Assembly (NCBI RefSeq): GCF_016863655.1
Contig: NZ_BOPH01000003.1
Span: 21,142-85,141, forward strand
DNA from: Virgisporangium ochraceum
Lineage (GTDB): Bacteria; Actinomycetota; Actinomycetes; Mycobacteriales; Micromonosporaceae
Direction: 5' to 3'
DNA: 64,000 bases
Part shown: positions 1-64,000 of the stretch, piece after piece
Layout of the letters: each line of letters opens with the position of its first letter
How positions within the stretch are numbered: the first letter of the stretch is position 1
Notes under the pieces: generated by a model
Told to the model about the DNA's origin: nothing
The model's database searches: none
The model's input: only the letters and a program-made list of their open reading frames with translations
Position numbers and translations under genes: made by a program

Positions 1-367
1 CGAGATCCTCGCGGATCTGGGCCACCGGCCAACCCAGCTCCTCGAACCGGCCGTAGATGCCGCCCGGGCCCAGGTCGGCGTCGGAGGCCAGCGGGGAACC
101 GTCGGCGATCGCGGCCGGGATGTAGGTGACACCGACCTGCACCGGCTCGCCGTCCACCAGGTACAGGCTCTCCCGCACGATCACCTCGGCACCCGCACGG
201 AGACCGAGCCGCTCGACGATGTCGGCCGGCGCCGACGCCCGTCTCATCGATCCTGGCCGGACCACGGCGGCCCGGCCCTGCGCGGTGACCGCGACCCCGA
301 ACGGCCCCAGGCCTGTCTCCTCGCGGCGGCGACGGCTGTACCGGTCGGGCGCGAACCAAGTCCTCAC
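1..367 (-). CDS. UTRA-domain protein, partial, without a DNA-binding domain
   Basis: Read leftward from a GTG at 365-367, the frame stays open to the window edge (at least 122 residues). It matches the UTRA ligand-sensing domain of GntR/HutC regulators: an early RYSRRRREE stretch, GVAVTAQGR, a VRPGSMRRASAPADIVE segment, DGEPVQVG and GPGGIYGRFEELG. HutC-type regulators normally have a winged-helix domain of about 70 residues before this. Here there is no room for one, because the divergent DUF899 gene starts at 427. It is therefore probably a stand-alone UTRA protein that either binds an effector alone or partners a regulator encoded elsewhere. The C-terminus lies outside the window. An upstream start is unlikely but not excluded. 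Confidence 0.6.
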   Translation of the reverse strand, partial: MRTWFAPDRYSRRRREETGLGPFGVAVTAQGRAAVVRPGSMRRASAPADIVERLGLRAGAEVIVRESLYLVDGEPVQVGVTYIPAAIADGSPLASDADLGPGGIYGRFEELGWPVAQIREDL

Positions 368-426
368 GGGTTCACAAGCGTACGGTCCGCCGTTGGCGAC
401 CTCCGCGCGTTGGGTAAGCCACGGGG

Positions 427-1191
427 ATGGACATGGAGATCGTGGACCGCGAGACGTGGACCGACGCCCGCAAGAACCTGCTGGCCAAGGAGAAAGCGTT
501 CACCCGGACGCGCGACGAGCTGAACGCCGAACGGCGACGGATGCCCGTGGTGCGCATCGACGAGGACTACCGGTTCACCGGACCGACCGGCGCCGCGCTC
601 ACCCTCGACGACCTCTTCGAAGGGCGCCGGCAGCTCGTCGTCTACCACGCGATGTGGCTCGACGACGCGCGCCGGGCCTGCCCCAGCTGCTCCTGCTTCC
701 TCGACCAGATCGGGCACCTCGCCCACCTCAACGCCCGCGACACGACGTTCGCCGCCATCTCCCGTGGGCCCTACGACGAGATCGCGGCGTTCAAGCAGCG
801 GATGGAGTGGACGTTTCCCTGGTACTCCTCGCGCGGAAGCGACTTCAACTACGACTTCCACGTGACGTTCGACGAGTCGGTGGCGCCGATCTCGTACAAC
901 TACCTGACCCTGCCGGAACTGGCCGACCGCGGCTTCTCCCTCGACGGCTGGGAGCAGCCGTTCGACCTGCACGGGTTGAGCTGCTTCCTCCGTCACGACG
1001 GATCGGTCTTCCACACGTACTCCGCCTACGCCCGCGGCACCGACAACCTCGGCTTCCTGTCCGACCTGCTCGACGTCACCTACCTGGGCCGGCAGGAGGA
1101 GTGGGAGGAACCCAAGGGACGCGCGACCGCGCTGGGCGCGGGCGCCGGCAGCCCCACCCTCAGGTACCACGACGAGTACGTCACCTCGTGA
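427..1191 (+). CDS. DUF899 family protein (thioredoxin-like fold)
   Basis: 254 residues. This is a DUF899 protein: a VDRETWTDARKNLLAKEK opening, then a thioredoxin-like fold with CPSC at residues 85-88 followed by C90, and the family pattern FPWYSSRGSDFNYDF. The CxxC sits where thioredoxins carry their redox pair, so a dithiol or peroxiredoxin-like activity is possible, but the family is biochemically uncharacterised. A second Met two codons downstream is an alternative start. It is divergent from the UTRA fragment with only 59 nt between them. It is not linked to the nuo operon that begins 170 nt later. Confidence 0.85.
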   Translation: MDMEIVDRETWTDARKNLLAKEKAFTRTRDELNAERRRMPVVRIDEDYRFTGPTGAALTLDDLFEGRRQLVVYHAMWLDDARRACPSCSCFLDQIGHLAHLNARDTTFAAISRGPYDEIAAFKQRMEWTFPWYSSRGSDFNYDFHVTFDESVAPISYNYLTLPELADRGFSLDGWEQPFDLHGLSCFLRHDGSVFHTYSAYARGTDNLGFLSDLLDVTYLGRQEEWEEPKGRATALGAGAGSPTLRYHDEYVTS

Positions 1192-1330
1192 CCGTCGCGC
1201 TGTCCGTGGAGAACACCCTCACTGGAACAGGTCCGTCAGCGTGACGCCGCCGAGGCCGCACAGGGCGGCGGCGAGGTCGAAGGATGTCTCCACGTCGGCG
1301 ACGGTAGCGACCCGCCCAACCGCAGGCGAT

Positions 1331-1345
1331 CCAAGATCGCGGAAA
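1331..1345. repeat. Half copy of the CAAGATCGCGGAAA palindrome arm
   Basis: CCAAGATCGCGGAAA at 1331-1345 is identical to the right arm of the palindrome at 57740-57803. No left arm is visible within 150 nt, so this is either a decayed element or a chance match. It lies between the DUF899 gene and nuoI. Confidence 0.4.
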
Positions 1346-1363
1346 TGTAGCAGGATGTAGCCC

Positions 1364-1861
1364 GTGGACTCGTTGCCGGGCAGTGGGCTTGCCAAAGGGC
1401 TGGTCGTCACGCTGAAGACGATGACCCGTCGGTCGCACACCAGGCAGTACCCCGACGTTCAGCCGGACCTGCCACCCCGCTCGCGGGGGGTCATCGCGCT
1501 CGTCGAGGAGAACTGCACGGTGTGCATGCTGTGCGCCCGCGAGTGCCCCGACTGGTGCATCTACATCGACTCCCACAAGGAGGAGGTGCATGTGCCCGGC
1601 GCCGCCCGGGCCCGCCAGCGCAACGTGCTCGACCGGTTCGCGATCGACTTCTCGCTGTGCATGTACTGCGGCATCTGCATCGAGGCGTGCCCGTTCGACG
1701 CCCTGTTCTGGACGCCCGAGTTCGAGTACGCCGAGTACGACATCCGCGACCTGATGCACGAAAGGGAACGGCTCGACCAGTGGGCGGAGACCATTCCGCC
1801 GCCACCGGCCCACGACCCGAACGGCGAACCCTCCAAGGAAGAACAGCGGGTCGCCAAGTGA
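1364..1861 (+). CDS. nuoI: NADH-quinone oxidoreductase subunit I (8Fe ferredoxin)
   Basis: 165 residues. NuoI carries clusters N6a and N6b that relay electrons to NuoB in the peripheral arm of complex I. Both 4Fe-4S motifs are complete: Cys 51, 54, 57 and 61 ([12 protein letters not shown]), and Cys 99, 102, 105 and 109 ([12 protein letters not shown]). The N-terminus [16 protein letters not shown] is the usual amphipathic helix of actinobacterial NuoI, so the ATG at 1364 fits. It is the first gene of a six-gene rightward operon. nuoJ begins inside its stop codon. The short Pro-rich C-terminal tail after residue 140 is ordinary for the group. Confidence 0.96.
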
Positions 1862-2361
1862 CCGCGGCCGACCTGCTGCTGGTCGCGCTCGGCGCCGTGG
1901 CTGTCGGTTCGGGAGTGCTCGTGGTCACCACCCGGCACCTGGTGCGGGCCGGGTTGTGGCTGGTGGTCACGCTCGCCGCGGTGGCCGGGTGCTACCTGGT
2001 GCTGGGTGCCGAACTGCTCGCCTGGGTGCAGGTTCTGCTCTACGTCGGCGCGGTGGTCGTACTGCTGCTGTTCGCCGTCATGCTCACCCGGGCGCCGATC
2101 GGCGCCAGCCCCGACCTCGACCGGGTCCGGTGGCCCGGCACGCTGATCGGTGGCGGCGCCGGGCTGGGACTCGCGGCACTGTTCGCCAGCGTGTACCGGT
2201 GGACCGAGGTCGGGCGGCCGGCCGCGGCCGGCACCGCCGAGCGGCTGGGCGAGCAGATCTTCTCGGTCTGGGTGCTGCCGTTCGAGGTGGTGGGCGTGCT
2301 GCTGCTCGCGGCCCTCGTCGGCGCGATCGTCGTCAGCCGGCCGGACATCGGGGCGCGCTGA
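1858..2361 (+). CDS. nuoJ: NADH-quinone oxidoreductase subunit J
   Basis: 167 residues with five hydrophobic segments, the size and topology of NuoJ, a membrane-arm subunit of complex I involved in coupling. The segment [21 protein letters not shown] is the diagnostic third helix with its pi-bulge region. I chose the GTG at 1858 because it overlaps the nuoI stop by 4 nt (GTGA), giving translational coupling. A longer frame upstream would run through nuoI and is not credible. nuoK starts at the last base of its stop codon. Confidence 0.95.
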
Positions 2362-2687
2362 TGCGTCCGACGATCCCCTACGTCATCGCGGCGTGCCTCA
2401 TCGGGCTGGGCGTCTACGGGGTGCTGGCCCGGCGCAACGCGATCCTCGTGCTCATGGCCGTGGAACTGCTGCTCAACGGCGTCAACCTGGTGCTGGTCAC
2501 GGCCGACGTCACGGTGCGGGCGGTGGTGCCGCACGGCGGCCAGGTGTTCGCGTTGTTCGTCATCGTGCTGGCCGCGGCCGAGATCGGGGTCGGGCTGGCG
2601 GTCGTGCTCCAGCTGTACCGGCTGCGGAGCTCCGTGGCCGTCGACGAGGTGCCCCTCAGCGAGGAAGAGGAAGAGGTCAAGGCGTGA
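2361..2687 (+). CDS. nuoK: NADH-quinone oxidoreductase subunit K
   Basis: 108 residues with three transmembrane helices. NuoK is an antiporter-like membrane subunit of complex I. The helix-2 stretch AVELLLNGVNLVLV carries the conserved membrane Glu of the family, and the third helix AAAEIGVGLAVVLQ carries the second. The ATG at 2361 overlaps the nuoJ stop by one base. The C-terminus ends in an acidic run of five Glu residues. The gene overlaps nuoL by 4 nt. Confidence 0.96.
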   Translation: MRPTIPYVIAACLIGLGVYGVLARRNAILVLMAVELLLNGVNLVLVTADVTVRAVVPHGGQVFALFVIVLAAAEIGVGLAVVLQLYRLRSSVAVDEVPLSEEEEEVKA

Positions 2688-4534
2688 CCGTCCTGGCCGC
2701 GGCCCTGCCGCTCGCGCCCCTCCTCGCGGCGCTCGTCGGGTTCCTGCTGCGTGGGCGCCGCGCGGCCGCCGCGCTCGCGATCACGGCGGCGTCCGTCGCA
2801 CTGGTCAGCGCCGTCGTGCTCGCCGTCCGTTTCGACAACCCCTTCGTGGACGCGTACAGAGCGGCCGATTTCGCCGGTCTCTCGGTCGACTTCGGGGTAC
2901 GGGTCAACGGGGCGGCCACGCTGATGGCGGTGACCGTCGGCGCGGTGGCGCTGGCCGTGCAGATCTACTCCGTCGCCTACCTCCACAACGGCCGAAACGG
3001 TAGATCTGTCGCCGAGGGAGGCGACGAGCGGTACGGACCCTACGCGGCACAGGTGTCGCTGTTCACCGCCGCGATGATGACCGTGGTCGTCGCGCCCGAC
3101 CTCATCCAGCTGCTCATCGGCTGGGAGGTCATGGGCGTCTGCTCGTACCTGCTCATCGCGCACGACCGAACGCTGCCCGAGGCGCCCGGCGCGGCGGTGA
3201 AGGCCTTCCTGGTGACGCGCGTCGGCGACGTCGGGTTCCTGCTCGGCATCGCGGTGCTCGGCTACCACGCCGGCAGCTTCCGCATCGACACGGTGCTGGC
3301 CCACGACTACAAGCCATTCGACCTCACGCTGGCCTGCCTGCTGCTGCTCGCCGGCGTGGCCGGCAAGAGCGCGCAGTTCCCGCTGCACACCTGGCTCCCC
3401 GACGCGATGGCCGGCCCCACCCCGATCTCGGCGCTGATCCACGCGGCGACGATGGTGGCCGCCGGCGTGTACGTCGTCGCGCAGCTGTTCCCGCTGTTCG
3501 CCGGCTCCGACCCGGCGCTCACGGTGCTCGCCGTGATGGCGGCGATCACGATGCTCCTGGGAGCACTGGCGGCCCTGGCACAGACGGACATCAAACGCGT
3601 GCTCGCCTGGTCGACCGTGTCGCAGCTGGGGTACATGACCGGCGCGCTCGCGGTCCACGCGCCCGGCACCGCGCTGTTCCACCTCTTCACCCACGCCGCG
3701 TTCAAGGCGCTGCTGTTCCTCGCCGCCGGCGCGGTGATCCACGCGGTCCACTCGAACCTGATCGCGGCGACCGGCGGGCTGCGCACGCTCATGCCCCTGA
3801 CGTTCCTCGCCACCACGGCCGGGCTCGCGGCGCTGGCCGGGCTGCCACCGTTCGCCGGGTTCTGGAGCAAGGAGGCGGTACTCGCGTCGGCCCTGCACGA
3901 GGGCGGCGGGGTCGGCTGGCTGATCTACGGCACCGGCGCGGTCACCGTCCTGCTGACCGGGTGGTACGCCGCCCGCCTGTGGCTCCTCGTGTTCCTCGGA
4001 GCACCCCGCACCACCGAGGCCCGGCACGCCCACGAGCCGCCGGGCGCCATGCGGTGGCCGGTGCTGCTGCTGGCCGTCCCGGCCACGCTGCTCGGGCTGG
4101 CCGCGCTGGCCGGCGGCTTCGTCGACCGGCTCGGTCCGGGCACCGGGGAAGTCGGGCACCTCGGCGCCGCTGTCGCGGTCCCATTGCTGTTGGCCCTTGG
4201 TGGTGCGGGCCTCGCGGCGCTGATGTGGCGCCGCGGTGCCGCGGACCCGGCGGACCGCCTTCCGGCGCGGCCGGCGCTGGCGGCGGCCTTCTACCTGGAC
4301 GCCGTGCAGAACGCGCTGGTGACCCGGCCGGTGCTGGCGCTGGCGCGGTGGGCGCGGCGCGGCGACGAAGCGGTCGTCGACGGCGCGGTCGACGGCACCG
4401 GCTCGGCCGCGGTACGGGCCGGCGGGGTGCTCGCCTGGGCGCACCGCGCCGGCGTGCCCCGGGCGGCCGGCGCCGCGCTGGCCGGCGCGGTGCTGCTCGG
4501 CGTGGTGGCGGCGGTCGTGGAGGTGGCACGGTGA
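2684..4534 (+). CDS. nuoL: NADH-quinone oxidoreductase subunit L
   Basis: 616 residues, normal NuoL length. It is the distal proton-pumping antiporter-like subunit of complex I. Diagnostic stretches are LLIGWEVMGVCSYLLI (helix-5 Glu), GKSAQFPLHTWLPDAMAGPT (pump Lys and the discontinuous helix) and SALIHAATMVAAGVY. The GTG at 2684 overlaps the nuoK stop (GTGA). The C-terminal part from about residue 480 is less conserved. It holds the region that forms the lateral helix and last transmembrane segment in the family, ending VVAAVVEVAR. Confidence 0.96.
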   Translation: MTVLAAALPLAPLLAALVGFLLRGRRAAAALAITAASVALVSAVVLAVRFDNPFVDAYRAADFAGLSVDFGVRVNGAATLMAVTVGAVALAVQIYSVAYLHNGRNGRSVAEGGDERYGPYAAQVSLFTAAMMTVVVAPDLIQLLIGWEVMGVCSYLLIAHDRTLPEAPGAAVKAFLVTRVGDVGFLLGIAVLGYHAGSFRIDTVLAHDYKPFDLTLACLLLLAGVAGKSAQFPLHTWLPDAMAGPTPISALIHAATMVAAGVYVVAQLFPLFAGSDPALTVLAVMAAITMLLGALAALAQTDIKRVLAWSTVSQLGYMTGALAVHAPGTALFHLFTHAAFKALLFLAAGAVIHAVHSNLIAATGGLRTLMPLTFLATTAGLAALAGLPPFAGFWSKEAVLASALHEGGGVGWLIYGTGAVTVLLTGWYAARLWLLVFLGAPRTTEARHAHEPPGAMRWPVLLLAVPATLLGLAALAGGFVDRLGPGTGEVGHLGAAVAVPLLLALGGAGLAALMWRRGAADPADRLPARPALAAAFYLDAVQNALVTRPVLALARWARRGDEAVVDGAVDGTGSAAVRAGGVLAWAHRAGVPRAAGAALAGAVLLGVVAAVVEVAR

Positions 4535-5982
4535 ACGTCGTTCTCGTCGCGACACTCGTTCTGCCGGCCCTCGGCGCCCTGGCCGCCGTCCTGTTCGGCC
4601 GGATCGCGGGCACGGTGTTCGCGTTCCTCACGGTGGTCGCGGCCGCGGTGCTGCCGATCGACCGCGCGACCGGTGGCGAGGCCGGGCTCAACCCGTGGCA
4701 CTCCGTCGACCTGCCGTGGGTGCCGGCGCTGTCGCTGCGGTTCCACCTCGGAGTCGACGGCATCTCGTACCCGCTGGTCGTGCTGACCGCGCTGCTGACG
4801 TTCCTCTGCTGCCTCTACACGCTGTGGCACGTGCCCGGCGACCGCGGCGGCCGCCACCTCGTGGCGCTGCTGCTGGTGATCGAGGTCGGGATCGTCGGGG
4901 TGTTCCTCGCCCTCGACCTGATCCTGTTCTTCGTGTTCTTCGAACTCGTGCTGCTGCCGATGTACGCGATGATCGCCGGCTGGGGCGGCGACGGCCGGCG
5001 GCGCGCGGCACGGAAGTTCGTGCTCTACACGCTGTTCGGGTCGGTGGTGCTGCTGGTCGGCCTGGTCACCCTCGTGACCGCGGCCGGGACCGCCGACCTG
5101 GTCGAGCTGACCGGCATGCGGCTCTCCACGGACGTCCAGCGGATCGCCTTCGTGCTGCTCCTCGTGGGTTTCGCGGTGAAGAGCCCGCTGTGGCCGCTGC
5201 ACACCTGGCTGCCCGACGCGCACACGGAGGCGCCCACGGTCGGGTCGGTGATCCTCGCCGGCGTACTGCTGAAGATGGGCACGTACGGGCTGCTCCGGAT
5301 CGCGGTCGGCGCCGCACCCGAGGCGGCCTCGGCGGCGTCGCCCTTCGTCGCCGCCCTCGCCGTCGCGGCCATCATCGTCGGCGGCCTGGTCTGCCTGGCG
5401 CAGACCGAGCTCAAACGGCTCATCGCGTACTCGTCGGTGGGGCACATGGGCTTCGTGCTGCTCGGCATCGCGACGCTCACCAGCACCGGCCTGCAGGCCG
5501 CGCTGATCGGCAACCTGGCGCACGGCGTCATCACCGGGCTCCTGTTCTTCCTCGCCGGAGCGATCAAGGACCGGGCCCACACCGGCGACCTGGCCCGCCT
5601 CGGCGGCCTCCGCGAGACCGCGCCCGGCCTCGCCGGCCTGCTCGGGTTCGCGGCAATCGCGTCAGTCGGGCTGCCCGGCCTCGCCGGCTTCTGGGGGGAG
5701 GCGTTCGCGGTGGTCGCGGCCGTCGAACGCGGGTGGACGGCCGCGGCCGTGCTCGCCGCACTGGGCGCCGCCCTGGCCGCGGCCTACTTCCTCCGCCTGC
5801 TCCGGCGGGTGACCCACGGGCCGGGTCTCGGCGTCCTCCCGGCGCTGCGCCGGTTCGAACTTGCCTCCTGGGGACCGCTCGTGGTGCTCGCCCTCGCCCT
5901 GGGACTGGTGCCGGCGCTCGCGCTGTCGCCGGCCGCCGAGCCCGTTCGCAACCTGCTGCTGGTGGTGTCCGGTGCGAATTGA
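4531..5982 (+). CDS. nuoM: NADH-quinone oxidoreductase subunit M
   Basis: 483 residues with about 14 transmembrane segments. NuoM is the second antiporter-like proton channel of complex I. Signature segments are FFVFFELVLLPMYAMI (helix-5 Glu), KSPLWPLHTWLPDAHTEAPT and VILAGVLLKMGTYGLLR. The GTG at 4531 overlaps the nuoL stop by 4 nt, and nuoN starts 11 nt before its own stop. Composition and codon use match the other operon members. Confidence 0.96.
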   Translation: MNVVLVATLVLPALGALAAVLFGRIAGTVFAFLTVVAAAVLPIDRATGGEAGLNPWHSVDLPWVPALSLRFHLGVDGISYPLVVLTALLTFLCCLYTLWHVPGDRGGRHLVALLLVIEVGIVGVFLALDLILFFVFFELVLLPMYAMIAGWGGDGRRRAARKFVLYTLFGSVVLLVGLVTLVTAAGTADLVELTGMRLSTDVQRIAFVLLLVGFAVKSPLWPLHTWLPDAHTEAPTVGSVILAGVLLKMGTYGLLRIAVGAAPEAASAASPFVAALAVAAIIVGGLVCLAQTELKRLIAYSSVGHMGFVLLGIATLTSTGLQAALIGNLAHGVITGLLFFLAGAIKDRAHTGDLARLGGLRETAPGLAGLLGFAAIASVGLPGLAGFWGEAFAVVAAVERGWTAAAVLAALGAALAAAYFLRLLRRVTHGPGLGVLPALRRFELASWGPLVVLALALGLVPALALSPAAEPVRNLLLVVSGAN

Positions 5983-7372
5983 CCACGTGGCGCTGATCCC
6001 GGCCTACCTGGCCGCCGGGACGGCGGTGCTCGTGCTGCTGGCCGACCTGTTCCGGTTCTTCCCGCTCGTGGTGGGGCTCCTCGGGTCGCTGTCGGTCGCG
6101 GGTGGCGCGTTCTGGCTGAGCACCGGGTCTCCGCGGACCTCCTTCTGCGTCGACGACCACTGCTCGTTCGTGGTCACCGACCGCTCGGCCGTGCTGATGG
6201 CCGTCTTCGCGCTGCTGACCGCCGCCGTGCTGGCCTTCTCGGCAACGGTGCGCGCGCCGATGGGCGAGTACTGCTTCCTGCTGACGTGCTCGATGACCGG
6301 CGGAGTCGTCCTGGCCGGCGCCGGCGACCTGATCACGCTGATCGTGGCCCTCGAGACGCTCACCCTGCCGCTGTACGTGCTGGTCGCCCTGCGCCGCACC
6401 CTGCCGGCGGCCGACGGTGCGGTGACGTTCTTCGTGGTCAGCGTCGTGTCGACGGCCATCTCGCTGCTCGGCGCCGGACTGCTGTACGCGACCACCGGAG
6501 CCGTGCACTTCCCCGCCCTCTTCTCCGGCCTCGCCTCCGCACCGTCGGCGCTGCGGCCGCTGGCCGTCGTGGGGATCGTGGTGCTGATCGGCGGGCTGGC
6601 GTTCAAGGTCGCGGCCGTGCCCCTGCACGCCTGGGCTCCCTCCACCTACGACGGCGCCCCGCTGCCGGTGGCCGCGTACCTGTCCACCGCCTCGAAGCTC
6701 GGCGGCGTGGTCGCGCTCGTGTACGTGGTCGACGTCGCGGTCGCCCCGGAGCGCGCCACCGCCGTGGCGGCCGTGGTGGTGCTGTCGCTGCTGACGATGA
6801 CCGTCGGCAACCTGGTCGCTCTGCGCCAGCGCCGCATGGTGCGGCTGCTGGCGTGGTCGTCGATCGCGCAGGCCGGCTACATCCTGGCCGCCATCGCCGT
6901 CGACGACGGTGGCGCGACGGCCCTCACGTACGCGGTGTTCTTCGTGGCGCTGGAACTGGCGGCGTTCGGCGCGGTGATCGCGCTGCGCCCGTCGCTCGAC
7001 GGTGGTGCGCTGACCGATTACGCGGGTGCCGGCCGGGGAGCACCGTGGCGGTCGGCGGTGCTGCTGCTGGCACTGGCCGGGCTGGCGGGGCTGCCGCCCG
7101 GCATCGCGGGCCTGTTCGCGAAGGTCGCGGTCGTGCGGTCACTGGTGGACAGCGATGCGACGTGGCTCGCGGTCGTGGTGGCGGTGAACGCGGTGGTGGG
7201 GCTGGCGTACTACGTCAGGGCGGGCGCGGCGCTGTTCGTCACTCCCACCGTTCCCGCCGCTCCGGCGACGCCGCACTGGGCGGTGGCGGCTGCTCTCGTC
7301 CTGGTGGCACTGGCTGCCCTGGTTCTGGGCTTCGCCCCCCAGGTCGTCTTCGACGCCACCGCTCTCCGGTAG
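5972..7372 (+). CDS. nuoN: NADH-quinone oxidoreductase subunit N
   Basis: 466 residues. NuoN is the third antiporter-like subunit of complex I. Motifs are LIVALETLTLPLYVLVAL (helix-5 Glu), FKVAAVPLHAWAPSTYDGAP and AAYLSTASKLGG. The best start is GTG 5972, which gives the usual short hydrophilic lead and overlaps nuoM by 11 nt. GTG 5987 is an in-frame alternative. It is the last gene of the operon. A 19-bp-stem hairpin lies 117 nt after the stop and may help end transcription. Confidence 0.94.
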   Translation: MRIDHVALIPAYLAAGTAVLVLLADLFRFFPLVVGLLGSLSVAGGAFWLSTGSPRTSFCVDDHCSFVVTDRSAVLMAVFALLTAAVLAFSATVRAPMGEYCFLLTCSMTGGVVLAGAGDLITLIVALETLTLPLYVLVALRRTLPAADGAVTFFVVSVVSTAISLLGAGLLYATTGAVHFPALFSGLASAPSALRPLAVVGIVVLIGGLAFKVAAVPLHAWAPSTYDGAPLPVAAYLSTASKLGGVVALVYVVDVAVAPERATAVAAVVVLSLLTMTVGNLVALRQRRMVRLLAWSSIAQAGYILAAIAVDDGGATALTYAVFFVALELAAFGAVIALRPSLDGGALTDYAGAGRGAPWRSAVLLLALAGLAGLPPGIAGLFAKVAVVRSLVDSDATWLAVVVAVNAVVGLAYYVRAGAALFVTPTVPAAPATPHWAVAAALVLVALAALVLGFAPQVVFDATALR

Positions 7373-7488
7373 CAAATCTTCTGCCGCCCGTGTGGCGGGG
7401 CCGTCCTGCGCGGACCGGGTGCCGCCCCACGCCCACCCCGACGCGATCGCGCCGATGTCGAGGCGTGCGCCGTTGTCGAGGCGTGCGC

Positions 7489-7560
7489 CGATCTTGCAGT
7501 CGTGGCCGCCCCTATTTGGCGAAATGTCGTGTTTTGAGGGAGGCCACGACTGCAAGATCG
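7489..7560. repeat. Hairpin element, subtype A (GATCTTGCAGT core)
   Basis: A perfect 19-bp inverted repeat: left arm 7489-7507 (CGATCTTGCAGTCGTGGCC), right arm 7542-7560, with a 34-nt loop. It lies between the convergent ends of nuoN and the vWA gene. Immediately to its left a 17-nt motif, TGTCGAGGCGTGCGCCG, occurs twice in tandem (7457-7490). The core recurs at 47267-47336, and the outer GATCTTG/CAAGATC is shared with the palindromes at 56.7 and 57.7 kb. It is long for a plain terminator and lacks a following T tract, so I treat it as a dispersed repeat that may also act as one. Confidence 0.75.
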
Positions 7561-7639
7561 ACGGAGAGGGGGCGTCGGGCGCCGACGTGTGTCGCTGAAT
7601 GTGTTGCGCCGTACGGCATCCCGGGAACCTGAGAAAGCA

Positions 7640-8329
7640 CTACTCGAGGACGCGCGCCTGGCGGGCGGCGGCGAGCCATTGCGGGAACTCCGACATCAGG
7701 TTGTCGAACAGCACGTCGTCGGGGAGCTGCTGCGGCTCGGGCCCGGCCGGGAAGAACCCGGCGTTGTCGACGATCCGCTTCGACGGGACGGGCAGGTCGT
7801 CGAGCCGGCGCAGGTAGGCGAACTCATCGTCGCCGAAGCCGATGAACTGCCAGAAGATCGGCAGCTTCGCCGCCTCGCAGAGGACCTCGGTGGTCTCCCG
7901 CTTCGAGGTCGGCGCGCCGTCGGTCTGGAACACCACGAACGCCGGTCCCCTGCCTTTGTGCACATCGATCACGGCCCGCATCGCCGCCGCGTAGTTCGTG
8001 GCGCCCATGGCACCGGCGCCGGCCTTGATGCGGTCGATCGAGCCGGCGTAGTCGGTCACCGAGATCTCGACGGCCTTGCGGGCCGTCGTGTCGAAGAAGA
8101 TCACCGGGACGGTGCCGTCGTCGTCGAAGTGGGCGGCGAGTGCGAGGACCCGCTCGGCCAGGGCCTGCACCGAGCCGTCCTTGAAGTACCGCCCCATCGA
8201 CCGCGAGTGGTCGATCACGAGGTACACGGCGGCCCGCTCGCCGCCCAGGCGGTGCTTGTCGAGGCTGACCCGGGCGGTCTTGTACAGGTTGACGAACGAG
8301 GGTGCGGCTTTCGTGAGGTCGATCGGCAC
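7640..8329 (-). CDS. vWA-domain protein (TerF/TerY-like)
   Basis: 229 residues, essentially a single von Willebrand A domain. The MIDAS motif is seen as DHSRSMG near residue 40, a Thr within ATNYAAAM, and an Asp in FQTDGAPT. The N-terminal lead VPIDLTKAAPSFVNLYKTA resembles vWA proteins of tellurium-resistance-type (TerF/TerY) loci. Such proteins bind a metal and act as protein-interaction modules. No other ter genes (TerD, TerC) are nearby. The start is a GTG at 8327-8329. It is downstream of and co-oriented with yajQ but separated from it by a strong terminator, so it probably has its own promoter between 8330 and 8340 or inside the hairpin region. Confidence 0.8.
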   Translation of the reverse strand: MPIDLTKAAPSFVNLYKTARVSLDKHRLGGERAAVYLVIDHSRSMGRYFKDGSVQALAERVLALAAHFDDDGTVPVIFFDTTARKAVEISVTDYAGSIDRIKAGAGAMGATNYAAAMRAVIDVHKGRGPAFVVFQTDGAPTSKRETTEVLCEAAKLPIFWQFIGFGDDEFAYLRRLDDLPVPSKRIVDNAGFFPAGPEPQQLPDDVLFDNLMSEFPQWLAAARQARVLE

Positions 8330-8340
8330 GGTCGTACTGT

Positions 8341-8372
8341 ACGACCCCGGAGCCCTGTGGCTCCGGGGTCGT
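8341..8372 (-). terminator. Strong hairpin terminator after yajQ
   Basis: Perfect 14-bp stem, ACGACCCCGGAGCC (8341-8354) pairing with 8359-8372, with a 4-nt loop. It begins 7 nt beyond the yajQ stop. No T tract follows, as is common for actinobacterial terminators. Confidence 0.75.
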
Positions 8373-8379
8373 CGCGCTC

Positions 8380-8874
8380 TTAGCGGTAGTTGGTGAACTG
8401 GAGGGCGACGCCGAAGTCCTCCTGCTTGAGCATGGAGATCACGGTCTGCAGGTCGTCCTTCTTCTTGCCGGTGACGCGCAGCTGGTCCCCTTGAATCTGA
8501 GCCTGGACGCCCTTCGGCCCTTCATCGCGGATCTTCTTGCTGATCGCCTTGGCCTTGTCGGAGTCGATCCCCTGGATGATCTTGCAGTCGAGCCGGTGCA
8601 CCTTGCCGGACGCACGCGGGTCTCCGGCGTCGAGGGACTTCAGGGAGATCTGCCGCTTGATCAGCTTCTCCTTGAACACCTCGAGGGCGGCGAGGACCCG
8701 GTCTTCGGTCTCGGCCTGCAACGTGACGCCTTCTTCGCCGGCCCACTTGATCTCCGCGCCCGTGCCGCGGAAGTCAAACCGCTGGGAGAGCTCCTTGGCG
8801 GTCTGCTGGACCGCGTTGTCGACCTCCTGACGGTCGACCTTGCTGACGATGTCGAACGAGGGTGCGGACGCCAT
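8380..8874 (-). CDS. yajQ: YajQ family nucleotide / cyclic di-GMP-binding protein
   Basis: 164 residues, full length for YajQ, with the two ferredoxin-like RNP-fold repeats. Family segments are [20 protein letters not shown] at the N-terminus, [31 protein letters not shown], and the C-terminal [23 protein letters not shown] region. Members bind cyclic di-GMP or RNA in some bacteria; which ligand applies here is not visible. The ATG at 8872-8874 is the only sensible start. It is divergent from the tRNA-Tyr gene. Confidence 0.93.
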
Positions 8875-8951
8875 TTTCGCGCTCCTGTACGTGTTGTGGA
8901 TCGGGCTGTTCGGCTTCTGCCCCGCCGGGCGGCTCGGCCGAGGGTACCCGT

Positions 8952-8981
8952 TTGCGCGGGCCCGGGGTCATACCGTTATCC
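8952..8981 (+). promoter_or_regulatory. Possible promoter for tRNA-Tyr
   Basis: TTGCGC (8952-8957) and TTATCC (8976-8981) are spaced 18 nt apart and lie about 40 nt before the tRNA-Tyr 5' end. This is a moderate sigma-70-like match seen by eye only. Confidence 0.35.
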
Positions 8982-9020
8982 TTGCGTGGCTGCCGGACGC
9001 GGGACGTCTGGCGGTGGCTA

Positions 9021-9104
9021 GGCGGGTTGCCCGAGCGGCCAATGGGAGCGGACTGTAAATCCGTCGCGAAAGCTACAGAGGTTCGAATCCTCTACCCGCC
9101 ACCA
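9021..9104 (+). tRNA. tRNA-Tyr (anticodon GTA)
   Basis: Class II tRNA with acceptor GGCGGGT (9021-9027) pairing with ACCCGCC (9094-9100), discriminator A, and an encoded CCA at 9102-9104. The anticodon loop CTGTAAA holds GTA at 9055-9057. The variable arm is long, as expected for bacterial tRNA-Tyr, and the T-loop is GTTCGAATC. Its 3' half, from the anticodon loop onward, is repeated exactly at 9930-9979. Confidence 0.95.
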
Positions 9105-9300
9105 GCAGTACCCACGGCCTTCGACCAGCGTGAACGCTGATCGGAGGCCGAACTCGTTGGCCCGGTTCCGGTAGTGCCACAACGCTCACCGCTCGGGGCT
9201 GTGCCGTTCTGGTGTCGGCGCTCGCGGGCGACACGGCGGCCTCAGGCTCGCTACGCTCAGCAGAAGCGGAAGTGGTCCGGCTTCAGGGAGGTGTAGGCCG

Positions 9301-9855
9301 ATGAGCGTTCAGGTCGTCGACCACGTCGGCCCATGGAGCGAAGACGACTACTTTGCTCTCGGCGAGACTACCGACCGGATCGAACTGCTCGATGGGAGCC
9401 TGCTGGTGAGCCCGGCACCGAGCAAGCGCCACCAGCACCTGTCCCGCCGATTGGCCAACGCGTTGGATGAGGCGGCGTCTGCGGCTGGGTTGTGGGTCTT
9501 CGAGGCCGTCAACCTGCGGCTGGCCTCCGGCCGGATCGCCATCCCGGATCTCGTCGTCGCCGACACCGACGACGAGGGTGTGGTCGTCGAGGCCGGCGAA
9601 GTCGTCCTGGTGGGCGAGGTCGTGTCGCCCGGTAACGCGGCGGCCGACCGGCTCGTGAAGATGCAGCTCTACGCGGCCGCCCGGATCGGCTGGTACCTGC
9701 TCATCGAGCAGGAGCAAGGGCAACTGACGCTGCGCCTGTTCCGCCTCGACGGCGAGCACTACGTTGAGCACGCCATCGCGAAGAGCGGCGAGGTGCTTAC
9801 CTCTGACGAGCCGTTCGCGTTCACGCTCGACACCCGGACGATCCCTACCAGGTAG
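9301..9855 (+). CDS. Uma2 family endonuclease-fold protein (DUF820)
   Basis: 184 residues, complete. Uma2/DUF820 proteins have a PD-(D/E)xK restriction-endonuclease fold. Here the core is [36 protein letters not shown] (catalytic Asp), VLVGEVVSP (catalytic Glu) and [11 protein letters not shown]. The ATG at 9301 is preceded by GGGAGG at 9286-9291. Substrate and biological role of the family are unknown; it is greatly expanded in some cyanobacteria and actinomycetes. It lies just after tRNA-Tyr and has a broken tandem copy at 10105. Confidence 0.88.
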
Positions 9856-9929
9856 CCACGGAGAATACGCGGAGAAGATGCCGCGTCGACGGCACGGAAC
9901 CACAGGTCAGAGCTGTTTCGACGCTCGCT

Positions 9930-9979
9930 CTGTAAATCCGTCGCGAAAGCTACAGAGGTTCGAATCCTCTACCCGCCAC
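9930..9979 (+). repeat. Duplicated 3' half of tRNA-Tyr (att-like or tandem-duplication scar)
   Basis: Fifty bases identical to 9053-9102, running from the anticodon loop to the first C of CCA. Similarity continues imperfectly downstream (both copies go on to a CGCAGTA- or AGCAGTA-like stretch then CACGGCCT). No 5' half exists here, so it cannot be a functional tRNA. The repeat spacing is 877 nt, and each copy is followed by a Uma2 gene with a near-identical leader. Confidence 0.92.
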
Positions 9980-10104
9980 ACGCAGTACACACGGCCTCTG
10001 ACCTCGACTTCTCCGGGACAGGGGCCGATCTTGTTGGTACCGCCGTCAGGTCCCCATAGCTTGGTAGCAGTGTGAGGTGGTCCGGCTCCTGGAGGTGTAG
10101 GCCG

Positions 10105-10656
10105 ATGAGCGTTCAGGTCGTCGACCACGTCGGCCGTGGAGCGAAGACGAACACTTCGCGCTGGGCGAGACGACAGACCGGATCGAGCTGATCTATGGGA
10201 GCCTTGTCGTGACTCCGGCGCCGACCATGAGTCACCAGCGCCTCTCCCGCCGCATCGCCAACGCGCTCGATGAGGCCGCAACGCCTTCCGGTTTGTTCGT
10301 CTACGAGGCGATCAACGTCCGGTTGCATACCGGCGCATCGCGAGCCCGGACATCGCCGTGGTCGACGTAGACCGGAGGGAGTAGTCGTCGACGCCTCACG
10401 GCTACCGCTGATCAGCGAGATCGTGCCGCCGAGCGACGCCGTCATGGATCGGGTTCTCAAAATGGGCCTGTACGCAGCGGCCGGTATCGGCTGGTACCTG
10501 CTCATCGAGCACGAGCCGGTCAACTCGCTCACCCTGCGCCTCAACGAACTCGACGGCCGGCACTACGTCGAGCGGGCCATGGCCAGGCAGGGCGAGATCC
10601 TGACCTCCGAGCGCCCGTTTCCGTTCACGCTGGACACCCGTTCACTCGTCCGTTGA
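10105..10656 (+). pseudogene. Broken second copy of the Uma2 gene
   Basis: The leader GGAGGTGTAGGCCGATG and first nine codons are the same as in the copy at 9301. Then one base is missing at about 10133 (GGCCGTGG against GGCCCATGG), and the frame stops after about 28 codons. Further indels occur near 10330, and a stop follows near 10384. The C-terminal third is again recognisable in another frame ([22 protein letters not shown]) up to 10656. The missing part includes the Asp/Glu catalytic stretch, so it is not expected to be functional. Confidence 0.88.
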
Positions 10657-10841
10657 GCGGTGCCCCCACGGGCGACGACGGCACGGCGGTCGTGGAGGCG
10701 GTGCGGAACAACGTCAACCGCCTGGTCGGCGGTGACCCTGAGTTCATGCAGGGCAGGGTCGACGCGTTCGGGACGCTGGTCGGGATCCGGCCGGGGACGG
10801 GGCGGCGGTGCCGTCGCTGCGGCCGGAGGGTCGGGGCTGGG

Positions 10842-11804
10842 TCAGAGCGCCACCTTGACGCCGACCGTCAGGATCAGTTGGACCAGTGACAGCGGCACCA
10901 GGACCAGCCAGCACAACCGCTGCAGCTGGTCCTCGCGCAGCCTCGGATAGGCGACCCGCAGCCAGATCACCACGAAGCTCACCGCCCCCACCTTGAGCAG
11001 CGTCCACAACCAACCCAGTTCGGCGTCCAGGAACGGGCCTTTCCAACCACCCAGGAAGAGGACCGTGGTCAGCGCCGCGATCACGACGATCCCCACGTAC
11101 TCGGCCAGGAGGAAGAAGGCGAACCGCAGGCCGGTGTACTCGGTCATGTAACCGAAGACGAGTTCGGAGTCGGCGATCGGCATGTCGAACGGTGGCCTGC
11201 GGATCTCGGCCAGGCCCGCCACGAAGAACACGAACAGGGCCGGCGCCTGCCAGAGCAGCCACCACGGACGCCACGCGTCGACGATCCCGGACAGGCTCAG
11301 CGTGCCCGCCGCCATCGCGACACTGGCCGCCGCCAACACGAACGGCAGCTCGTAGCCGAGCAGCTGGGCCGCCGCGCGCAGGCCGCCCAGCAGCGCATAC
11401 TTGTTCGCCGACGCCCAGGCGGCCATCAGCACCGCCACCACCCCGACGCCGACCACGGCCAGCACGAAGAACAACCCGATGTCGAGCGGCTGCGCCACCA
11501 ACCCGCTCGGCCCCAGCGGAATCACCAGCAGCACCACGAGGTACGGCACCAGCGCGATCACCGGGGCCAGCCGGAACACCTGGCGGTCCGCGTCGCGCGG
11601 GGTGATGTCCTCCTTCTGCACGAACTTCACACCGTCGGCGATCAGTTGCGCCCAGCCGTGGAAGGCACCGGCGTACATCGGACCGAGGCGGCCCTGCATG
11701 TGCGCCATCACCTTGTGCTCGGTCTGGCCCACGAGCAGCGGCAGCGTCAGGAACGCGCCCACCACGGCGAGCACCCGGATCGCCAGCTCCACCCAGACCG
11801 GCAT
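10842..11804 (-). CDS. nuoH: NADH-quinone oxidoreductase subunit H
   Basis: 320 residues, eight or so transmembrane segments. NuoH lines the quinone chamber of complex I. Family stretches are EHKVMAHMQGRLGP, GVKFVQKEDITPRDADR, AEIRRPPFDMPIADSELV and YMTEYTGLRFAFFLLAEY, which includes the conserved acidic cluster facing the quinone site. The ATG at 11802-11804 sits one base after the nuoC stop, so the two are coupled. It is leftward, opposite to nuoI-N, although NuoH and NuoI are normally consecutive in one operon. Confidence 0.95.
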   Translation of the reverse strand: MPVWVELAIRVLAVVGAFLTLPLLVGQTEHKVMAHMQGRLGPMYAGAFHGWAQLIADGVKFVQKEDITPRDADRQVFRLAPVIALVPYLVVLLVIPLGPSGLVAQPLDIGLFFVLAVVGVGVVAVLMAAWASANKYALLGGLRAAAQLLGYELPFVLAAASVAMAAGTLSLSGIVDAWRPWWLLWQAPALFVFFVAGLAEIRRPPFDMPIADSELVFGYMTEYTGLRFAFFLLAEYVGIVVIAALTTVLFLGGWKGPFLDAELGWLWTLLKVGAVSFVVIWLRVAYPRLREDQLQRLCWLVLVPLSLVQLILTVGVKVAL

Positions 11805-11805
11805 G

Positions 11806-12702
11806 TCACTCACTCTCCGTCGTGGGCGGGGTCGAAGGGGGGTCGTCGGTGGCAGAGGTCCGCGGCGGGTCGGCGGCAGCGGACGCCCGTGGCGGGCGAT
11901 CGGCCCGCGGCGTACCAGGAGAGCCGGCGGACGCCCGTGGCGGGCGATCGGCCCGCGGCGTACCAGGAGCGCCGGCTGCCCGCGGGGGGCGGGCTTCGGG
12001 CTCGGGCGGGAGCGCGCCGGCGTTCGGGCCCCACTCCCGGGGGTCGGGGACGCCCATCGCGCGCATCGGTTGGCGTTTGGCCGGCCCGCCGTGACCGCTC
12101 TCGCCCGGCTCCTTCGCACCAGGCCAGGGCTTCGCGGCGCGGGTGGCCAGCACGAACTCCTTGCGCAGCGGGTGGCCCTCGAACTCGTCGGGCAGGAGGA
12201 GTGGCCGGTCGTCACCCGGGTCGGTGAACGTGATGCCGAACATCTCGCGCGTCTCGCGCTCGTGCCAGGCCGCACCGGGATAAAGGTCCACGATGGACGG
12301 TGCCAGCGGCGCCTCCCGGTCGGCCAGCCTGGCGCGCAGGAGCACGCCGTGCCGCTTGCGCACCGACCAGAGGTGCACCACCAGGTCGAAGCCGCCGTCC
12401 TGCTCGTCGACCGCGGAGAGCCAGTCGAAGAAGTCCATGCCGAGCTCGGCATCGTCGCGAGCGGCCTGCACGGCGGCCCGCCACCGGCCCACGGGAACGT
12501 CGACGGTGGCCCGGGCGAACGGGCCACCGCCAGAGACCGTTCGCGCGACAGCGCCCTGGGCCGCTGCCGCCGTACCGGTTTCGGTACCTATAGTTCCGGT
12601 CACCGCACCGGCGTCACCTGAAGGCTCGTCGACGACGGAGCGTTCGGGGCGCGGCTGGCCCAGCAACGACGACAGCCTTGCCCCGATCTCGTCCGGCGTC
12701 AT
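11806..12702 (-). CDS. nuoC: NADH-quinone oxidoreductase subunit C, with long Pro-rich tail
   Basis: 298 residues. NuoC is the 30-kDa peripheral subunit of complex I near NuoB/NuoD. The core is at about 65-185: DFFDWLSAVDEQDGGFDLVV, then the signature HERETREMFGITF and GHPLRKEFVL. The first 60 residues are an Ala/Thr-rich extension. The last 100 or so (from GGPAKRQPMRAMG) are a Pro/Arg/Ala-rich tail that contains a 16-residue tandem repeat. Most NuoC proteins end soon after the PLRKE motif or fuse to NuoD; here NuoD is absent. The ATG is at 12700-12702. Confidence 0.92.
   Translation of the reverse strand: MTPDEIGARLSSLLGQPRPERSVVDEPSGDAGAVTGTIGTETGTAAAAQGAVARTVSGGGPFARATVDVPVGRWRAAVQAARDDAELGMDFFDWLSAVDEQDGGFDLVVHLWSVRKRHGVLLRARLADREAPLAPSIVDLYPGAAWHERETREMFGITFTDPGDDRPLLLPDEFEGHPLRKEFVLATRAAKPWPGAKEPGESGHGGPAKRQPMRAMGVPDPREWGPNAGALPPEPEARPPRAAGAPGTPRADRPPRASAGSPGTPRADRPPRASAAADPPRTSATDDPPSTPPTTESE
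11881..11976. repeat. Two tandem 48-bp repeats inside nuoC
   Basis: Units 11881-11928 and 11929-11976 differ at one base. The period is a multiple of three, so the reading frame holds and NuoC gains two copies of a 16-residue Pro/Arg-rich unit (PGTPRADRPPRASA plus two residues). Confidence 0.9.
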
Positions 12703-12728
12703 TCCGGCATCGTACTGACCGGCGGCGG

Positions 12729-14030
12729 TTACAGGCCGGGCAGCTTTCCGTTGCGGAACAGGTCGACGAAGGTCTGGTGATCCTCGCGGGCCTGGGCACC
12801 GTAGGCGTGCGCGAAGTCGACGAGCATGCGGCGGAAGCCCGGCTCGTCCCTGTCGACGGCCGCGACGATCGCCTCCTCGGTGGAGTAGTCGACCAGGCCG
12901 TGCGACGACTCGTCGTCGGCGACCGAGTGCATGCGCGCGACGGCCCGACCCAGGTCGCTCACCACCTGCGCGAGCGCCTCCGGCTCGTTGACGTCGGCCC
13001 AGTCGAGGTCGGCCGCGTACGGCGAGACCTCGGCGACGATCTGACCCACACCGTCGAGCTCGGTGTAGCCGACCCACGGGTCGGCGTGCGCCTGCAACGC
13101 CTGCTGCGACTCGCACGTCCGGTGGCCCTGGTGCTTGAAGTAGGCCCGGACATTCTCGTCCTGGATCCACCGGGAGACCGCCGGCACCTGGGCCTGCTTC
13201 ATGTAGACGATGATGTCGTTCTCCAGGGCCTGCGTGTGGCCCTCGAGCAGCAGGTTGTACGACGGCAGCCCGGCCGAGCCGATGCCGACGCCCTTGCGGA
13301 GCACGACGTCCTTCACGATGAACTCGGTCGGCCGGTTCAGCCGGGCCGGCGGAAGCGTCGTGAGGTAGTCGGCGAAGGCCGCCTCCACCTTCTTCCGGGT
13401 CTTCTTGTCGACCTCGTACACGCCCTCGCGCATCGTGAAGTGGCGCTCGTAGTCCTCGACCTTGGTCTGCTCGGCGAGCATGTCGATGCGGGCGCTGAGC
13501 CGGGCCTCCTGGAGCACCCGGTGGATCACGCCCTCGGTGTTGTCGAGCGTGAGCGAGCCGATCGCGTCGTCGCCACCCTTCGCGATCGCCCGGATCTCCT
13601 TGAGGTAGGCGTCGGTGAACGCCTTGACGAGGTCGCTGATCGTGTCGTCGCTGAGCGCCTTGGCGAACCCGATGAGCGCGACGCTGGCGACGAACCGCTT
13701 GAGGTCCCAGGTGAACGGGCCGACGTACGCCTCGTCGAAGTCGTTCACGTTGAACACGAGGATGCCCTCGGAGTTCATGTAGGTGCCGAAGTTCTCGGCG
13801 TGCAGGTCGCCGTGGATCCAGACGCGGCTGGTGCGCTCGTCGAGGAACGGGTCCTTCTCGTGGGTGACGTCGGCGTAGAAGAGGCACGCGCTGCCCCGAT
13901 AGAAGGCAAACGAAGAGCCGGCCATCTTACGGAATTTTCGGCGGAAGGCGCCAGGGTCGCGGGCCATCAACTCGCCGAATTCACTCGAAAGAACATCGAC
14001 GATCTGATCTGCGCGAGATTTTTCGGTCAC
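12729..14030 (-). CDS. DUF2252 family protein (kinase-like fold)
   Basis: 433 residues, full length for DUF2252. The family has a distant relation to aminoglycoside phosphotransferase/choline kinase folds. Here one sees VWIHGDLHAENFGTY near residue 70-85 and FNVNDFDEAYVGPFTWDLKR shortly after, the expected catalytic-loop and metal-binding positions. FYRGSACLFYAD near the N-terminus is also typical. No substrate is known. The GTG at 14028-14030 is the start. It lies between nuoC and the Uma2 pair and interrupts what would otherwise be a nuoB-nuoC-nuoH unit. The upstream gap contains two DnaA-box-like 9-mers. Confidence 0.88.
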   Translation of the reverse strand: MTEKSRADQIVDVLSSEFGELMARDPGAFRRKFRKMAGSSFAFYRGSACLFYADVTHEKDPFLDERTSRVWIHGDLHAENFGTYMNSEGILVFNVNDFDEAYVGPFTWDLKRFVASVALIGFAKALSDDTISDLVKAFTDAYLKEIRAIAKGGDDAIGSLTLDNTEGVIHRVLQEARLSARIDMLAEQTKVEDYERHFTMREGVYEVDKKTRKKVEAAFADYLTTLPPARLNRPTEFIVKDVVLRKGVGIGSAGLPSYNLLLEGHTQALENDIIVYMKQAQVPAVSRWIQDENVRAYFKHQGHRTCESQQALQAHADPWVGYTELDGVGQIVAEVSPYAADLDWADVNEPEALAQVVSDLGRAVARMHSVADDESSHGLVDYSTEEAIVAAVDRDEPGFRRMLVDFAHAYGAQAREDHQTFVDLFRNGKLPGL

Positions 14031-14202
14031 GGCTCTTGCCTCCTCTTGTCGGAAATCACGGTAGTCGAGCAGCGCTTTCCCGGTTGTCCACAGGGTTATC
14101 CCCAGATCTTGATCGTCCAGAAAACTGGCCGAAGGACGTTCCCAGACATCTCTGACTCAGAAAGGCTTGACGGAAATGAATTCCGACCCCTGGGGAGGCA
14201 CC

Positions 14203-14616
14203 ATGACTCGTGTGACGGCCGACGACGCAGACATCCACGACGCCCCGATCTGGCTACCCGGCGAGTGGACGGTCGACGACCTCGAAAGCACACCCGACGA
14301 CGGACGCCGGTACGAACTCTTCGACGGGAAGATGGTCGTGAGCCCGGCACCGATCAACCTGCACCAGCTGGCGCTCCGGGCGATCTTCCTGTCGAAGGGC
14401 AGCCGCAAGCTCGACCTGGAGGTCAAGGCCCAGGCGTACGCGACCAACGGCGTCGACCTGTACTGGACCTTCGATCCACGAAAGCGCCACGTCGTGGCAC
14501 GGCGGCGCCACGGCCTCGCGTACGTCGAGATCGCCACGGCGTCGGGCGGGCAGCGGGTCCGGCTCGACGAGCCGTTCCCCGTCGAGATCTGCCCGGCGGA
14601 GCTCGTCCGTGTCTAG
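14203..14616 (+). pseudogene. Uma2-family gene with internal deletion of the catalytic core
   Basis: The frame from ATG 14203 (SD GGGAGG at 14193-14198) encodes 137 residues. The N-terminal part is normal for Uma2: LPGEWTVDDLESTPDDGRRY, then ELFDGKMVVSPAPINLHQLA. After RAIFLSKG it jumps directly to SRKLDLEVKAQAYATNGVDL, which in intact members follows the VPDLVVV and VEVVSPSSR strands. About 60 residues holding the Asp and Glu of the PD-(D/E)xK site are thus missing, with no frameshift. The frame is open, so a protein may be made, but it should be inactive as a nuclease. It overlaps the next gene by 8 nt. An in-frame upstream TTG at 14167 lacks an SD. Confidence 0.75.
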
Positions 14617-15088
14617 GCGGGAGGTAATCGACGGGGCGGTTCTCGTTCAGCCCACCCCTTTCCCGTTCCACCAGCGGGCCGCCAGGAACCTGTTCCGGGT
14701 GCTGGACCGGCCCTGCCCACGCAGCCTGGAGGTCTTCACCTGGCTGGAGTTCAGTCCACAGGAGACCCGCACCTTCGTACCCGACCTCCTGGTGGTCCGG
14801 CGGGGAGCGGTACCGGACGAGTCGCCGATGACCGAGCCGCCGGTGCTCATCGTCGAGGTCATCGACGACGCGAGCCGGCTCTGGGACCGCTGGGTGAAGC
14901 CGACGGCCTACGCCAGGGCCGGTGTCGAGCACTACTGGCACCTCGACCCGCGCATCCCCGAGTTCGTCGCCTACCGGCTGGTCGGCGACGGATACCGGGA
15001 AGTGGTCACCGCACGGGGAGACGAGCGGGTCGGGTTCGATGTGCCGATGCTGGTCGAGATCTGCCCCGGACGGCTGGCTAGGGCTTGA
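14609..15088 (+). CDS. Uma2 family protein, short N-terminus
   Basis: 159 residues from GTG 14609, which overlaps the preceding gene. The catalytic elements are present: VPDLLVVRR (Asp) and PVLIVEVIDDASRLWDRWVK (Glu), then AYARAGVEHYWHLDP. The family's first 25-30 residues before the E(V/L)IDG strand are missing, and the protein starts almost at that strand (REVIDGAVLV). It may depend on its overlapping partner, or it is N-terminally eroded. It is convergent with nuoB, with no gap between the stops. Confidence 0.8.
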   Translation: MSRREVIDGAVLVQPTPFPFHQRAARNLFRVLDRPCPRSLEVFTWLEFSPQETRTFVPDLLVVRRGAVPDESPMTEPPVLIVEVIDDASRLWDRWVKPTAYARAGVEHYWHLDPRIPEFVAYRLVGDGYREVVTARGDERVGFDVPMLVEICPGRLARA

Positions 15089-15604
15089 TCAACGCTGAGG
15101 CTTGACCAGCGGCGCCTGGAGAGACAGCGGGTCGGGGCGGTGCACGCCGCCGCCCAGGCCCGCCTGCTCGCCGGCGATCTTCTCCTGCAGCCGCAGGATG
15201 CCGTGGAGCAGCGCCTCCGGACGGGGCGGACAGCCGGGCACGTACACGTCCACCGGGATCAGCTGGTCGACGCCCTTGGTCACCGAGTACGAGTCCCAGT
15301 ACGGGCCGCCCGAGTTGGAGCAGGCGCCGAACGAGATGACGTACTTCGGCTCGGGCATCTGGTCGTAGAGACGCTTGATCGCCGGGGCCATCTTGTCGGT
15401 GACCGTGCCCGACACGACCATCAGGTCGGCCTGCCGCGGGCCGTGGGCGAACGGGATCACGCCCATGCGCATGAAGTCGTGGCGGCCCATCGAGGTGGCG
15501 ATGAACTCGATCGCGCAGCAGGCCAGCCCGAAGTTGAACACCCACAGCGAGTACCGCCGGCCCCAGTTGAGCACGAAGCGGATCGGCTCACCCAGCACGC
15601 TCAT
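15089..15604 (-). CDS. nuoB: NADH-quinone oxidoreductase subunit B
   Basis: 171 residues. NuoB holds cluster N2, the last iron-sulfur centre before quinone. All four ligands are present: tandem Cys 29-30 in [10 protein letters not shown], Cys 95 in [10 protein letters not shown] and Cys 125 in VPGCPPRPE. The length is normal, with a short tail after [13 protein letters not shown]. It stands alone on the minus strand, 1.1 kb from DUF2252 and 2.4 kb from nuoC. Nothing of nuoA, normally adjacent, is visible upstream, where a decarboxylase gene ends at 15620. Confidence 0.95.
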
Positions 15605-15619
15605 GAGCAGAGCCTATCC

Positions 15620-17065
15620 CTACGCCTCAGCCGGGCCGGGGCGCTGCAACAGGTCGAGCACCGCCACGAGGAGCTTCTCCCGCACCGGCACCGGCGCGGC
15701 GTCCAGCACGGCGTTGATCATGGCTGTGCCGTTCGTGGGGCTGCCCGCGGTCAGGTCCAGGCCGACCGCGGCGGCCAGTTCCGCCACCACGTCGGGGGTC
15801 AGGGTCGCGGGGTCGAGCGTGTCCAGGCCGTCGAACGGTGCCAGCGCCGGGCCCCTCTCACGGGACCCGCGCACAGCGGCTTCCAGCGCACCGGCGAACT
15901 CGGTCACGTGCGGCTCGACCGCGGCCGTGACGGTCAGGTGGGCCGTGCGGCCGATCCCGGCGAACGACATCTGCGGCTGGATGTGCCAGCCCTGCGCGGC
16001 GAGCTCGTCGGCCAGCACGAACACGTCCACCGCGGGGTCGTCCGACCGGAACGCGACCACCGGCGACTCCGGCTCGTCGACGAGAAGCGCCAACGGCGGG
16101 ACCGCCCTCACCGCGTCGGCCAGGCCGCGCGTCGCGGCCAGCGCCGACCCGGCCAGCGAACGGTAGCCGTCGCGGCCCAGGTGCTGCAGCACCGCCCACG
16201 CCGCCGCGATCGGACCGCCGGCCCGGGTGGACGCGACGGTGGCGTTCACCACCCCGTACCCGGGCCAGCCGGCGTACCCGAAGTACTGCGGCTCCCGCAG
16301 CGCCGCCGTGCGGTGCAGCAGCACCGACACGCCCTTCGGGCAGTAGGCGTACTTGTGGAGGTCGACCGACACCGAGGTGACCCCCGGCACCGAGAAGTCG
16401 AACGGTTCGCCGGCGACGCCCAGGTCGCGCCAGAACGGCAGGATCCAGCCGCCGAAGCAGGCGTCGACGTGGCACCGCACGTTCTTCGCCGCGGCGGCCG
16501 CGGCGATCTCGGTGACCGGGTCGACCACCCCGTGCGGGTACGCCGGCGCCGACGCCACCACGAGCACGGTGTCGGGTCCGATCGCCTCCTCGATCGCCGA
16601 CGGCGAGACCCGCAGCGTCGCCGGGTCGACCGGGACCACGTCCAGCGCCACCTTCAGGTACGCGCCGGCCTTCGCGAACGCCGGGTGCGCCGACGACGGC
16701 AGCACGATCCGCGGCGCCGTGACGTCGGGCCGCGCGTCGCGGGCCGCCTTCACCGCCAGGAGCACCGACTCCGTGCCGCCGGACGTGAGGCTGCCCGCGG
16801 TGTCGTCGCCCCCGAGCAGCGACGCCGCGGCGGCGACGATGTCGTTCTCCATCCGCAGGAGCGAGGGGAAGGCCGTCGGGTCGAGGCCGTTCGTCGAGGC
16901 CGCCAGGCCGTGCGCCCGCAGTGCGAGATCATCGAGACCGGGGACAGCGGCGTCGTACACGTACGCGAACAGCTTCCCGCCGTGGGTGGGCAGGTCCCGG
17001 GACCGTAGGGCGGCCACCTCGGCGAGGATCTCCGCGGTGGACCGTCCGCTCTCCGGCAGACTCAC
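15620..17065 (-). CDS. PLP-dependent decarboxylase/lyase, sphingosine-1-phosphate-lyase-like
   Basis: 481 residues, fold-type I, group II decarboxylase superfamily. Features are SGGTESVLLAVKAARD, HVDACFGGW (Asp that contacts the PLP ring), and VSVDLHKYAYCPKG with the Schiff-base Lys at residue 238. YAYCPKG and the overall pattern are closer to sphingosine-1-phosphate lyase than to glutamate decarboxylase. Substrate is unknown. GTG 17063-17065 overlaps the stop of the transporter gene by 4 nt, so enzyme and transporter are coupled. The transported compound may be the enzyme's substrate or product (inference). Confidence 0.85.
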   Translation of the reverse strand: MSLPESGRSTAEILAEVAALRSRDLPTHGGKLFAYVYDAAVPGLDDLALRAHGLAASTNGLDPTAFPSLLRMENDIVAAAASLLGGDDTAGSLTSGGTESVLLAVKAARDARPDVTAPRIVLPSSAHPAFAKAGAYLKVALDVVPVDPATLRVSPSAIEEAIGPDTVLVVASAPAYPHGVVDPVTEIAAAAAAKNVRCHVDACFGGWILPFWRDLGVAGEPFDFSVPGVTSVSVDLHKYAYCPKGVSVLLHRTAALREPQYFGYAGWPGYGVVNATVASTRAGGPIAAAWAVLQHLGRDGYRSLAGSALAATRGLADAVRAVPPLALLVDEPESPVVAFRSDDPAVDVFVLADELAAQGWHIQPQMSFAGIGRTAHLTVTAAVEPHVTEFAGALEAAVRGSRERGPALAPFDGLDTLDPATLTPDVVAELAAAVGLDLTAGSPTNGTAMINAVLDAAPVPVREKLLVAVLDLLQRPGPAEA

Positions 17066-18408
17066 GATTGAACCTCCGACAACTTTTCCGGAGTGAGGTC
17101 GTACCCGCGCAGGAACACCAGCGCCCCGGCCACGAGCACTGCCGGCAGCACGGTGAACCCGAGCAGCACGCCCAGCCTCGCAGACGACGACTGCGCGACG
17201 GTTCCCGACGTGCTCGACACATACCCGAACACCGCCAGCACCACCGCGTACACCCCGGGGCCGAGGGCGAGGCCGAGCGTCTCCCCCGCGGTCCACACGC
17301 CGGTGAACACGCCGGCCTGCCGCCGGCCGGTGCGGGCGGCGTCGTAGGCGATGCAGTCGGGCAGCATCGCCAGCCCGAACACCTGCTGGCCGGCGTAACC
17401 GACGCCGATCACCGCGGTCACCAGGTAGACGACGACGGCCGGCACCACCGGTGCGGCCAGGAGCACGGCGGCGCCCGCCGCGAACATCGACGACGAGATC
17501 CGGTAGCCGCGCAGCTTGCCGGAGCGCTGCCCCACCCGCTTCCACAGCGGCATCACCAGCAGCGCCGGTCCGACGAAGCAGGCGAACAGCACGGTCGGAC
17601 CGGTCTCCTCGTCCTTCAGCACGTGCGTCGCGAAGTACTGCACCCCGGCGAGCATCGTCGCGATCCCGGCGGCCTGGACCACGAAACAGACCAGCAGCCC
17701 GCGAAAGGCGTCGTTGGACGCGGCGACCCGCAACTGCGCGCGCAGCGACGGCTCACTGCCGCCCTCGACGCTCAACGGCGCCCGGGCGGTGCCGACGTAC
17801 ACGCCGAGCACGCCGACCGCGATGACCGCCGCGACGAACAGCCCCATCCAGCGGTGGCCCGCGATCCCGTCGCCGCTGGCGTTGACGATCACCGGCGCCA
17901 GCGCGCCGGACACCAGGATCGCGACGGCGAGCACCGCGACCCGCCACGTCATCAGCCGGGTCCGCTCGGTGTAGCTGTCGGTGAGCTCGGCCGGCATCGC
18001 GACGTACGGCACCTGGAAGAACGCGAACGCGGTCGCGGTCGTGAGGAAGGCGAACGCCACGTACAGGGCCGCCGGGACGCCCGACCGGAACGGCCCGGCG
18101 AAGATCGCCGCGAACAGCACCGCCAACGCGAGCCCGCCGGCGAGCAGGAACGGCCGCCGGGTGCCGGCCCGGTCGGAGATGCGGCCCACGACCGGGTTCA
18201 GCAGCACGTCCCAGGCCTTCGGCGCGAGCACGAGCACCCCGGCGAGGGCGGCGGCGATGCCGAGGGTGTCGGTGAGGTACGGCAGGAGCAGCAGGCCCGG
18301 CACCGTCCCGAACGCCCCGGTGGCCAGCGAGCCCAAGGCGTAGCCGGCCGGCACCCGGGTCGGCAGGGTGCCCGTGGTCCCGCTCATGCGATCGCTCTGC
18401 TGGCTCAT
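17062..18408 (-). CDS. MFS transporter of the GPH (MelB-like) type
   Basis: 448 residues with 12 hydrophobic segments. The N-terminal VPAGYALGSLATGAFG and the loop motif LAPKAWDVLLNPVVGRISDR, which contains the family Asp, mark it as a glycoside-pentoside-hexuronide:cation symporter-like protein. Some such proteins move lipids or drugs rather than sugars. It lies between the alkyltransferase-like gene (13 nt upstream) and the coupled PLP enzyme. A second Met eight codons in is an alternative start. Confidence 0.87.
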   Translation of the reverse strand: MSQQSDRMSGTTGTLPTRVPAGYALGSLATGAFGTVPGLLLLPYLTDTLGIAAALAGVLVLAPKAWDVLLNPVVGRISDRAGTRRPFLLAGGLALAVLFAAIFAGPFRSGVPAALYVAFAFLTTATAFAFFQVPYVAMPAELTDSYTERTRLMTWRVAVLAVAILVSGALAPVIVNASGDGIAGHRWMGLFVAAVIAVGVLGVYVGTARAPLSVEGGSEPSLRAQLRVAASNDAFRGLLVCFVVQAAGIATMLAGVQYFATHVLKDEETGPTVLFACFVGPALLVMPLWKRVGQRSGKLRGYRISSSMFAAGAAVLLAAPVVPAVVVYLVTAVIGVGYAGQQVFGLAMLPDCIAYDAARTGRRQAGVFTGVWTAGETLGLALGPGVYAVVLAVFGYVSSTSGTVAQSSSARLGVLLGFTVLPAVLVAGALVFLRGYDLTPEKLSEVQS

Positions 18409-18421
18409 GGTGGAGCGGATG

Positions 18422-18730
18422 CTAACGGTCCGACTCGTCCGGCCACCAGAGCGCTTCGCGCAGGTTGACCCGATCGCCGCGCAGCGGGGTCCCCTCTTCG
18501 CGGAGACGGCGCAGCGCCTCCTGCTCGTGCCCGGGCACGACGCGTCCCGACGCGTTCACGACCCGGTGCCACGGCACCGGCCCGCCGTAGTGCGACATCA
18601 CCGACCCGACCTGCCGGGGTCCGCCCGCACCGAGGTACTCGGCGATCGCTCCATACGTCATCACCCGGCCCGGCGGAATGCGCTCGACGACGGAGAGCAC
18701 GGACTCCGCGTAGTCATCGTTGGAAGCCAC
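18422..18730 (-). CDS. Alkyltransferase-like (MGMT-family) protein
   Basis: 102 residues, only the methylated-DNA cysteine methyltransferase core. Helix-turn-helix-type segment RVMTYGAIAEYLG is present. The active-site motif reads PWHRVV where MGMT has PCHRV, so the acceptor Cys is replaced by Trp. This is the hallmark of ATL proteins, which bind O6-alkylguanine and hand it to nucleotide excision repair rather than removing the alkyl group. The start is GTG 18728-18730. It is first in a leftward unit with the transporter and PLP enzyme. Confidence 0.88.
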   Translation of the reverse strand: MASNDDYAESVLSVVERIPPGRVMTYGAIAEYLGAGGPRQVGSVMSHYGGPVPWHRVVNASGRVVPGHEQEALRRLREEGTPLRGDRVNLREALWWPDESDR

Positions 18731-18868
18731 AATCGGCGAGCGTACGACCCGGAGATCCCGCGGACAGCCGTCGGGCGACCCTGGGTCGTCCCGTCCGGCT
18801 GCGGCACCCGTCACATCGCCGTCAAACAGTGGGAACCACGGTGGGCGGTCGGCGGGCCGCAGACGACA

Positions 18869-19966
18869 ATGGCCCTCGTGCGGGCACAGGTCACCACAGC
18901 GCGCCGGATCGTGGTCAAGGTCGGGTCGTCCTCGTTGACGACCGCGGCCGGCGGCCTCGACCCGGCCCGCGTCGACTCGTTGGTCGACGCGATCACGGCC
19001 ACCGACGCCGAGGTGGTGCTGGTGTCGTCGGGCGCGATCGCCGCCGGGCTGGCTCCGCTCGGCCTGCCCCGCCGGCCGCGTGACCTGGCCACGCAGCAGG
19101 CCGCGGCCAGCGTCGGCCAGGGGCTTCTGATGCGCGCGTACACCGAGTCGTTCGGCCGGTACGGCCGCGTCGTGGGCCAGGTCCTGCTGACCGTCGACGA
19201 TGTGACGCGCCGCGCCCACTACCGCAACGCCTACCGCACCCTGCAGAAGCTGCTCGACCTCGGCGCGCTGCCGGTGGTGAACGAGAACGACACCGTCGCC
19301 ACCGAGGAGATCCGGTTCGGCGACAACGACCGGCTGGCCGCCCTGGTCGCCGCGCTGGTGCGGGCCGACCTGCTGGTGCTGCTCTCCGACGTCGACGGCC
19401 TGTACACCGGCGACCCCAGCAGGCCGGGGGCCGAGCGCCTCGCCGAGGTCCGCGACTTCGACGAGGACCTGGCCGGGATCAGCATCGGCAGGGCGCGCTC
19501 GGGCGTCGGCACGGGCGGAATGGTCACGAAGATCGAGGCGGCCCGGATCGCCGCCTACTCGGGCGTCTCCGTGGTGCTGACCTCGGCGCCGCAGGCCGCC
19601 GCGGCCCTCGCCGGCGCGGAGGTCGGCACGCTGTTCCACCAGGCCCGGGCCCGGCCGGCCGCACGGCTGTTCTGGCTGGCGCACGCCACGGCCCCCCGCG
19701 GGCGGCTGACGCTCGACGCGGGCGCGGTGCGCGCGGTGGTCGACCGGCGCGCGTCGCTGCTACCGGCGGGCATCGTGTCGGTCGACGGCCGGTTCGCCGC
19801 GGGTGACCCGGTCGACTTGGTCGACCCGGCCGGCCAGCCGGTGGCGCGCGGCCTGGTCAACTACGACGCGGCCGAGCTGCCGGGGCTGCTGGGCCGCACC
19901 ACGATGGAGCTCGGCCCGGGGTACGGGCGCGAGGTCGTCCACCGCGACGACCTCGTGCTGCTCTAG
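18869..19966 (+). CDS. proB: Glutamate 5-kinase
   Basis: 365 residues. It catalyses the ATP-dependent first step of proline synthesis. An N-terminal amino-acid-kinase domain shows VVKVGSSSLT, LVSSGAIAAGL, LPVVNENDTVAT, FGDNDRLAALVA and GTGGMVTKIEAA. A C-terminal PUA domain runs from about residue 275 (GRLTLDAGAVRAV). The ATG at 18869 gives the normal N-terminus. proA and obg, often neighbours in actinobacteria, are not next to it. It is convergent with the next gene, with overlapping stop codons (19963-19966). Confidence 0.96.
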   Translation: MALVRAQVTTARRIVVKVGSSSLTTAAGGLDPARVDSLVDAITATDAEVVLVSSGAIAAGLAPLGLPRRPRDLATQQAAASVGQGLLMRAYTESFGRYGRVVGQVLLTVDDVTRRAHYRNAYRTLQKLLDLGALPVVNENDTVATEEIRFGDNDRLAALVAALVRADLLVLLSDVDGLYTGDPSRPGAERLAEVRDFDEDLAGISIGRARSGVGTGGMVTKIEAARIAAYSGVSVVLTSAPQAAAALAGAEVGTLFHQARARPAARLFWLAHATAPRGRLTLDAGAVRAVVDRRASLLPAGIVSVDGRFAAGDPVDLVDPAGQPVARGLVNYDAAELPGLLGRTTMELGPGYGREVVHRDDLVLL

Positions 19967-20769
19967 CTGAACGCCCTGATCGCCGTGAGCGTGGTGTGGA
20001 CGTCGAAGGCCGGGCCGTCGTCGCTCGCCCAGGCGCCGTCGTGGCGCTGGGTGTTGGTGAGCCGGCGGCGCGCCGCCTGGAGCAGCCAGTCGTCGGGGTT
20101 CATGCCGACCCGCCGCAACGACGCGCCAAGCGACGCGGTGTCGGCCGGCGACATGTCGTCGACGCGCTCGGCGAGGATCACCTGGATCTGCGCCGACTCG
20201 TAGTACGACCCGAGGTGGAACAGCAGCGCGCAGCCCAGCCACCCGGCCGCCAGGTACGACGGCCACGCGCCGTTCTGGTTGAGCGTCGACTTGAACGCCT
20301 CACCGGCCAGCGCCACCTGCTGGTAGTACTCCTGCTGCTGGTCGTAGCCCTGCGGCTGGGGCGCGGCCACGGCCAGCCAGTACGCCGCGTTGACGGTCTG
20401 GTAGACGGTCGCCTCCGGGTCGCCGGGCATCGCCCACGGCGGCGCGACGGCCGCCAGCGACTCGTCCTCCTGCCAGTAGCCCTCGGGGTACTGGCAGCGG
20501 GCGAGCCAGGCGACGGCCGCGCGCGCCACCGGGCGCTGCAGCGCGCCGAGGTCGGCGAGCTCGCTGAGACGGAAGCAGGTGGCGTCGACCGACGGAACGG
20601 CCGAGCTCGACAGCGCCGGCCAGCCCCCGTTGGGCAGGTCGCCGAACTCGGCCTTCTCCAGAACGTCGACGTTGGGTGTGGTGCCGGACCGCAGGAAGCT
20701 CAAGCGGGCACGGTCGACCGAGTCACCGTGCGCCACGACGTACCCGATGGCGGCATCAAGGTCAGCCAT
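19963..20769 (-). CDS. Alpha/alpha-toroid protein (prenyltransferase / terpene-cyclase-like repeats)
   Basis: 268 residues. Repeated helical units with QW-like ends are seen: LPNGGWPAL, YPEGYWQEDESL, NQNGAWPSYL and HDGAWASDDGP. These are typical of the squalene-cyclase/prenyltransferase-like toroid. The DxDD cyclase motif is not evident, so enzymatic activity is doubtful. There is no signal peptide. Possibly a stand-alone structural or binding protein; function unknown. Confidence 0.7.
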   Translation of the reverse strand: MADLDAAIGYVVAHGDSVDRARLSFLRSGTTPNVDVLEKAEFGDLPNGGWPALSSSAVPSVDATCFRLSELADLGALQRPVARAAVAWLARCQYPEGYWQEDESLAAVAPPWAMPGDPEATVYQTVNAAYWLAVAAPQPQGYDQQQEYYQQVALAGEAFKSTLNQNGAWPSYLAAGWLGCALLFHLGSYYESAQIQVILAERVDDMSPADTASLGASLRRVGMNPDDWLLQAARRRLTNTQRHDGAWASDDGPAFDVHTTLTAIRAFS

Positions 20770-20820
20770 GGCGGCAACGCTAGCCCAGCCGGCCGCGCCC
20801 CACGTGTCACTTACCTAACA

Positions 20821-21999
20821 TCAGTAGATCGGCAGCGACGGGTCGATCTGCTTGACCCACGCCACCACGCCACCCTGGACGTGCACCGCGTCCTTGAACC
20901 CGGCGTTCTTCACGGCCGCGAGCGCCTCCGCCGACCGGACGCCGGACTTGCAGTACAGCACCAGCTGGCGGTCCTGGGGCAGGTCGGCGAGGGCGGACCC
21001 GTTGAGGATGTCGCCCTTCGGGATCAGCGTCGAGCCGGGGATCGCGACGATCTCGTACTCGTTGGGCTCACGCACGTCGACGAGCTCGATCGATTTGCCG
21101 GCGTCGAGCCACTCCTTCAGCTCGCGCGGGGTGATCGTGGAGCCCTGCGCCGCGCTGGCCGCCTCGTCGGAGACCGCGCCGCAGAAGCTCTCGTAGTCGA
21201 TCAGCTCGGTGACCGTCGGGTTCTCGCCGCAGACCGCGCAGCTCGGGTCCTTCCGGACCTTGATCTTCCGGTACGACATCTCCAGGGCGTCGTACACGGT
21301 GAGCCTGCCGAGCAGCGGCTCGCCGATGCCGGTGAGCAGCTTGATCGCCTCGGTGACCTGGATCGCCCCGATCGACGCGCACAGCACGCCGAGCACGCCG
21401 CCCTCGGCGCACGACGGCACCATGCCGGGCGGCGGGGGCTCCGGGTAGAGGCAGCGGTAGCAGGGGCCGTGCTCGGCCCAGAACACGCTGGCCTGCCCGT
21501 CGAAGCGGTAGATCGAGCCCCACACGTACGGCTTCTTCAGGAAGACGGCCGCGTCGTTGACCATGTACCGGGTCGCGAAGTTGTCGGTGCCGTCGACGAT
21601 CAGGTCGTACTGGGCGAAGATCTCCAGCACGTTGTCGTTGGTGAGCGCCTCGTTGTGGATGATCACGTCGACGAGCGGGTTGATCTCGCGCACCGAGTCG
21701 GCCGCGGAGTCGGCCTTCGGCCGCCCGATGTCGCTCTGGCCGTGGATGATCTGCCGCTGCAGGTTCGACTCGTCGACCGTGTCGAACTCGACGATGCCGA
21801 GCGTGCCCACGCCGGCCGCGGCGAGGTACATCAGCGCCGGCGACCCGAGACCGCCGGCGCCCACACACAGCACCTTGGCGTTCTTCAGCCGTTTCTGCCC
21901 GGCCATCCCCACGTCGGGGATGATCAGGTGACGCGAGTAGCGGCGGACCTCGTCGATCGTGAGTTCGGCGGCTGGCTCGACCAGCGGCGGCAACGACAT
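20821..21999 (-). CDS. moeZ: Adenylyltransferase/sulfurtransferase MoeZ
   Basis: 392 residues: N-terminal ThiF/MoeB-type adenylating domain (GAGGLGSPALMYLAAAGVG, DTVDESNLQRQI, VDGTDNFATRY), Zn-site CxxC pairs CYRC and CAVC, then a C-terminal rhodanese domain with catalytic Cys near residue 350 (LYCKSGVRS). It activates the C-terminus of small sulfur carriers and supplies sulfur for molybdopterin, thiamine, cysteine or secondary metabolites. ATG at 21997-21999. No carrier gene is adjacent. Confidence 0.94.
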   Translation of the reverse strand: MSLPPLVEPAAELTIDEVRRYSRHLIIPDVGMAGQKRLKNAKVLCVGAGGLGSPALMYLAAAGVGTLGIVEFDTVDESNLQRQIIHGQSDIGRPKADSAADSVREINPLVDVIIHNEALTNDNVLEIFAQYDLIVDGTDNFATRYMVNDAAVFLKKPYVWGSIYRFDGQASVFWAEHGPCYRCLYPEPPPPGMVPSCAEGGVLGVLCASIGAIQVTEAIKLLTGIGEPLLGRLTVYDALEMSYRKIKVRKDPSCAVCGENPTVTELIDYESFCGAVSDEAASAAQGSTITPRELKEWLDAGKSIELVDVREPNEYEIVAIPGSTLIPKGDILNGSALADLPQDRQLVLYCKSGVRSAEALAAVKNAGFKDAVHVQGGVVAWVKQIDPSLPIY

Positions 22000-22042
22000 G
22001 TCGCCAATTGTGCCTCGCGAGCTTCGAAAAAGGCCGTGACCT

Positions 22043-22831
22043 TCACTTCACCGCGCGTCCGGAATATCTTCTCCCACCGATGTACGGCCAGGCGTTCGCG
22101 ACGCAGCCGTCGAGGCCGTAGGTCTGCTGCTGCATCACCGGCGCCGGCTGCCCGCGCCCGGGGCAGGCCTCGTGGCCCTGGCCGAGCTGGTGCCCGACCT
22201 CGTGGTTCACCAGGTACTGCCGGTACTCGTCGAGGGTCGCTCCGTAGTTCGGCACGGCGGTCAGCCAGCGGGACAGGTTCAGCACCACGCGTCCGGGCAG
22301 CCGGCACGACGAGTAGCCCTCGGTGCGCAGGCCGCCGGTGGCGCAGATCGCCTCGCTCGTCCTGGCCGTGGCCAGCAGCACCGTGAAGTCGGCCGGCGCG
22401 TCGCCGGGTACCAGTTGCAGGCGGATCCGGCCGCCGGCGGTCCAGCCGCGCGGGTCGCCGAGCACCGCGTCGATGATCGCGGCCACCTCCACCGGGTCCT
22501 GCCCGGTGCCGTCCTCGACGGTCACCCGGTATCTGTGCAGGCGGCCGGCGGTGCCACGCACCTCGCCCGCGGCGGCGGCCGCCGTGAAGGCGCCGGTGCC
22601 CGTCGTGGGCACGGCCGTGGCGCGGCTGGCGGGTCGCGTCGCCGGTGGCGGGCTTTCAGGGGTGGACCGGGGTGCGCTCGGCGTGGTGCTGGCGGGCGCG
22701 ACGACGTACGGGTGTGCGGGGACCGAGGTTCCGTTGCCCGCGAACGTCGACCCGAGCCGGGACCCGACGGCGGCTCCCGCTGCCAGCAGCACCGCCGCGG
22801 CGGCCACGAATCGAAGCAGTATCGACCCCAT
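22043..22831 (-). CDS. DUF3152 secreted protein, putative zinc metalloprotease
   Basis: 262 residues. An N-terminal hydrophobic segment (residues 5-25, LLRFVAAAAVLLAAGAAVG) is followed by a Pro/Thr/Ser-rich linker, then the DUF3152 domain. HEVGHQLGQGHEACPG near residue 215 gives an HExxHxxxxxH zinc site of the metzincin type, with PVMQQQTYGLDGC after it resembling a Met-turn. Substrates are unknown. It is in line with the hydrolase gene upstream (22853). Confidence 0.85.
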   Translation of the reverse strand: MGSILLRFVAAAAVLLAAGAAVGSRLGSTFAGNGTSVPAHPYVVAPASTTPSAPRSTPESPPPATRPASRATAVPTTGTGAFTAAAAAGEVRGTAGRLHRYRVTVEDGTGQDPVEVAAIIDAVLGDPRGWTAGGRIRLQLVPGDAPADFTVLLATARTSEAICATGGLRTEGYSSCRLPGRVVLNLSRWLTAVPNYGATLDEYRQYLVNHEVGHQLGQGHEACPGRGQPAPVMQQQTYGLDGCVANAWPYIGGRRYSGRAVK

Positions 22832-22852
22832 GATGGTCCAGCATGCGCTGGT

Positions 22853-23830
22853 TTAGTTGCTTTTGGTGCTGATTGCTCGCTCTTCGCTGTTCTCGCCCAG
22901 CATGCCCAGGATGGCCCTGGCGACGATCTGCGGACGCTCGATCTGTGCCACGTGACCGGCGTTGTCGAGCATCAGCAGCCGGCTGTCCGGGATGGCCTTC
23001 GCCACCTGGGCCGGCACCCTCGTGTCGACGAGCTGGTCGTGGGCCCCGCCGATCACCAGCGTCGGCGCAGTCACCTTCGCGGCGATGCGCCAGAGCGAGT
23101 TCGCGCCGGGCAGGTAGGCACGCAGGAAGCTGGTGACGAGGCCGCGCAGGCACCCCACGTACGCGGCCGGGTAGTGCGGCACCGAGTACCGCAGCTCGAT
23201 CTCCTTGCGCGCGTCGATCCGCCGCTGCTCCGGCAGCGCCTCGGGCTCGGCGAAGCAGGCGGCGATCACCATCGTGAACATGTCGTCGATGGGCATCGCG
23301 CCCATCCGCCAGGCGGCCAGCCGGTTCGCGAACGGAAGCAGGACAAAAGGTGCGAAACGCCCCTGCGCGGACCGTCTGGGGTCGAGGAACGGCATCGCCG
23401 GCGACACCAACGTGAGCGTGCGGACGAGATCGGGACGCAACCCGGCGACCCGCACCGACACCGACCCGCCGAGGGAGTTGCCCACCAGGTGAACGGGGCC
23501 GCGGTCGGAGTGCTCGAGGTACCGGATCACCCGGTTGGCCAGCGCGGCGATCGTGTACCGGTGGCCGGGGTCGCTCTGGCCGAAGCCGGGCAGGTCGATC
23601 GCGTGGCCGTCCCACCGGTCGGCCATCAGGTAGGCGAGGTCGATCCAGTTGTTGGCCGAGCCGCCCAGGCCGTGCACGTAGAGGGCGGGTTCGGCGGCCT
23701 GCGCGCGGGCCGGGGTGTACCGGACGAACGTCCGGGTGCCGTCGATCGTCACGGGTCTCCCCGGCCACGGCGGCGGCAGGGTTTCCGGGACGTTCACATC
23801 CGATTCAGGTGCCAGCAGCGCGCGCTTCAC
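22853..23830 (-). CDS. Alpha/beta hydrolase
   Basis: 325 residues. Canonical fold: LYVHGLGGSANNW oxyanion loop, nucleophile elbow GNSLGG, GGAHDQLVDTRVP acid region and GHVAQIERP catalytic His. It resembles actinobacterial lipase/epoxide-hydrolase-like members, but no substrate can be assigned. The start at 23830 puts it 33 nt after the preceding long gene's stop, and it is co-directional with the genes on both sides. Confidence 0.87.
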   Translation of the reverse strand: MKRALLAPESDVNVPETLPPPWPGRPVTIDGTRTFVRYTPARAQAAEPALYVHGLGGSANNWIDLAYLMADRWDGHAIDLPGFGQSDPGHRYTIAALANRVIRYLEHSDRGPVHLVGNSLGGSVSVRVAGLRPDLVRTLTLVSPAMPFLDPRRSAQGRFAPFVLLPFANRLAAWRMGAMPIDDMFTMVIAACFAEPEALPEQRRIDARKEIELRYSVPHYPAAYVGCLRGLVTSFLRAYLPGANSLWRIAAKVTAPTLVIGGAHDQLVDTRVPAQVAKAIPDSRLLMLDNAGHVAQIERPQIVARAILGMLGENSEERAISTKSN

Positions 23831-23863
23831 GCATCAACTGTGCATGATCCAACCGGGAGCGAT

Positions 23864-26800
23864 CTACGGCAGCAGCGCGTCGAGGCGACGGTTCGCGGCG
23901 GCGAGCGTCGCCCGCACCACGGCCTGGCGCACGTCGCCCGCCACGATCGCCGAACCGCTCAGCTGCTCGGCGAACCCGCCCGAGACGATCAGCATGACCA
24001 CCAGGGCGATCTCGCACGTACCGAGCGGCACCACGGTGGCGTGCTCGATGTAGCAGCGGCCGATGCGGGTCCCGCTGTCGGGATCGGTGAGCAGCGCGTC
24101 GAGGGCACCCGCCGTGGCGGTGGCGCTGAGCCGCAGCATGTACCCGTCGACGGCCGGACCGACCGCGTGGCCGACGGCACCGGTGCCGCCCGCCGACAGC
24201 CGCACCTGCACCTCGGCGTCGAGGCCGTGGCTGTTCACCTCGACCTGCTCGAGCCGCACCCGGCCGCCGGAGCCGGCGAACTGGTACGCGGGCGCGTTGG
24301 GCACGCCCAGCTCGGGCAGCGGCTCGCGGTGGATGCTGGCCGGTTCGAGGGCGCGGCGGTCGTGCTTTTCCGCTTCTTCTTCCGCGGCTTCGGGCTGCTG
24401 TTCGGTGGGGTCGGTGAACACGGGTGCCATGGGCATGCCGACGAGCGAGTGGTGCTCGTCGGCGGGTTCCCGTCCGTCGGCCTCTTCCGCTACCGCTTCC
24501 GGGTGCTCCTCGCTGTGGATCGCTTCTTCGTTCTGGATCTCGCCTGCGTCGCGGGCCTCTTCGACGTCGCGGGCCTCTTCGACGTTGCGGGCCTCTTCGG
24601 CGTCGCGGGTCTCGTCGGCGTCGCGGGGCGGTCGGGTGGCGCCGGGGCGGATCGCCTCCAGCCAGGCCTCGAAGCTGAGGTCGGGCTCGATGGCGGCCAG
24701 CCGGGCCCGCAGCGGACGGCCGTCGCCGGGACGGCTGCCGGCACGTGGGCTGGGCAGCCCGGGACGGCTGGGCACGGACCCGAACCGCACGCTGTCGGCG
24801 GAGGTCGGTGGCTCGCCCACGCGGGGCAGGTCGGCGAGGCGCGGCGGAACCGGGTCGCTCGACGGTGCCAGTTCCGGCGGCTCCGACATCCCGGTCGGCT
24901 CGGTCAGCTCGGGCGGCTCCGACATCCCGGTCGGCTCGCTCGGCTCGGGTTCCGACGTCGCTGCCGGCTCGTCCGGGTGCGGTGGGGCGATCGGCGTGCT
25001 GTCCCCGGTCACCTCGGGTTCGTGTGCGGCGACGACCGGAGCCGGCTCGACGGCCTCGCCCACGGTGGCCCGCTCGCCGCGCTCACCGCGTTCGTGGCGG
25101 TCGCCGCGTTCGTTGCGGGCGGCGGCGCTGGCGGGCGACGCGTTCGGTGCCCGGCGCGTGTCGGCCGCGCTGTTCTGTTCGACCGGCCTCGGTACCGGCA
25201 TGGCATCTGGCTCCTCTGGAGCTCGGCCGACCGCGTCGACGGGCACCTCGGCACCGGAGGAAGGCCGGGCGGGTTCGGCCGAGACACCCATCTGCTCCTT
25301 GAGCAGGCGGGCGACGGCGCGGCTTACCTCACCGGGGTCGGCGTCGTCGGAGAGGTCGAGCCGGAGCGTGTGACGGCCGTCGATGTTGACGATCTCCGCT
25401 TCGCGGACACCGACGACACCCTGTACGGCGTCGATCACGGCGGGGAAGTCGAAGCCGTCGCGGCGCTCCTCGGCCGGCTCCTCGTTCCGGAAGAAGTCGG
25501 CGATCCGGGACAGGTCGGCGGGCGCGTCGTCGACGGCGCCTTCGGGGCCGTCGCCGCCGGGCACCGTCGGCACGTCGGGCGCCATGGGGATCCGCTGCGG
25601 CAGGTCGGGCGGTGCCGGCGGGCCGTCGAAGGCACCCGAGCTGGGGATCGGCGGGGGCGGCGGCGGAAGCGGACCCGTGACGGTCGGCTCCGGCTCCGGC
25701 GTGTACGGATACGCCGGGCTCGTGGGGCCGGCACCGCTGACCGGGGCCGTCTGCCATCCCACGGACGGCGATGCTCCGGACGCCCAGGAGCCGTCGGACC
25801 ACGGTCCGCCCGCCCACAACCGGTCGGCCGCCGGCGACACCGGCGGGATCAGCGGCGGTGGCACGACCGGCGGTGCCGTCGCGGCGGTCGGCGGCGCTGT
25901 TCCCTGGTACGGCGGGATGAGCGGCGCGGGCACGGCCGGCTGCCGCGCCGCCTGGTGCGCCGCCTGGTGCGCCGCCTGGTGCGCCGCCTGGTGCGGATCG
26001 ATGTGCTGCGGCGCGGCCGGATGTGGTGCGGCCGGGTGTGGTGCGGCCTGGTGCGGTGCGGTTCCCTGGTGCGGCGCGGCCTGGTGCGGTTCCGCCTGGT
26101 GGTGGGGGGCGATCTGCTGCGGGGCGGCCTGGTGCGGCGACTCGAAGCGGGCCGGTGGCGAACTGGTGGGCCGCACCGATCGGCGCCCGGCGAACCGGGG
26201 CGGATCGACCGTGGCGCCGTGACTGCCGTCGTTGCGGTGGATCGGACGGCCCGAACTCTCGTACGACGCGGCGGGTTCCGCCGACGCGGGCCGGGCGTGG
26301 CCACCGAACGCGGTCGTGGGTTCCGGTGAGGTCGCCCGGTGCCCGGCGGGCGCCTCCGCCACGCCGCCGAAAGCGGTGGTCGGCTCGGGCGGGTAGGCGG
26401 GTCCGCCGAAGGTCGTCTCACCCGACGGGGCGGCCGCGTACGGGTCGACCGCGGGGGGCGGCTCGAACGGATTGCTCCGTGCCGCCGGCGACACGACACC
26501 GTACGGCGGGGTGACACCACCGTCGGCCGGCATTGCCGGCGGGGTGACGCCACCCTCGGCCGGCCTTGCCGGCGGGGCCGAGGTCATCGGCGGGGCCGAC
26601 GACACCGGCGGCGCTGAAGTCACCGGCGGGGCCGAGGTCACGGGCGGGGCCGGCGGCACCGAGGTCACCGGTGGGGCCGACGACACCGGCGGAGCGGGCG
26701 ACACGGGTGAGGCCGGCGACACGGGAACCTCGGGCATGCCGAACGGCGCCGGCGACCGGGGTGCGATCCCCGGCGCGGCAGCGTGGTGCCCGAACTCCGG

Positions 26801-27628
26801 GCCGGTGTTGCGGTGCTCGGGCTGCCAGGGGCGGCCCGGCTCGGGTGGCCGGTACTCCGGCGGTCCGAACTCCGCCGGTCCGAACTGGGCCTCGGCCCGG
26901 CCGTGCTGGGGACCCTCGTCGGAGCGCTGGCGGAACCGGAACGGGCGCTGGTAGCGGATCCGCTCGTCGTAGCTGTGCCGGTCGGACCGGCGTGGCGGCT
27001 CGGCGTCCCCGTCGGGCGCGGCCTGGTGGTCCGAGACGCTCGGGAAGTGGTGGGCCGACTCGTCCTGGTGGCGCGGCTGCGGCGGCGGCAACTGCGGCTG
27101 CGGCGGCATCTGCGGCGGCTGGGGGCCGGGCGGCTGGAACGCCGTTGGCTCGAACGTCGTTGGCTCGAAGGTCGGCGGCTCGAACGTCTGCGGCTGGAAC
27201 GTCGGCGGCTGGAACGCCGGCGGTTCGTACGCTGGCGGCTGCGGGTTCGGCGGAGGTTGCGGGACCTGTGGCTGCGATGCCTGGGGCTGCGGTGCCTGTG
27301 GCTGGGGGACCTGTGGCTGGGGGACCTGGGGCTGCGGGACCTGTTGGTGGGGGATCTGTTGGTGCGGGATGAACGGCACCCGGTTCACGTCGGCCGGGTC
27401 GTTCGCGAACGGCGGGCCGGGCACCTCCGCGCGACCGCGGGCGACCGGGGGTTCATCGGCGCCGGTCTCCTCGTCCGGGGGATTTCCGGAGACCCGGCGG
27501 CGCCAGGTCGACACCATTTCCTCGAGCACCGGATCGGCACCGTTCGACCCGTTTCGGGCGGCTGCCCGGGCGAGCGCACCGTTACCGACGTGGTTGTGCC
27601 CGTCGGGTGCCCGCTCTCGATCATCCAC
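23864..27628 (-). CDS. Very long repeat-rich disordered protein with conserved C-terminal domain
   Basis: 1254 residues. The start is GTG 27626-27628 with SD AAGGAG 6 nt upstream. Reading further upstream would cross the divergent TetR gene. Residues 80-750 are low-complexity blocks: VPQPQ repeats, FEPPT/FQPPT repeats, VTSAPP repeats, then HQAAPHQ/AAHQ repeats. A small folded segment follows near 720 (FPAVIDAVQGVVGVREAEI). After that come SEPPELTEPTGM and EEARDVEEARD repeats. The last 165 residues look folded (VRLEQVEVNSHGLDAEVQVRLS, GYMLRLSATATAGALDALL, VVRATLAAANRRLDALLP). No signal peptide or transmembrane segment. I do not recognise it; scaffold or condensate roles are only guesses. Confidence 0.75.
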   Translation of the reverse strand: MDDRERAPDGHNHVGNGALARAAARNGSNGADPVLEEMVSTWRRRVSGNPPDEETGADEPPVARGRAEVPGPPFANDPADVNRVPFIPHQQIPHQQVPQPQVPQPQVPQPQAPQPQASQPQVPQPPPNPQPPAYEPPAFQPPTFQPQTFEPPTFEPTTFEPTAFQPPGPQPPQMPPQPQLPPPQPRHQDESAHHFPSVSDHQAAPDGDAEPPRRSDRHSYDERIRYQRPFRFRQRSDEGPQHGRAEAQFGPAEFGPPEYRPPEPGRPWQPEHRNTGPEFGHHAAAPGIAPRSPAPFGMPEVPVSPASPVSPAPPVSSAPPVTSVPPAPPVTSAPPVTSAPPVSSAPPMTSAPPARPAEGGVTPPAMPADGGVTPPYGVVSPAARSNPFEPPPAVDPYAAAPSGETTFGGPAYPPEPTTAFGGVAEAPAGHRATSPEPTTAFGGHARPASAEPAASYESSGRPIHRNDGSHGATVDPPRFAGRRSVRPTSSPPARFESPHQAAPQQIAPHHQAEPHQAAPHQGTAPHQAAPHPAAPHPAAPQHIDPHQAAHQAAHQAAHQAARQPAVPAPLIPPYQGTAPPTAATAPPVVPPPLIPPVSPAADRLWAGGPWSDGSWASGASPSVGWQTAPVSGAGPTSPAYPYTPEPEPTVTGPLPPPPPPIPSSGAFDGPPAPPDLPQRIPMAPDVPTVPGGDGPEGAVDDAPADLSRIADFFRNEEPAEERRDGFDFPAVIDAVQGVVGVREAEIVNIDGRHTLRLDLSDDADPGEVSRAVARLLKEQMGVSAEPARPSSGAEVPVDAVGRAPEEPDAMPVPRPVEQNSAADTRRAPNASPASAAARNERGDRHERGERGERATVGEAVEPAPVVAAHEPEVTGDSTPIAPPHPDEPAATSEPEPSEPTGMSEPPELTEPTGMSEPPELAPSSDPVPPRLADLPRVGEPPTSADSVRFGSVPSRPGLPSPRAGSRPGDGRPLRARLAAIEPDLSFEAWLEAIRPGATRPPRDADETRDAEEARNVEEARDVEEARDAGEIQNEEAIHSEEHPEAVAEEADGREPADEHHSLVGMPMAPVFTDPTEQQPEAAEEEAEKHDRRALEPASIHREPLPELGVPNAPAYQFAGSGGRVRLEQVEVNSHGLDAEVQVRLSAGGTGAVGHAVGPAVDGYMLRLSATATAGALDALLTDPDSGTRIGRCYIEHATVVPLGTCEIALVVMLIVSGGFAEQLSGSAIVAGDVRQAVVRATLAAANRRLDALLP

Positions 27629-27730
27629 CGTGCGCTCCTTGGTCGCCTGCCGTGAGGCTACCGTGTGCATGGAGAGTGGGTAAGTTGCTACAGCGGCCAA
27701 ACGGTGCGCTTGGCGGATCGGGAGGGTGAC

Positions 27731-28369
27731 ATGAGTTCCGCGACCAGCGGCTCGCAGGCGCCCGGCAGACCGGTGCGGTTGCCCCGTTCCGCGCGCCGGA
27801 AGCAGCTGCTCGCCGCAGCTCAGCAGGTGTTCGTGGCGCAGGGGTACCACGCTGCCGCGATGGACGAGATCGCCGAGCGGGCGGGCGTGTCGAAGCCGGT
27901 CCTGTACCAGCATTTCCCGGGGAAGCTCGAGCTCTACCTGGCGCTCCTCGACACCCACTGCGACGCGATGCTGGCCCGCATGCACGAGGCGATGGCCGCC
28001 ACCACGGAGAACAAGCAGCGGGTCCGGAACGCGATGGCGGCCTACTTCGACTTCATCGACCACGAGAGCGAGGCGTTCCGGCTCGTCTTCGAGTCGGACC
28101 TGCGCAACGACGATGCCGTGCGCGAGCGGGTCGACCGGGTCGAGAGCGGCTGCATCGCGGTCATCACCGACACGATCATGGCGGACACCGGTGTGAGCCG
28201 GGCGCGGGCCGAACTGCTGGCCGCCGGCCTGGTGGGGGCGGCCGAGACCGCCGCGCGGTTCTGGCTCTCCGGCGGCCGTCAGGTCGACAAGGCGGAGGCC
28301 GAGAAGCTGGTCGCGGCGCTGGCCTGGCGCGGTATCGCAAGTTTCCCGATGTACGGCGAACAGCCCTGA
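27731..28369 (+). CDS. TetR family transcriptional regulator
   Basis: 212 residues. The N-terminal helix-turn-helix is clear (MDEIAERAGVSKPVLYQHF), followed by an all-helical ligand domain. ATG 27731 has SD GGGAGGG; an upstream in-frame start at 27665 lacks one. It is divergent from the long disordered protein, with a 102-nt shared control region. Together with DUF3107 (28460), the ferritin-like gene and the DEAD-box gene it forms a neighbourhood that is frequent in actinobacteria. Confidence 0.93.
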   Translation: MSSATSGSQAPGRPVRLPRSARRKQLLAAAQQVFVAQGYHAAAMDEIAERAGVSKPVLYQHFPGKLELYLALLDTHCDAMLARMHEAMAATTENKQRVRNAMAAYFDFIDHESEAFRLVFESDLRNDDAVRERVDRVESGCIAVITDTIMADTGVSRARAELLAAGLVGAAETAARFWLSGGRQVDKAEAEKLVAALAWRGIASFPMYGEQP

Positions 28370-28380
28370 CCTGTCCTTGT

Positions 28381-28405
28381 GCGCGGTAACCGGTTGATAC
28401 CGCGC
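28381..28405. promoter_or_regulatory. Inverted repeat, possible operator or terminator
   Basis: GCGCGGTA (28381-28388) and TACCGCGC (28398-28405) are perfect 8-bp arms around a 9-nt spacer. It lies 12 nt after the TetR stop and 55 nt before DUF3107. Spacing and symmetry would suit a TetR-type operator. A weak terminator is the alternative. Confidence 0.45.
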
Positions 28406-28459
28406 TAACCTGCTACCGGCAGTCATCACGCGAGTTAACGCAGCACATAGGAGGAGACC

Positions 28460-28687
28460 TTGGAGGTCAAGATCGGCGTCCAGTACGCAGCCCGCGAGCT
28501 GGTGCTGGAAAGCGGTCAGACGCCGGCAGAGGTCGAGAAGGCCGTGACCGAGGCGCTCTCCGACGACGACGGGGTCCTCAACCTGGTCGACGAGAAGGGC
28601 CGTCGCATCATCGTGCCCGTCAGCAAGGTCGCGTACGTCGAGATCGCGGAGGCGGTGACCCGGAAGGTCGGCTTCACCGTGAGCTGA
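28460..28687 (+). CDS. DUF3107 family protein
   Basis: 75 residues, full length for this actinobacterial family (MEVKIGVQYAARELVLESGQ, VEIAEAVTRKVGFTVS). The start codon is TTG, supported by a strong SD AGGAGGA ending 5 nt before it. Function is unknown; several members are annotated as ATP-binding without experimental support that I can cite. It ends at a hairpin terminator shared with the opposing gene. Confidence 0.9.
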   Translation: MEVKIGVQYAARELVLESGQTPAEVEKAVTEALSDDDGVLNLVDEKGRRIIVPVSKVAYVEIAEAVTRKVGFTVS

Positions 28688-28707
28688 CCCTGTCCGGGTG
28701 TCCATAC

Positions 28708-28735
28708 ACGGGCGGTTCCCTCGGGAGCCGCCCGT
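28708..28735. terminator. Bidirectional hairpin terminator
   Basis: A 13-bp stem with one G-T pair: 28708-28720 pairs with 28723-28735 (ACGGGCGGTTCCC / GGGAGCCGCCCGT). It lies between the convergent DUF3107 and ferritin-like genes. Confidence 0.75.
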
Positions 28736-28740
28736 TCTGG

Positions 28741-29529
28741 TCAGTTGTTGAGCCCCACCGAGGTCATGCGGGCCGAGTGTGCCGAGGTGAGCCGCTTGAA
28801 CAGGCTGGCCGCCTGGTCGCCGACGCCCACCATCACCAGGGCCACCAGGTCGGCATGGGCCACCGCGACCTGCTGCGCCTGCGACAGCGCCTCCCCCGAC
28901 AGTCGCCGCGCCCACATCGACAGCCGGTTGGCCACCTTCGGGTCGGCGGCGATGGCCGCCCGGATCTCCTCGGCCGAGAACTCTTCGAAGCGCGACTCGT
29001 GCAGCACGTCGAGCACCAGCTCCCGGTCGGGCGAGCGGAGGAAGCCGGCGATCTCGCGGTAGAAGTCGTCGGCGAGCCCTTCACCGATGTAGGCCTTGGT
29101 GAGCGCCTCGAGCCAGTCGTTGGGCTCGGTCTTCGCGTGGTACTCCTGCAGCGGACCCACGAAGGGAGACATCGCCGCCTCCGGGTCGGTGCCCAGCTCC
29201 CGCAGCCGGTCGGCGAGCCGGCAGTAGTTGTCGATCTCCCGACCGGCCATCTCGCTGAGGATCGCCCGGCGGGTGAGGTCGGGCGCGAGGCGGGCGTCGG
29301 CGGCCATCCGGTCGAAGGCGACCAGCTCCGCGTAGGCGAGGAGCCCGAGCAGCTCGATCACCGCCGCCCCGCCCGACGGGTCCTCGGCGGGCGCGGATGC
29401 CTCGGAGGTCGCGGATGCGTCGGGCGCCGCGGATGCCTCGGATGCCCCTGGGGTCGCTGGTGCCTCCGGGGTCGCGGGGGCCTCGGCGGTGTCGCGGGCC
29501 TCCGGCGGCGGGGGTTGGGTCTCGGCCAC
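28741..29529 (-). CDS. Ferritin-like fold protein (MiaE-related)
   Basis: 262 residues. The first 50 are a low-complexity Ala/Pro/Ser/Glu stretch. The rest is a ferritin-like four-helix bundle of the actinobacterial MiaE-related type. LLAYAELVAFDRMAADAR and ILSEMAGREIDNYCRLADRL are helices with carboxylate positions. In the second, the residue where di-iron members usually carry His is Asn, so metal binding is uncertain. GTG or ATG start near 29529. It is convergent with DUF3107 and divergent from the DEAD-box helicase. Confidence 0.78.
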   Translation of the reverse strand: MAETQPPPPEARDTAEAPATPEAPATPGASEASAAPDASATSEASAPAEDPSGGAAVIELLGLLAYAELVAFDRMAADARLAPDLTRRAILSEMAGREIDNYCRLADRLRELGTDPEAAMSPFVGPLQEYHAKTEPNDWLEALTKAYIGEGLADDFYREIAGFLRSPDRELVLDVLHESRFEEFSAEEIRAAIAADPKVANRLSMWARRLSGEALSQAQQVAVAHADLVALVMVGVGDQAASLFKRLTSAHSARMTSVGLNN

Positions 29530-30027
29530 GTGCGCAGGTTACCGCCCGGCCCACGCGTCGGCCCGCGGCGCGACCTGTCGGAGCGGTCTCCGGTCCGGCA
29601 GGTGCCGGTGCCGACCCACGTCGGGGTGCCGGGAGCAGCGGGTTGCCCCGTTTCGCCCGCTGCCGCGGTCCCATAGCGGGCGCTACCCCGTCTGCACCCC
29701 TCTGCTCACCGACCCGCACCCCAGAGAGCGCTCCCCCATCCGCGCGGCGATGCCACGTTGATCGGTTTGGCCAGGTACCATGTGCAGAAATGCTCGTACC
29801 GCGCCTGCTCCATCGTGAGGCGTGGTGCCGCGCGAGAGGGCCCGCATCCGGCGGGAACCCCGCGCCTGTCGAACCGGGCCGCGCCCCGCGGCCCTCCGGC
29901 GCAGTGCCGCCCACCTGTACCACGGGTGGCGCCGCGTGAAAGCAGCGCTGCACAGCGCGCGCCGGCGAAAACCGAGCGCACCGATACCGGTCGGGCGCTC
30001 CCGCGAGAGAGACACCCCGACAACTCC
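29530..30027. other. 498-nt intergenic region and leader of the DEAD-box gene
   Basis: Divergent control region. No convincing gene: rightward open frames here encode Arg/Pro-rich sequence without SDs or family similarity. The strand before the helicase ATG is rich in short G/C hairpins, and a long 5' leader is plausible because the last 250 nt contain no clear promoter. I see no recognised riboswitch. Confidence 0.4.
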
Positions 30028-31655
<1,628 letters not shown>

Positions 31656-31659
<4 letters not shown>

Positions 31660-32705
31660 GCGGCGCGTTCGATCCCCGGCGGGTCGGGCGCGAGCTCGCC
31701 CGCCGGCGCCGTACCCATGGCGGCCGCGACTGGCCGGCGACGTTCGCCGACCGGCTCACCGAGCCGCTGCCCGGTCCAGCCGCAGTGTTCCGGATGATGC
31801 GCGAGCGCCGGTCGGCTCCGGTGTCGATGGCTGATGCCGTTCGCATTCCGCGTTCCGTGTCCGGGTCGCTCCCTTCGTTGGAGACCGGCGTGACCTGGGT
31901 GGGGCACGCCACGTACGTGGTGCAGATCGGCGGGAAGGTGATCCTGACCGATCCGGTGTGGTCGCGGCGCATCCCGGGCACGCCGGCCCGGGTGACCCCG
32001 CCGGGGCTGCCCTGGGAGGCGTTGCCGCAAATCGACGCCGTGGTCATCAGCCACAACCACTACGACCACCTCGACGCGCCGACGATCCGGCGCCTCCCAC
32101 GCGACACGCCGGTGTTCGTGCCCGCGATGCTCGGCGCGTGGTTCCGGTCGCGCGGCTTCCGCGACGTCGTCGAACTGGACTGGTGGGAGTCCCGCCCGCT
32201 CGACGGGGTGACCGTCGAGTTCGTGCCCGCGCACCACTGGAGCCGTCGCGGGCTGACCGACACGTGCAAGACCCTCTGGGGTGGATGGATCTTCTCCGTT
32301 CCGGGCTCCTCGGTTCCGGGCTCCTCGGTTTCGGGCTCCTCGGTTTCGGGCTCCTCGGTTTCGGGCTCCAAGATCTACTTCGCTGGCGACACCGGCTACG
32401 GACACTGGTTCCGCGAGATCGGCGCCCGGCATCCGGACATCGATCTCGCCCTGCTCCCGGTCGGGGCCTACGAGCCCCGCTGGTTCATGCGCCCGATGCA
32501 CTGCAACCCCGCGGAGGCGGTCCAGGCATGCGTCGACCTGGGCGCTCCCCGCATGGCGACGATGCACTGGGGGACGTTCGTGCTGTCCGCGGAGCCGTTG
32601 CTGGCCCCGATGGCGGAGGCCCAGCGCGCGTGGGCCGAGGCAGGCCGTCCCCCGGATGATCTCTGGACGTTGGCGGTGGGTGAGTCGCGGGCCCTGTCTC
32701 CGTGA
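31656..32705 (+). CDS. Metallo-beta-lactamase-fold hydrolase (NAPE-PLD/UlaG-like) with internal minisatellite
   Basis: 349 residues. WVGHATYVVQIGGKVILTDP and the zinc motif HNHYDH belong to the MBL family close to NAPE-hydrolysing phospholipase D. HHWSRRGLTDTCKTLWGGW, FAGDTGYG and MHWGTF complete the sites. Between WGGW and the KIYFAGDTG strand, residues about 214-239 consist of a repeated (V/S)(P/S)GSS unit encoded by a 15-bp tandem repeat. This is a loop where the family normally has a short turn. GTG 31656 overlaps the helicase stop. Substrate unknown. Confidence 0.87.
32301..32372. repeat. 15-bp tandem repeat, five units, inside the MBL gene
   Basis: Units begin at 32301, 32316, 32331, 32346 and 32361 (last one partial). 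The consensus is (C/T)CGGGCTCCTCGGTT. The first two units have C and the later ones T at position 1. The period keeps frame, so unit gain or loss would only lengthen or shorten a Ser/Gly loop. Confidence 0.93.
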
Positions 32706-32722
32706 CCTGGCACGCTTGACGG

Positions 32723-33856
32723 ATGCCTGAAGCCCTCGATGCCGCCCTGCTGCGTGTCCGCGACCGACTGCTGGACGCTGATCATCTGGTCCGCGCGGTG
32801 GCGGCCGGCCGGCGTCGCGGGCTGCCCGCGGGCCTCGTGCGTGCGGAGGTTCGTCCGGTGACGCTGAAGGCCGGCCAACGCGTGCAGGTGATGACGAACG
32901 ACGGCAGCCGGCCGACGGTGCGGAACGTGCTGCCGGGAGAAGAACTGTCCGCCGCCGTGGACGCGCTGTTGGCGGAGCCGTTCGGCAACTGGCACGTCGA
33001 GACGACGACGGAGACCCTGCAGTTGCGGGTCACCAAGCGCGGTGAGGCGCAGGTCCACGTCTCCTCCTCCTCTTCTTGTTCTCCTGCCTCCGCTCACGAC
33101 CGGTCCCCTTCACACCTGATCGCCCCCGACGACCCGCTGTTCACCGTCCTCGGTGCCACCGCGGCGAAGCGCCGCCAGGTGGACGCGTTCCTGCGTTCCC
33201 TGGAAGCCACGGTCGACCTCTCCTTCTCCCCGTTGCGGATCGTCGATCTCGGCTGCGGGAACGCGTATCTGACGTTTGCCACCTACCGGTACCTTTCCGG
33301 GCTCGGTCTGGACGTGACGGTCACCGGGGTCGACGTCCGGGACGACCAGCGAGAGCGGAACTCGAAGGTGGCCGAGTCCCTGGGTTGGGGTGACCGGGTC
33401 ACGTTCGTCGCTGGGACCATCCTGGATGCCCCGGTGGACGGGGCCGATCTGGTACTGGCGCTGCACGCTTGCGACACCGCAACCGACGAAGCCCTGGCCC
33501 GGGCGGTGGGCTGGCGTTCCAAGTGGGTCCTGGCCGCGCCTTGCTGTCATCACGACGTGGCTGCCCAACTGCGGCGGGGGGAAGCGCCGGAGCCTTATGG
33601 GTTGGTGACACGTTACGGGATTTTGAGGGAACGGTTCGCGGATGTGTTGACGGATGGTTTGCGGGCTTCTTTGTTGAGGCTGTGGGGGTACAGGGTGGAG
33701 GTTGTCGAGTTTGTGGACTCTGTGCATACGCCCCGGAATCTGTTGATTCGGGCTTCTTATTCGGGGGTGGCGGCTACGGATGCGCAGCGTGCCGAGTACG
33801 AGGGGCTGACAAAGTCGTGGGGGGTGATGCCTCGGTTGGAGGAACTTCTCCGATAA
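32723..33856 (+). CDS. SAM-dependent methyltransferase (Methyltransf_32-like)
   Basis: 377 residues. A Rossmann SAM site is seen near 172 (RIVDLGCGNAYLTFATYRYL), then VTGVDVRDDQRERN, LVLALHACDTATDEAL and APCCHHDVAAQL. These resemble the family that includes eukaryotic METTL25-like proteins. Residues 1-130 are a separate domain with a Ser-rich joint (VSSSSSCSPAS). The last 270 nt show a composition shift: third positions become T and G rich, unlike the first 850 nt. ATG 32723 follows the MBL stop by 17 nt. Confidence 0.83.
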   Translation: MPEALDAALLRVRDRLLDADHLVRAVAAGRRRGLPAGLVRAEVRPVTLKAGQRVQVMTNDGSRPTVRNVLPGEELSAAVDALLAEPFGNWHVETTTETLQLRVTKRGEAQVHVSSSSSCSPASAHDRSPSHLIAPDDPLFTVLGATAAKRRQVDAFLRSLEATVDLSFSPLRIVDLGCGNAYLTFATYRYLSGLGLDVTVTGVDVRDDQRERNSKVAESLGWGDRVTFVAGTILDAPVDGADLVLALHACDTATDEALARAVGWRSKWVLAAPCCHHDVAAQLRRGEAPEPYGLVTRYGILRERFADVLTDGLRASLLRLWGYRVEVVEFVDSVHTPRNLLIRASYSGVAATDAQRAEYEGLTKSWGVMPRLEELLR

Positions 33857-33863
33857 GGCTCAT

Positions 33864-34946
33864 CTATCTAGCACGGCGGCTCAGTAGCACCACGGCCCCC
33901 ACCACGGTAGCCAACCCTGCCACGACGACGAGGGCCGCCACCAAAGCGCCAAGACCCCCGGCACCGCCAGCGGGAGGATCCGATTGGCCGACCGCGCGGC
34001 TTGGACTCGGAGATAATTCCGCGGAAAGCGGTGGCACGTCGGCTGTGAGTGCGGCCACGGGGTTGACGATCCCGAATCCGTATTCCCTGTCGCGCCCTGG
34101 GGGTCCCCGGTCGATCGCCGTCGCTGTCATCCGGTGAACAACTTCTGTCGCCTTGAGTTCAGGAAATCTCGAACGCACGAGAGCAGCCACCCCAGCAATA
34201 ATTGCCGTAGATGCGCTTGTCCCGGTGCCCTTAGCGTAACCGCGTGCTCTATCTGTAGAAACAATATCCACCGCTGGCGCCGCGAGCATTGCCTCGGGAC
34301 CTGCCACTGAGATATCTGCGTGATTTCCGGCTTGATCAATACCAACCGCCGCAACGACGCCTGCATAGTTCGCGGGTACCTGAACGCCTACGCTCGGCCG
34401 GTTACCAACTCCGGCTACAACAACGATATCCTCCTGCAATGCCCGCTGTATGGCGGTCTCCAGCAAACGATCATCGCTAGACGTCAGCGCTAGGCAGATT
34501 ATTTTTGCGCCCATCACCACCGCTTGATCGATACCAGCCGAAACGGATGATGGTCCGTAGTCAGGAATCGCGATCGGAATGATGACGGCGCGTGGCGCCA
34601 CACCTAATGCACCGACTACATCTTGTTGTCCCCTAGCGGCTATCAGTCCAGCCATCGAGGTCCCATGTCCGTTGGAATCGGTACGGCCATCCCCGACACC
34701 ATTCACGACCGATCCACTACCGACCGCATTGGCCAGGTCAGGATGTGAGGCATCAACTCCGGTATCAACCACGGCAACCGTCACGCGATCACCCAATGAG
34801 ATCGAATGTGTCTCACTTATCCGGAGAAACGGTAAGTGCCATTGCGCATCTCTAATGCTGTCTGCGGCTGCAGCACCTGGCGATAACAGCTGAACGGCCA
34901 CCGACGTGACAATCCAGAGCGACATGAAACGAAACGCTGCGATCAC
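33864..34946 (-). CDS. Mycosin-like subtilisin protease of a type VII secretion system
   Basis: 360 residues. N-terminal signal sequence (hydrophobic to about residue 28), S8 catalytic triad Asp61 (VVDTGVD), His94 (NGHGTS) and Ser244 (GTGTSAST), oxyanion Asn182, and one C-terminal transmembrane helix (about 330-352) with a basic end. This is the mycosin (MycP) architecture, a membrane protease that supports ESX secretion. GTG at 34944-34946 overlaps the upstream gene's stop by 4 nt. GC content is clearly lower than the neighbours and codons ending in A/T are frequent. No EccB, EccC, EccD or EccE gene lies in the window. Confidence 0.88.
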   Translation of the reverse strand: MIAAFRFMSLWIVTSVAVQLLSPGAAAADSIRDAQWHLPFLRISETHSISLGDRVTVAVVDTGVDASHPDLANAVGSGSVVNGVGDGRTDSNGHGTSMAGLIAARGQQDVVGALGVAPRAVIIPIAIPDYGPSSVSAGIDQAVVMGAKIICLALTSSDDRLLETAIQRALQEDIVVVAGVGNRPSVGVQVPANYAGVVAAVGIDQAGNHADISVAGPEAMLAAPAVDIVSTDRARGYAKGTGTSASTAIIAGVAALVRSRFPELKATEVVHRMTATAIDRGPPGRDREYGFGIVNPVAALTADVPPLSAELSPSPSRAVGQSDPPAGGAGGLGALVAALVVVAGLATVVGAVVLLSRRAR

Positions 34947-36085
34947 CGATCGATTCCGATCACGCCTGGCCCAAGGTCAAAGGGCACTTCTGCCGCTGGC
35001 TCGATGACCGGACTAACGTCCTCCGGCACCTCCCACACCATGGTCAGTGGCGCTGGGGGAACATGACGGTCACCAGCTCCACCGCGAGCACCTCCCATCA
35101 ACGGAAACGCGGAGGCTGGTACCGCTGACCGATTTGCCTCTATCACACCACCAACAGGATTGACCTTTGCCTGTGGCCGGCCTAGGCCCGTGACTGGAGG
35201 GAACGGCGCCGTTCCGCTTGCAGCGTGCCCGGCGCTGCCACCGACTCGTGCCACCCTTCCAATCTCTGGCTGAGCCGAGGGAAGGGGTATCGAACCCATA
35301 CCCCTGGGACCGACGGTAGAAATCGACGACGGCGCCGCACCCGGCAAGGCACTCGGTTCCACCCTTGCCGGGAGCGAATCCGAGGATCCCACCGGCTTCG
35401 GCGATACCGTAGACCCGGCGAGGCCCGGATGACCATCAATCGCGCCGGTTGACTCAACAGAAGGCGGCGTCAATCGCGTTGTCATCGCAGCCGTCCGCTT
35501 ACTCCGACCGTTCCCCGACTGCGCAGCGCTCTGTGATGCGCCGCCTATCGGATCCTTGGTCCAGATCGGCTGCTCACCTGGCGGAGATAGTTGAACGAGC
35601 CGCCGGGAAGATTCCAGGACTTCCTGGTCGTTCTGGGACATGCGGATTCGGGCACGTGCGTTCAGACCCTCCGGGGAATTCGAGTCACCCAGTGAAACGC
35701 GGCGGGCCTGTTCAGCCGTAGGCGCATTCGCGTAGGACTCCCACTCCTGCATCAGTTCAGCCATGTCGGCCTTGGCGGAGGACAGGCTGGACAGGACGCC
35801 GGCGATTGCCGAGTAGTTGGTTGCCGCATCGAGGCTGGCCTGGAGGATCGCCGTCCTCAGCTGGGTGATGTGCTCGATGAAGGCCTGGGCGGCGGGGCTC
35901 TTGCCCGGGGGCCACGCGTAACTCAGCTCGTCGGCGCAGGCTTTCAGGCGACCGGCGTGATGGAGGAGCAGGTCGTGGGTTCGCCGCCAGGCGTTGACCT
36001 GCTGCCACGCGGTCTGGGTGTCGGCGGCCTGGGCGGAGGCCCACATCTGGGGCACGCTGCGGCCGGCCCAGGTTCCCTCACTCAA
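34943..36085 (-). CDS. ESX/PPE-like secreted-substrate candidate
   Basis: About 380 residues. The N-terminal 130 form helices typical of WXG/PPE-like ESX substrates (TWAGRSVPQMWASAQAADTQ, WQQVNAWRRTHDLLLHHAGR, LSYAWPPGKSPAAQAFIEHI). The remainder is Pro/Ser/Gly-rich and disordered. I placed the start at TTG 36083-36085, inside the end of the upstream gene (8-nt overlap); ATG 36049 is an alternative. It is coupled on both sides with the other substrate-like gene and the mycosin. Its 3' two-thirds share the low GC of the mycosin gene. Confidence 0.65.
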   Translation of the reverse strand: MSEGTWAGRSVPQMWASAQAADTQTAWQQVNAWRRTHDLLLHHAGRLKACADELSYAWPPGKSPAAQAFIEHITQLRTAILQASLDAATNYSAIAGVLSSLSSAKADMAELMQEWESYANAPTAEQARRVSLGDSNSPEGLNARARIRMSQNDQEVLESSRRLVQLSPPGEQPIWTKDPIGGASQSAAQSGNGRSKRTAAMTTRLTPPSVESTGAIDGHPGLAGSTVSPKPVGSSDSLPARVEPSALPGAAPSSISTVGPRGMGSIPLPSAQPEIGRVARVGGSAGHAASGTAPFPPVTGLGRPQAKVNPVGGVIEANRSAVPASAFPLMGGARGGAGDRHVPPAPLTMVWEVPEDVSPVIEPAAEVPFDLGPGVIGIDR

Positions 36086-36554
36086 AGCGCACCTGCCCAC
36101 CCGAGGGGACAGAGAGCGGATCCGGCTGGCCGGTCGCGGCACGGTCGGCGGCGGAGACCGCGGCGGCGGCAGCCGCACGGGCTTCGTCCAGGGCGGCCTG
36201 GACCTCCAGGTACCTGGCGGCGGTCATGGCGTCGGTGCCCCGGTAGCGGGTCGCGACCATACGGGCGGCTTCGACCAGGATCTGTGTGGCGTTGGCGTAG
36301 CCGGCCAACTGGTTCACGGCCGCCTGCAGGCAGGACGTGTAGCGCTCACGGGCAGCCTGCACGTCGGGGCTCTCGTGGCCCATTCCGAAGTAGGAACCCG
36401 TCTGGTAGATCCTCATCAGGCCGATGGCCTGCGGTTCGTAGTTGGCCCGGAGCTCACCCTCGATGGAGCCGGCGAACGTGTCCAGGCCACTGACGTCGAC
36501 GTCGATGGCGGTCAGCCCGGGGACCGAGCTGGCCGGGTCGTCGAATTCTGGCAT
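36078..36554 (-). CDS. Small helical ESX-like protein
   Basis: 158 residues, mostly alpha-helical: LDTFAGSIEGELRANYEPQA, then ARERYTSCLQAAVNQLAGYA and VQAALDEARAAAAAAVSAADRA. Size, position and lack of a signal peptide suit an ESX substrate or chaperone-type partner, but there is no clear WXG motif. It is the first gene of the three-gene unit, with ATG at 36552-36554. Its composition is normal for the genome, unlike the two genes after it. Confidence 0.6.
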   Translation of the reverse strand: MPEFDDPASSVPGLTAIDVDVSGLDTFAGSIEGELRANYEPQAIGLMRIYQTGSYFGMGHESPDVQAARERYTSCLQAAVNQLAGYANATQILVEAARMVATRYRGTDAMTAARYLEVQAALDEARAAAAAAVSAADRAATGQPDPLSVPSGGQVRFE

Positions 36555-36621
36555 GCGAGCCTCCCCAGATCCGCGGCGCCAAATCTAGCCGATTCGTCGG
36601 CCGTGTGTAACTAGGTGATTG

Positions 36622-37347
36622 CTAGCTGTGGATGACCCGGGTGCGGGTACGGGTTCGGCGCATGATCTGGGCGACGCTGGGATAGCGGGCTTCGATGTCG
36701 GCCAGGGGGCGGACGGGGAGGTAGCGGCCGGCCGCGGCGACGGTGATCGACGGGGGCAGACGGTTGGTGACCTCGAGCCACAGCTCGTTCGGACCCAGAA
36801 GCCAGCGCATCGGGCCCGGCAGGCGTGGGTGCACGGCGGCTCCGTAGTAGTCCGTCAGGCGTTCGTTCCAGCGGTCGCACGAACGGGAGTCGAAGACCGC
36901 CGCCAGCAGGTCGAGGTCGGGTTCGGCCACGGCCAGGTCGAGCCGGACCACGCGCACGGGCGCACCCTGGACGAACGCGCCCAGCCGGCCGGACAGGACC
37001 CACGGGACCGTCGCCAACTCGTCGAATGCGAGGTGGAACGAGTCGACGACGGCGAGGCGGTCGTCGTCGGACAGCGACAGGACGTCGTCTATCTCGTCGT
37101 CGAGGGCTACCAGGTCGGGGCCGATGGGTTCCACGTCGACAGTCACCTTCAGGTCGAGGATCGCGAACAGGCGCTCGATGACGTCGGCGGTGGGTGCCCG
37201 GACACCGCGCTCGACCTGGGACACCCACTGCTGGCTGACGTGCAGGATCTCGGCGACGCGAGCCTGGCTCATGCGCCGACGCAGGCGCTCGTTGTGGAAT
37301 CTCCACCCGAGCCTCGAAGCCAGGCTGGCCGTCGACATGCGGGACAT
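36622..37347 (-). CDS. XRE-family regulator with an extra C-terminal domain
   Basis: 241 residues. The N-terminal Cro/C1 helix-turn-helix is complete (MSQARVAEILHVSQQWVSQV, then ERGVRAPTADVIERLFAIL). The region from 100 on is a distinct alpha/beta domain (VVRLDLAVAEPDLDLLAAVF, NRLPPSITVAAAGRYLPVRP) that I cannot assign. Similar two-domain proteins occur as toxin-antitoxin-type or AbiE-like regulators, but no partner toxin is seen. It is 67 nt upstream of the ESX-like trio and could control it. A 9-mer matching the DnaA box TTATCCACA lies at about 37390-37398, just upstream. Confidence 0.75.
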   Translation of the reverse strand: MSRMSTASLASRLGWRFHNERLRRRMSQARVAEILHVSQQWVSQVERGVRAPTADVIERLFAILDLKVTVDVEPIGPDLVALDDEIDDVLSLSDDDRLAVVDSFHLAFDELATVPWVLSGRLGAFVQGAPVRVVRLDLAVAEPDLDLLAAVFDSRSCDRWNERLTDYYGAAVHPRLPGPMRWLLGPNELWLEVTNRLPPSITVAAAGRYLPVRPLADIEARYPSVAQIMRRTRTRTRVIHS

Positions 37348-37414
37348 CGTGCACCGCGGCAGACCGGCCGCACCAGGGTGACTTGAGAGCTGTGGATAAC
37401 CCGGTGACGGGTTA

Positions 37415-38197
37415 CTACAAAGTGCAGTTCAGCGTGAATTCGGCCGTCCGCAGGACGCCGCCGATCGAGAAGTCGAAGAACGCACGGTAGGTTCCGGGAC
37501 CGGGTGGCGTGACCCAGAACCGCACCTCGCGCCCGTCCGCGCGGGCCGCGTCCTCCGGGTGCACGTGCACGAACGCCAGGTCGCCGGTCCGCACCAGCAC
37601 GAGGTGCCCGTACGCACCGAGATACCGGGCCAGCGGTCCGGTCGAGACCCGCAGGGTCAGCGGCTCCGTGCCGCCCGCACGCAAGCCACCCTCGACGGTC
37701 ACCGAAACACCCGAAATGCCCAAAATGGCCGGGCCCAGCGGAACCGGCGAAAACGCACCCGCCACCGACACGAACGAACCGGCAACGGCATCGACCCCGC
37801 CAGCGGCGAAGTCGGCGAACACCCGCCACGTACCCGGCGCGCCCAGCGTCAGCGGAACCGACCACGTCCCGTCCGGACCCATCGACGGATGCAGGTGCTG
37901 GTACCCGGTCAGATCCGACCGCACGACCACCACGTGCATCCGCTCGTCGTGCCTGACCGCGAAGTCCGTCACCGTCTCGCCGGCCGCACCGACCACCCGG
38001 AACCGCAGGTCGCGGGCGGAGCCCAGAGGAAAGTCCGACGCTTCGAGAGCCAACGAATATTCGGGACCCGCATGCGCGTGGTCGGCCGGCGCGGGCGCGG
38101 GACGGGGAACCGACCCCTTCCCCACGAAGTACCCGCAGAACAGCGCCAGCAGCACACCGACCATGAACACGGCCCCTCGCCGGGCGACGGGATCCAC
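37415..38197 (-). CDS. Membrane-anchored, His-rich extracytoplasmic protein, unknown
   Basis: 260 residues. One N-terminal transmembrane helix (about 10-27, FMVGVLLALFCGYFVG), a Pro/Ala linker, then two similar beta-rich domains. Each carries a His-containing strand pair: HDERMHVVVV with YQHLHPSMG in the first, and AYGHLVLVR with FVHVHPEDA in the second. Each is followed by a G-T-(W/Y)-R strand (PGTWRVFADF, PGTYRAFFDF). The duplicated HxHP pattern suggests copper or other metal binding outside the membrane (inference). It follows the RecQ-like gene by 4 nt. Confidence 0.65.
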   Translation of the reverse strand: MDPVARRGAVFMVGVLLALFCGYFVGKGSVPRPAPAPADHAHAGPEYSLALEASDFPLGSARDLRFRVVGAAGETVTDFAVRHDERMHVVVVRSDLTGYQHLHPSMGPDGTWSVPLTLGAPGTWRVFADFAAGGVDAVAGSFVSVAGAFSPVPLGPAILGISGVSVTVEGGLRAGGTEPLTLRVSTGPLARYLGAYGHLVLVRTGDLAFVHVHPEDAARADGREVRFWVTPPGPGTYRAFFDFSIGGVLRTAEFTLNCTL

Positions 38198-38201
38198 GGG
38201 T

Positions 38202-40286
38202 CTACCCGTTCAGTGCCAACGCGAACGGCAGCACCATCGGCGCACCGGCCAGCCGCAGCGCCCGGGCACACATCGCCATCGTCCACCCGCTGTCGACGAA
38301 GTCGTCGACGAGCAGCACAGGGCCGTCGAAGGACAGCGCCGGCAACGCGATCGAGTCGTACAGTCCCCGCACCCGCTGGGCGCTGTTGACACTCGACGAC
38401 AGCGTCGCCATGACCTCCACCGAGCCGAGCACGGGCAGCCGTCCCACCGCACCGATCCGCGACGCCAACGACGTCACCAGCGACGGCCGCGACCGCGACG
38501 CCACGAACACCACCGACGTGGGACGCGCCGGCCAGGCGTCGTCGCCGCGGGCCCAGGCCGCGAGCGACGACACCACGCCGGAGAACACCTCGTCGGGCAC
38601 CGGCGCGTCGGCGCTGACCGCGCGCCGCAACCGGTCTCCCCACCCGAGGTCGGACAGCCGGCCCACCGCCCGGCCGGGTGCGGCCTGCTCCGACGGCGGA
38701 ATCTTCCCCGACAACGGCACGCCCACGGCGTTGAGACCCGTCGGCCACATCTTGCGGACCGCGATCTCCACACCCGTCCGCCCCAGGTGCGACGAAGCGA
38801 CATCGAGAGCGGCAGGAGAAACGGACGTCGGATACCACTCGCCGGCGCACCCGTCGCACCGCCCGCACGGGGCCGCGCCCGGGTCGTCGAGGCAGCGGCG
38901 CAGGAACTCCATCCGGCAGCCGACGGAGCCCTGCGCGTACGAGCGCATCGAGTCCTGCTCCGCGACGCGGGCCGCGTCGATGCGGGCGTACCGGGCCGAG
39001 TCGTGCTCCCAGGGCGCTCCGGTGGCGACCCAGCCGCCCCGGACCCGGCGGACCGCGCCGTCGACGTCGAGCACCTTGAGCATCAGCTCGAGCCGGCTGC
39101 GCTTGAGCTCGACCCGCGCCTCCAGCGCCGGCGTCGACAGGGGCTTGTCCGACAGCACGGACAGCACGTTGTGCACCTGGTCCGCCGGAGGGAACGCCAG
39201 CGACGCGAAGTACCGCCAGATCGCCTCGTCCTCGGGCCCCGGCAGCAGGAGGACGTCGGCCGAGGAGACGGCCCGTCCCGCGCGCCCGACCTGCTGGTAG
39301 TAGGCGATCGGAGACGCCGGCGCGCCGAGGTGGATCACGAAACCGAGGTCGGGCTTGTCGAAGCCCATCCCGAGCGCCGACGTGGCCACGAGCGCCTTGA
39401 TGCGGTTGTTGAGCAGGTCGTCCTCGGCAGCGCGCCGGTCGGCGTCCTCCGACTGTCCGCTGTAGGCGGCCACGGCGATGCCGCGGGCGCGGAGGAAGGC
39501 CGCGGTGTCGGCGGCGGCCGCGACGGTGAGCGTGTAGATGATGCCCGAGCCGGTCAGCGACGGAAGGTGGTCGGCGAGCCACGCCAGCCGGTGGGCGGGC
39601 GACGGCAGGCGCAGCACGCCCAGCCGCAGCGACTCCCGGTCGAGCGACCCGCGCAGCACCAGCGCGTCACCCAACTGCTCCGCCACATCGGCGGTCACCC
39701 GGCTGTTGGCGGTGGCGGTGGTGGCCAGCACCGGAGTGTCGGGCGCCAGGCCGGACAGCAGCGACCGCAGCCGCCGGTAGTCGGGGCGGAAGTCGTGACC
39801 CCAGTCCGAGACGCAGTGTGCCTCGTCGACCACGAGGAGGCCCACCGAGGAGGCCAGCTTCGGCAGGACATTGTCGCGGAAGTCTGGATTGTTCAGCCGC
39901 TCCGGGCTGATCAGCAGCACGTCCACGGTCCCCGCCGCGACGGCGGCCGAGATGTCGTCCCACTCGTCGAGGTTGGCCGAGTTGATCGTGCGGGCGTGGA
40001 TGCCGGCGCGGGCGGCCGCGTCGACCTGGTTGCGCATCAGCGCCAGCAGCGGCGAGACGATCACCGTCGGCCCGGCGCCCCGTGCCCGCAGCAGCGACGT
40101 GGCGATGAAGTAGACCGCCGACTTGCCCCACCCGGTGCGCTGTACGCAGAGCACCCGCCGGTGCTCGGAGACCAGCGCGGAGATCGCCGCCCACTGGTCG
40201 GGCCGCAGCTCGGCGGAGTCGCCGGCCAGACGCCGAAGAACAGCGCTGGCGGAGTCGTGCAGAGCGGAGTCGTGCAGAGAAGTCAT
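38202..40286 (-). CDS. RecQ-like DNA helicase fused to a phosphoribosyltransferase domain
   Basis: 694 residues. SF2 RecQ-type core: motif I QRTGWGKSAVYF near 49-60, DEAHCVSDWGHDFRPDY, ATTATANSRV, VATSALGMGFDKPD and YYQQVGRAGR. A Cys cluster (CGRCDGCAGEW) gives a short zinc-binding module; no HRDC domain is seen. The last 130 residues form a phosphoribosyltransferase fold with the PRPP loop VLLVDDFVDSGW at about 657-668. The pairing points to a helicase tied to nucleotide or PRPP status, but the linkage is not understood. ATG 40284-40286 overlaps the FHA gene's stop. Confidence 0.9.
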   Translation of the reverse strand: MTSLHDSALHDSASAVLRRLAGDSAELRPDQWAAISALVSEHRRVLCVQRTGWGKSAVYFIATSLLRARGAGPTVIVSPLLALMRNQVDAAARAGIHARTINSANLDEWDDISAAVAAGTVDVLLISPERLNNPDFRDNVLPKLASSVGLLVVDEAHCVSDWGHDFRPDYRRLRSLLSGLAPDTPVLATTATANSRVTADVAEQLGDALVLRGSLDRESLRLGVLRLPSPAHRLAWLADHLPSLTGSGIIYTLTVAAAADTAAFLRARGIAVAAYSGQSEDADRRAAEDDLLNNRIKALVATSALGMGFDKPDLGFVIHLGAPASPIAYYQQVGRAGRAVSSADVLLLPGPEDEAIWRYFASLAFPPADQVHNVLSVLSDKPLSTPALEARVELKRSRLELMLKVLDVDGAVRRVRGGWVATGAPWEHDSARYARIDAARVAEQDSMRSYAQGSVGCRMEFLRRCLDDPGAAPCGRCDGCAGEWYPTSVSPAALDVASSHLGRTGVEIAVRKMWPTGLNAVGVPLSGKIPPSEQAAPGRAVGRLSDLGWGDRLRRAVSADAPVPDEVFSGVVSSLAAWARGDDAWPARPTSVVFVASRSRPSLVTSLASRIGAVGRLPVLGSVEVMATLSSSVNSAQRVRGLYDSIALPALSFDGPVLLVDDFVDSGWTMAMCARALRLAGAPMVLPFALALNG

Positions 40287-41545
40287 CAGGACGAGTGTGC
40301 CCGAAGCGCCACCGTCGGCGCGTCGGCGAGCACCGAGAGCACGTCGCGGGCCGACACCGGCCCGCCGACGACGCGGCGGTTGCCCGGCACCAGTTCGACC
40401 CCGGTGTACAGCTCGATGCTGTCGTGCCGGCCCAGCGCGTACCGCTGGCCCTCGTACAGGCGCACCGACTCGCCGGCCTCGCCCGGGCCGCCGCGGTGCC
40501 AGACCACCGTGCCGTTCTCGCCGACGCCGGTGACCACGAGCCCGCTGTCGATGATCTCCAGCGTCAGATGCCGGTCGGCGATCCACGACGACGCGCCCTC
40601 GTGCAGCCACAGCTTCAGGGAGATGTCGGCGTCGCGTCCCACGTGGACGGGCGCGGCGGCCGTGACCGGGAACCGCAGCCGCACGGTGTCCTCGATCACC
40701 ACCGCGACCGGGTACTCGGCCGGCCGCGAGCCGGCATCGGTGAGCGGACGCTCGTGCCGCGGGCACGACGGCACGCCCTTGAGCAGCCGCGGCACCGGTT
40801 CGCCCAGCTCACGGTCGGCGCCGAAGCTCGGGCACAGGTCCTCCGAGCACCGCCACGACCGGGCCAGCAGGGTGGCGCCGAGGCTGCTGGGCGAGGCCGC
40901 CGGCTCGATGGCGCGGGTGCTCACCCTGGTCTGGGGCTGGCGGGCGCGCGGCTGGAACACGCGGTCGCCCGTGTCGGGCGTCGCGGCGGTGGTGGCGTAG
41001 CGGCCCACGCTCCGCACGTTCCCCGTGGGTGCCGAGTCGGGCTCGGCGCCAGGGATGAGCACGGCCTTGCCGGGCCGCCGGTCGAGCCGCAGCACCCGCT
41101 CGGGGCTGTCGCCGAGCCACGGGAACCGGTCTGCGTACTGACGGTAGTTCCGGCGGGCGATCACCGGCATGCCGGTGAAGTCGGCGACCTCGATCACGCG
41201 GTCGCCCACCATCGGCACCGCCTCGATGCGGCCGCTGTCGAGCCAACGGCCGAGCACCATGCGTTCCTTCGACGTGAGCGCCTGATCGGAGATCAGTTCA
41301 CGACCGGCGACGGGATACAACATCGCGGCGCCGTCGAGGAGGTACTGCGCCAACGCGTCGAGCACCATGCCGACCCGCAGCAGGTTGACCGGTCTACCAC
41401 CGTCAAGTTCCTGGAACCGTGCGACGTCGGCGAGATCAACCACCGCCTGCGCCAGCGTGATATCAGTGGTCAGGCGCTGCTCGACCGTGTCCATCACCCG
41501 GCTGACCTCGAACCGCACGGTTCCTCCTCCCGTCGACGCCATCAA
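40286..41545 (-). CDS. FHA-domain protein with Cys motif
   Basis: 419 residues. The N-terminal 170 are helical (LTTDITLAQAVVDLADVARF, LRVGMVLDALAQYLLDGA), then a linker. Next is a possible zinc motif CSEDLCPSFG ... PSCPRHERPL, and a C-terminal FHA-like beta sandwich at about 285-375 (VHVGRDADISLKLWL, WIADRHLTLEI, VTGVGENGTVVWHRGG). FHA domains read phosphothreonine, so the upstream Ser/Thr kinase is a natural partner. It overlaps the RecQ-like gene. Confidence 0.78.
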   Translation of the reverse strand: MMASTGGGTVRFEVSRVMDTVEQRLTTDITLAQAVVDLADVARFQELDGGRPVNLLRVGMVLDALAQYLLDGAAMLYPVAGRELISDQALTSKERMVLGRWLDSGRIEAVPMVGDRVIEVADFTGMPVIARRNYRQYADRFPWLGDSPERVLRLDRRPGKAVLIPGAEPDSAPTGNVRSVGRYATTAATPDTGDRVFQPRARQPQTRVSTRAIEPAASPSSLGATLLARSWRCSEDLCPSFGADRELGEPVPRLLKGVPSCPRHERPLTDAGSRPAEYPVAVVIEDTVRLRFPVTAAAPVHVGRDADISLKLWLHEGASSWIADRHLTLEIIDSGLVVTGVGENGTVVWHRGGPGEAGESVRLYEGQRYALGRHDSIELYTGVELVPGNRRVVGGPVSARDVLSVLADAPTVALRAHSS

Positions 41546-41647
41546 ACACCCTAGGCGGTCGAGGGAAACGAGGAAACGCTCCCCATGGAGGGGTCGGACG
41601 TTCAGTCAGCGGTCGGTCGTCCCCATCGCCATCGTCGTCGTCATCGG

Positions 41648-43264
41648 TTACCTGTCCTTCTTGCCCTTTCCCGGGCCGGAATTGCCGTGCGCGGGATCCT
41701 TGCCCGGCTTGGGACCGGCGGCGGGGCCGGCGGGTCCACCGGCGGCGGGACCGCCGGGTGTCTTTTCGCCACCCGTCACCACCACCGGCGGCGGTGCCGC
41801 GGCACCGACGAGCTGTTGGGTGCACGGGTACCCGGCGAGCTCGAATCCGCTCGGCATCGGGTTTCCGGTCGCGTACGAGCCGACCAGCGACACCGTCGCG
41901 GTCGCACCGGCGTCCAGTGGCGTCGAGGAGTCCAGCCGCACAGCGCCACCGTCCTGTGTGGACTGAGCGCCGGTCACCGACAGGATCTTCTGGTCGCCGC
42001 CGTAGTCGAACGCCAGTGCCCACTGGGGAAGCGCCGCAGAACCGGTGTTCGCGACCGTCAGGTCCACAATGAACTGTCCACCGGTGTCCACGCGCGTCCG
42101 GTACTCGACCCGGCATCCCGGTTGCGGCGCCGGCGGTTCCGCGTCTCCCGCACCCGCGCCGACGGCGGCCTGCGCGGTCGGCGCGACGGGTGTGTCGGGT
42201 CCGCCGCACGACACCGCGCCGAACGCCGCCACGGCCGCCGCAACGCCGAGCACACCCACACCGGCCGCGGTCGGTCGCGGCCGCCGCATGAGCGGCCCAG
42301 AAAGTGGTAGGGCCGCGCGAAGGCGGGCCACCGTCGTGGAGAGCTTCAGGCGCAAGGGGACGCGCAATGCCTGCGTCTGCGTCAGGAGGCCCGACGGCGA
42401 ACCCGCGCTCGCGTCCGCTCGCGCCGGGAGCGTGACGACCGGGATCCGCAGACCGGTCACCGACGCGAGGGTCCGGGCGATCTCCTCCGCCGACGGCCGC
42501 ATGGTCGGCCGCTTCGACAGGCTGCGCCGGCACATGCTCGCCACGACGGCCGGCAGGCCCGCGATCTTCGGCAACGGCGTGGGATCGACGTAGCAGTGTG
42601 CCCGCAGCATCTGCGTCGTGGTGTCGGCGTCCCACGGAAGGTCACCGGTCAACGCCTTGTACAGCACCAGTCCGAGGGCGTACACGTCGCTCGCGGCGTC
42701 GGCCGGTCCGCCGTCGAGGCGCTCCGGCGCGAGGTAGGCGGGCGTCCCGTAGACCTGGCCGGGCTTCTCCGACGTGTCGCCGGCCTCGGCGGAGATACCG
42801 AAGTCGACGAGCTTCGCGCCGGTGGCGGTGAGCATGATGTTGGCCGGCTTCACGTCGCGGTGCACGAGCCCGCGTTCGTGTACCGCCGCGAGCGCGGCGG
42901 CGACCTGCGAACACAGCTCGACGGCGGCCCGCCACGGCATCGCGCCCCCGGACAGGAGCTCGTCGAGCGGCTCGCCCTCGACGAGCTCCATCACCACGAA
43001 CGGGACGGTGCGGCCGTCGACCTCGGACTCGCCGTAGTCGTAGACGTCGGTGATGTACGGGTGGTTGAGCCGGGCGGCGGCGCGGGCCTCGGCGCGGATG
43101 CGTTCCCGGGACGCGGGGTCGGTGGAGAACTTCGGCGCGAGCAGCTTCACCGCGACCGGGCGGCCGAGCACGTCGTCATGGCCGCGCCACACCACGGACA
43201 TGCCGCCGGCGCCGAGGCGCTCGACCAGCCGGTACCGGCCCGCGAGGCAGTCCAGCCCATCCAT
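41648..43264 (-). CDS. Transmembrane Ser/Thr kinase with extracellular CBM2-like domain
   Basis: 538 residues. Kinase domain about 10-265: GAGGMSVVW loop, Lys40, HRDVKPANIM (Asp137), DFGIS at 154-158 and GTPAYLAPE. One transmembrane helix lies at about 333-352. Residues 384-481 resemble a family-2 cellulose-binding module: framing Cys384 and Cys481, VDLTVANTGSAALPQWALAF, then GYPC. The tail is Gly/Pro/Lys-rich. PASTA repeats, the usual outer domain of such kinases, are absent. It probably senses or holds onto a polysaccharide. ATG 43262-43264. It leads the block with the FHA gene 102 nt downstream. Confidence 0.9.
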   Translation of the reverse strand: MDGLDCLAGRYRLVERLGAGGMSVVWRGHDDVLGRPVAVKLLAPKFSTDPASRERIRAEARAAARLNHPYITDVYDYGESEVDGRTVPFVVMELVEGEPLDELLSGGAMPWRAAVELCSQVAAALAAVHERGLVHRDVKPANIMLTATGAKLVDFGISAEAGDTSEKPGQVYGTPAYLAPERLDGGPADAASDVYALGLVLYKALTGDLPWDADTTTQMLRAHCYVDPTPLPKIAGLPAVVASMCRRSLSKRPTMRPSAEEIARTLASVTGLRIPVVTLPARADASAGSPSGLLTQTQALRVPLRLKLSTTVARLRAALPLSGPLMRRPRPTAAGVGVLGVAAAVAAFGAVSCGGPDTPVAPTAQAAVGAGAGDAEPPAPQPGCRVEYRTRVDTGGQFIVDLTVANTGSAALPQWALAFDYGGDQKILSVTGAQSTQDGGAVRLDSSTPLDAGATATVSLVGSYATGNPMPSGFELAGYPCTQQLVGAAAPPPVVVTGGEKTPGGPAAGGPAGPAAGPKPGKDPAHGNSGPGKGKKDR

Positions 43265-43324
43265 GGGATCTGTCGTGCCCCCGGGACCGGTGCCCTACAC
43301 AACCTCGATGGTCTCGATTCGCAC

Positions 43325-46009
43325 CTACACGTGTGAGACGGCCCGCAGCCGGGCGAGTTCGCGCGGCTGGGTGACCGCGCGTGCGCCGAGCGTGTCGAGC
43401 ACCTCGAGCAGCGGACCGAGTGCCTCGTACAGGATCACGACCACGTCGCCCGGGTTCGCCATCGCCAGCGCGACCGGCACCGCCTCGGCCACGGTCGTGA
43501 CCGTGGTGGCAGCGAGCTCCGGCCGCCGGGCCGCGATCTCGCCGCGGACGATCTCCGCAACCTCGCCGTGGGCGCGGCCACGCAGGTCGCAGTCCTCGTA
43601 CAGGACCACCCGGTGGAAGCCGTCGGCGACAGCACGGGCGCAGTCGGCGATCAGGTCGTCGCGCCGGTCGCCCGGCAGCGTGACCGCCGCGACCGCGTGC
43701 TCGGTGCCCCAGATCGTCTCGACCAGCCCGGCGACCGCCGCGATCGCGGCCGGGTTGTGTGCGTAGTCGACCAGCAGGTGCACGCCGCCGACCTCGAACA
43801 ACTGGCCCCGGCCGGGGTTGTCGTGCGCCGCGTCGAACGAGGCCAGCGCCTCGCCGATCTCGCTCACCGCCAGTCCCATCGCCCTTGCCGCGGCCGCGGC
43901 GGCGAGCGCGTTCGCGGCCGCGAACCGCGCGGCGCCGGCGAACCCGCCCGGAACGTCGGTGACCGGGAGCAGCCGGGTCGTCACGGTGCCGGCCCGCTCC
44001 ATCAGGTACCCGTCCGACATGACGTACGCGGTGCCGCCGTTCGACACGTGCCGCTCGATCAGCTGCGACCGCGCGTCCAGCCCGAACCACACCAGGTTCT
44101 TGTGGGCCGCCCGGATCCGTGGCCGCACGATGAGGTCGCGTACCAGCGCGTCGTCGGCGTTGAGCACGAGCGTCCCGCCGTCACGCACCCGCTCGGCGAT
44201 GAGCGACTTGACGTGGACCATGTCGTCCATGGTCTCGACGCCGTCCTGGCCGAGGTGGTCGGGCGACAGGTTGGTGATCACCCCGATGTCGGACCAGTCG
44301 TAGCCGAGACCCTGACGGAGCAGCCCGCCGCGGGCGGTCTCCAGCACGGCGCAGTCGATGCCCGGGTCACCGAGCACCACCTGGGCCGAGCGGGGACCAC
44401 TGGCGTCGGCCGCCTGCGCGAGCCGGCCGTTCAGGTAGATGCCGTCGGTGGTCGTCAGCCCGACGTGCCGGCCCGAGCGCGACAGCGTGTGCGCGACCAG
44501 CCGGGCGACCGTCGTCTTCCCGTTGGTGCCGGCGATCGACACGATCGGGATCCGGCCGGTGGCGTCGAACGGGTACAGCGCGTCCATGATCGCGGTCGCG
44601 ACCGGCCGCGGCGGGCCCTCCGCGGGCTCCAGGTGCATGCGCAGCCCGGGCGCCGCGTTGATCTCGATGATTCCGCAGGTGTCGGCCGCCGGCCGGTCCG
44701 GCGCCATCGGCGCGGAGATGTCGGGCAGCCGCAGGTCGACGCCGGCGATGTCCAGTCCGATCTGCGCGGCGGCGCGGGCGCAGAGGTCACGGACGTCGGG
44801 ATGGACGCTCGCGGTGACGTCACGGCTGGTGCCACCGGTCGAGAGGTTCGCGTTGGCGCGCAGCCACACCAGTTCGCCGTCGGCCGGTACCGCGTCGGCG
44901 GTGTAGCCGATCCGGCGCAGCTGGGCGTCGTCGATGCTGAGCTTCGTGAGGGACCGGGTGTGGCCGTCGCCGCGACGCGGGTCGCGGTTCGCGACGGCGA
45001 CGAGCTGGCTGATCGAGCTCATGCCGTCGCCGACCACGTGCGCGGGCACCCGCTCGGCCGCCGCGACCAGCTGGCCGTGCACCATGAGCACCCGGTAGTC
45101 GCGTCCGGCGAACTGCCGCTCGATCAGCACCTCGCTCTCGCCGGCCGAGACGACGCTCTGGAACGCCGCCCGCACCATGTCGGCGGTGCGCAGGCCGAGG
45201 TGCACGTGGCTGCCCTGCCGACCGTGCCGCGGCTTGGCCACGGCCGGCTCGCCGATGGTCCGGAAGATCTCCAGCGCCTGTTCGGCGGTGGTCGCGATGC
45301 CGCCGGGCGGAACCGGCACGGCGGCATCGGCCAGCAGCCGCCGGGTGAGCTGCTTGTCGCCGGCGATGTCGACCCCGATGGCCGAGGTCGAGTCGGTCAT
45401 CGCGGCCCAGACCAGCCGCCGGTGCCGGCCGTAGCCGATCCGCAGCAGGCTCAGGTCGTCGAGCCGCTCCACCGGGAGGCCGCGCAGGAACGCGGCCGCG
45501 GCGATGGCCGACGTGGTCGGGCCCGGTCGGGCGTTCTCCCAGCGCTCGGCGATCGGCGCGAGCCGCTCCGCGACCGCCGGCGCGGTCGACCCCTCGATGA
45601 TCTCGAGGACGATGTCGGCGGCGAGCTGCAGCAGGTCCTCGCCGATGCGGCAGTCCGGCGGCTCCTCCACCGGGCACTCGATCACCACGTCGTACCCGGG
45701 GGGCGCGGCCACGGTCCGCCCGAAGTTGATCTCACGACCGATCAGCACCGACAGCTCGATCGCCACGTGCTCGGTGACGTGCCCGAAGTACGTGCCGTGC
45801 TCCAGCCGGTAGACGAAGCCGCCCGGCCCCCCGGTCGCGCAGTGATGGTCGGCGAGACCGGGCAGCGTGGTGAGGAGCGTGTGGTTGAACTGGGGAAGCT
45901 CGTGGGTCTCGCGACCGCCGAGGTCCTCCATGTACATCCGGGCGATCATGACCGGCCGGTCCAGATAGACGTTCGGACCGCGCAGGCGGCGGGTGGCTTC
46001 GATGCGCAT
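43325..46009 (-). CDS. cphA: Cyanophycin synthetase
   Basis: 894 residues, usual length for CphA1. It builds the Asp-Arg polymer cyanophycin. The domains are an N-terminal region (MRIEATRRLRGPNVYLDRPV), an ATP-grasp domain about 215-480 that adds Arg or Asp (KPRHGRQGSHVHLGL, IDIAGVDLRLPD, EINAAPGLRMH), and a Mur-ligase domain with P-loop GTNGKTT near 493-499 and DYAHNPAAIAAVAG. ATG 46007-46009 lies 2 nt after the cphB stop, so the two form an operon, with degradation gene first. Confidence 0.96.
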   Translation of the reverse strand: MRIEATRRLRGPNVYLDRPVMIARMYMEDLGGRETHELPQFNHTLLTTLPGLADHHCATGGPGGFVYRLEHGTYFGHVTEHVAIELSVLIGREINFGRTVAAPPGYDVVIECPVEEPPDCRIGEDLLQLAADIVLEIIEGSTAPAVAERLAPIAERWENARPGPTTSAIAAAAFLRGLPVERLDDLSLLRIGYGRHRRLVWAAMTDSTSAIGVDIAGDKQLTRRLLADAAVPVPPGGIATTAEQALEIFRTIGEPAVAKPRHGRQGSHVHLGLRTADMVRAAFQSVVSAGESEVLIERQFAGRDYRVLMVHGQLVAAAERVPAHVVGDGMSSISQLVAVANRDPRRGDGHTRSLTKLSIDDAQLRRIGYTADAVPADGELVWLRANANLSTGGTSRDVTASVHPDVRDLCARAAAQIGLDIAGVDLRLPDISAPMAPDRPAADTCGIIEINAAPGLRMHLEPAEGPPRPVATAIMDALYPFDATGRIPIVSIAGTNGKTTVARLVAHTLSRSGRHVGLTTTDGIYLNGRLAQAADASGPRSAQVVLGDPGIDCAVLETARGGLLRQGLGYDWSDIGVITNLSPDHLGQDGVETMDDMVHVKSLIAERVRDGGTLVLNADDALVRDLIVRPRIRAAHKNLVWFGLDARSQLIERHVSNGGTAYVMSDGYLMERAGTVTTRLLPVTDVPGGFAGAARFAAANALAAAAAARAMGLAVSEIGEALASFDAAHDNPGRGQLFEVGGVHLLVDYAHNPAAIAAVAGLVETIWGTEHAVAAVTLPGDRRDDLIADCARAVADGFHRVVLYEDCDLRGRAHGEVAEIVRGEIAARRPELAATTVTTVAEAVPVALAMANPGDVVVILYEALGPLLEVLDTLGARAVTQPRELARLRAVSHV

Positions 46010-46011
46010 CT

Positions 46012-47178
46012 TCAGGCCCCCTCGGGGTGGACGCCGGGCGGCAGGGGACGTCGCCCGGTCAGGTGGAACTGGTGGCCCGCGGGCAGCACGTGCAGCTGCA
46101 TGCCGTACACGGCGATGGGCCCGTCGCCGTCGAGAGGTGTGCCGATGCGGGCCGCGGGGCCGGCGTCGATCACGGTGACCGAGCCGGCGCCGAGCACCTC
46201 GAACCGGTCGCCGGTGACGAGGATCGCGGTGTCCTCGTCGATGCCCAGCCCGAGCTCGTGCGGGTACATGGCGACGGCGCTGAGCAGCCGGTTGAGCCGC
46301 CCGCGGCTGGCGAAGTGCATGTCGATGAGCACGCCGGGCAGGAACTCGAGGCCGGGGGCGGTACGGACCGCGTCGGTGCTGACGCTGGCCTCCGTGCCAC
46401 CGATGATCATCGTGCCGGACATCATCGCGGCGCCCGCGCTGGTACCGGCGACCACCATGCCCTCGGCAACCCTGCTGTGCAGCACCGAGTCGACCCGCGA
46501 CCCGCCCAGGACGGCGGTGATCCGGCGCTGGTCGCCGCCGGTGAAGAACACGCCCGTGGCGGTCATGATGGCCGCGGCCGCCTCCGGGCTGCTGGCATGC
46601 TCGCGGTCGTCGAGGCGCAGCGGCGTGACCCGGCCCGCGCCGAGCCGCGTGAACACCCGCTGGTACTCGACCTCCCGGACGTGCGGCTCGCTGCTGGCCG
46701 TCGCGATCACCACGATGTGCGCGGACCGGCCACCGGCCAGTTCCACGAACCTGCCCAGGATCGTGTCCGACGGCGCGGTCATCTGCTCGGCGCCGCCGAT
46801 CACCAGCAGCGACCCGGCCGTGGTCTCCTCCGGCACCACCGGCGGCGGTACCGCGACCGGTCGCAGCTGCGCGGGCCGTGCCGCGAGCTGCTGGGCCAGG
46901 CTGATCACCTTCTGCGGCGCGCGGGCCGGCGCGTGCGAGGCCGCCTGGTACGGCCCCTGCTGCGGCTGCGCGGTCGGAACGGCACGCGGGGCCGTCCCGC
47001 TACCGGGCTGCCCGAGGTGCGGCGCGACCTGGTCCTGGCCCGGCGGGGCGGGCCGGTTCGGCTTGGGCGCGAGCCCCGGGTTGGCCGGTTGTCGCCGCGA
47101 CGTCATCGGAGGTGCGGGATCCGCGTACAGCGGCCTGACTGAGTCGCCACGACCCCGACCCGGTGAACGTTGTGGCAT
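46012..47178 (-). CDS. cphB: Cyanophycinase with long Pro-rich N-terminal extension
   Basis: 388 residues. Peptidase S51 fold: LLVIGGAEQM, FTGGDQRRI and the nucleophile motif GTSAGAAM near residue 249, followed by a catalytic His region. It cleaves cyanophycin to beta-Asp-Arg dipeptides. The ATG at 47176-47178 has a strong SD AAGGAGGG. The first 115 residues are Pro/Arg/Gln-rich low complexity, which standard cyanophycinases (about 270 residues) lack. Perhaps it targets granules (inference). Confidence 0.94.
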   Translation of the reverse strand: MPQRSPGRGRGDSVRPLYADPAPPMTSRRQPANPGLAPKPNRPAPPGQDQVAPHLGQPGSGTAPRAVPTAQPQQGPYQAASHAPARAPQKVISLAQQLAARPAQLRPVAVPPPVVPEETTAGSLLVIGGAEQMTAPSDTILGRFVELAGGRSAHIVVIATASSEPHVREVEYQRVFTRLGAGRVTPLRLDDREHASSPEAAAAIMTATGVFFTGGDQRRITAVLGGSRVDSVLHSRVAEGMVVAGTSAGAAMMSGTMIIGGTEASVSTDAVRTAPGLEFLPGVLIDMHFASRGRLNRLLSAVAMYPHELGLGIDEDTAILVTGDRFEVLGAGSVTVIDAGPAARIGTPLDGDGPIAVYGMQLHVLPAGHQFHLTGRRPLPPGVHPEGA

Positions 47179-47266
47179 CCGCCCTCCTTGCCCCGCTTTG
47201 CCCAATCGTGCACCCCGAGCGCGGGCGATGTCAGCCGTTCGCGGCGGCCCACTCATGTTTCGCCGC

Positions 47267-47336
47267 GATCTTGCAGTCTTGGCTGCCCATATGGGCGCCT
47301 ATGGGCGTTTTACCCCCCGGCCACAACTGCAAGATC
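47267..47336. repeat. Hairpin element, subtype A
   Basis: Left arm from GATCTTGCAGT (47267-47277) extending with TTGGC, right arm ending ACTGCAAGATC (47326-47336), with an inner CCATATGG-containing loop. 11 perfect outer pairs then imperfect pairing. Same outer core as 7489-7560. It lies between cphB (start 47178) and the 3' end of the helicase gene. Confidence 0.72.
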
Positions 47337-47365
47337 CACGGGCGGGTGGGCCTCGGAGGGAGGCG

Positions 47366-50300
47366 TCAGCGGAGGGCCCGGGCGGCGGCCAGGGCTCTGG
47401 TGATGGCTTCGCGGATCCTAGGGCCCTTGCGGGTGAAGCCGAGCTCGCGCATGACCTCTTCGAGGACCTCGTCCTCCGTGCGGAGCAGGGTGTCTGACTC
47501 GATCCAGCGGATCAGCGCCACCAGGTCGGCGTGGCGGTAGCCGGCGATCGGCAGGCCGGCCGGGACCGGGGGCCGGGCGGTACGGGGTCGGCCCGCCGTC
47601 GGTGCCGTCGGCTCCGTGGTGGGCTGTGTGGGCTCCGTGGTGGGCTGCGTGGGCTCTGCGGTCGGCTCCGCGGGCTCCGCGGACGGCTCCGGAGGCTGCG
47701 CCACCACGACGGGTAGCGGTTCCGCGGACTCCTCGGGCTCGACGTCCGTGACCGGCTCCGGTCCGTCCACGTCGTGCGGCTCGACCCGAGCGGGCACCGG
47801 CTCGACGGGCACGGGGTCGGCCAGGGCCCTGCGGTAGGCGGCGACCGCCCGTGCCACCTCCGCCTCGGGGTCGGTGAACCAGTCGACCGACCAGATGCGG
47901 TGCACCCGCCACCCCAGGCGCTGCAGCTGTCCCGGCCGGAGCCGGTCCCGGTCGCGGACGGTGCCGGCCGCCCGGTACGCGGGGCCGTCGGTCTCCACGG
48001 CGAAGATCATGCGGCTCGGGTGGTCGGGGTGGGCGACCGCGAACTCGATGTGCTGGCCGCTCAGCCCGTACCTCGGCACCACCGGCACACCGGCCGCGGT
48101 CAGCCGGTCGGCGACATCGCGTTCGAACGGGGTCAGCGGGGCCTGGTCACCGGTGGCGGCGTCGGTGACGCTGTTCGACGCGGCGTACCGGAGGTACTCG
48201 CGCAGCAGGGTCACGCCGCGTGCGGTGCTGCGGTCGGGGTCCATCTCGGACGCGGAGAACGAGCTCACCACCGTCATCCGTCCCCGGGCCCGGGTGACCG
48301 CGACGTTCAACCGGCGCTCGCCGCCGGCCGTGAGCAGCGGCCCGAAGCGGTACAGCAGGCGGCCGTCGGGGGTCTTGCCGTACCCGACCGACAGGATGAT
48401 CGCGTCGCGTTCGTCGCCCTGCACGCGTTCGAGGTTCTTGACGAAGAACGGCTCGGCCGCGTTCTCGGCGAAGAAGCCGTGGAGCCCGGGGCGGCCGGCC
48501 AGGGCCTGGCGCAGGGCCCGGTCGATGCGCTCCGCGTGCGTGATGCCCATCGCGATCACGCCGAGGCTCTCGCGGGGACGCGCGGCGGCGTGCTCGAGCA
48601 CCAGCGACACGACCCGGTCCACTTCGGACGGCGTGGACTCGTCGTCCGCGGACACGCCGTCGACGAGGACGTGGGTCAGGCGGCCCGCCGACGAGGTGCC
48701 GGGGAACGTCACGAGCGAGCGGCCGTAGATCCACTCGTTGGAGAAGCCGATCAGCCGGTCGTCGCGGCTGCGGTAGTGCCAGCGCAGCGTGTACGCCGGC
48801 AGCAGCGCGGTGAGCACGTCGAGGATCGACTCGTACCCGCTGGTCAGCGACAGGTCGATCGAGCCGTCGGCGGTGACGCCCACCGCGCCGTCGCCGTCGG
48901 GGGCGGCGGAGAAGAACGCGGTCGGCGGCAGCTGGTGCTCGTCGCCGGCCACCACGATCTGCCGGCCGCGCAGGATCGCGGGGACGGCGTCGGCCGGGGT
49001 CACCTGGCTGGCCTCGTCGAAGATGACCACGTCGAAGTACTGCCCGTCGGCGGGAAGGAGCTGCGAGACCACGAGCGGGCTCATCGCCCAGCACGGCTTG
49101 AGCGCGGTGAGCACGTCGGGCGCGGTGGCGAACAGCTGCCGCATCGGCAGGTGCCGCCGCTTCAGCGACGCCTGGTGCTCGACCAGCCGGTCCTGGTCGC
49201 GGTGGCGTTCCCGCACGGTGACGACGTTCTCGGCCACCGCCCGCAGCACCCGCGACGCCGACGAGTCGAGGTGTGACGCGTCGGCGTCGCGGTACTCGGA
49301 CACGATCCGCTCCTGCGCCGCGGCGTCGAACCCACCGATCCGCGCGTCGGCGAAGCCGACATGCTCCACGATGGACGCGTACCACACGGCGTCGAACGCA
49401 TCGACCGGATTGACATCCTCGGTGCGCAGCGCGTCCACCAGCTCCTGCACTCCGGCGTCGGACAGCTGCGCCGCGAGCTGCAGCCGTTGCGGTTGCCGCC
49501 GCAGGGCCCGGTCGTCGGCCGCCAGCCGCGCCGCGTACGCCGTGAGGTCCGGCCACGCCAGCGTCGTCAGGTCCACTGTGGGCAGACACCCGTCGAGCGT
49601 GGTGACGTCGGTCTCGACCCGGTCGTGCACACGGCGCACCGCGTCCCACTCCGCCGGAAGCGTCGGGGTGGAGGGCCAGCGCTCGCGCTGTGCCTGTGCC
49701 GCGCCCAGGCCGCGGAACAGCTCGTCGCGGTCCATCTCGGCCCGACCCAACGCGGCCGCGCGCCGGCGCAGCCGCCGCGCCTTCCACCATCCGATGTGGA
49801 CGCCGTTGGAGCGCCGCCAGGCAGGATCGGCGCACGCGGCGACCAGGTCGGCGAGCGGCTCGTCGTACACGGCGGGGTCGAACCGCAGGAGCGTGGCCGA
49901 CACGCCGTCGACGAGGGCGCGCGCCGACCGCAGCTCCACCAACCGCTGCGGCCGCGCGAGCCCGACCGACTCGAGCGCGGCGAACACCGGCTCCAGGGCA
50001 CGGCTGGCGTTGGACAGCCGGCCGGCCGCGAGCCACGCCTCCTGCGCCAGCTCTCCATTGTGGACGGTCGACTCGTGCCACGGCGACGCCGCCGGCGCCA
50101 GCCCGCCGAGCGACGCGTACTCCCGCAACGCCTCACGCACCTGCCGCGCGGTCACCTCGGTGACACCCATCAGCGCCGGACCGCGCAGCCGCACCGGGAA
50201 CGGAGGAAGTGACAGGAGCATCGACTGCGCCTCGAACACACTCACGCCCCACGGCTCCCGTGGCTCGTGGAGCGCGATCACGTGTTGGGCCAGCCGCCCG

Positions 50301-51424
50301 CGCCGGTCGACGAGCGTCTGGTGGAGGGCCGCGAGGTCCGGCAACGCCGTGCGCGCCGCGGACTCGTACGCGTTCTTCAGCTCCGCGGCGATCCGCCGGC
50401 GCGCCGAGGTTCCGTCGTGCACGTCCATGACGAGCTGGCCGAGCCCGCGGCGGTGCAGCCGGTCGGTCACCGCGGTGATCGCGGCCCGCTTCTCGGCGAC
50501 GAACAGCACCCGCTTGCCCCGCGAGACCAGCGACGTGACGAGGTTCGCGATCGTCTGGCTCTTGCCGGTGCCCGGTGGGCCCTTGATGACCGCGTGCTGC
50601 CCCGCGAGCACCGCGTCGATCGCGGCGTGCTGGGACGAGTCGGCGTCGAGCACGAGGAACTCCGCCGACGGCGCGATCCCGTCGGGGTCGCTCGGGGTTG
50701 CGGGCATCCGCACCGCGCCCTGCGCCAACGGATCGCCGGCGATCGCCGCCACCACGTCGTGGGCCGCGAGGGCCTGTGCGGCCGCGGCGAGGTCGGTGAC
50801 CATCGGCAGCTTCGCGTACGAGAACGTGCCCAGCACCTCGCGGGGCGAGACGGCGAAGCCGCGCACCCGGCCGGCCGCCTCCTTGGCGATGCGCTCGAAC
50901 GCCTCGGCCGGTTCGAGGTCGGCGAGCTGCTCGGCGTCGAACCGCACGTCGTACTCGGTGCCGAGCACGTGCACCAGCACCGGGTTCACCTCGGCGTCGG
51001 CGGTGACGGTGAGGTCGAAGTCCTCCTCGGCCGCGCCGTGCGCCCGCAGGACCGCCGACCGCAGCAGCACCGGCGCCGCCGGTACCGCGCCGCCCTTCGG
51101 GTTGGTCCAGGTGGCGCTGCCCAGCGCCAGGTAACACGTCTCGATACCGCGCTCTTCGAGCAGCTCACGGGCCTTGTTGCGGATCGCTCGGGCGCGCTTG
51201 ACCGCGTCGGCGTGCGCCTGCGGGTCGCGGAAGAGCCGGGCCAACGGGACCGAGCGGCCGGAGGCCACCGCACCCCGGGCGACCGGGTCGGCGCCGGCGA
51301 GGTCGAGCGTGCCGACCTTCAGGTCGCGGTAGTGCAGCAGGGCGTTGCGGCCCGCGACGTCCATGAGCTGTTCGCTCCACCGGGCCACCGCGGCCGCCAC
51401 CATCGCGGTCCTGCCGTCCTCCAC
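47366..51424 (-). CDS. Large DUF4011-type SF1 helicase with Vsr/DUF559-like nuclease and C-terminal DUF3320-like domain
   Basis: 1352 residues. An N-terminal DUF4011-like region (ARWSEQLMDVAGRNALLHYR) is followed by an SF1 helicase split by a long insert: Walker A GPPGTGKSQT near 283, FVAEKRAAITAV, then VVIFDEASQVTPADAVPAIL, AGDEHQLPPT and NVAVTRARGRM. About residues 1115-1185 form a Vsr-like nuclease (IEFAVAHPDHPSRMIFAVETDG, QLQRLGWRVHRIWSVDWFTD). An acidic/Pro/Thr-rich linker (PTAEPTQPTTEPTQPTTEPT) leads to a C-terminal winged-helix-like segment (EVMRELGFTRKGPRIREAI). Similar multidomain proteins occur in defence islands. It is single-gene here. GTG 51424 start; ATG 51403 is an alternative. 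Confidence 0.85.
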   Translation of the reverse strand: MEDGRTAMVAAAVARWSEQLMDVAGRNALLHYRDLKVGTLDLAGADPVARGAVASGRSVPLARLFRDPQAHADAVKRARAIRNKARELLEERGIETCYLALGSATWTNPKGGAVPAAPVLLRSAVLRAHGAAEEDFDLTVTADAEVNPVLVHVLGTEYDVRFDAEQLADLEPAEAFERIAKEAAGRVRGFAVSPREVLGTFSYAKLPMVTDLAAAAQALAAHDVVAAIAGDPLAQGAVRMPATPSDPDGIAPSAEFLVLDADSSQHAAIDAVLAGQHAVIKGPPGTGKSQTIANLVTSLVSRGKRVLFVAEKRAAITAVTDRLHRRGLGQLVMDVHDGTSARRRIAAELKNAYESAARTALPDLAALHQTLVDRRGRLAQHVIALHEPREPWGVSVFEAQSMLLSLPPFPVRLRGPALMGVTEVTARQVREALREYASLGGLAPAASPWHESTVHNGELAQEAWLAAGRLSNASRALEPVFAALESVGLARPQRLVELRSARALVDGVSATLLRFDPAVYDEPLADLVAACADPAWRRSNGVHIGWWKARRLRRRAAALGRAEMDRDELFRGLGAAQAQRERWPSTPTLPAEWDAVRRVHDRVETDVTTLDGCLPTVDLTTLAWPDLTAYAARLAADDRALRRQPQRLQLAAQLSDAGVQELVDALRTEDVNPVDAFDAVWYASIVEHVGFADARIGGFDAAAQERIVSEYRDADASHLDSSASRVLRAVAENVVTVRERHRDQDRLVEHQASLKRRHLPMRQLFATAPDVLTALKPCWAMSPLVVSQLLPADGQYFDVVIFDEASQVTPADAVPAILRGRQIVVAGDEHQLPPTAFFSAAPDGDGAVGVTADGSIDLSLTSGYESILDVLTALLPAYTLRWHYRSRDDRLIGFSNEWIYGRSLVTFPGTSSAGRLTHVLVDGVSADDESTPSEVDRVVSLVLEHAAARPRESLGVIAMGITHAERIDRALRQALAGRPGLHGFFAENAAEPFFVKNLERVQGDERDAIILSVGYGKTPDGRLLYRFGPLLTAGGERRLNVAVTRARGRMTVVSSFSASEMDPDRSTARGVTLLREYLRYAASNSVTDAATGDQAPLTPFERDVADRLTAAGVPVVPRYGLSGQHIEFAVAHPDHPSRMIFAVETDGPAYRAAGTVRDRDRLRPGQLQRLGWRVHRIWSVDWFTDPEAEVARAVAAYRRALADPVPVEPVPARVEPHDVDGPEPVTDVEPEESAEPLPVVVAQPPEPSAEPAEPTAEPTQPTTEPTQPTTEPTAPTAGRPRTARPPVPAGLPIAGYRHADLVALIRWIESDTLLRTEDEVLEEVMRELGFTRKGPRIREAITRALAAARALR

Positions 51425-51505
51425 TCGGGCGAGCCTAACGGGTTAAAGCGATTGACCGGCCCCTTCCGGGGGTATCGGACACGCGTTCGAGAAGGGAGAG
51501 TCACG

Positions 51506-51718
51506 ATGGCGAGCAACGACGTCACCGATAGTGGCCGGCCGGCGGAGAAAGACCCGGATCAGTGGGTCACGGGCGACGAGCCGATGACCGGGCCCCAGGA
51601 GTCCTACCTGGGCACCCTGGCCAGGGAGGCCGGCGAGGAAGCGCCGCACGACCTCACCAAGGCCGAGGCCTCCGCGAAGATCGAGGAACTGCAGCAGGCC
51701 ACCGGCCGCGGGCAGTAG
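51506..51718 (+). CDS. DUF3072 family small protein
   Basis: 70 residues, full length for DUF3072 (WVTGDEPMTGPQESYLGTLA, LTKAEASAKIEELQQATGRG). The ATG at 51506 follows SD AAGGGAGAG. Small, hydrophilic, unknown function. It ends 10 nt before a strong terminator hairpin. Confidence 0.88.
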   Translation: MASNDVTDSGRPAEKDPDQWVTGDEPMTGPQESYLGTLAREAGEEAPHDLTKAEASAKIEELQQATGRGQ

Positions 51719-51728
51719 ATACACAAGC

Positions 51729-51760
51729 GGGTGCCGGTGGCGAGAACGCCACCGGCACCC
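51729..51760. terminator. Hairpin terminator between DUF3072 and the MMPL gene
   Basis: Perfect 14-bp stem, GGGTGCCGGTGGCG (51729-51742) with 51747-51760, AGAA loop. It is placed between convergent genes and could serve both. Confidence 0.8.
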
Positions 51761-51781
51761 ATCCCCCCGATAAGGACCCCG

Positions 51782-53971
51782 TCAGACCCGTTCGAGCACC
51801 CGCTCCTCCGGGGCCGGCGGTGCCGCGTGCCGCGGCTTCGCCTTCGGCTGCATCCAGCGGGGCGCCCACCAGTTCGCCTTGCCGAGCAGTGCCATCGCCG
51901 ACGGCAGCACCACCGCCCGGATCAGCGTCGCGTCGATCAGGATCGCCGCGGCGAGACCGACACCCAGCTGCTTCATGTCGATCGTGCTGAGCGTGGCGAA
52001 GATCGAGAACACCCCGACCATCACCATCGCCGCGCTGGTCACGGTGCCGGCCGACGTCGTGATGCCGTGCCGTACCGCGTCGCGGGTCGACATGCCGCCC
52101 AGCACCGCCTCGCGGATCCGGCTGACGACGAACACGTGGTAGTCCATCGACAGGCCGAACAGCACCACGAAGAGGAACAGCGGCAACCAGGTGACCACCG
52201 CGTCCATCGAGTGGAAGCCGAGGATCCCCTCCGCCCAGGTGCTCTGGAACACCACCACCAGCAGGCCGTAGGCCGCCGCCGCCGAGAGCAGGTTCAGCAG
52301 GATCGAGGTCAGCGCGACGACCACCGACCGGAACGTCGCCACCATGACGAAGAACGTCAGGAACAGCACGAACGCCATCACCAGCGGCAGCTTCGACCGG
52401 ATGTGCTCGGCGTAGTCGGCGTTCGCCGCCACGAACCCGCCGACCGCGTACTCGGCACCGGGCACGCCGCCGATCGTCGCCGGCGCGAGGTCGTTCCGCA
52501 GCGTCTGCAGGGAGTGCTCGGCCTGCGGGCTGCCACCGTGGAACGGCACCGGAAGGTCGAGCACCGCGATCCGCTGGTCGGCCGAGAACTTCACTTCCGG
52601 CTTCTCGGCAACGGAGAACTCACCGTCGGTCGCGGCCCGCGCCACCAGGGCGTCAAGAGCCGAGCGGACCGCGTCAGCGTCGGTCGGCGAGGCCTTCACC
52701 ACGATCTGGTGGCTGGTGCCGGTGCTCGGGAACGCCGCGGTGAGCCGGTCGTAGGCCTGCATGGCCGCCGTGTCGCGGGGCAGGTCCTCCTCACCGGGGA
52801 ACTTGAGCTTCATGTCCATCGCCGGGATCGCGAGCGCCACCAGGGCCCCGGCCGACACGAGCAGCGTCACCAGCGGGTACTTCAGTGCCGGCTTCAGCAC
52901 CGCGGGCCAGAACCGCGGCGGACCCTGCCGGTTCGTGAGCTTCCACAGCACCGGGATGCGGCCCTTGTCGAGCCAGCGGCCCATCTTCGCGAGCATCGCC
53001 GGCAGCACGGTGAGCGACCCGAGCATCGCGACGGCCACCACCAGGATCGAGCCGACCGCCAGCGACGAGAACACCGTGTCCTGGGCGAGGAACAGGCCCG
53101 CCATCGAGATGATGACCGCGATCGCCGACACCACCACGGCGTGGCCGGAGGTCGCCGCGGCGATCTCCACCGCGTCCAGATGCGCTCTGCCCTTGGCCTT
53201 CTCCTCGCGCTCACGGCGCACGTAGAAGAGCGAGTAGTCCACGCCGACGGCCATACCGATCAGCAGGATCACGCTGTTGGTCGTGTCGGTCGCGGGGATC
53301 AGGTGCGACGCGAGCGTCGACAGTCCCATCGCGCCGACCACCGACGAGATCGCCAGCAGCAGTGGCACCCCCGCCGCGATCAGCGCGCCGAACGCGATCA
53401 CCAGGATCACGATGGTCACCGGAAGGCTGAGGAACTCCGCCTTCTTGAAGTCCTCGCCGAGCGTCTCGTCGAGGGCCTTGTTGATCGACGGACCACCGGT
53501 CTGCTCGACGCGCACGTCGGGGTTGGCCTGCTGCACCTCGGCCGTCACGGCCTGCAGCGCGGCGACCCGGTCGGTCGCGGTCTCGGGGTCACCCGCCATC
53601 GTGATCTTGACCAGCAGCGCCGAGCCGTTCGGCGCCGGTACCGGGCCCTCCACCGTGGCGACGTCGGTGCGGCCGGTGAACTTCTGGATCGCGTCGTTCG
53701 CGGCCTTCGTGCCCGCCGCCTGGTCGAACTGGCCGGACTTCGCGGTGACGATGACGTTCTCCACCGCCGGGTCGTCGAAGTTCGCCTGGTCGTACAGCTG
53801 CTCGGCGCGGCCCGCCTCGCCGATGCCGAGGTCGTCCTCGGCCTCCTTGAGCCCGACACCCCCGCCGACCACGAAGCAGATCACCACGAACGCGACCCAC
53901 ATCGCCATCGCGCGCCACGGGTGGGTGGCGCTCCAGCGGGCCACCCGCACAGTCACCGGTCGCCGTTCCAC
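51782..53971 (-). CDS. MMPL family RND transporter
   Basis: 729 residues with 11-12 transmembrane helices in two repeats. Each repeat has a large extracytoplasmic loop (residues about 45-190 and 395-520). The first loop shows the MmpL pattern. Both central blocks carry the Asp/Tyr pairs in the transmembrane region (IGMAVGVDYSLFYVRRERE and LFGLSMDYHVFVVSRIRE) used for proton coupling. Members export lipids, siderophores or drugs; the substrate is not indicated. GTG 53969-53971 start. It is downstream of the two-component genes with a 564-nt gap. Confidence 0.93.
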   Translation of the reverse strand: MERRPVTVRVARWSATHPWRAMAMWVAFVVICFVVGGGVGLKEAEDDLGIGEAGRAEQLYDQANFDDPAVENVIVTAKSGQFDQAAGTKAANDAIQKFTGRTDVATVEGPVPAPNGSALLVKITMAGDPETATDRVAALQAVTAEVQQANPDVRVEQTGGPSINKALDETLGEDFKKAEFLSLPVTIVILVIAFGALIAAGVPLLLAISSVVGAMGLSTLASHLIPATDTTNSVILLIGMAVGVDYSLFYVRREREEKAKGRAHLDAVEIAAATSGHAVVVSAIAVIISMAGLFLAQDTVFSSLAVGSILVVAVAMLGSLTVLPAMLAKMGRWLDKGRIPVLWKLTNRQGPPRFWPAVLKPALKYPLVTLLVSAGALVALAIPAMDMKLKFPGEEDLPRDTAAMQAYDRLTAAFPSTGTSHQIVVKASPTDADAVRSALDALVARAATDGEFSVAEKPEVKFSADQRIAVLDLPVPFHGGSPQAEHSLQTLRNDLAPATIGGVPGAEYAVGGFVAANADYAEHIRSKLPLVMAFVLFLTFFVMVATFRSVVVALTSILLNLLSAAAAYGLLVVVFQSTWAEGILGFHSMDAVVTWLPLFLFVVLFGLSMDYHVFVVSRIREAVLGGMSTRDAVRHGITTSAGTVTSAAMVMVGVFSIFATLSTIDMKQLGVGLAAAILIDATLIRAVVLPSAMALLGKANWWAPRWMQPKAKPRHAAPPAPEERVLERV

Positions 53972-54535
53972 GGCGTCCCCCCTACCGTCATCCTTCGAAA
54001 ATTGACAGGAATGACGCTAGGGAGCTGGGGCTGCTGATACATCCGGGACGAACCCCGCCCGCTCCCCGACCCGATTTGTCCGATCCGGCTCAGGGGAACC
54101 CTGACTGCAACCCTGACGGACCTTTGCTGCCACGGAAGTTGGGCATCGTTGTTCTGGACGCCGACCGGTCTGGCCCCCATCAGCCCGGAAGCGTTCCCGG
54201 TGGAGTGCACCGCCCGCCACCGCTGGGACCACATAGAACGAGGCCGGCCCGATGTTCGCAGGTACACCGGGCCGGCCTCGCTCTGTGGCTGTGCGCCATG
54301 TTCTTGCTGGCCCCTACACGGCACACCACCGAGAAACGTTGTGGTTTCCCATCGGGAAATCCAGAGCGACGGCGTGGGCCGGGGCCGAGCCGGCCCGCGC
54401 CGTCGCAACTGAACACATCCGGTTTCAACGGGGCGGGACAGGGGGCGAAACCGGTGTGCCCGATGGGAACACCGATGACGTTAGGGCTTGTGCGACCGCT
54501 GTTCGAGCCTCTTAAACGAGACCTAATAAGGACTT
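53972..54535. other. 564-nt intergenic region with hairpins and low-GC patch
   Basis: No gene supported. It holds a 13-bp hairpin (54239-54280), a 6-bp hairpin TTTCCCATCGGGAAA (about 54345-54359), and a locally AT-rich stretch around 54508-54540 (CCTAATAAGGACTTTTAAC). The region would contain the MMPL promoter near 53972-54040 and the end of the histidine-kinase transcript. Open frames here lack SDs and coding character. Confidence 0.5.
54239..54280 (-). terminator. Hairpin, likely terminator of the two-component operon
   Basis: A 13-bp stem, CGAGGCCGGCCCG (54239-54251) with CGGGCCGGCCTCG (54268-54280), and a 16-nt loop. It is about 260 nt beyond the kinase stop. It could instead be an isolated repeat. 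Confidence 0.5.
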
Positions 54536-55945
54536 TTAACGAGGGACACCTTGGTGGCGTCCGCGCCGCCTGCCGGGCTCGCGCGACAGCCGTCCCACCA
54601 GGCCGAAGCGGCTCGTGGGACGCGGCGGCGCCTCCACGTCGGGTAGCAGCACCACGACGCTCGCGCCACCGAACCGGCTCCGCCCGATGTTCACGGCGCC
54701 GTTGACGCCCGCGGCGAGCCTGCGCGCGATGTCGAGCCCGAGACCTGTGGAGCCCTTGTTGCTCACGCCCCGCTGCATCGCCGCCTCAGGGTCGGGGATG
54801 CCCGGACCGCCGTCGTCGACGCGGACGGCCACCCAGCCGTCCCGCCGGGTGACGGCGACCTCGATCGGCGTGCCCTGCGGCGTGTAGCGGAAGACGTTGC
54901 CGAGGATCGCGTCGAGCGCGGCCGCGAGGTCGGCCCGCGACACCGGGACCGGTGCGGGCAGCGTCGCGCCGACGCGCTTGCACGTGCGGCCCTGGTCGCC
55001 GGCGACCGCCGACCAGAACACCATGCGCTCGCGGACGATCTCGCTGGCGTCGCACCGGGCACCCACGGGCAGGCCGTCGGCGCCGACCTTGGTGATCTCG
55101 CCGGTGTTGGCCGGAGGCTGCCGGGCCGACCGGATGAGCTGGTCGACCTCGACCTCGAGGTTGTTGATCGAGCGCCGGACCCGCTCGCCGGCCGGGCCGG
55201 TGATCGGCTCGGCGTCGAGGCGCAGGGCGGTCAGCGGGGTCCGCAGCCGGTGCGAGAGGTCCGCGACCAGCTCACGCTCGGCCTTGATCAGGGCGAGGAC
55301 GCGCTCGGCCATCGAGTTGAACGCCTGCCCGGCCTCCATGAGTTCGAGGGGACCGCCGGGCTGCACCCGCACGCCCAGCTGCCCGTCGTTGAGCGACCGG
55401 GCGGCCTGGGCGAACGACTTGGCCGCGCCGACCACCTTGTGGGCGAGCCGGTCGCCGACCCACACCGACGCCGCCACCAGGCCGACGGCCAGCGCGAACA
55501 GGGTGAACCAGGCCAGTGCCACGCCCTTGTTCAGCTCGTCCTCCGGGACGAACACCTCCACGACGGCGACGGTGCCGTCGGACAGCCGGGCCGGGGCGAG
55601 CAGCGCCTTACCACCGTCGACGTCGACGGTGAGCATCTCGCTGCCGTCGTCGGCCTGGTCGATCTCGGCGGTGCGGGCCCGACCGGTACCCATCTGCACC
55701 GACGGGGAGTTGTGCACCGCGACGCGTCCCTCGGCGTCGCCGCTGATGGTGGTCACCGCGGTGTTGACCGCGGCCTGGTCGGGCCGGACGACCAGCACGG
55801 CCACGACGGCGGCCGCGATCCGTTCGGCGTCGGCGACCGCGCGGTCCTCCGCGAGCTGCTGCACGACGAGGCCCAGCGGAATGAGGAAAGCGATGGCCAC
55901 CATCGAGGTGACCGCGACGCTGACGTACGCCAGCGCGGCCCTCAG
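54536..55945 (-). CDS. Sensor histidine kinase
   Basis: About 470 residues. First transmembrane helix about 10-32 (AYVSVAVTSMVAIAFLIPLG), an outer domain, second helix near 160-182, HAMP, HisKA with DLSHRLRTPLTAL, and HATPase with ILGNVFRYTPQGT, DDGGPGIPD and STGLGLDI. The 3' end is clear. For the start, the frame has no ATG/GTG near the response-regulator stop. CTG 55943-55945 overlaps that stop and fits domain length. An ATG at 56084-56086 would add 47 residues that read as out-of-frame regulator sequence. Signal unknown. Confidence 0.87.
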   Translation of the reverse strand: MRAALAYVSVAVTSMVAIAFLIPLGLVVQQLAEDRAVADAERIAAAVVAVLVVRPDQAAVNTAVTTISGDAEGRVAVHNSPSVQMGTGRARTAEIDQADDGSEMLTVDVDGGKALLAPARLSDGTVAVVEVFVPEDELNKGVALAWFTLFALAVGLVAASVWVGDRLAHKVVGAAKSFAQAARSLNDGQLGVRVQPGGPLELMEAGQAFNSMAERVLALIKAERELVADLSHRLRTPLTALRLDAEPITGPAGERVRRSINNLEVEVDQLIRSARQPPANTGEITKVGADGLPVGARCDASEIVRERMVFWSAVAGDQGRTCKRVGATLPAPVPVSRADLAAALDAILGNVFRYTPQGTPIEVAVTRRDGWVAVRVDDGGPGIPDPEAAMQRGVSNKGSTGLGLDIARRLAAGVNGAVNIGRSRFGGASVVVLLPDVEAPPRPTSRFGLVGRLSREPGRRRGRHQGVPR

Positions 55946-56628
55946 TCGGGTGCCGTGAACCGAACCCCGACCCCCCGCACGGTGTGCAGGTATCTCGGGG
56001 CCGCCGCGCTCTCGCCCAGCTTGCGGCGGAGCCAGTACAGGTGAACGTCGATCGTCTGGTCCTCCCCCACCGAAGGCTGACGCCATACCTCCTCCAGAAG
56101 CTCTCGACGGGAGACGACCCGGCCGGGCCGGGCGGCCAGGTAGGCCAGAAGATCGAACTCCTTGCGCGTCAGGGTCAACGGCGCGCCGTCAAGGTACGCC
56201 TGCCGCTGCGCGAGGTCTACTTTCAGGCCGCCGGCCTCCAGCACGCTGGGTGGTTCTTTCACCCCTCGGCCGGTCCGCCGGAGCACGCTCGCCATCCGCG
56301 CGTCGAGGTGCGCGCTCGTGAACGGCTTGACCATGTAGTCGTCGGCACCCGCCTTGAGCAATCGGACGATCTCCGCCTCGTCGTCACGCGCGGTAGCGAT
56401 GATCACCGGAGCGTCGGAGACGCCCCGGATCATGCGCAGCGCGTCGGCGCCATCGAGATCGGGCAGTCCAAGGTCGAGAACGACGCAGTCGGGGGCGTCG
56501 GAAGCCACCCGCCGTAACGCCTCCAGAGCGGTGCCGACCGCGTACACGGTGTGCCCCAGGTCAGTCAACGAGCGCAGCAGGGCACCCCGCACCACGTGAT
56601 CGTCCTCGACGAGCAACACCGTCGCCAT
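55942..56628 (-). CDS. OmpR-family response regulator
   Basis: 228 residues. The receiver has phospho-Asp in VVLDLGLPDLDG, acidic pair VEDD near 7-10, and Lys in MVKPF. The C-terminal winged helix includes LTRKEFDLLAYLAARPGRVV, VWRQPSVGEDQTIDVHLYWL and RGVGVRF. The ATG at 56626-56628 gives the standard N-terminus. It overlaps or abuts the kinase gene. The upstream 177 nt, shared with the divergent DUF559 gene, contain a palindromic repeat. Confidence 0.95.
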   Translation of the reverse strand: MATVLLVEDDHVVRGALLRSLTDLGHTVYAVGTALEALRRVASDAPDCVVLDLGLPDLDGADALRMIRGVSDAPVIIATARDDEAEIVRLLKAGADDYMVKPFTSAHLDARMASVLRRTGRGVKEPPSVLEAGGLKVDLAQRQAYLDGAPLTLTRKEFDLLAYLAARPGRVVSRRELLEEVWRQPSVGEDQTIDVHLYWLRRKLGESAAAPRYLHTVRGVGVRFTAPD

Positions 56629-56682
56629 GGCTGTCACCGTACTGTCCCCATGTTGCGCGTGGGACTCCTGGGCCGGGTTCCC

Positions 56683-56738
56683 CCGCGATCTTGGACGTTC
56701 GTACATCGATTTCGATGCCCAAGTGTCCAAGATCGGGA
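56683..56738. repeat. Palindromic element, subtype B, left of the DUF559 gene
   Basis: Outer arms CGATCTTGGAC (56686-56696) and GTCCAAGATCG (56725-56735). Inner arms CATCGA (56704-56709) and TCGATG (56712-56717). Its left 33 nt (56685-56717) match 57746-57778 with one difference; the right half has decayed. It lies between the divergent response-regulator and DUF559 genes. Confidence 0.85.
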
Positions 56739-56804
56739 GGGTTGTCCACAGGCCTCCCACCTGGGGTGGCGGGCCTGCCGGGCGGGCCGGCGGAGTGCGG
56801 CGGC

Positions 56805-57728
56805 ATGGAACTTCCCCGGCCGGACGCTGACGAGATCGACTGGCTGCGTTTCCAGCAGAACGATGTCATCAGCTGGGCGCAGGCCCGCGATCACCTCGGC
56901 CGGGGCGCGGCGGCCAACCGGCTCCGGGGCGGGCAGTGGCAGCGGCCCGCATGGGGAGTCGTCGTCGCGCACTCCGGTCCGCTCACCCGGCAGCAGCAGT
57001 TGTGGGCCGCCGTCCTCCGCGCCGGGCGCGACGGGGTGCTGGCCGGCACCACGGCCGCGACGCTGGAAGGCCTGCGCGGCTACGACAGGCCGGCGATCGA
57101 TGTCCTGATCCCCGCCGGTCGCCGGGTCAGGTCGGCTACCGGGGTGCGGGTCCACCGCACCGCCGCGCTGCCGCCCGAGCACGTCCGGTGGGTCGGCTCG
57201 CCACCGCGCACCACCGTCGCCCGTTCGGTGGTCGACGCCGCAGCCTGGGCAGCCACCGACGACGACGCACGGGCGATCGTGGCCGCGGCCTTCCAGCAGA
57301 GGCGCGTAGCGCCGGGCGAACTGGAGGCCGTGCTGAGCGTGATGCCGCGCAGCCGCCGGCGTGCCCTGGTTCTCGAGACGGCGGCCCTCGCCAGCGGCGG
57401 CTCCCACGCGCTCACCGAGCTCAACCTGGTGACCCTGTGCCGCCGGCACCACCTTCCCGCGCCCGACCGGCAGGTGCACCGGGCCGACGCCTCGGGACGC
57501 GACCGTTACCTCGACGCCTACTGGCCCGAATACCGGCTGCACGTGGAGGTGGACGGCTCGTGGCACCTGGAGGTCCGCACCTGGTGGGCCGACATGCAGC
57601 GCCAGAACAACCTCTGGATCACCGGCGACCGGGTACTCCGCTTCCCCGGCTGGGCCCTGATCCACGAGCCGGCCAAGGTCGCGGCCCAACTCCACGCCGC
57701 CCTGGTAGCAGCCGGCTGGACCCCCTGA
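56805..57728 (+). CDS. DUF559 (Vsr-like) nuclease-domain protein with AbiEi-like N-terminus
   Basis: 307 residues. The N-terminal 90 resemble the winged-helix region of AbiEi/type IV antitoxin-like proteins (FQQNDVISWAQARDHLGRGA, LRGGQWQRPAWGVVVAHSGP). The middle carries VRSATGVRVHRT. The C-terminal 110 form a DUF559/Vsr endonuclease fold (ELNLVTLCRRHHLPAPDRQV, RYLDAYWPEYRLHVEVDGSW, HLEVRTWWADMQRQNNLW). The Asp/Glu/Asp positions are intact. ATG 56805 has a weak SD; the frame is open further upstream but crosses the palindrome. It is bracketed by palindromes at 56683 and 57740. Confidence 0.83.
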   Translation: MELPRPDADEIDWLRFQQNDVISWAQARDHLGRGAAANRLRGGQWQRPAWGVVVAHSGPLTRQQQLWAAVLRAGRDGVLAGTTAATLEGLRGYDRPAIDVLIPAGRRVRSATGVRVHRTAALPPEHVRWVGSPPRTTVARSVVDAAAWAATDDDARAIVAAAFQQRRVAPGELEAVLSVMPRSRRRALVLETAALASGGSHALTELNLVTLCRRHHLPAPDRQVHRADASGRDRYLDAYWPEYRLHVEVDGSWHLEVRTWWADMQRQNNLWITGDRVLRFPGWALIHEPAKVAAQLHAALVAAGWTP

Positions 57729-57739
57729 CCCACCCCCTT

Positions 57740-57803
57740 CTTTCCGCGATCTTGGACGCTCGTACATCGATTTCGATGTACGAACGTCCAAGATCGCGGA
57801 AAG
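57740..57803. repeat. Near-perfect 64-nt palindrome, subtype B, right of the DUF559 gene
   Basis: Arms 57740-57770 and 57773-57803, 31 bp each with one mismatch (57759/57784) and a 2-nt centre. Arm begins CTTTCCGCGATCTTGGACG. It sits 12 nt after the DUF559 stop and 7 nt before the stop of the opposing gene. It is long and symmetric well beyond a terminator; a T-rich tail is absent. Confidence 0.92.
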
Positions 57804-57809
57804 CGGGGG

Positions 57810-59255
57810 TTAGGAGGATAGGAGTTGGTCTACCGGGGCGTGGTCGTCCCGGAGGATCATGGCGTTGCCGGCCCACGACCTCGCTTCCACGACCGCGGCC
57901 GGCTCGGGTACCCGGGCCACCGCGTCCGTGATCGCGGCGAGATCGAGGGGCGCGTCCGAGGCGACGATCACGAAGTTGGCGCTCCGGCTGCCCGCCAGGG
58001 CCTCGGGTGGCGAGATCACCAGCACGTTCCGGAACACCTGGGCGACGGTGGCCGCCTCCGCCCTCACGAACCGGCGGCCCGGGCCGTCGATGACGTTCAG
58101 GGCGTACACCCCGTCGGAGCGTAGGACGCGGTGCACGTCGCGGGTCAGCTCGACGGTCGCCAGGTGCCACGGCACCACCAGGTGCCCGAACGCGTCGCCG
58201 ATCAGCAGGTCGCGCGAGTCGGTGGCCTCCCGGGCCAGCAGCGCACGCCCGTCACCCGTATGCACCCGCAACGACGGGCCGGTCACCAGGCCGAGCTCGC
58301 GGCGGTCGAGGGCCACCAGGCCCTCGTCGAGCTCCAGGACGACCTGGTCGCGGACGGTGTCTGCGTAGTAACGGGGCAGCGTGAACCCGCCGCCGCCCAG
58401 GTGCAGCACGTCCTGCGGGGGCCGCAGGGCCACCACCGCGGTGATCCACTGGGCGTAGGCGAACTCGAGGTGCTTCGGGTCGTCGAGGTCGACGTACGAG
58501 TGGCGGGCCGAGTTGAGCCACAGCGTGCGGCCCGAGGGACGGTTGGGGTCGGTGGTCACCGAGGCGCAGTGGTACGCGGTCTCCACGTCGCACGGCGTCG
58601 GCGCCACGGCGGCCAGCCCGGCGGCGCCCAGCCCGATCACGGCCATCGAGACCCGGCCGCGCCGCGACACCCACAGCCCGAACCGGAACGACAGCCACAG
58701 CCCGATCACCGCGGTGACCGCGGCCACCAGCAGGACGATCACGCTCGACGGCAGGAAGCGCACCAGCACGAACCCGGTGCCGAGGGTCGCCGTGATCGCG
58801 CCGAGCGTTCCGACCGACGACAGCCGGCCGACGATGCGGCCGGTCACCGCCAGGTCGTCCAACTGCAGTTTGATCACCAGCGGGGTCACCGCCGACAGCA
58901 GGGCGGCCGGGAGGAACAGTGCCAGCAGGGCCAGCATCACGACGTTCGCCGCGTCGGTGCCGCGCAGGAACTCGCCCGCGTAGCGCACCACCGGCACCGT
59001 GACGGCGGTGGTCACCGCTCCGGCGAGCATTGCCGGGCCGAGGAGCCGGCGCGGGTCGATCCGGTCGGCCAGCCAGCCGCCGGTCCACGCTCCATACGCG
59101 ATGGCCGCCAGGGCCACGCCGATCACGGCGCTGCTGGTCTGCAGCGTCACCCCGACATAGGGCCCGACCAGCCGCAGGCCGACGATCTCCAGCACCAGCA
59201 CGGCGCCGCTCGAATAGAACACCAGGGCACCGGCGAGGCGCGGGTGAAGAGGCAC
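57810..59255 (-). CDS. Membrane spermidine-synthase-like (fused MFS/methyltransferase-type) protein
   Basis: 481 residues. Seven or so transmembrane helices in the first 210 (LVFYSSGAVLVLEIVGLRLV onwards), then a spermidine-synthase-like Rossmann domain: LHLGGGGFTLPRYYAD, ELDEGLVALDRRELGL, HTGDGRALL and DLLIGDAFG. The usual GGGDG loop is GGGGF here, so polyamine synthesis is doubtful; a transferase using another decarboxylated or plain SAM substrate is possible. ATG or GTG at 59255. No polyamine genes nearby. Confidence 0.83.
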   Translation of the reverse strand: MPLHPRLAGALVFYSSGAVLVLEIVGLRLVGPYVGVTLQTSSAVIGVALAAIAYGAWTGGWLADRIDPRRLLGPAMLAGAVTTAVTVPVVRYAGEFLRGTDAANVVMLALLALFLPAALLSAVTPLVIKLQLDDLAVTGRIVGRLSSVGTLGAITATLGTGFVLVRFLPSSVIVLLVAAVTAVIGLWLSFRFGLWVSRRGRVSMAVIGLGAAGLAAVAPTPCDVETAYHCASVTTDPNRPSGRTLWLNSARHSYVDLDDPKHLEFAYAQWITAVVALRPPQDVLHLGGGGFTLPRYYADTVRDQVVLELDEGLVALDRRELGLVTGPSLRVHTGDGRALLAREATDSRDLLIGDAFGHLVVPWHLATVELTRDVHRVLRSDGVYALNVIDGPGRRFVRAEAATVAQVFRNVLVISPPEALAGSRSANFVIVASDAPLDLAAITDAVARVPEPAAVVEARSWAGNAMILRDDHAPVDQLLSS

Positions 59256-59360
59256 GGGGGCCGATGCTACGCGGACGGGCTGACAGCGACGGTTCAGCCG
59301 GAAGCGCCTCCGCTAAAGAGTCAAAACCACCATAATGGACATGGCCGAGAGGAGGCAACC

Positions 59361-61529
59361 GTGTCCGACGTCGTGCTCAGCCGGCCGTCCCGGCTCGCGG
59401 CGGTCGAACGCGCCCGCGTGCTGCTCGAAGGGTCGCACGTCCCCCTCGACCGGCTCGCCCGGCTCGTCGCGAGCGGTGGTCACGCGCCGATCGGCGCCAT
59501 CTCGCTCCTGGACGACCACCGCGAGTACCTGGTCGCCGCCCACGGTGTGCGCCAGCGCGACCTGCCGCTGTCGGAGTCGCTGTGCCAGCACGTGGTCAAC
59601 GCCGACCTGCCCCTGGTGGTCCACGACACCGACAAGCCCACCGGGGTCGTGGCGTACGCCGGGTTCCCTGTGCACCTCGCCGGCGCCGCGGTCGGCGCGG
59701 TCTGCGTCGCCGACCAGGTCGCCCGGCAGTGGACCACCGCCGAGCTCAACGCCGTCAGTGACGCCGCGAGCGTGGTCACCGCGATGCTCGCCGAGCACGA
59801 CGCGGCCCACACGACCGCGCAGGCCGCCGGCTTCGCACGCGAGACGGCCGGGCTCGCTCGCGACACCGCCGGGCTCGCGCGCCACGCCGCCGGGTTCGCG
59901 CCGGAAGGTGCCGACGGGCCGGTCACGACCGACAGCCGGCACGACCGGACGCTCATGGACGCGATCCGCGAGGCCGCCCGCAGCCGGGCCTTCCTCGACG
60001 CGTTGCTGGGCTCGCTCGACACCGCCGTGGTCGCCTGTGACCAGGACGGCCGGCTCATCATGTTCAACCGCCACATGCGTCGCATCACCGGCGACGTCGA
60101 GCACGAGACGCCAGACAAGTGGCCCGGCCGGCACCACGCCCACCACGTCGACGGCCGGCTGATGCGCACCGAGGAGCTGCCGCTGGTGCGGGCGCTGCAC
60201 GGCGAACTCGTGCACAGCGAGCCGATGATGATCCGCCTCGACGGCGAGCCGGACCGGTACTACCTGTGCAACGGCCGCCAGCTCCGCTCCGACGACGGTG
60301 AGGTGCTCGGCGCGGTGATGGCCGTGCACGAGGTCACCGGGATGGTGCGGGCCGGCCGGTTCAAGGACTGCGAGATGGCCGTCGCCCGCGTACTGGAGGA
60401 CGATCCGACGCTGGAGGAGGCCGGCGGCGAGGTCCTCGACCTCGTCGTCGGCGCCCTGGGCTGGCCGTGGGCCGAGCTGTGGCTTCGTGAAGGCTCCGAC
60501 CTGCGCCGCTGCGCGACGGCCAGCCTCGCCCCGCACGGCCACGCGACCGGCAATCCACCCGCTCCCGGCCACGCGCTGGCCCGGCGGGCCAGCGAGAGCG
60601 GCCGGCCGGTGTGGGCCACGGGCGACGGCGCGAACCTGGCGGTGCCGATCCGCAGCGCCGAACGGGTGCTCGGGGTGCTCACGCTGTTCGCCGACACGGT
60701 CGTCGACGACGAGCGCGAGGACCTGGCGCGGCTGCTGTCCGAGGTCGCCGCGCACGTGGCCACCTACCTGGAGCGCCGGCGCGCCGCCGAGCTCGCCCAG
60801 GCGCTGGCCCGCAGCAAGGACGAGTACATCGGGCTCGTCGGTCACGAGATGCGTACGCCGCTGACCTCGATCTCCGCCTACACCGACCTGGTGATCGAGG
60901 ACCCGGACCTCCCCGACGACGCGCGCACGATGCTCGCCGTGGTGCAGCGCAACGCCGCCACCCTGCGCGGCATCATCGCCAACCTGCTCGACCTCGCCGC
61001 GTTCGACTCCGGGCACGCCCGGGTGCAGCTCAACCCGACCGACATCAGCGACCTCGTCGCCGGGGTGGTCCGCGACGCGGCCGGTCGCGCGACGGCGGCC
61101 CGGGGAGATGCACCGGTCGAGGAGTCGTGGAGCGGCCGTGGCGCACCGCCGCCGGTCACGACGGAGATCGCGCCGGGTATCCGGGTCGCGGCCGACGTGC
61201 CCCGGCTGCGGCAGGCCGTCGACAACCTGGTCGGCAACGCGCTCACCTACACGCCGGGCACGGGTTCGGTGGTGGTGCGGCTGGAGACCGCCGGCGGCCT
61301 GGCCGTGCTCGAGGTCGCCGACACCGGCATCGGAATCCCGGTGAAGGAGCGGTCGAACCTCTTCGGCCGGTTCTTCCGCGGCCGCGCCGCGAAGAGCGCG
61401 GGCGTGCCGGGCAGCGGGCTCGGCCTGGCGATCTCGCGGGCGATCGTCGAGGCCCACCACGGCACCCTCGAACTGCTCGACCGGCCCGGCCCGGGCAGCA
61501 CGTTCCGGGTGCGGCTACCGCTCGCTTAA
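59361..61529 (+). CDS. Soluble GAF-PAS-GAF histidine kinase
   Basis: 722 residues, no transmembrane helices. The order is: GAF-like (about 20-150), a linker with the tandem FARETAGLARDTAGLARHAA, PAS (about 205-325, VVACDQDGRLIMFNRHMRRI), second GAF (about 345-470), HisKA with VGHEMRTPLTSI (His near 495), and HATPase (NLVGNALTYTPGTG, ADTGIGIP, GSGLGLAISRAI). GTG 59361 is supported by SD AGGAGG. No response regulator is adjacent. It would be a cytosolic sensor of small molecules, light or redox (inference). Its stop overlaps the opposing DUF72 stop. Confidence 0.93.
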   Translation: MSDVVLSRPSRLAAVERARVLLEGSHVPLDRLARLVASGGHAPIGAISLLDDHREYLVAAHGVRQRDLPLSESLCQHVVNADLPLVVHDTDKPTGVVAYAGFPVHLAGAAVGAVCVADQVARQWTTAELNAVSDAASVVTAMLAEHDAAHTTAQAAGFARETAGLARDTAGLARHAAGFAPEGADGPVTTDSRHDRTLMDAIREAARSRAFLDALLGSLDTAVVACDQDGRLIMFNRHMRRITGDVEHETPDKWPGRHHAHHVDGRLMRTEELPLVRALHGELVHSEPMMIRLDGEPDRYYLCNGRQLRSDDGEVLGAVMAVHEVTGMVRAGRFKDCEMAVARVLEDDPTLEEAGGEVLDLVVGALGWPWAELWLREGSDLRRCATASLAPHGHATGNPPAPGHALARRASESGRPVWATGDGANLAVPIRSAERVLGVLTLFADTVVDDEREDLARLLSEVAAHVATYLERRRAAELAQALARSKDEYIGLVGHEMRTPLTSISAYTDLVIEDPDLPDDARTMLAVVQRNAATLRGIIANLLDLAAFDSGHARVQLNPTDISDLVAGVVRDAAGRATAARGDAPVEESWSGRGAPPPVTTEIAPGIRVAADVPRLRQAVDNLVGNALTYTPGTGSVVVRLETAGGLAVLEVADTGIGIPVKERSNLFGRFFRGRAAKSAGVPGSGLGLAISRAIVEAHHGTLELLDRPGPGSTFRVRLPLA

Positions 61530-62236
61530 CGCGAGCTCAGGGCCTCGAAGGCGCGGGCGTCGGTGATCGCGGCGCCGCCGGGGTCGTTGTTGAAGTACAC
61601 GTGGACGCACGTGAGCTCCGCGGTCCGCCGTACCCAGGAGCGCAGCGCGGTGCGGCCGTACCGGGGCCAGGGTTTCGCCCGGCCCTCGTGCATGCGCAGG
61701 TATCCCCACGACGCCGTCGTCCACAGTGGAGTCAGCGGGCGGCTGTGCCGGTCGGCCCAGCACAGTGCGGCGTCGTGCCGTTCGAGGACCCGGCGCGTGT
61801 CGTCGACCCACCACGAGTCGTGCCGCGGCTCGACGGTGACCTTCACGCCCTTCGGGACGAGTTGGAGCGCCGCGTCGAGGAGGCCGGTGTCGCGTTTCAG
61901 GTTCGGCGGCAGCTGGAACAGCACCGGTCCGAGCTTCGGGCCCAACGCGTCGGCCTGGGAGAAGAACCGCTGGATCGGCTCCTCCGGTTCCTTCAACCGT
62001 TTGATGTGGGTCAGGTACCGGCTCATCTTGACCGCGAAGCAGAAGTCGGCCGGTGTGCGCTCGCGCCACTGTTCGAACGTCGTCCGCTCCGGCAGCCGGT
62101 AGAACGCGTTGTTGATCTCGACCGTGCGGAAGTGCTCCGCGTAGTGTTCCAGCCACTTCTTCTGGGGCAGCCCGTCCGGGTAGAACCGGCCGCGCCAGTC
62201 CCGGTACTGCCATCCCGAGGTGCCGAGGACGATCAC
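61526..62236 (-). CDS. DUF72 family protein
   Basis: 236 residues, full-length DUF72 (TIM-barrel-like): LGTSGWQYRDWRGRFYP, HFRTVEINNAFYRLP, FCFAVKMSRYLTHI, PVLFQLPPNLKRD and YVYFNNDPGG-like VYFNNDPGGAA. The GTG at 62234-62236 is the only fit. Function unknown. The short gap to the divergent aldo/keto reductase (27 nt) suggests overlapping promoters. Confidence 0.9.
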   Translation of the reverse strand: MIVLGTSGWQYRDWRGRFYPDGLPQKKWLEHYAEHFRTVEINNAFYRLPERTTFEQWRERTPADFCFAVKMSRYLTHIKRLKEPEEPIQRFFSQADALGPKLGPVLFQLPPNLKRDTGLLDAALQLVPKGVKVTVEPRHDSWWVDDTRRVLERHDAALCWADRHSRPLTPLWTTASWGYLRMHEGRAKPWPRYGRTALRSWVRRTAELTCVHVYFNNDPGGAAITDARAFEALSSR

Positions 62237-62263
62237 ACCGTGCCAATACCCTAGTTTTGAGGG

Positions 62264-63253
62264 ATGGAACAACGGATCCTCGGCCGAACCGGCCGGTCGG
62301 TGGGTGTGGTGGGTCTCGGGGCGTGGCAGTTGGGCGCCGACTGGGGCGAGGTCACCGACGAGGCGGCGTTCGAGGTGCTGGCGGCGGCCGTCGCCAGCGG
62401 GGTGACGTTCATCGACACGGCCGACGTCTACGGCGACGGTCGCAGCGAGAAGCTGATCGCCCGGTTCCGGTCCGCGGGCGGGTTCGGTTCGTCGGCGGTG
62501 ACGGTCGCGACCAAGATGGGACGCCGGGAGGCGCTGGATCCCGCGAACTTCACCCTCGCGAAGTTCCGGGAGTGGACCGACCGGTCGCGGGCGAACCTCG
62601 GTGTGGACACGCTCGACCTGGTGCAGCTGCACTGCCCGCCCGACCCGGTGTTCGACTCCGACCGGGTGTTCGACGACCTCGACACGCTCGTCGCCGAGAA
62701 GGCCGTCGCCGCGTACGGCGTCAGCGTCGAGACGAGCGACCAGGCGCTCCGCGCGATCGCCCGGCCCGGGGTGGCGTCCGTGCAGATCATCCTGAACATG
62801 CTGCGGCTCAAGCCGCTGGAGCGGGTGCTGCCGGCGGCCGTCGACGCCGGTGTCGGCATCATCGCCCGCGTGCCGCTGGCCAGCGGGCTGCTGTCGGGCC
62901 GCTACGACGAGCACACCGAGTTCGCCGAGAACGACCATCGGAACTACAACCGGCACGGCGAGGCGTTCGACGTCGGCGAGACGTTCTCCGGGGTCCCGTA
63001 CGACACGGGTCTCGAAGCGGTCCGCCGGCTGCGGTCGCTGGCCCCCGACGGCGCCACGACGGCGCAGTTCGCCCTGCGCTGGATCCTCGACCAGCCGGGG
63101 GTGTCGGTGGTGATTCCGGGTGCGCGCACCCCGGAGCAGGCGACGGGCAACGCGGCCGCCGCCGCGCTCGCGCCGCTGGACCGTTCGACGGTGGAGGCGG
63201 TGGCGCGGGTCTACGACGAGCTGGTCCGCCCGCGGGTCCACGACCGCTGGTAG
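62264..63253 (+). CDS. Aldo/keto reductase
   Basis: 329 residues, (beta/alpha)8 NADPH-dependent reductase. Tetrad candidates are Asp and Tyr in FIDTADVYGDGRSE, Lys in VATKMG and His in LVQLHCPP. The C-terminal NADPH-binding part is TAQFALRWILDQPGVSVVIP. It resembles the YajO/general stress AKR group. The promoter lies in the 27-nt divergent gap with DUF72 or inside that gene; the stop abuts the VOC gene. Confidence 0.94.
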   Translation: MEQRILGRTGRSVGVVGLGAWQLGADWGEVTDEAAFEVLAAAVASGVTFIDTADVYGDGRSEKLIARFRSAGGFGSSAVTVATKMGRREALDPANFTLAKFREWTDRSRANLGVDTLDLVQLHCPPDPVFDSDRVFDDLDTLVAEKAVAAYGVSVETSDQALRAIARPGVASVQIILNMLRLKPLERVLPAAVDAGVGIIARVPLASGLLSGRYDEHTEFAENDHRNYNRHGEAFDVGETFSGVPYDTGLEAVRRLRSLAPDGATTAQFALRWILDQPGVSVVIPGARTPEQATGNAAAAALAPLDRSTVEAVARVYDELVRPRVHDRW

Positions 63254-63979
63254 CTAGTTCCCCTTCGGTGCGAAGGCGCAGAACTCGTTGCCTTCGAGGT
63301 CGGCCATGACCCACCAGGAGATGCGGTCGCCGGGGGCGCGGAGCACCGTGGCTCCGGCGGCGACCAGCCTGTCGGGGGTCGGGTCGGTGAGCGTCACGTC
63401 CCAGTGCATGCGGTTCTTGGCGCGCTTGCGCCACGGGAGCTTGTCGAACACGAGGTACTGCCACGGCATTCCGGCGGCGCCCTCGACGTATGCGTCGCCG
63501 TCGCCGGTGCGGGCGGTGCCGCCGAGTACCGAGGTCCACCAGATCGCCTGTGCCGCCGGGTCCCTGGCGCCGACGACGAGTTCGTAGACGGCGGCCAGCG
63601 CGCGCCGCTTCAGCGGTGTCGGCACGCCCCGCTTCGGGGGGAACGCGCAGAACTCGTTGCCCTCGGGGTCGGTGAGCAGCCACCACTTGATGTCGCCGCC
63701 GGGTGACCGGTGGAGGGTGGCGCCGGCCGCGACGAGCGGCTTCGGGTCGCGGGCCGGGAGCCGCACGTCGAGGTGCACCCGGGTGCCCTTGCTCCGCTTC
63801 TCCGGCACCGGGTCGACCCACAGCGGGATGCCGGCGCCGGTGTCGACGCGGGCCGATCCGTCGCCGAGGTCGACCACCCTGCCGCCGAGCACCTTGCGCC
63901 AGAAGGTCGCCAGCGCCAGCGCGTCGCCGTCGCCGGAGCCGGCGTCGAGGCAGAGGTCCTTGAAAGTCGCGATCGCCAC
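63254..63979 (-). CDS. Two-domain VOC (glyoxalase-like) protein
   Basis: 241 residues made of two homologous VOC repeats (1-118 and 125-241). Each ends with the same W-W-x-(L/M)-x-D-x-E-G-N-E-F-C-A-F pattern (WWLLTDPEGNEFCAF, WWVMADLEGNEFCAF). This is the glyoxalase_6-like type common in actinobacteria. The Glu in EGNEF is the usual metal ligand, and a His/Asp partner lies early in each repeat. Enzymatic role unknown. ATG 63977-63979; it is convergent with the aldo/keto reductase, with adjacent stops. Confidence 0.9.
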   Translation of the reverse strand: MAIATFKDLCLDAGSGDGDALALATFWRKVLGGRVVDLGDGSARVDTGAGIPLWVDPVPEKRSKGTRVHLDVRLPARDPKPLVAAGATLHRSPGGDIKWWLLTDPEGNEFCAFPPKRGVPTPLKRRALAAVYELVVGARDPAAQAIWWTSVLGGTARTGDGDAYVEGAAGMPWQYLVFDKLPWRKRAKNRMHWDVTLTDPTPDRLVAAGATVLRAPGDRISWWVMADLEGNEFCAFAPKGN

Positions 63980-64000
63980 GACAACCGACCATAGTGGACC

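Follow-up and report, generated by a model that had tools for sequence, protein, structure and literature searches.

The locus described here raises the question why a gene for a putative nuclease is enclosed by two copies of the same palindrome, and what the enzyme and the repeat have to do with each other. It is located in a stretch of 64,000 nucleotides from Virgisporangium ochraceum, which was analysed as a whole and is referred to as the window. The answer that we favour on balance is that a system spread across the Micromonosporaceae has one of its units in the window. Its protein probably binds the palindromes cognate to it and would cleave DNA next to them, whereupon repair would copy them. 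The bracketing of the gene, its recurrence, the resemblance of flanking copies to each other, their match with dispersed copies, the co-occurrence in genomes and the empty sister sites are the computed parts of this answer, and the folds are its predicted parts.

The first-pass annotation had described two like elements enclosing the gene, the right one as a near-perfect palindrome, and its coordinates and description proved correct. Repeat analysis of the window revealed a direct repeat of 53 nt with 89% identity (56683-56735 versus 57744-57796); the right copy is an inverted repeat with 42-nt arms (88%), and the less palindromic left copy has 30-nt arms (77%). The core is exactly 48 bp long in both copies (Table 1). 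The half-decayed state of the left copy had been taken as a sign of age, which is not supported, since in the dispersed copies the two arms vary freely from each other at the middle positions and the decay therefore need not mean that this copy is old. An Rfam scan of 55500-59000 gave a single weak match (E 0.64). A GTAG-type head is absent from both window copies, and no GTAG is shared in the 14-nt flanks listed for the copies of the genome.

Table 1. Positions of the palindromes, the enclosed gene and its predicted parts in the window.
Feature	Position	Strand	Remarks
Upstream 48-bp palindrome, GATCTTGGAC...GTCCAAGATC	56687..56734	.	end 70 bp 5' of start codon; same family as dispersed copies
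TTGTCCACAG motif, between upstream palindrome and start	56742..56751	+	also upstream of other DUF559 genes
Gene (307 aa), AbiEi-like N-terminal and DUF559/Vsr-like C-terminal half	56805..57728	+	ATG at 56805, TGA at 57726-57728; halves from profile and fold predictions
AbiEi-like part, residues 9-197	56829..57395	+	predicted inverted-repeat binding
Vsr/homing-endonuclease-like nuclease part, residues 200-305	57402..57719	+	fold prediction, DUF559 profile
Downstream 48-bp palindrome	57748..57795	.	19 bp 3' of stop codon; arms reach about 57729-57814

The gene product had been described before as a 307-residue protein with a Vsr/DUF559 nuclease domain, and this agrees with its length, its Vsr-like predicted fold and its score of 19.6 bits against Pfam DUF559, slightly below the cut-off of 20.6. 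Three close homologues reach 32.6, 18.2 and 20.8 bits. According to the predictions, an AbiEi-like antitoxin fold in the N-terminal half is joined to a Vsr/homing-endonuclease-like C-terminal half with a putative PD-(D/E)XK-type catalytic fold, which resembles the homing endonuclease I-Bth0305I. Residues E205, D237, E248, D250, H254 and D263 are invariant across 80 homologues. The gene has a response-regulator-like gene on one side and an opposite-strand gene on the other. The closest nucleases, 64-66% identical, are those of Planosporangium and of a Dactylosporangium metagenome assembly, and the palindromes beside them have another middle but are similar in their inner CATC/GATG block.

Among named genomes, 26 homologues were identified, and matches at 1e-30 were found in 76 of 150 Micromonosporaceae genomes, with at most 15 candidates scored per genome. 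An order-wide search gave 1e-40 matches in 63 of 298 genomes, those outside the Micromonosporaceae being weaker. A strong palindrome was defined as one of 46-56 nt with a pairing of 70% or more and with 6 or all 7 of the outer pairs formed, a threshold chosen after examples had been seen, and 107 distinct genes were considered after exclusion of duplicate loci and of genes whose alignment starts after residue 40. A strong palindrome lies within about 260 nt upstream of 57 of 105 homologous genes and within 190 nt downstream of 63 of 106, compared with 6 of 153 starts and 4 of 112 stops of neighbouring genes (Fisher 3e-21 and 4e-21, uncorrected for relatedness) and 2.0% of 884 random windows of the same loci. 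Both flanks are occupied at 37 of the 107 genes, at least one flank at 83 and neither at 24. The downstream element starts at the stop codon (median +1), which it overlaps in 25 of 63 cases, and the ends of the palindromes at these loci read GATCTTG, GATCTAG, GATCGTG or others. Synteny on both sides assigns the loci to 18 groups, the largest of which unites 13 distinct Micromonospora genomes, and leaves many loci single; three of the 18 groups each consist of one locus that was retrieved twice. Moreover, 11 of 13 distant homologues (34-37% identity) are flanked by a palindrome on one side or both, again with other ends, as do 5 of 7 further close homologues, one of the seven being the same gene as that of locus L239. 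In the metagenome bin G007 (L085/L224), a perfect 48-bp palindrome starts at the stop codon of the homologue.

The type of palindrome can be compared between the flanks, the enzymes and the genomes. Upstream and downstream copies of one locus share 80% identity on average versus 51% between loci, and the own partner is the best match in 21 of 42 cases. On a tree of 77 nucleases the end classes change 13 times versus 27 when shuffled. In 95 of 112 cases, the inner cores of dispersed copies, which played no part in finding the copies in eight of nine genomes, resemble the flanking copies of their own genome more closely than those of every other genus; this was counted over copies among the matches listed and the catalogue of the window's genome, with the sister genome G001 contributing one copy. 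At the level of whole genomes, GATCTTG-N34-CAAGATC is present in 71 of 150 Micromonosporaceae genomes with up to 113 copies, and its reversed control in one genome; as this count covers GATCTTG-ended 48-mers only, lineages with other ends score zero. The 48-mer is found in 54 of 73 genomes with a close homologue versus 17 of 77 others, and 974 of 1048 such 48-mers belong to genomes with a close homologue (within-genus permutation p 2e-4), three genomes with a best match of 1e-33 to 1e-30 being classed as without one. Copies also occur in five genomes that lack a close homologue, in numbers of 20, 16, 9, 7 and 6. G163, which has the most copies of all (113), contains the homologues L331, L337 and L348, of which only a distant one is palindrome-flanked, and by another type. 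The window's own exact palindrome occurs in none of 60 relatives and nowhere in the GTDB collection, which may omit the window's own genome; it is found nowhere else because the inner part is lineage-specific.

A REP/RAYT-like pairing with a different enzyme family, as had been proposed from the window, is thus supported by the flank counts against neighbouring genes, the resemblance of flanking copies and the co-occurrence in the 150 genomes. The related check, whether the palindromes cluster beside DUF559 genes, was positive with close homologues and lineage-variable palindromes and looked negative with the exact arm and the five other DUF559 genes that Pfam detects in the genome, none of which is near a window-type palindrome among the matches listed (100 of 118). 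We judge this five-gene comparison misleading, because it missed the homologue C77 and because palindromes differ between paralogues. C77 itself lies between palindromes of another subfamily and represents a second pair in the genome. Of the distant DUF559 genes of this genome, 2 of 4 have a palindrome; C53 (about 48% identical) and C27 are counter-examples.

The genome of the window (11.4 Mb, 200 contigs) contains GATCTTGGAC 59 times per strand versus 2 times for the reversed control, so that the palindrome clearly exceeds chance. A catalogue built from sites where one arm matches GATCTTGGAC exactly or nearly, with 100 of 118 GATCTTGGAC matches listed, comprises 48 palindromic 48-mers including both window copies. 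They are located between convergent (21), tandem (18) or divergent genes (3), within called genes (3) or at unclassified sites (3). By crude gene calls on the same sequence, convergent spacers make up 16% and divergent spacers 27% of the total spacer length, so the copies prefer gene 3' ends. The gene calls for these shares, for the neighbour-gene controls and for the contig-end sites come from a home-made codon-composition caller. In addition to the 48 copies, six contigs start or stop inside a palindrome (L139, L145, L157, L161, L172, L175), and the element therefore breaks the assembly.

The main subfamily (33 copies) is defined by CATCG on one side. Positions 1-9 are paired throughout, the one exception being position 5 of a single copy, and positions 18, 19, 21 and 22 carry the identical pair in 33 of 33 copies; positions 10-15, 17, 23 and 24 are variable with hardly any compensation (best z 2.0, position 11). 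As the searches required one good arm and CATCG set one side, only the other arm counts as unselected evidence. The outer GATCTTGGA and the inner CATCG are almost invariant, whereas no compensation accompanies the variation of the bases in between; from this pattern it can be assumed that each half-site has these two motifs as blocks by which duplex DNA is recognised. Recognition as duplex DNA is preferred because the middle positions show no compensation within the genome, and a hairpin selected as RNA or single strand is disfavoured for the same reason. Across loci the pairing does covary, in frames that were preselected at 40% or more inner pairing, which biases toward covariation.

The sister genome G001 is collinear with the window on both sides at 81-88% identity and lacks about 56677-57806, the palindrome-gene-palindrome unit, in place of which it has about 138 nt holding one diverged 48-nt element in the same frame. 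Twenty sites were prepared, and 16 were used as flank query. Two-sided synteny was obtained in G001 at six other sites, five of which lack the palindrome (L197-L201), while the sixth (L202) has a longer GATCTTGCAG-type palindrome; the remaining fetched sites are one-sided or rearranged. A longer GATCTTGCAG-type palindrome is also present at L209, where one flank was queried, and at L211 in G002, with none in G001 there. In the spacers of L202, L209 and L211, a longer GATCTTGCAGTTGTG...CACAACTGCAAGATC palindrome replaces the 48-mer in sister genomes. The five empty G001 sites display no clear target-site duplication. The comparison with sister alleles that the first-pass annotation had suggested was positive in that G001 lacks the unit, and negative in that no clean insertion with target duplication was seen. 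G002 contains no GATCTTG-type 48-mer, and of its 50 candidates the 15 that were scored include no homologue at 1e-30. Elsewhere in G001 (L347, G001:C22:76972-80655), a homologue adjoins a palindrome of the abundant type of that genome; it aligns to about residue 240 only, its frame is open for 402 codons, and its C-terminal end may be altered.

In the spreading mechanism that we favour, the AbiEi-like half would recognise the duplex cognate palindrome via two blocks per half-site, the Vsr/homing-endonuclease-like half would cut beside it, and repair of the cut would copy the palindrome into new sites. Clearly less probable is that the palindromes are operators, with the AbiEi-like half repressing its own gene via the upstream copy, the dispersed copies acting as regulon or decoys and the nuclease having another job, e.g., in defence. 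The predicted N-terminal fold and the copy upstream of more than half of the genes (57/105) would suit such a role, as would the autoregulation of AbiEi proteins through inverted-repeat binding, which is described in PMC7319586. However, downstream copies are equally frequent (63/106) and begin at the stop codon, and the dispersed copies lie between convergent rather than divergent genes (21 versus 3 of 48), contrary to the spacer shares. Somewhat less likely still is a homing element, whose nuclease cuts an empty palindrome so that the whole unit is copied in, the dispersed palindromes being older and multiplied otherwise. The predicted likeness to I-Bth0305I and the single diverged element at the unit's place in G001 would fit, but no second locus of this kind was seen. 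Matches at 1e-30 number 1-6 per genome, as expected of a low-copy gene, related species of the synteny groups have the gene at the same place, and searches gave no plasmid match and one phage match at 34%.

Host-made hairpins, e.g., transcription terminators at gene ends with the nuclease gene as one of many neighbours, would account for the copies between convergent stops. This reading is improbable, since neighbouring genes rarely have a palindrome, the two copies beside one gene match each other, copies are concentrated in genomes having the gene, and the middle positions lack compensation in the window's genome. Least probable of all is that a trans-acting Y1 transposase (RAYT or IS200/IS605) mobilises the palindromes, which would then be REPs, with the DUF559 gene as passenger; the general likeness to REPs, as described in PMC2817692 and PMC8266576, points this way. 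Mobilisation of this kind was rejected: PF01797 is unmatched in the window's genome and in the nine genomes richest in copies, and its presence among the 150 genomes is unrelated to palindromes (20/41 versus 51/109).

The spreading mechanism places the gene, which is low-copy and chromosomal, beside palindromes as the high-copy part, and this combination is shared with REP/RAYT systems, as are the position of the nuclease gene between two palindromes, the cognate copies dispersed between genes, the tie between palindrome type and enzyme lineage and the possibility of several pairs per genome. In contrast, the enzyme here is an AbiEi/DUF559 fusion instead of a Y1 HUH transposase, the element has 46-56 nt, mostly exactly 48, without a GTAG head, and the hosts belong to an actinobacterial family, whereas the origin of RAYTs is given as gammaproteobacterial in PMC2817692. 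The window protein is thus not a RAYT, but by analogy it may work like one. With AbiE type IV systems it has the predicted AbiEi-like fold in common, but a predicted C-terminal nuclease is fused to it, whereas AbiE has a partner gene for the AbiEii nucleotidyltransferase toxin, and palindromes both bracket the gene and lie scattered elsewhere. The predicted catalytic fold with invariant acidic residues and a histidine is that of Vsr and I-Bth0305I, yet here it is fused to an AbiEi-like half, encoded by a stand-alone chromosomal gene and accompanied by dispersed palindromes. Like MITEs, the elements are short, palindromic and high-copy, and their sites are empty in a relative; unlike MITEs, they are just 48 bp long. 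Among the fetched loci, no parent insertion sequence having such ends was noticed, and no clear target duplication was seen at the five empty sites.

It appears to us evenly balanced whether a second class of palindrome-spreading enzymes has evolved independently in the AbiEi-DUF559 proteins. They would combine a homing-type nuclease with an antitoxin-derived inverted-repeat reader that steers it, each lineage having its own 48-bp elements and sometimes two pairs per genome, in the Micromonosporaceae and, because palindromes adjoin more distant homologues as well, in much of the wider DUF559 family. If true, unrelated enzymes gave rise on at least two occasions to the REP/RAYT lifestyle, in which a tame nuclease of low copy number accompanies dispersed palindromes, and a nuclease acquired its targeting module from an antitoxin fold. 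This would also explain a class of lineage-specific actinobacterial repeats that disrupt short-read assemblies. Judged by titles and abstract starts, no paper listed in an open-access library links DUF559 or AbiEi-nuclease fusions to dispersed palindromes. For DUF559, a widespread domain of unknown function, a substrate can now be predicted concretely, and nature offers dozens of pairs of enzyme and palindrome whose specificity is swappable and testable.

A further feature of DUF559 genes is the TTGTCCACAG motif, which we take to be similar to an actinobacterial DnaA box. Within 159 nt upstream it occurs exactly in 30 of 106 genes, or in 52 of 106 with one mismatch allowed, and exactly in 0 of 1505 control windows. 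As a component of the palindrome-nuclease pair it was dropped, and since it is found near distant DUF559 genes as well, it is regarded as a trait of DUF559 genes rather than of the pair.
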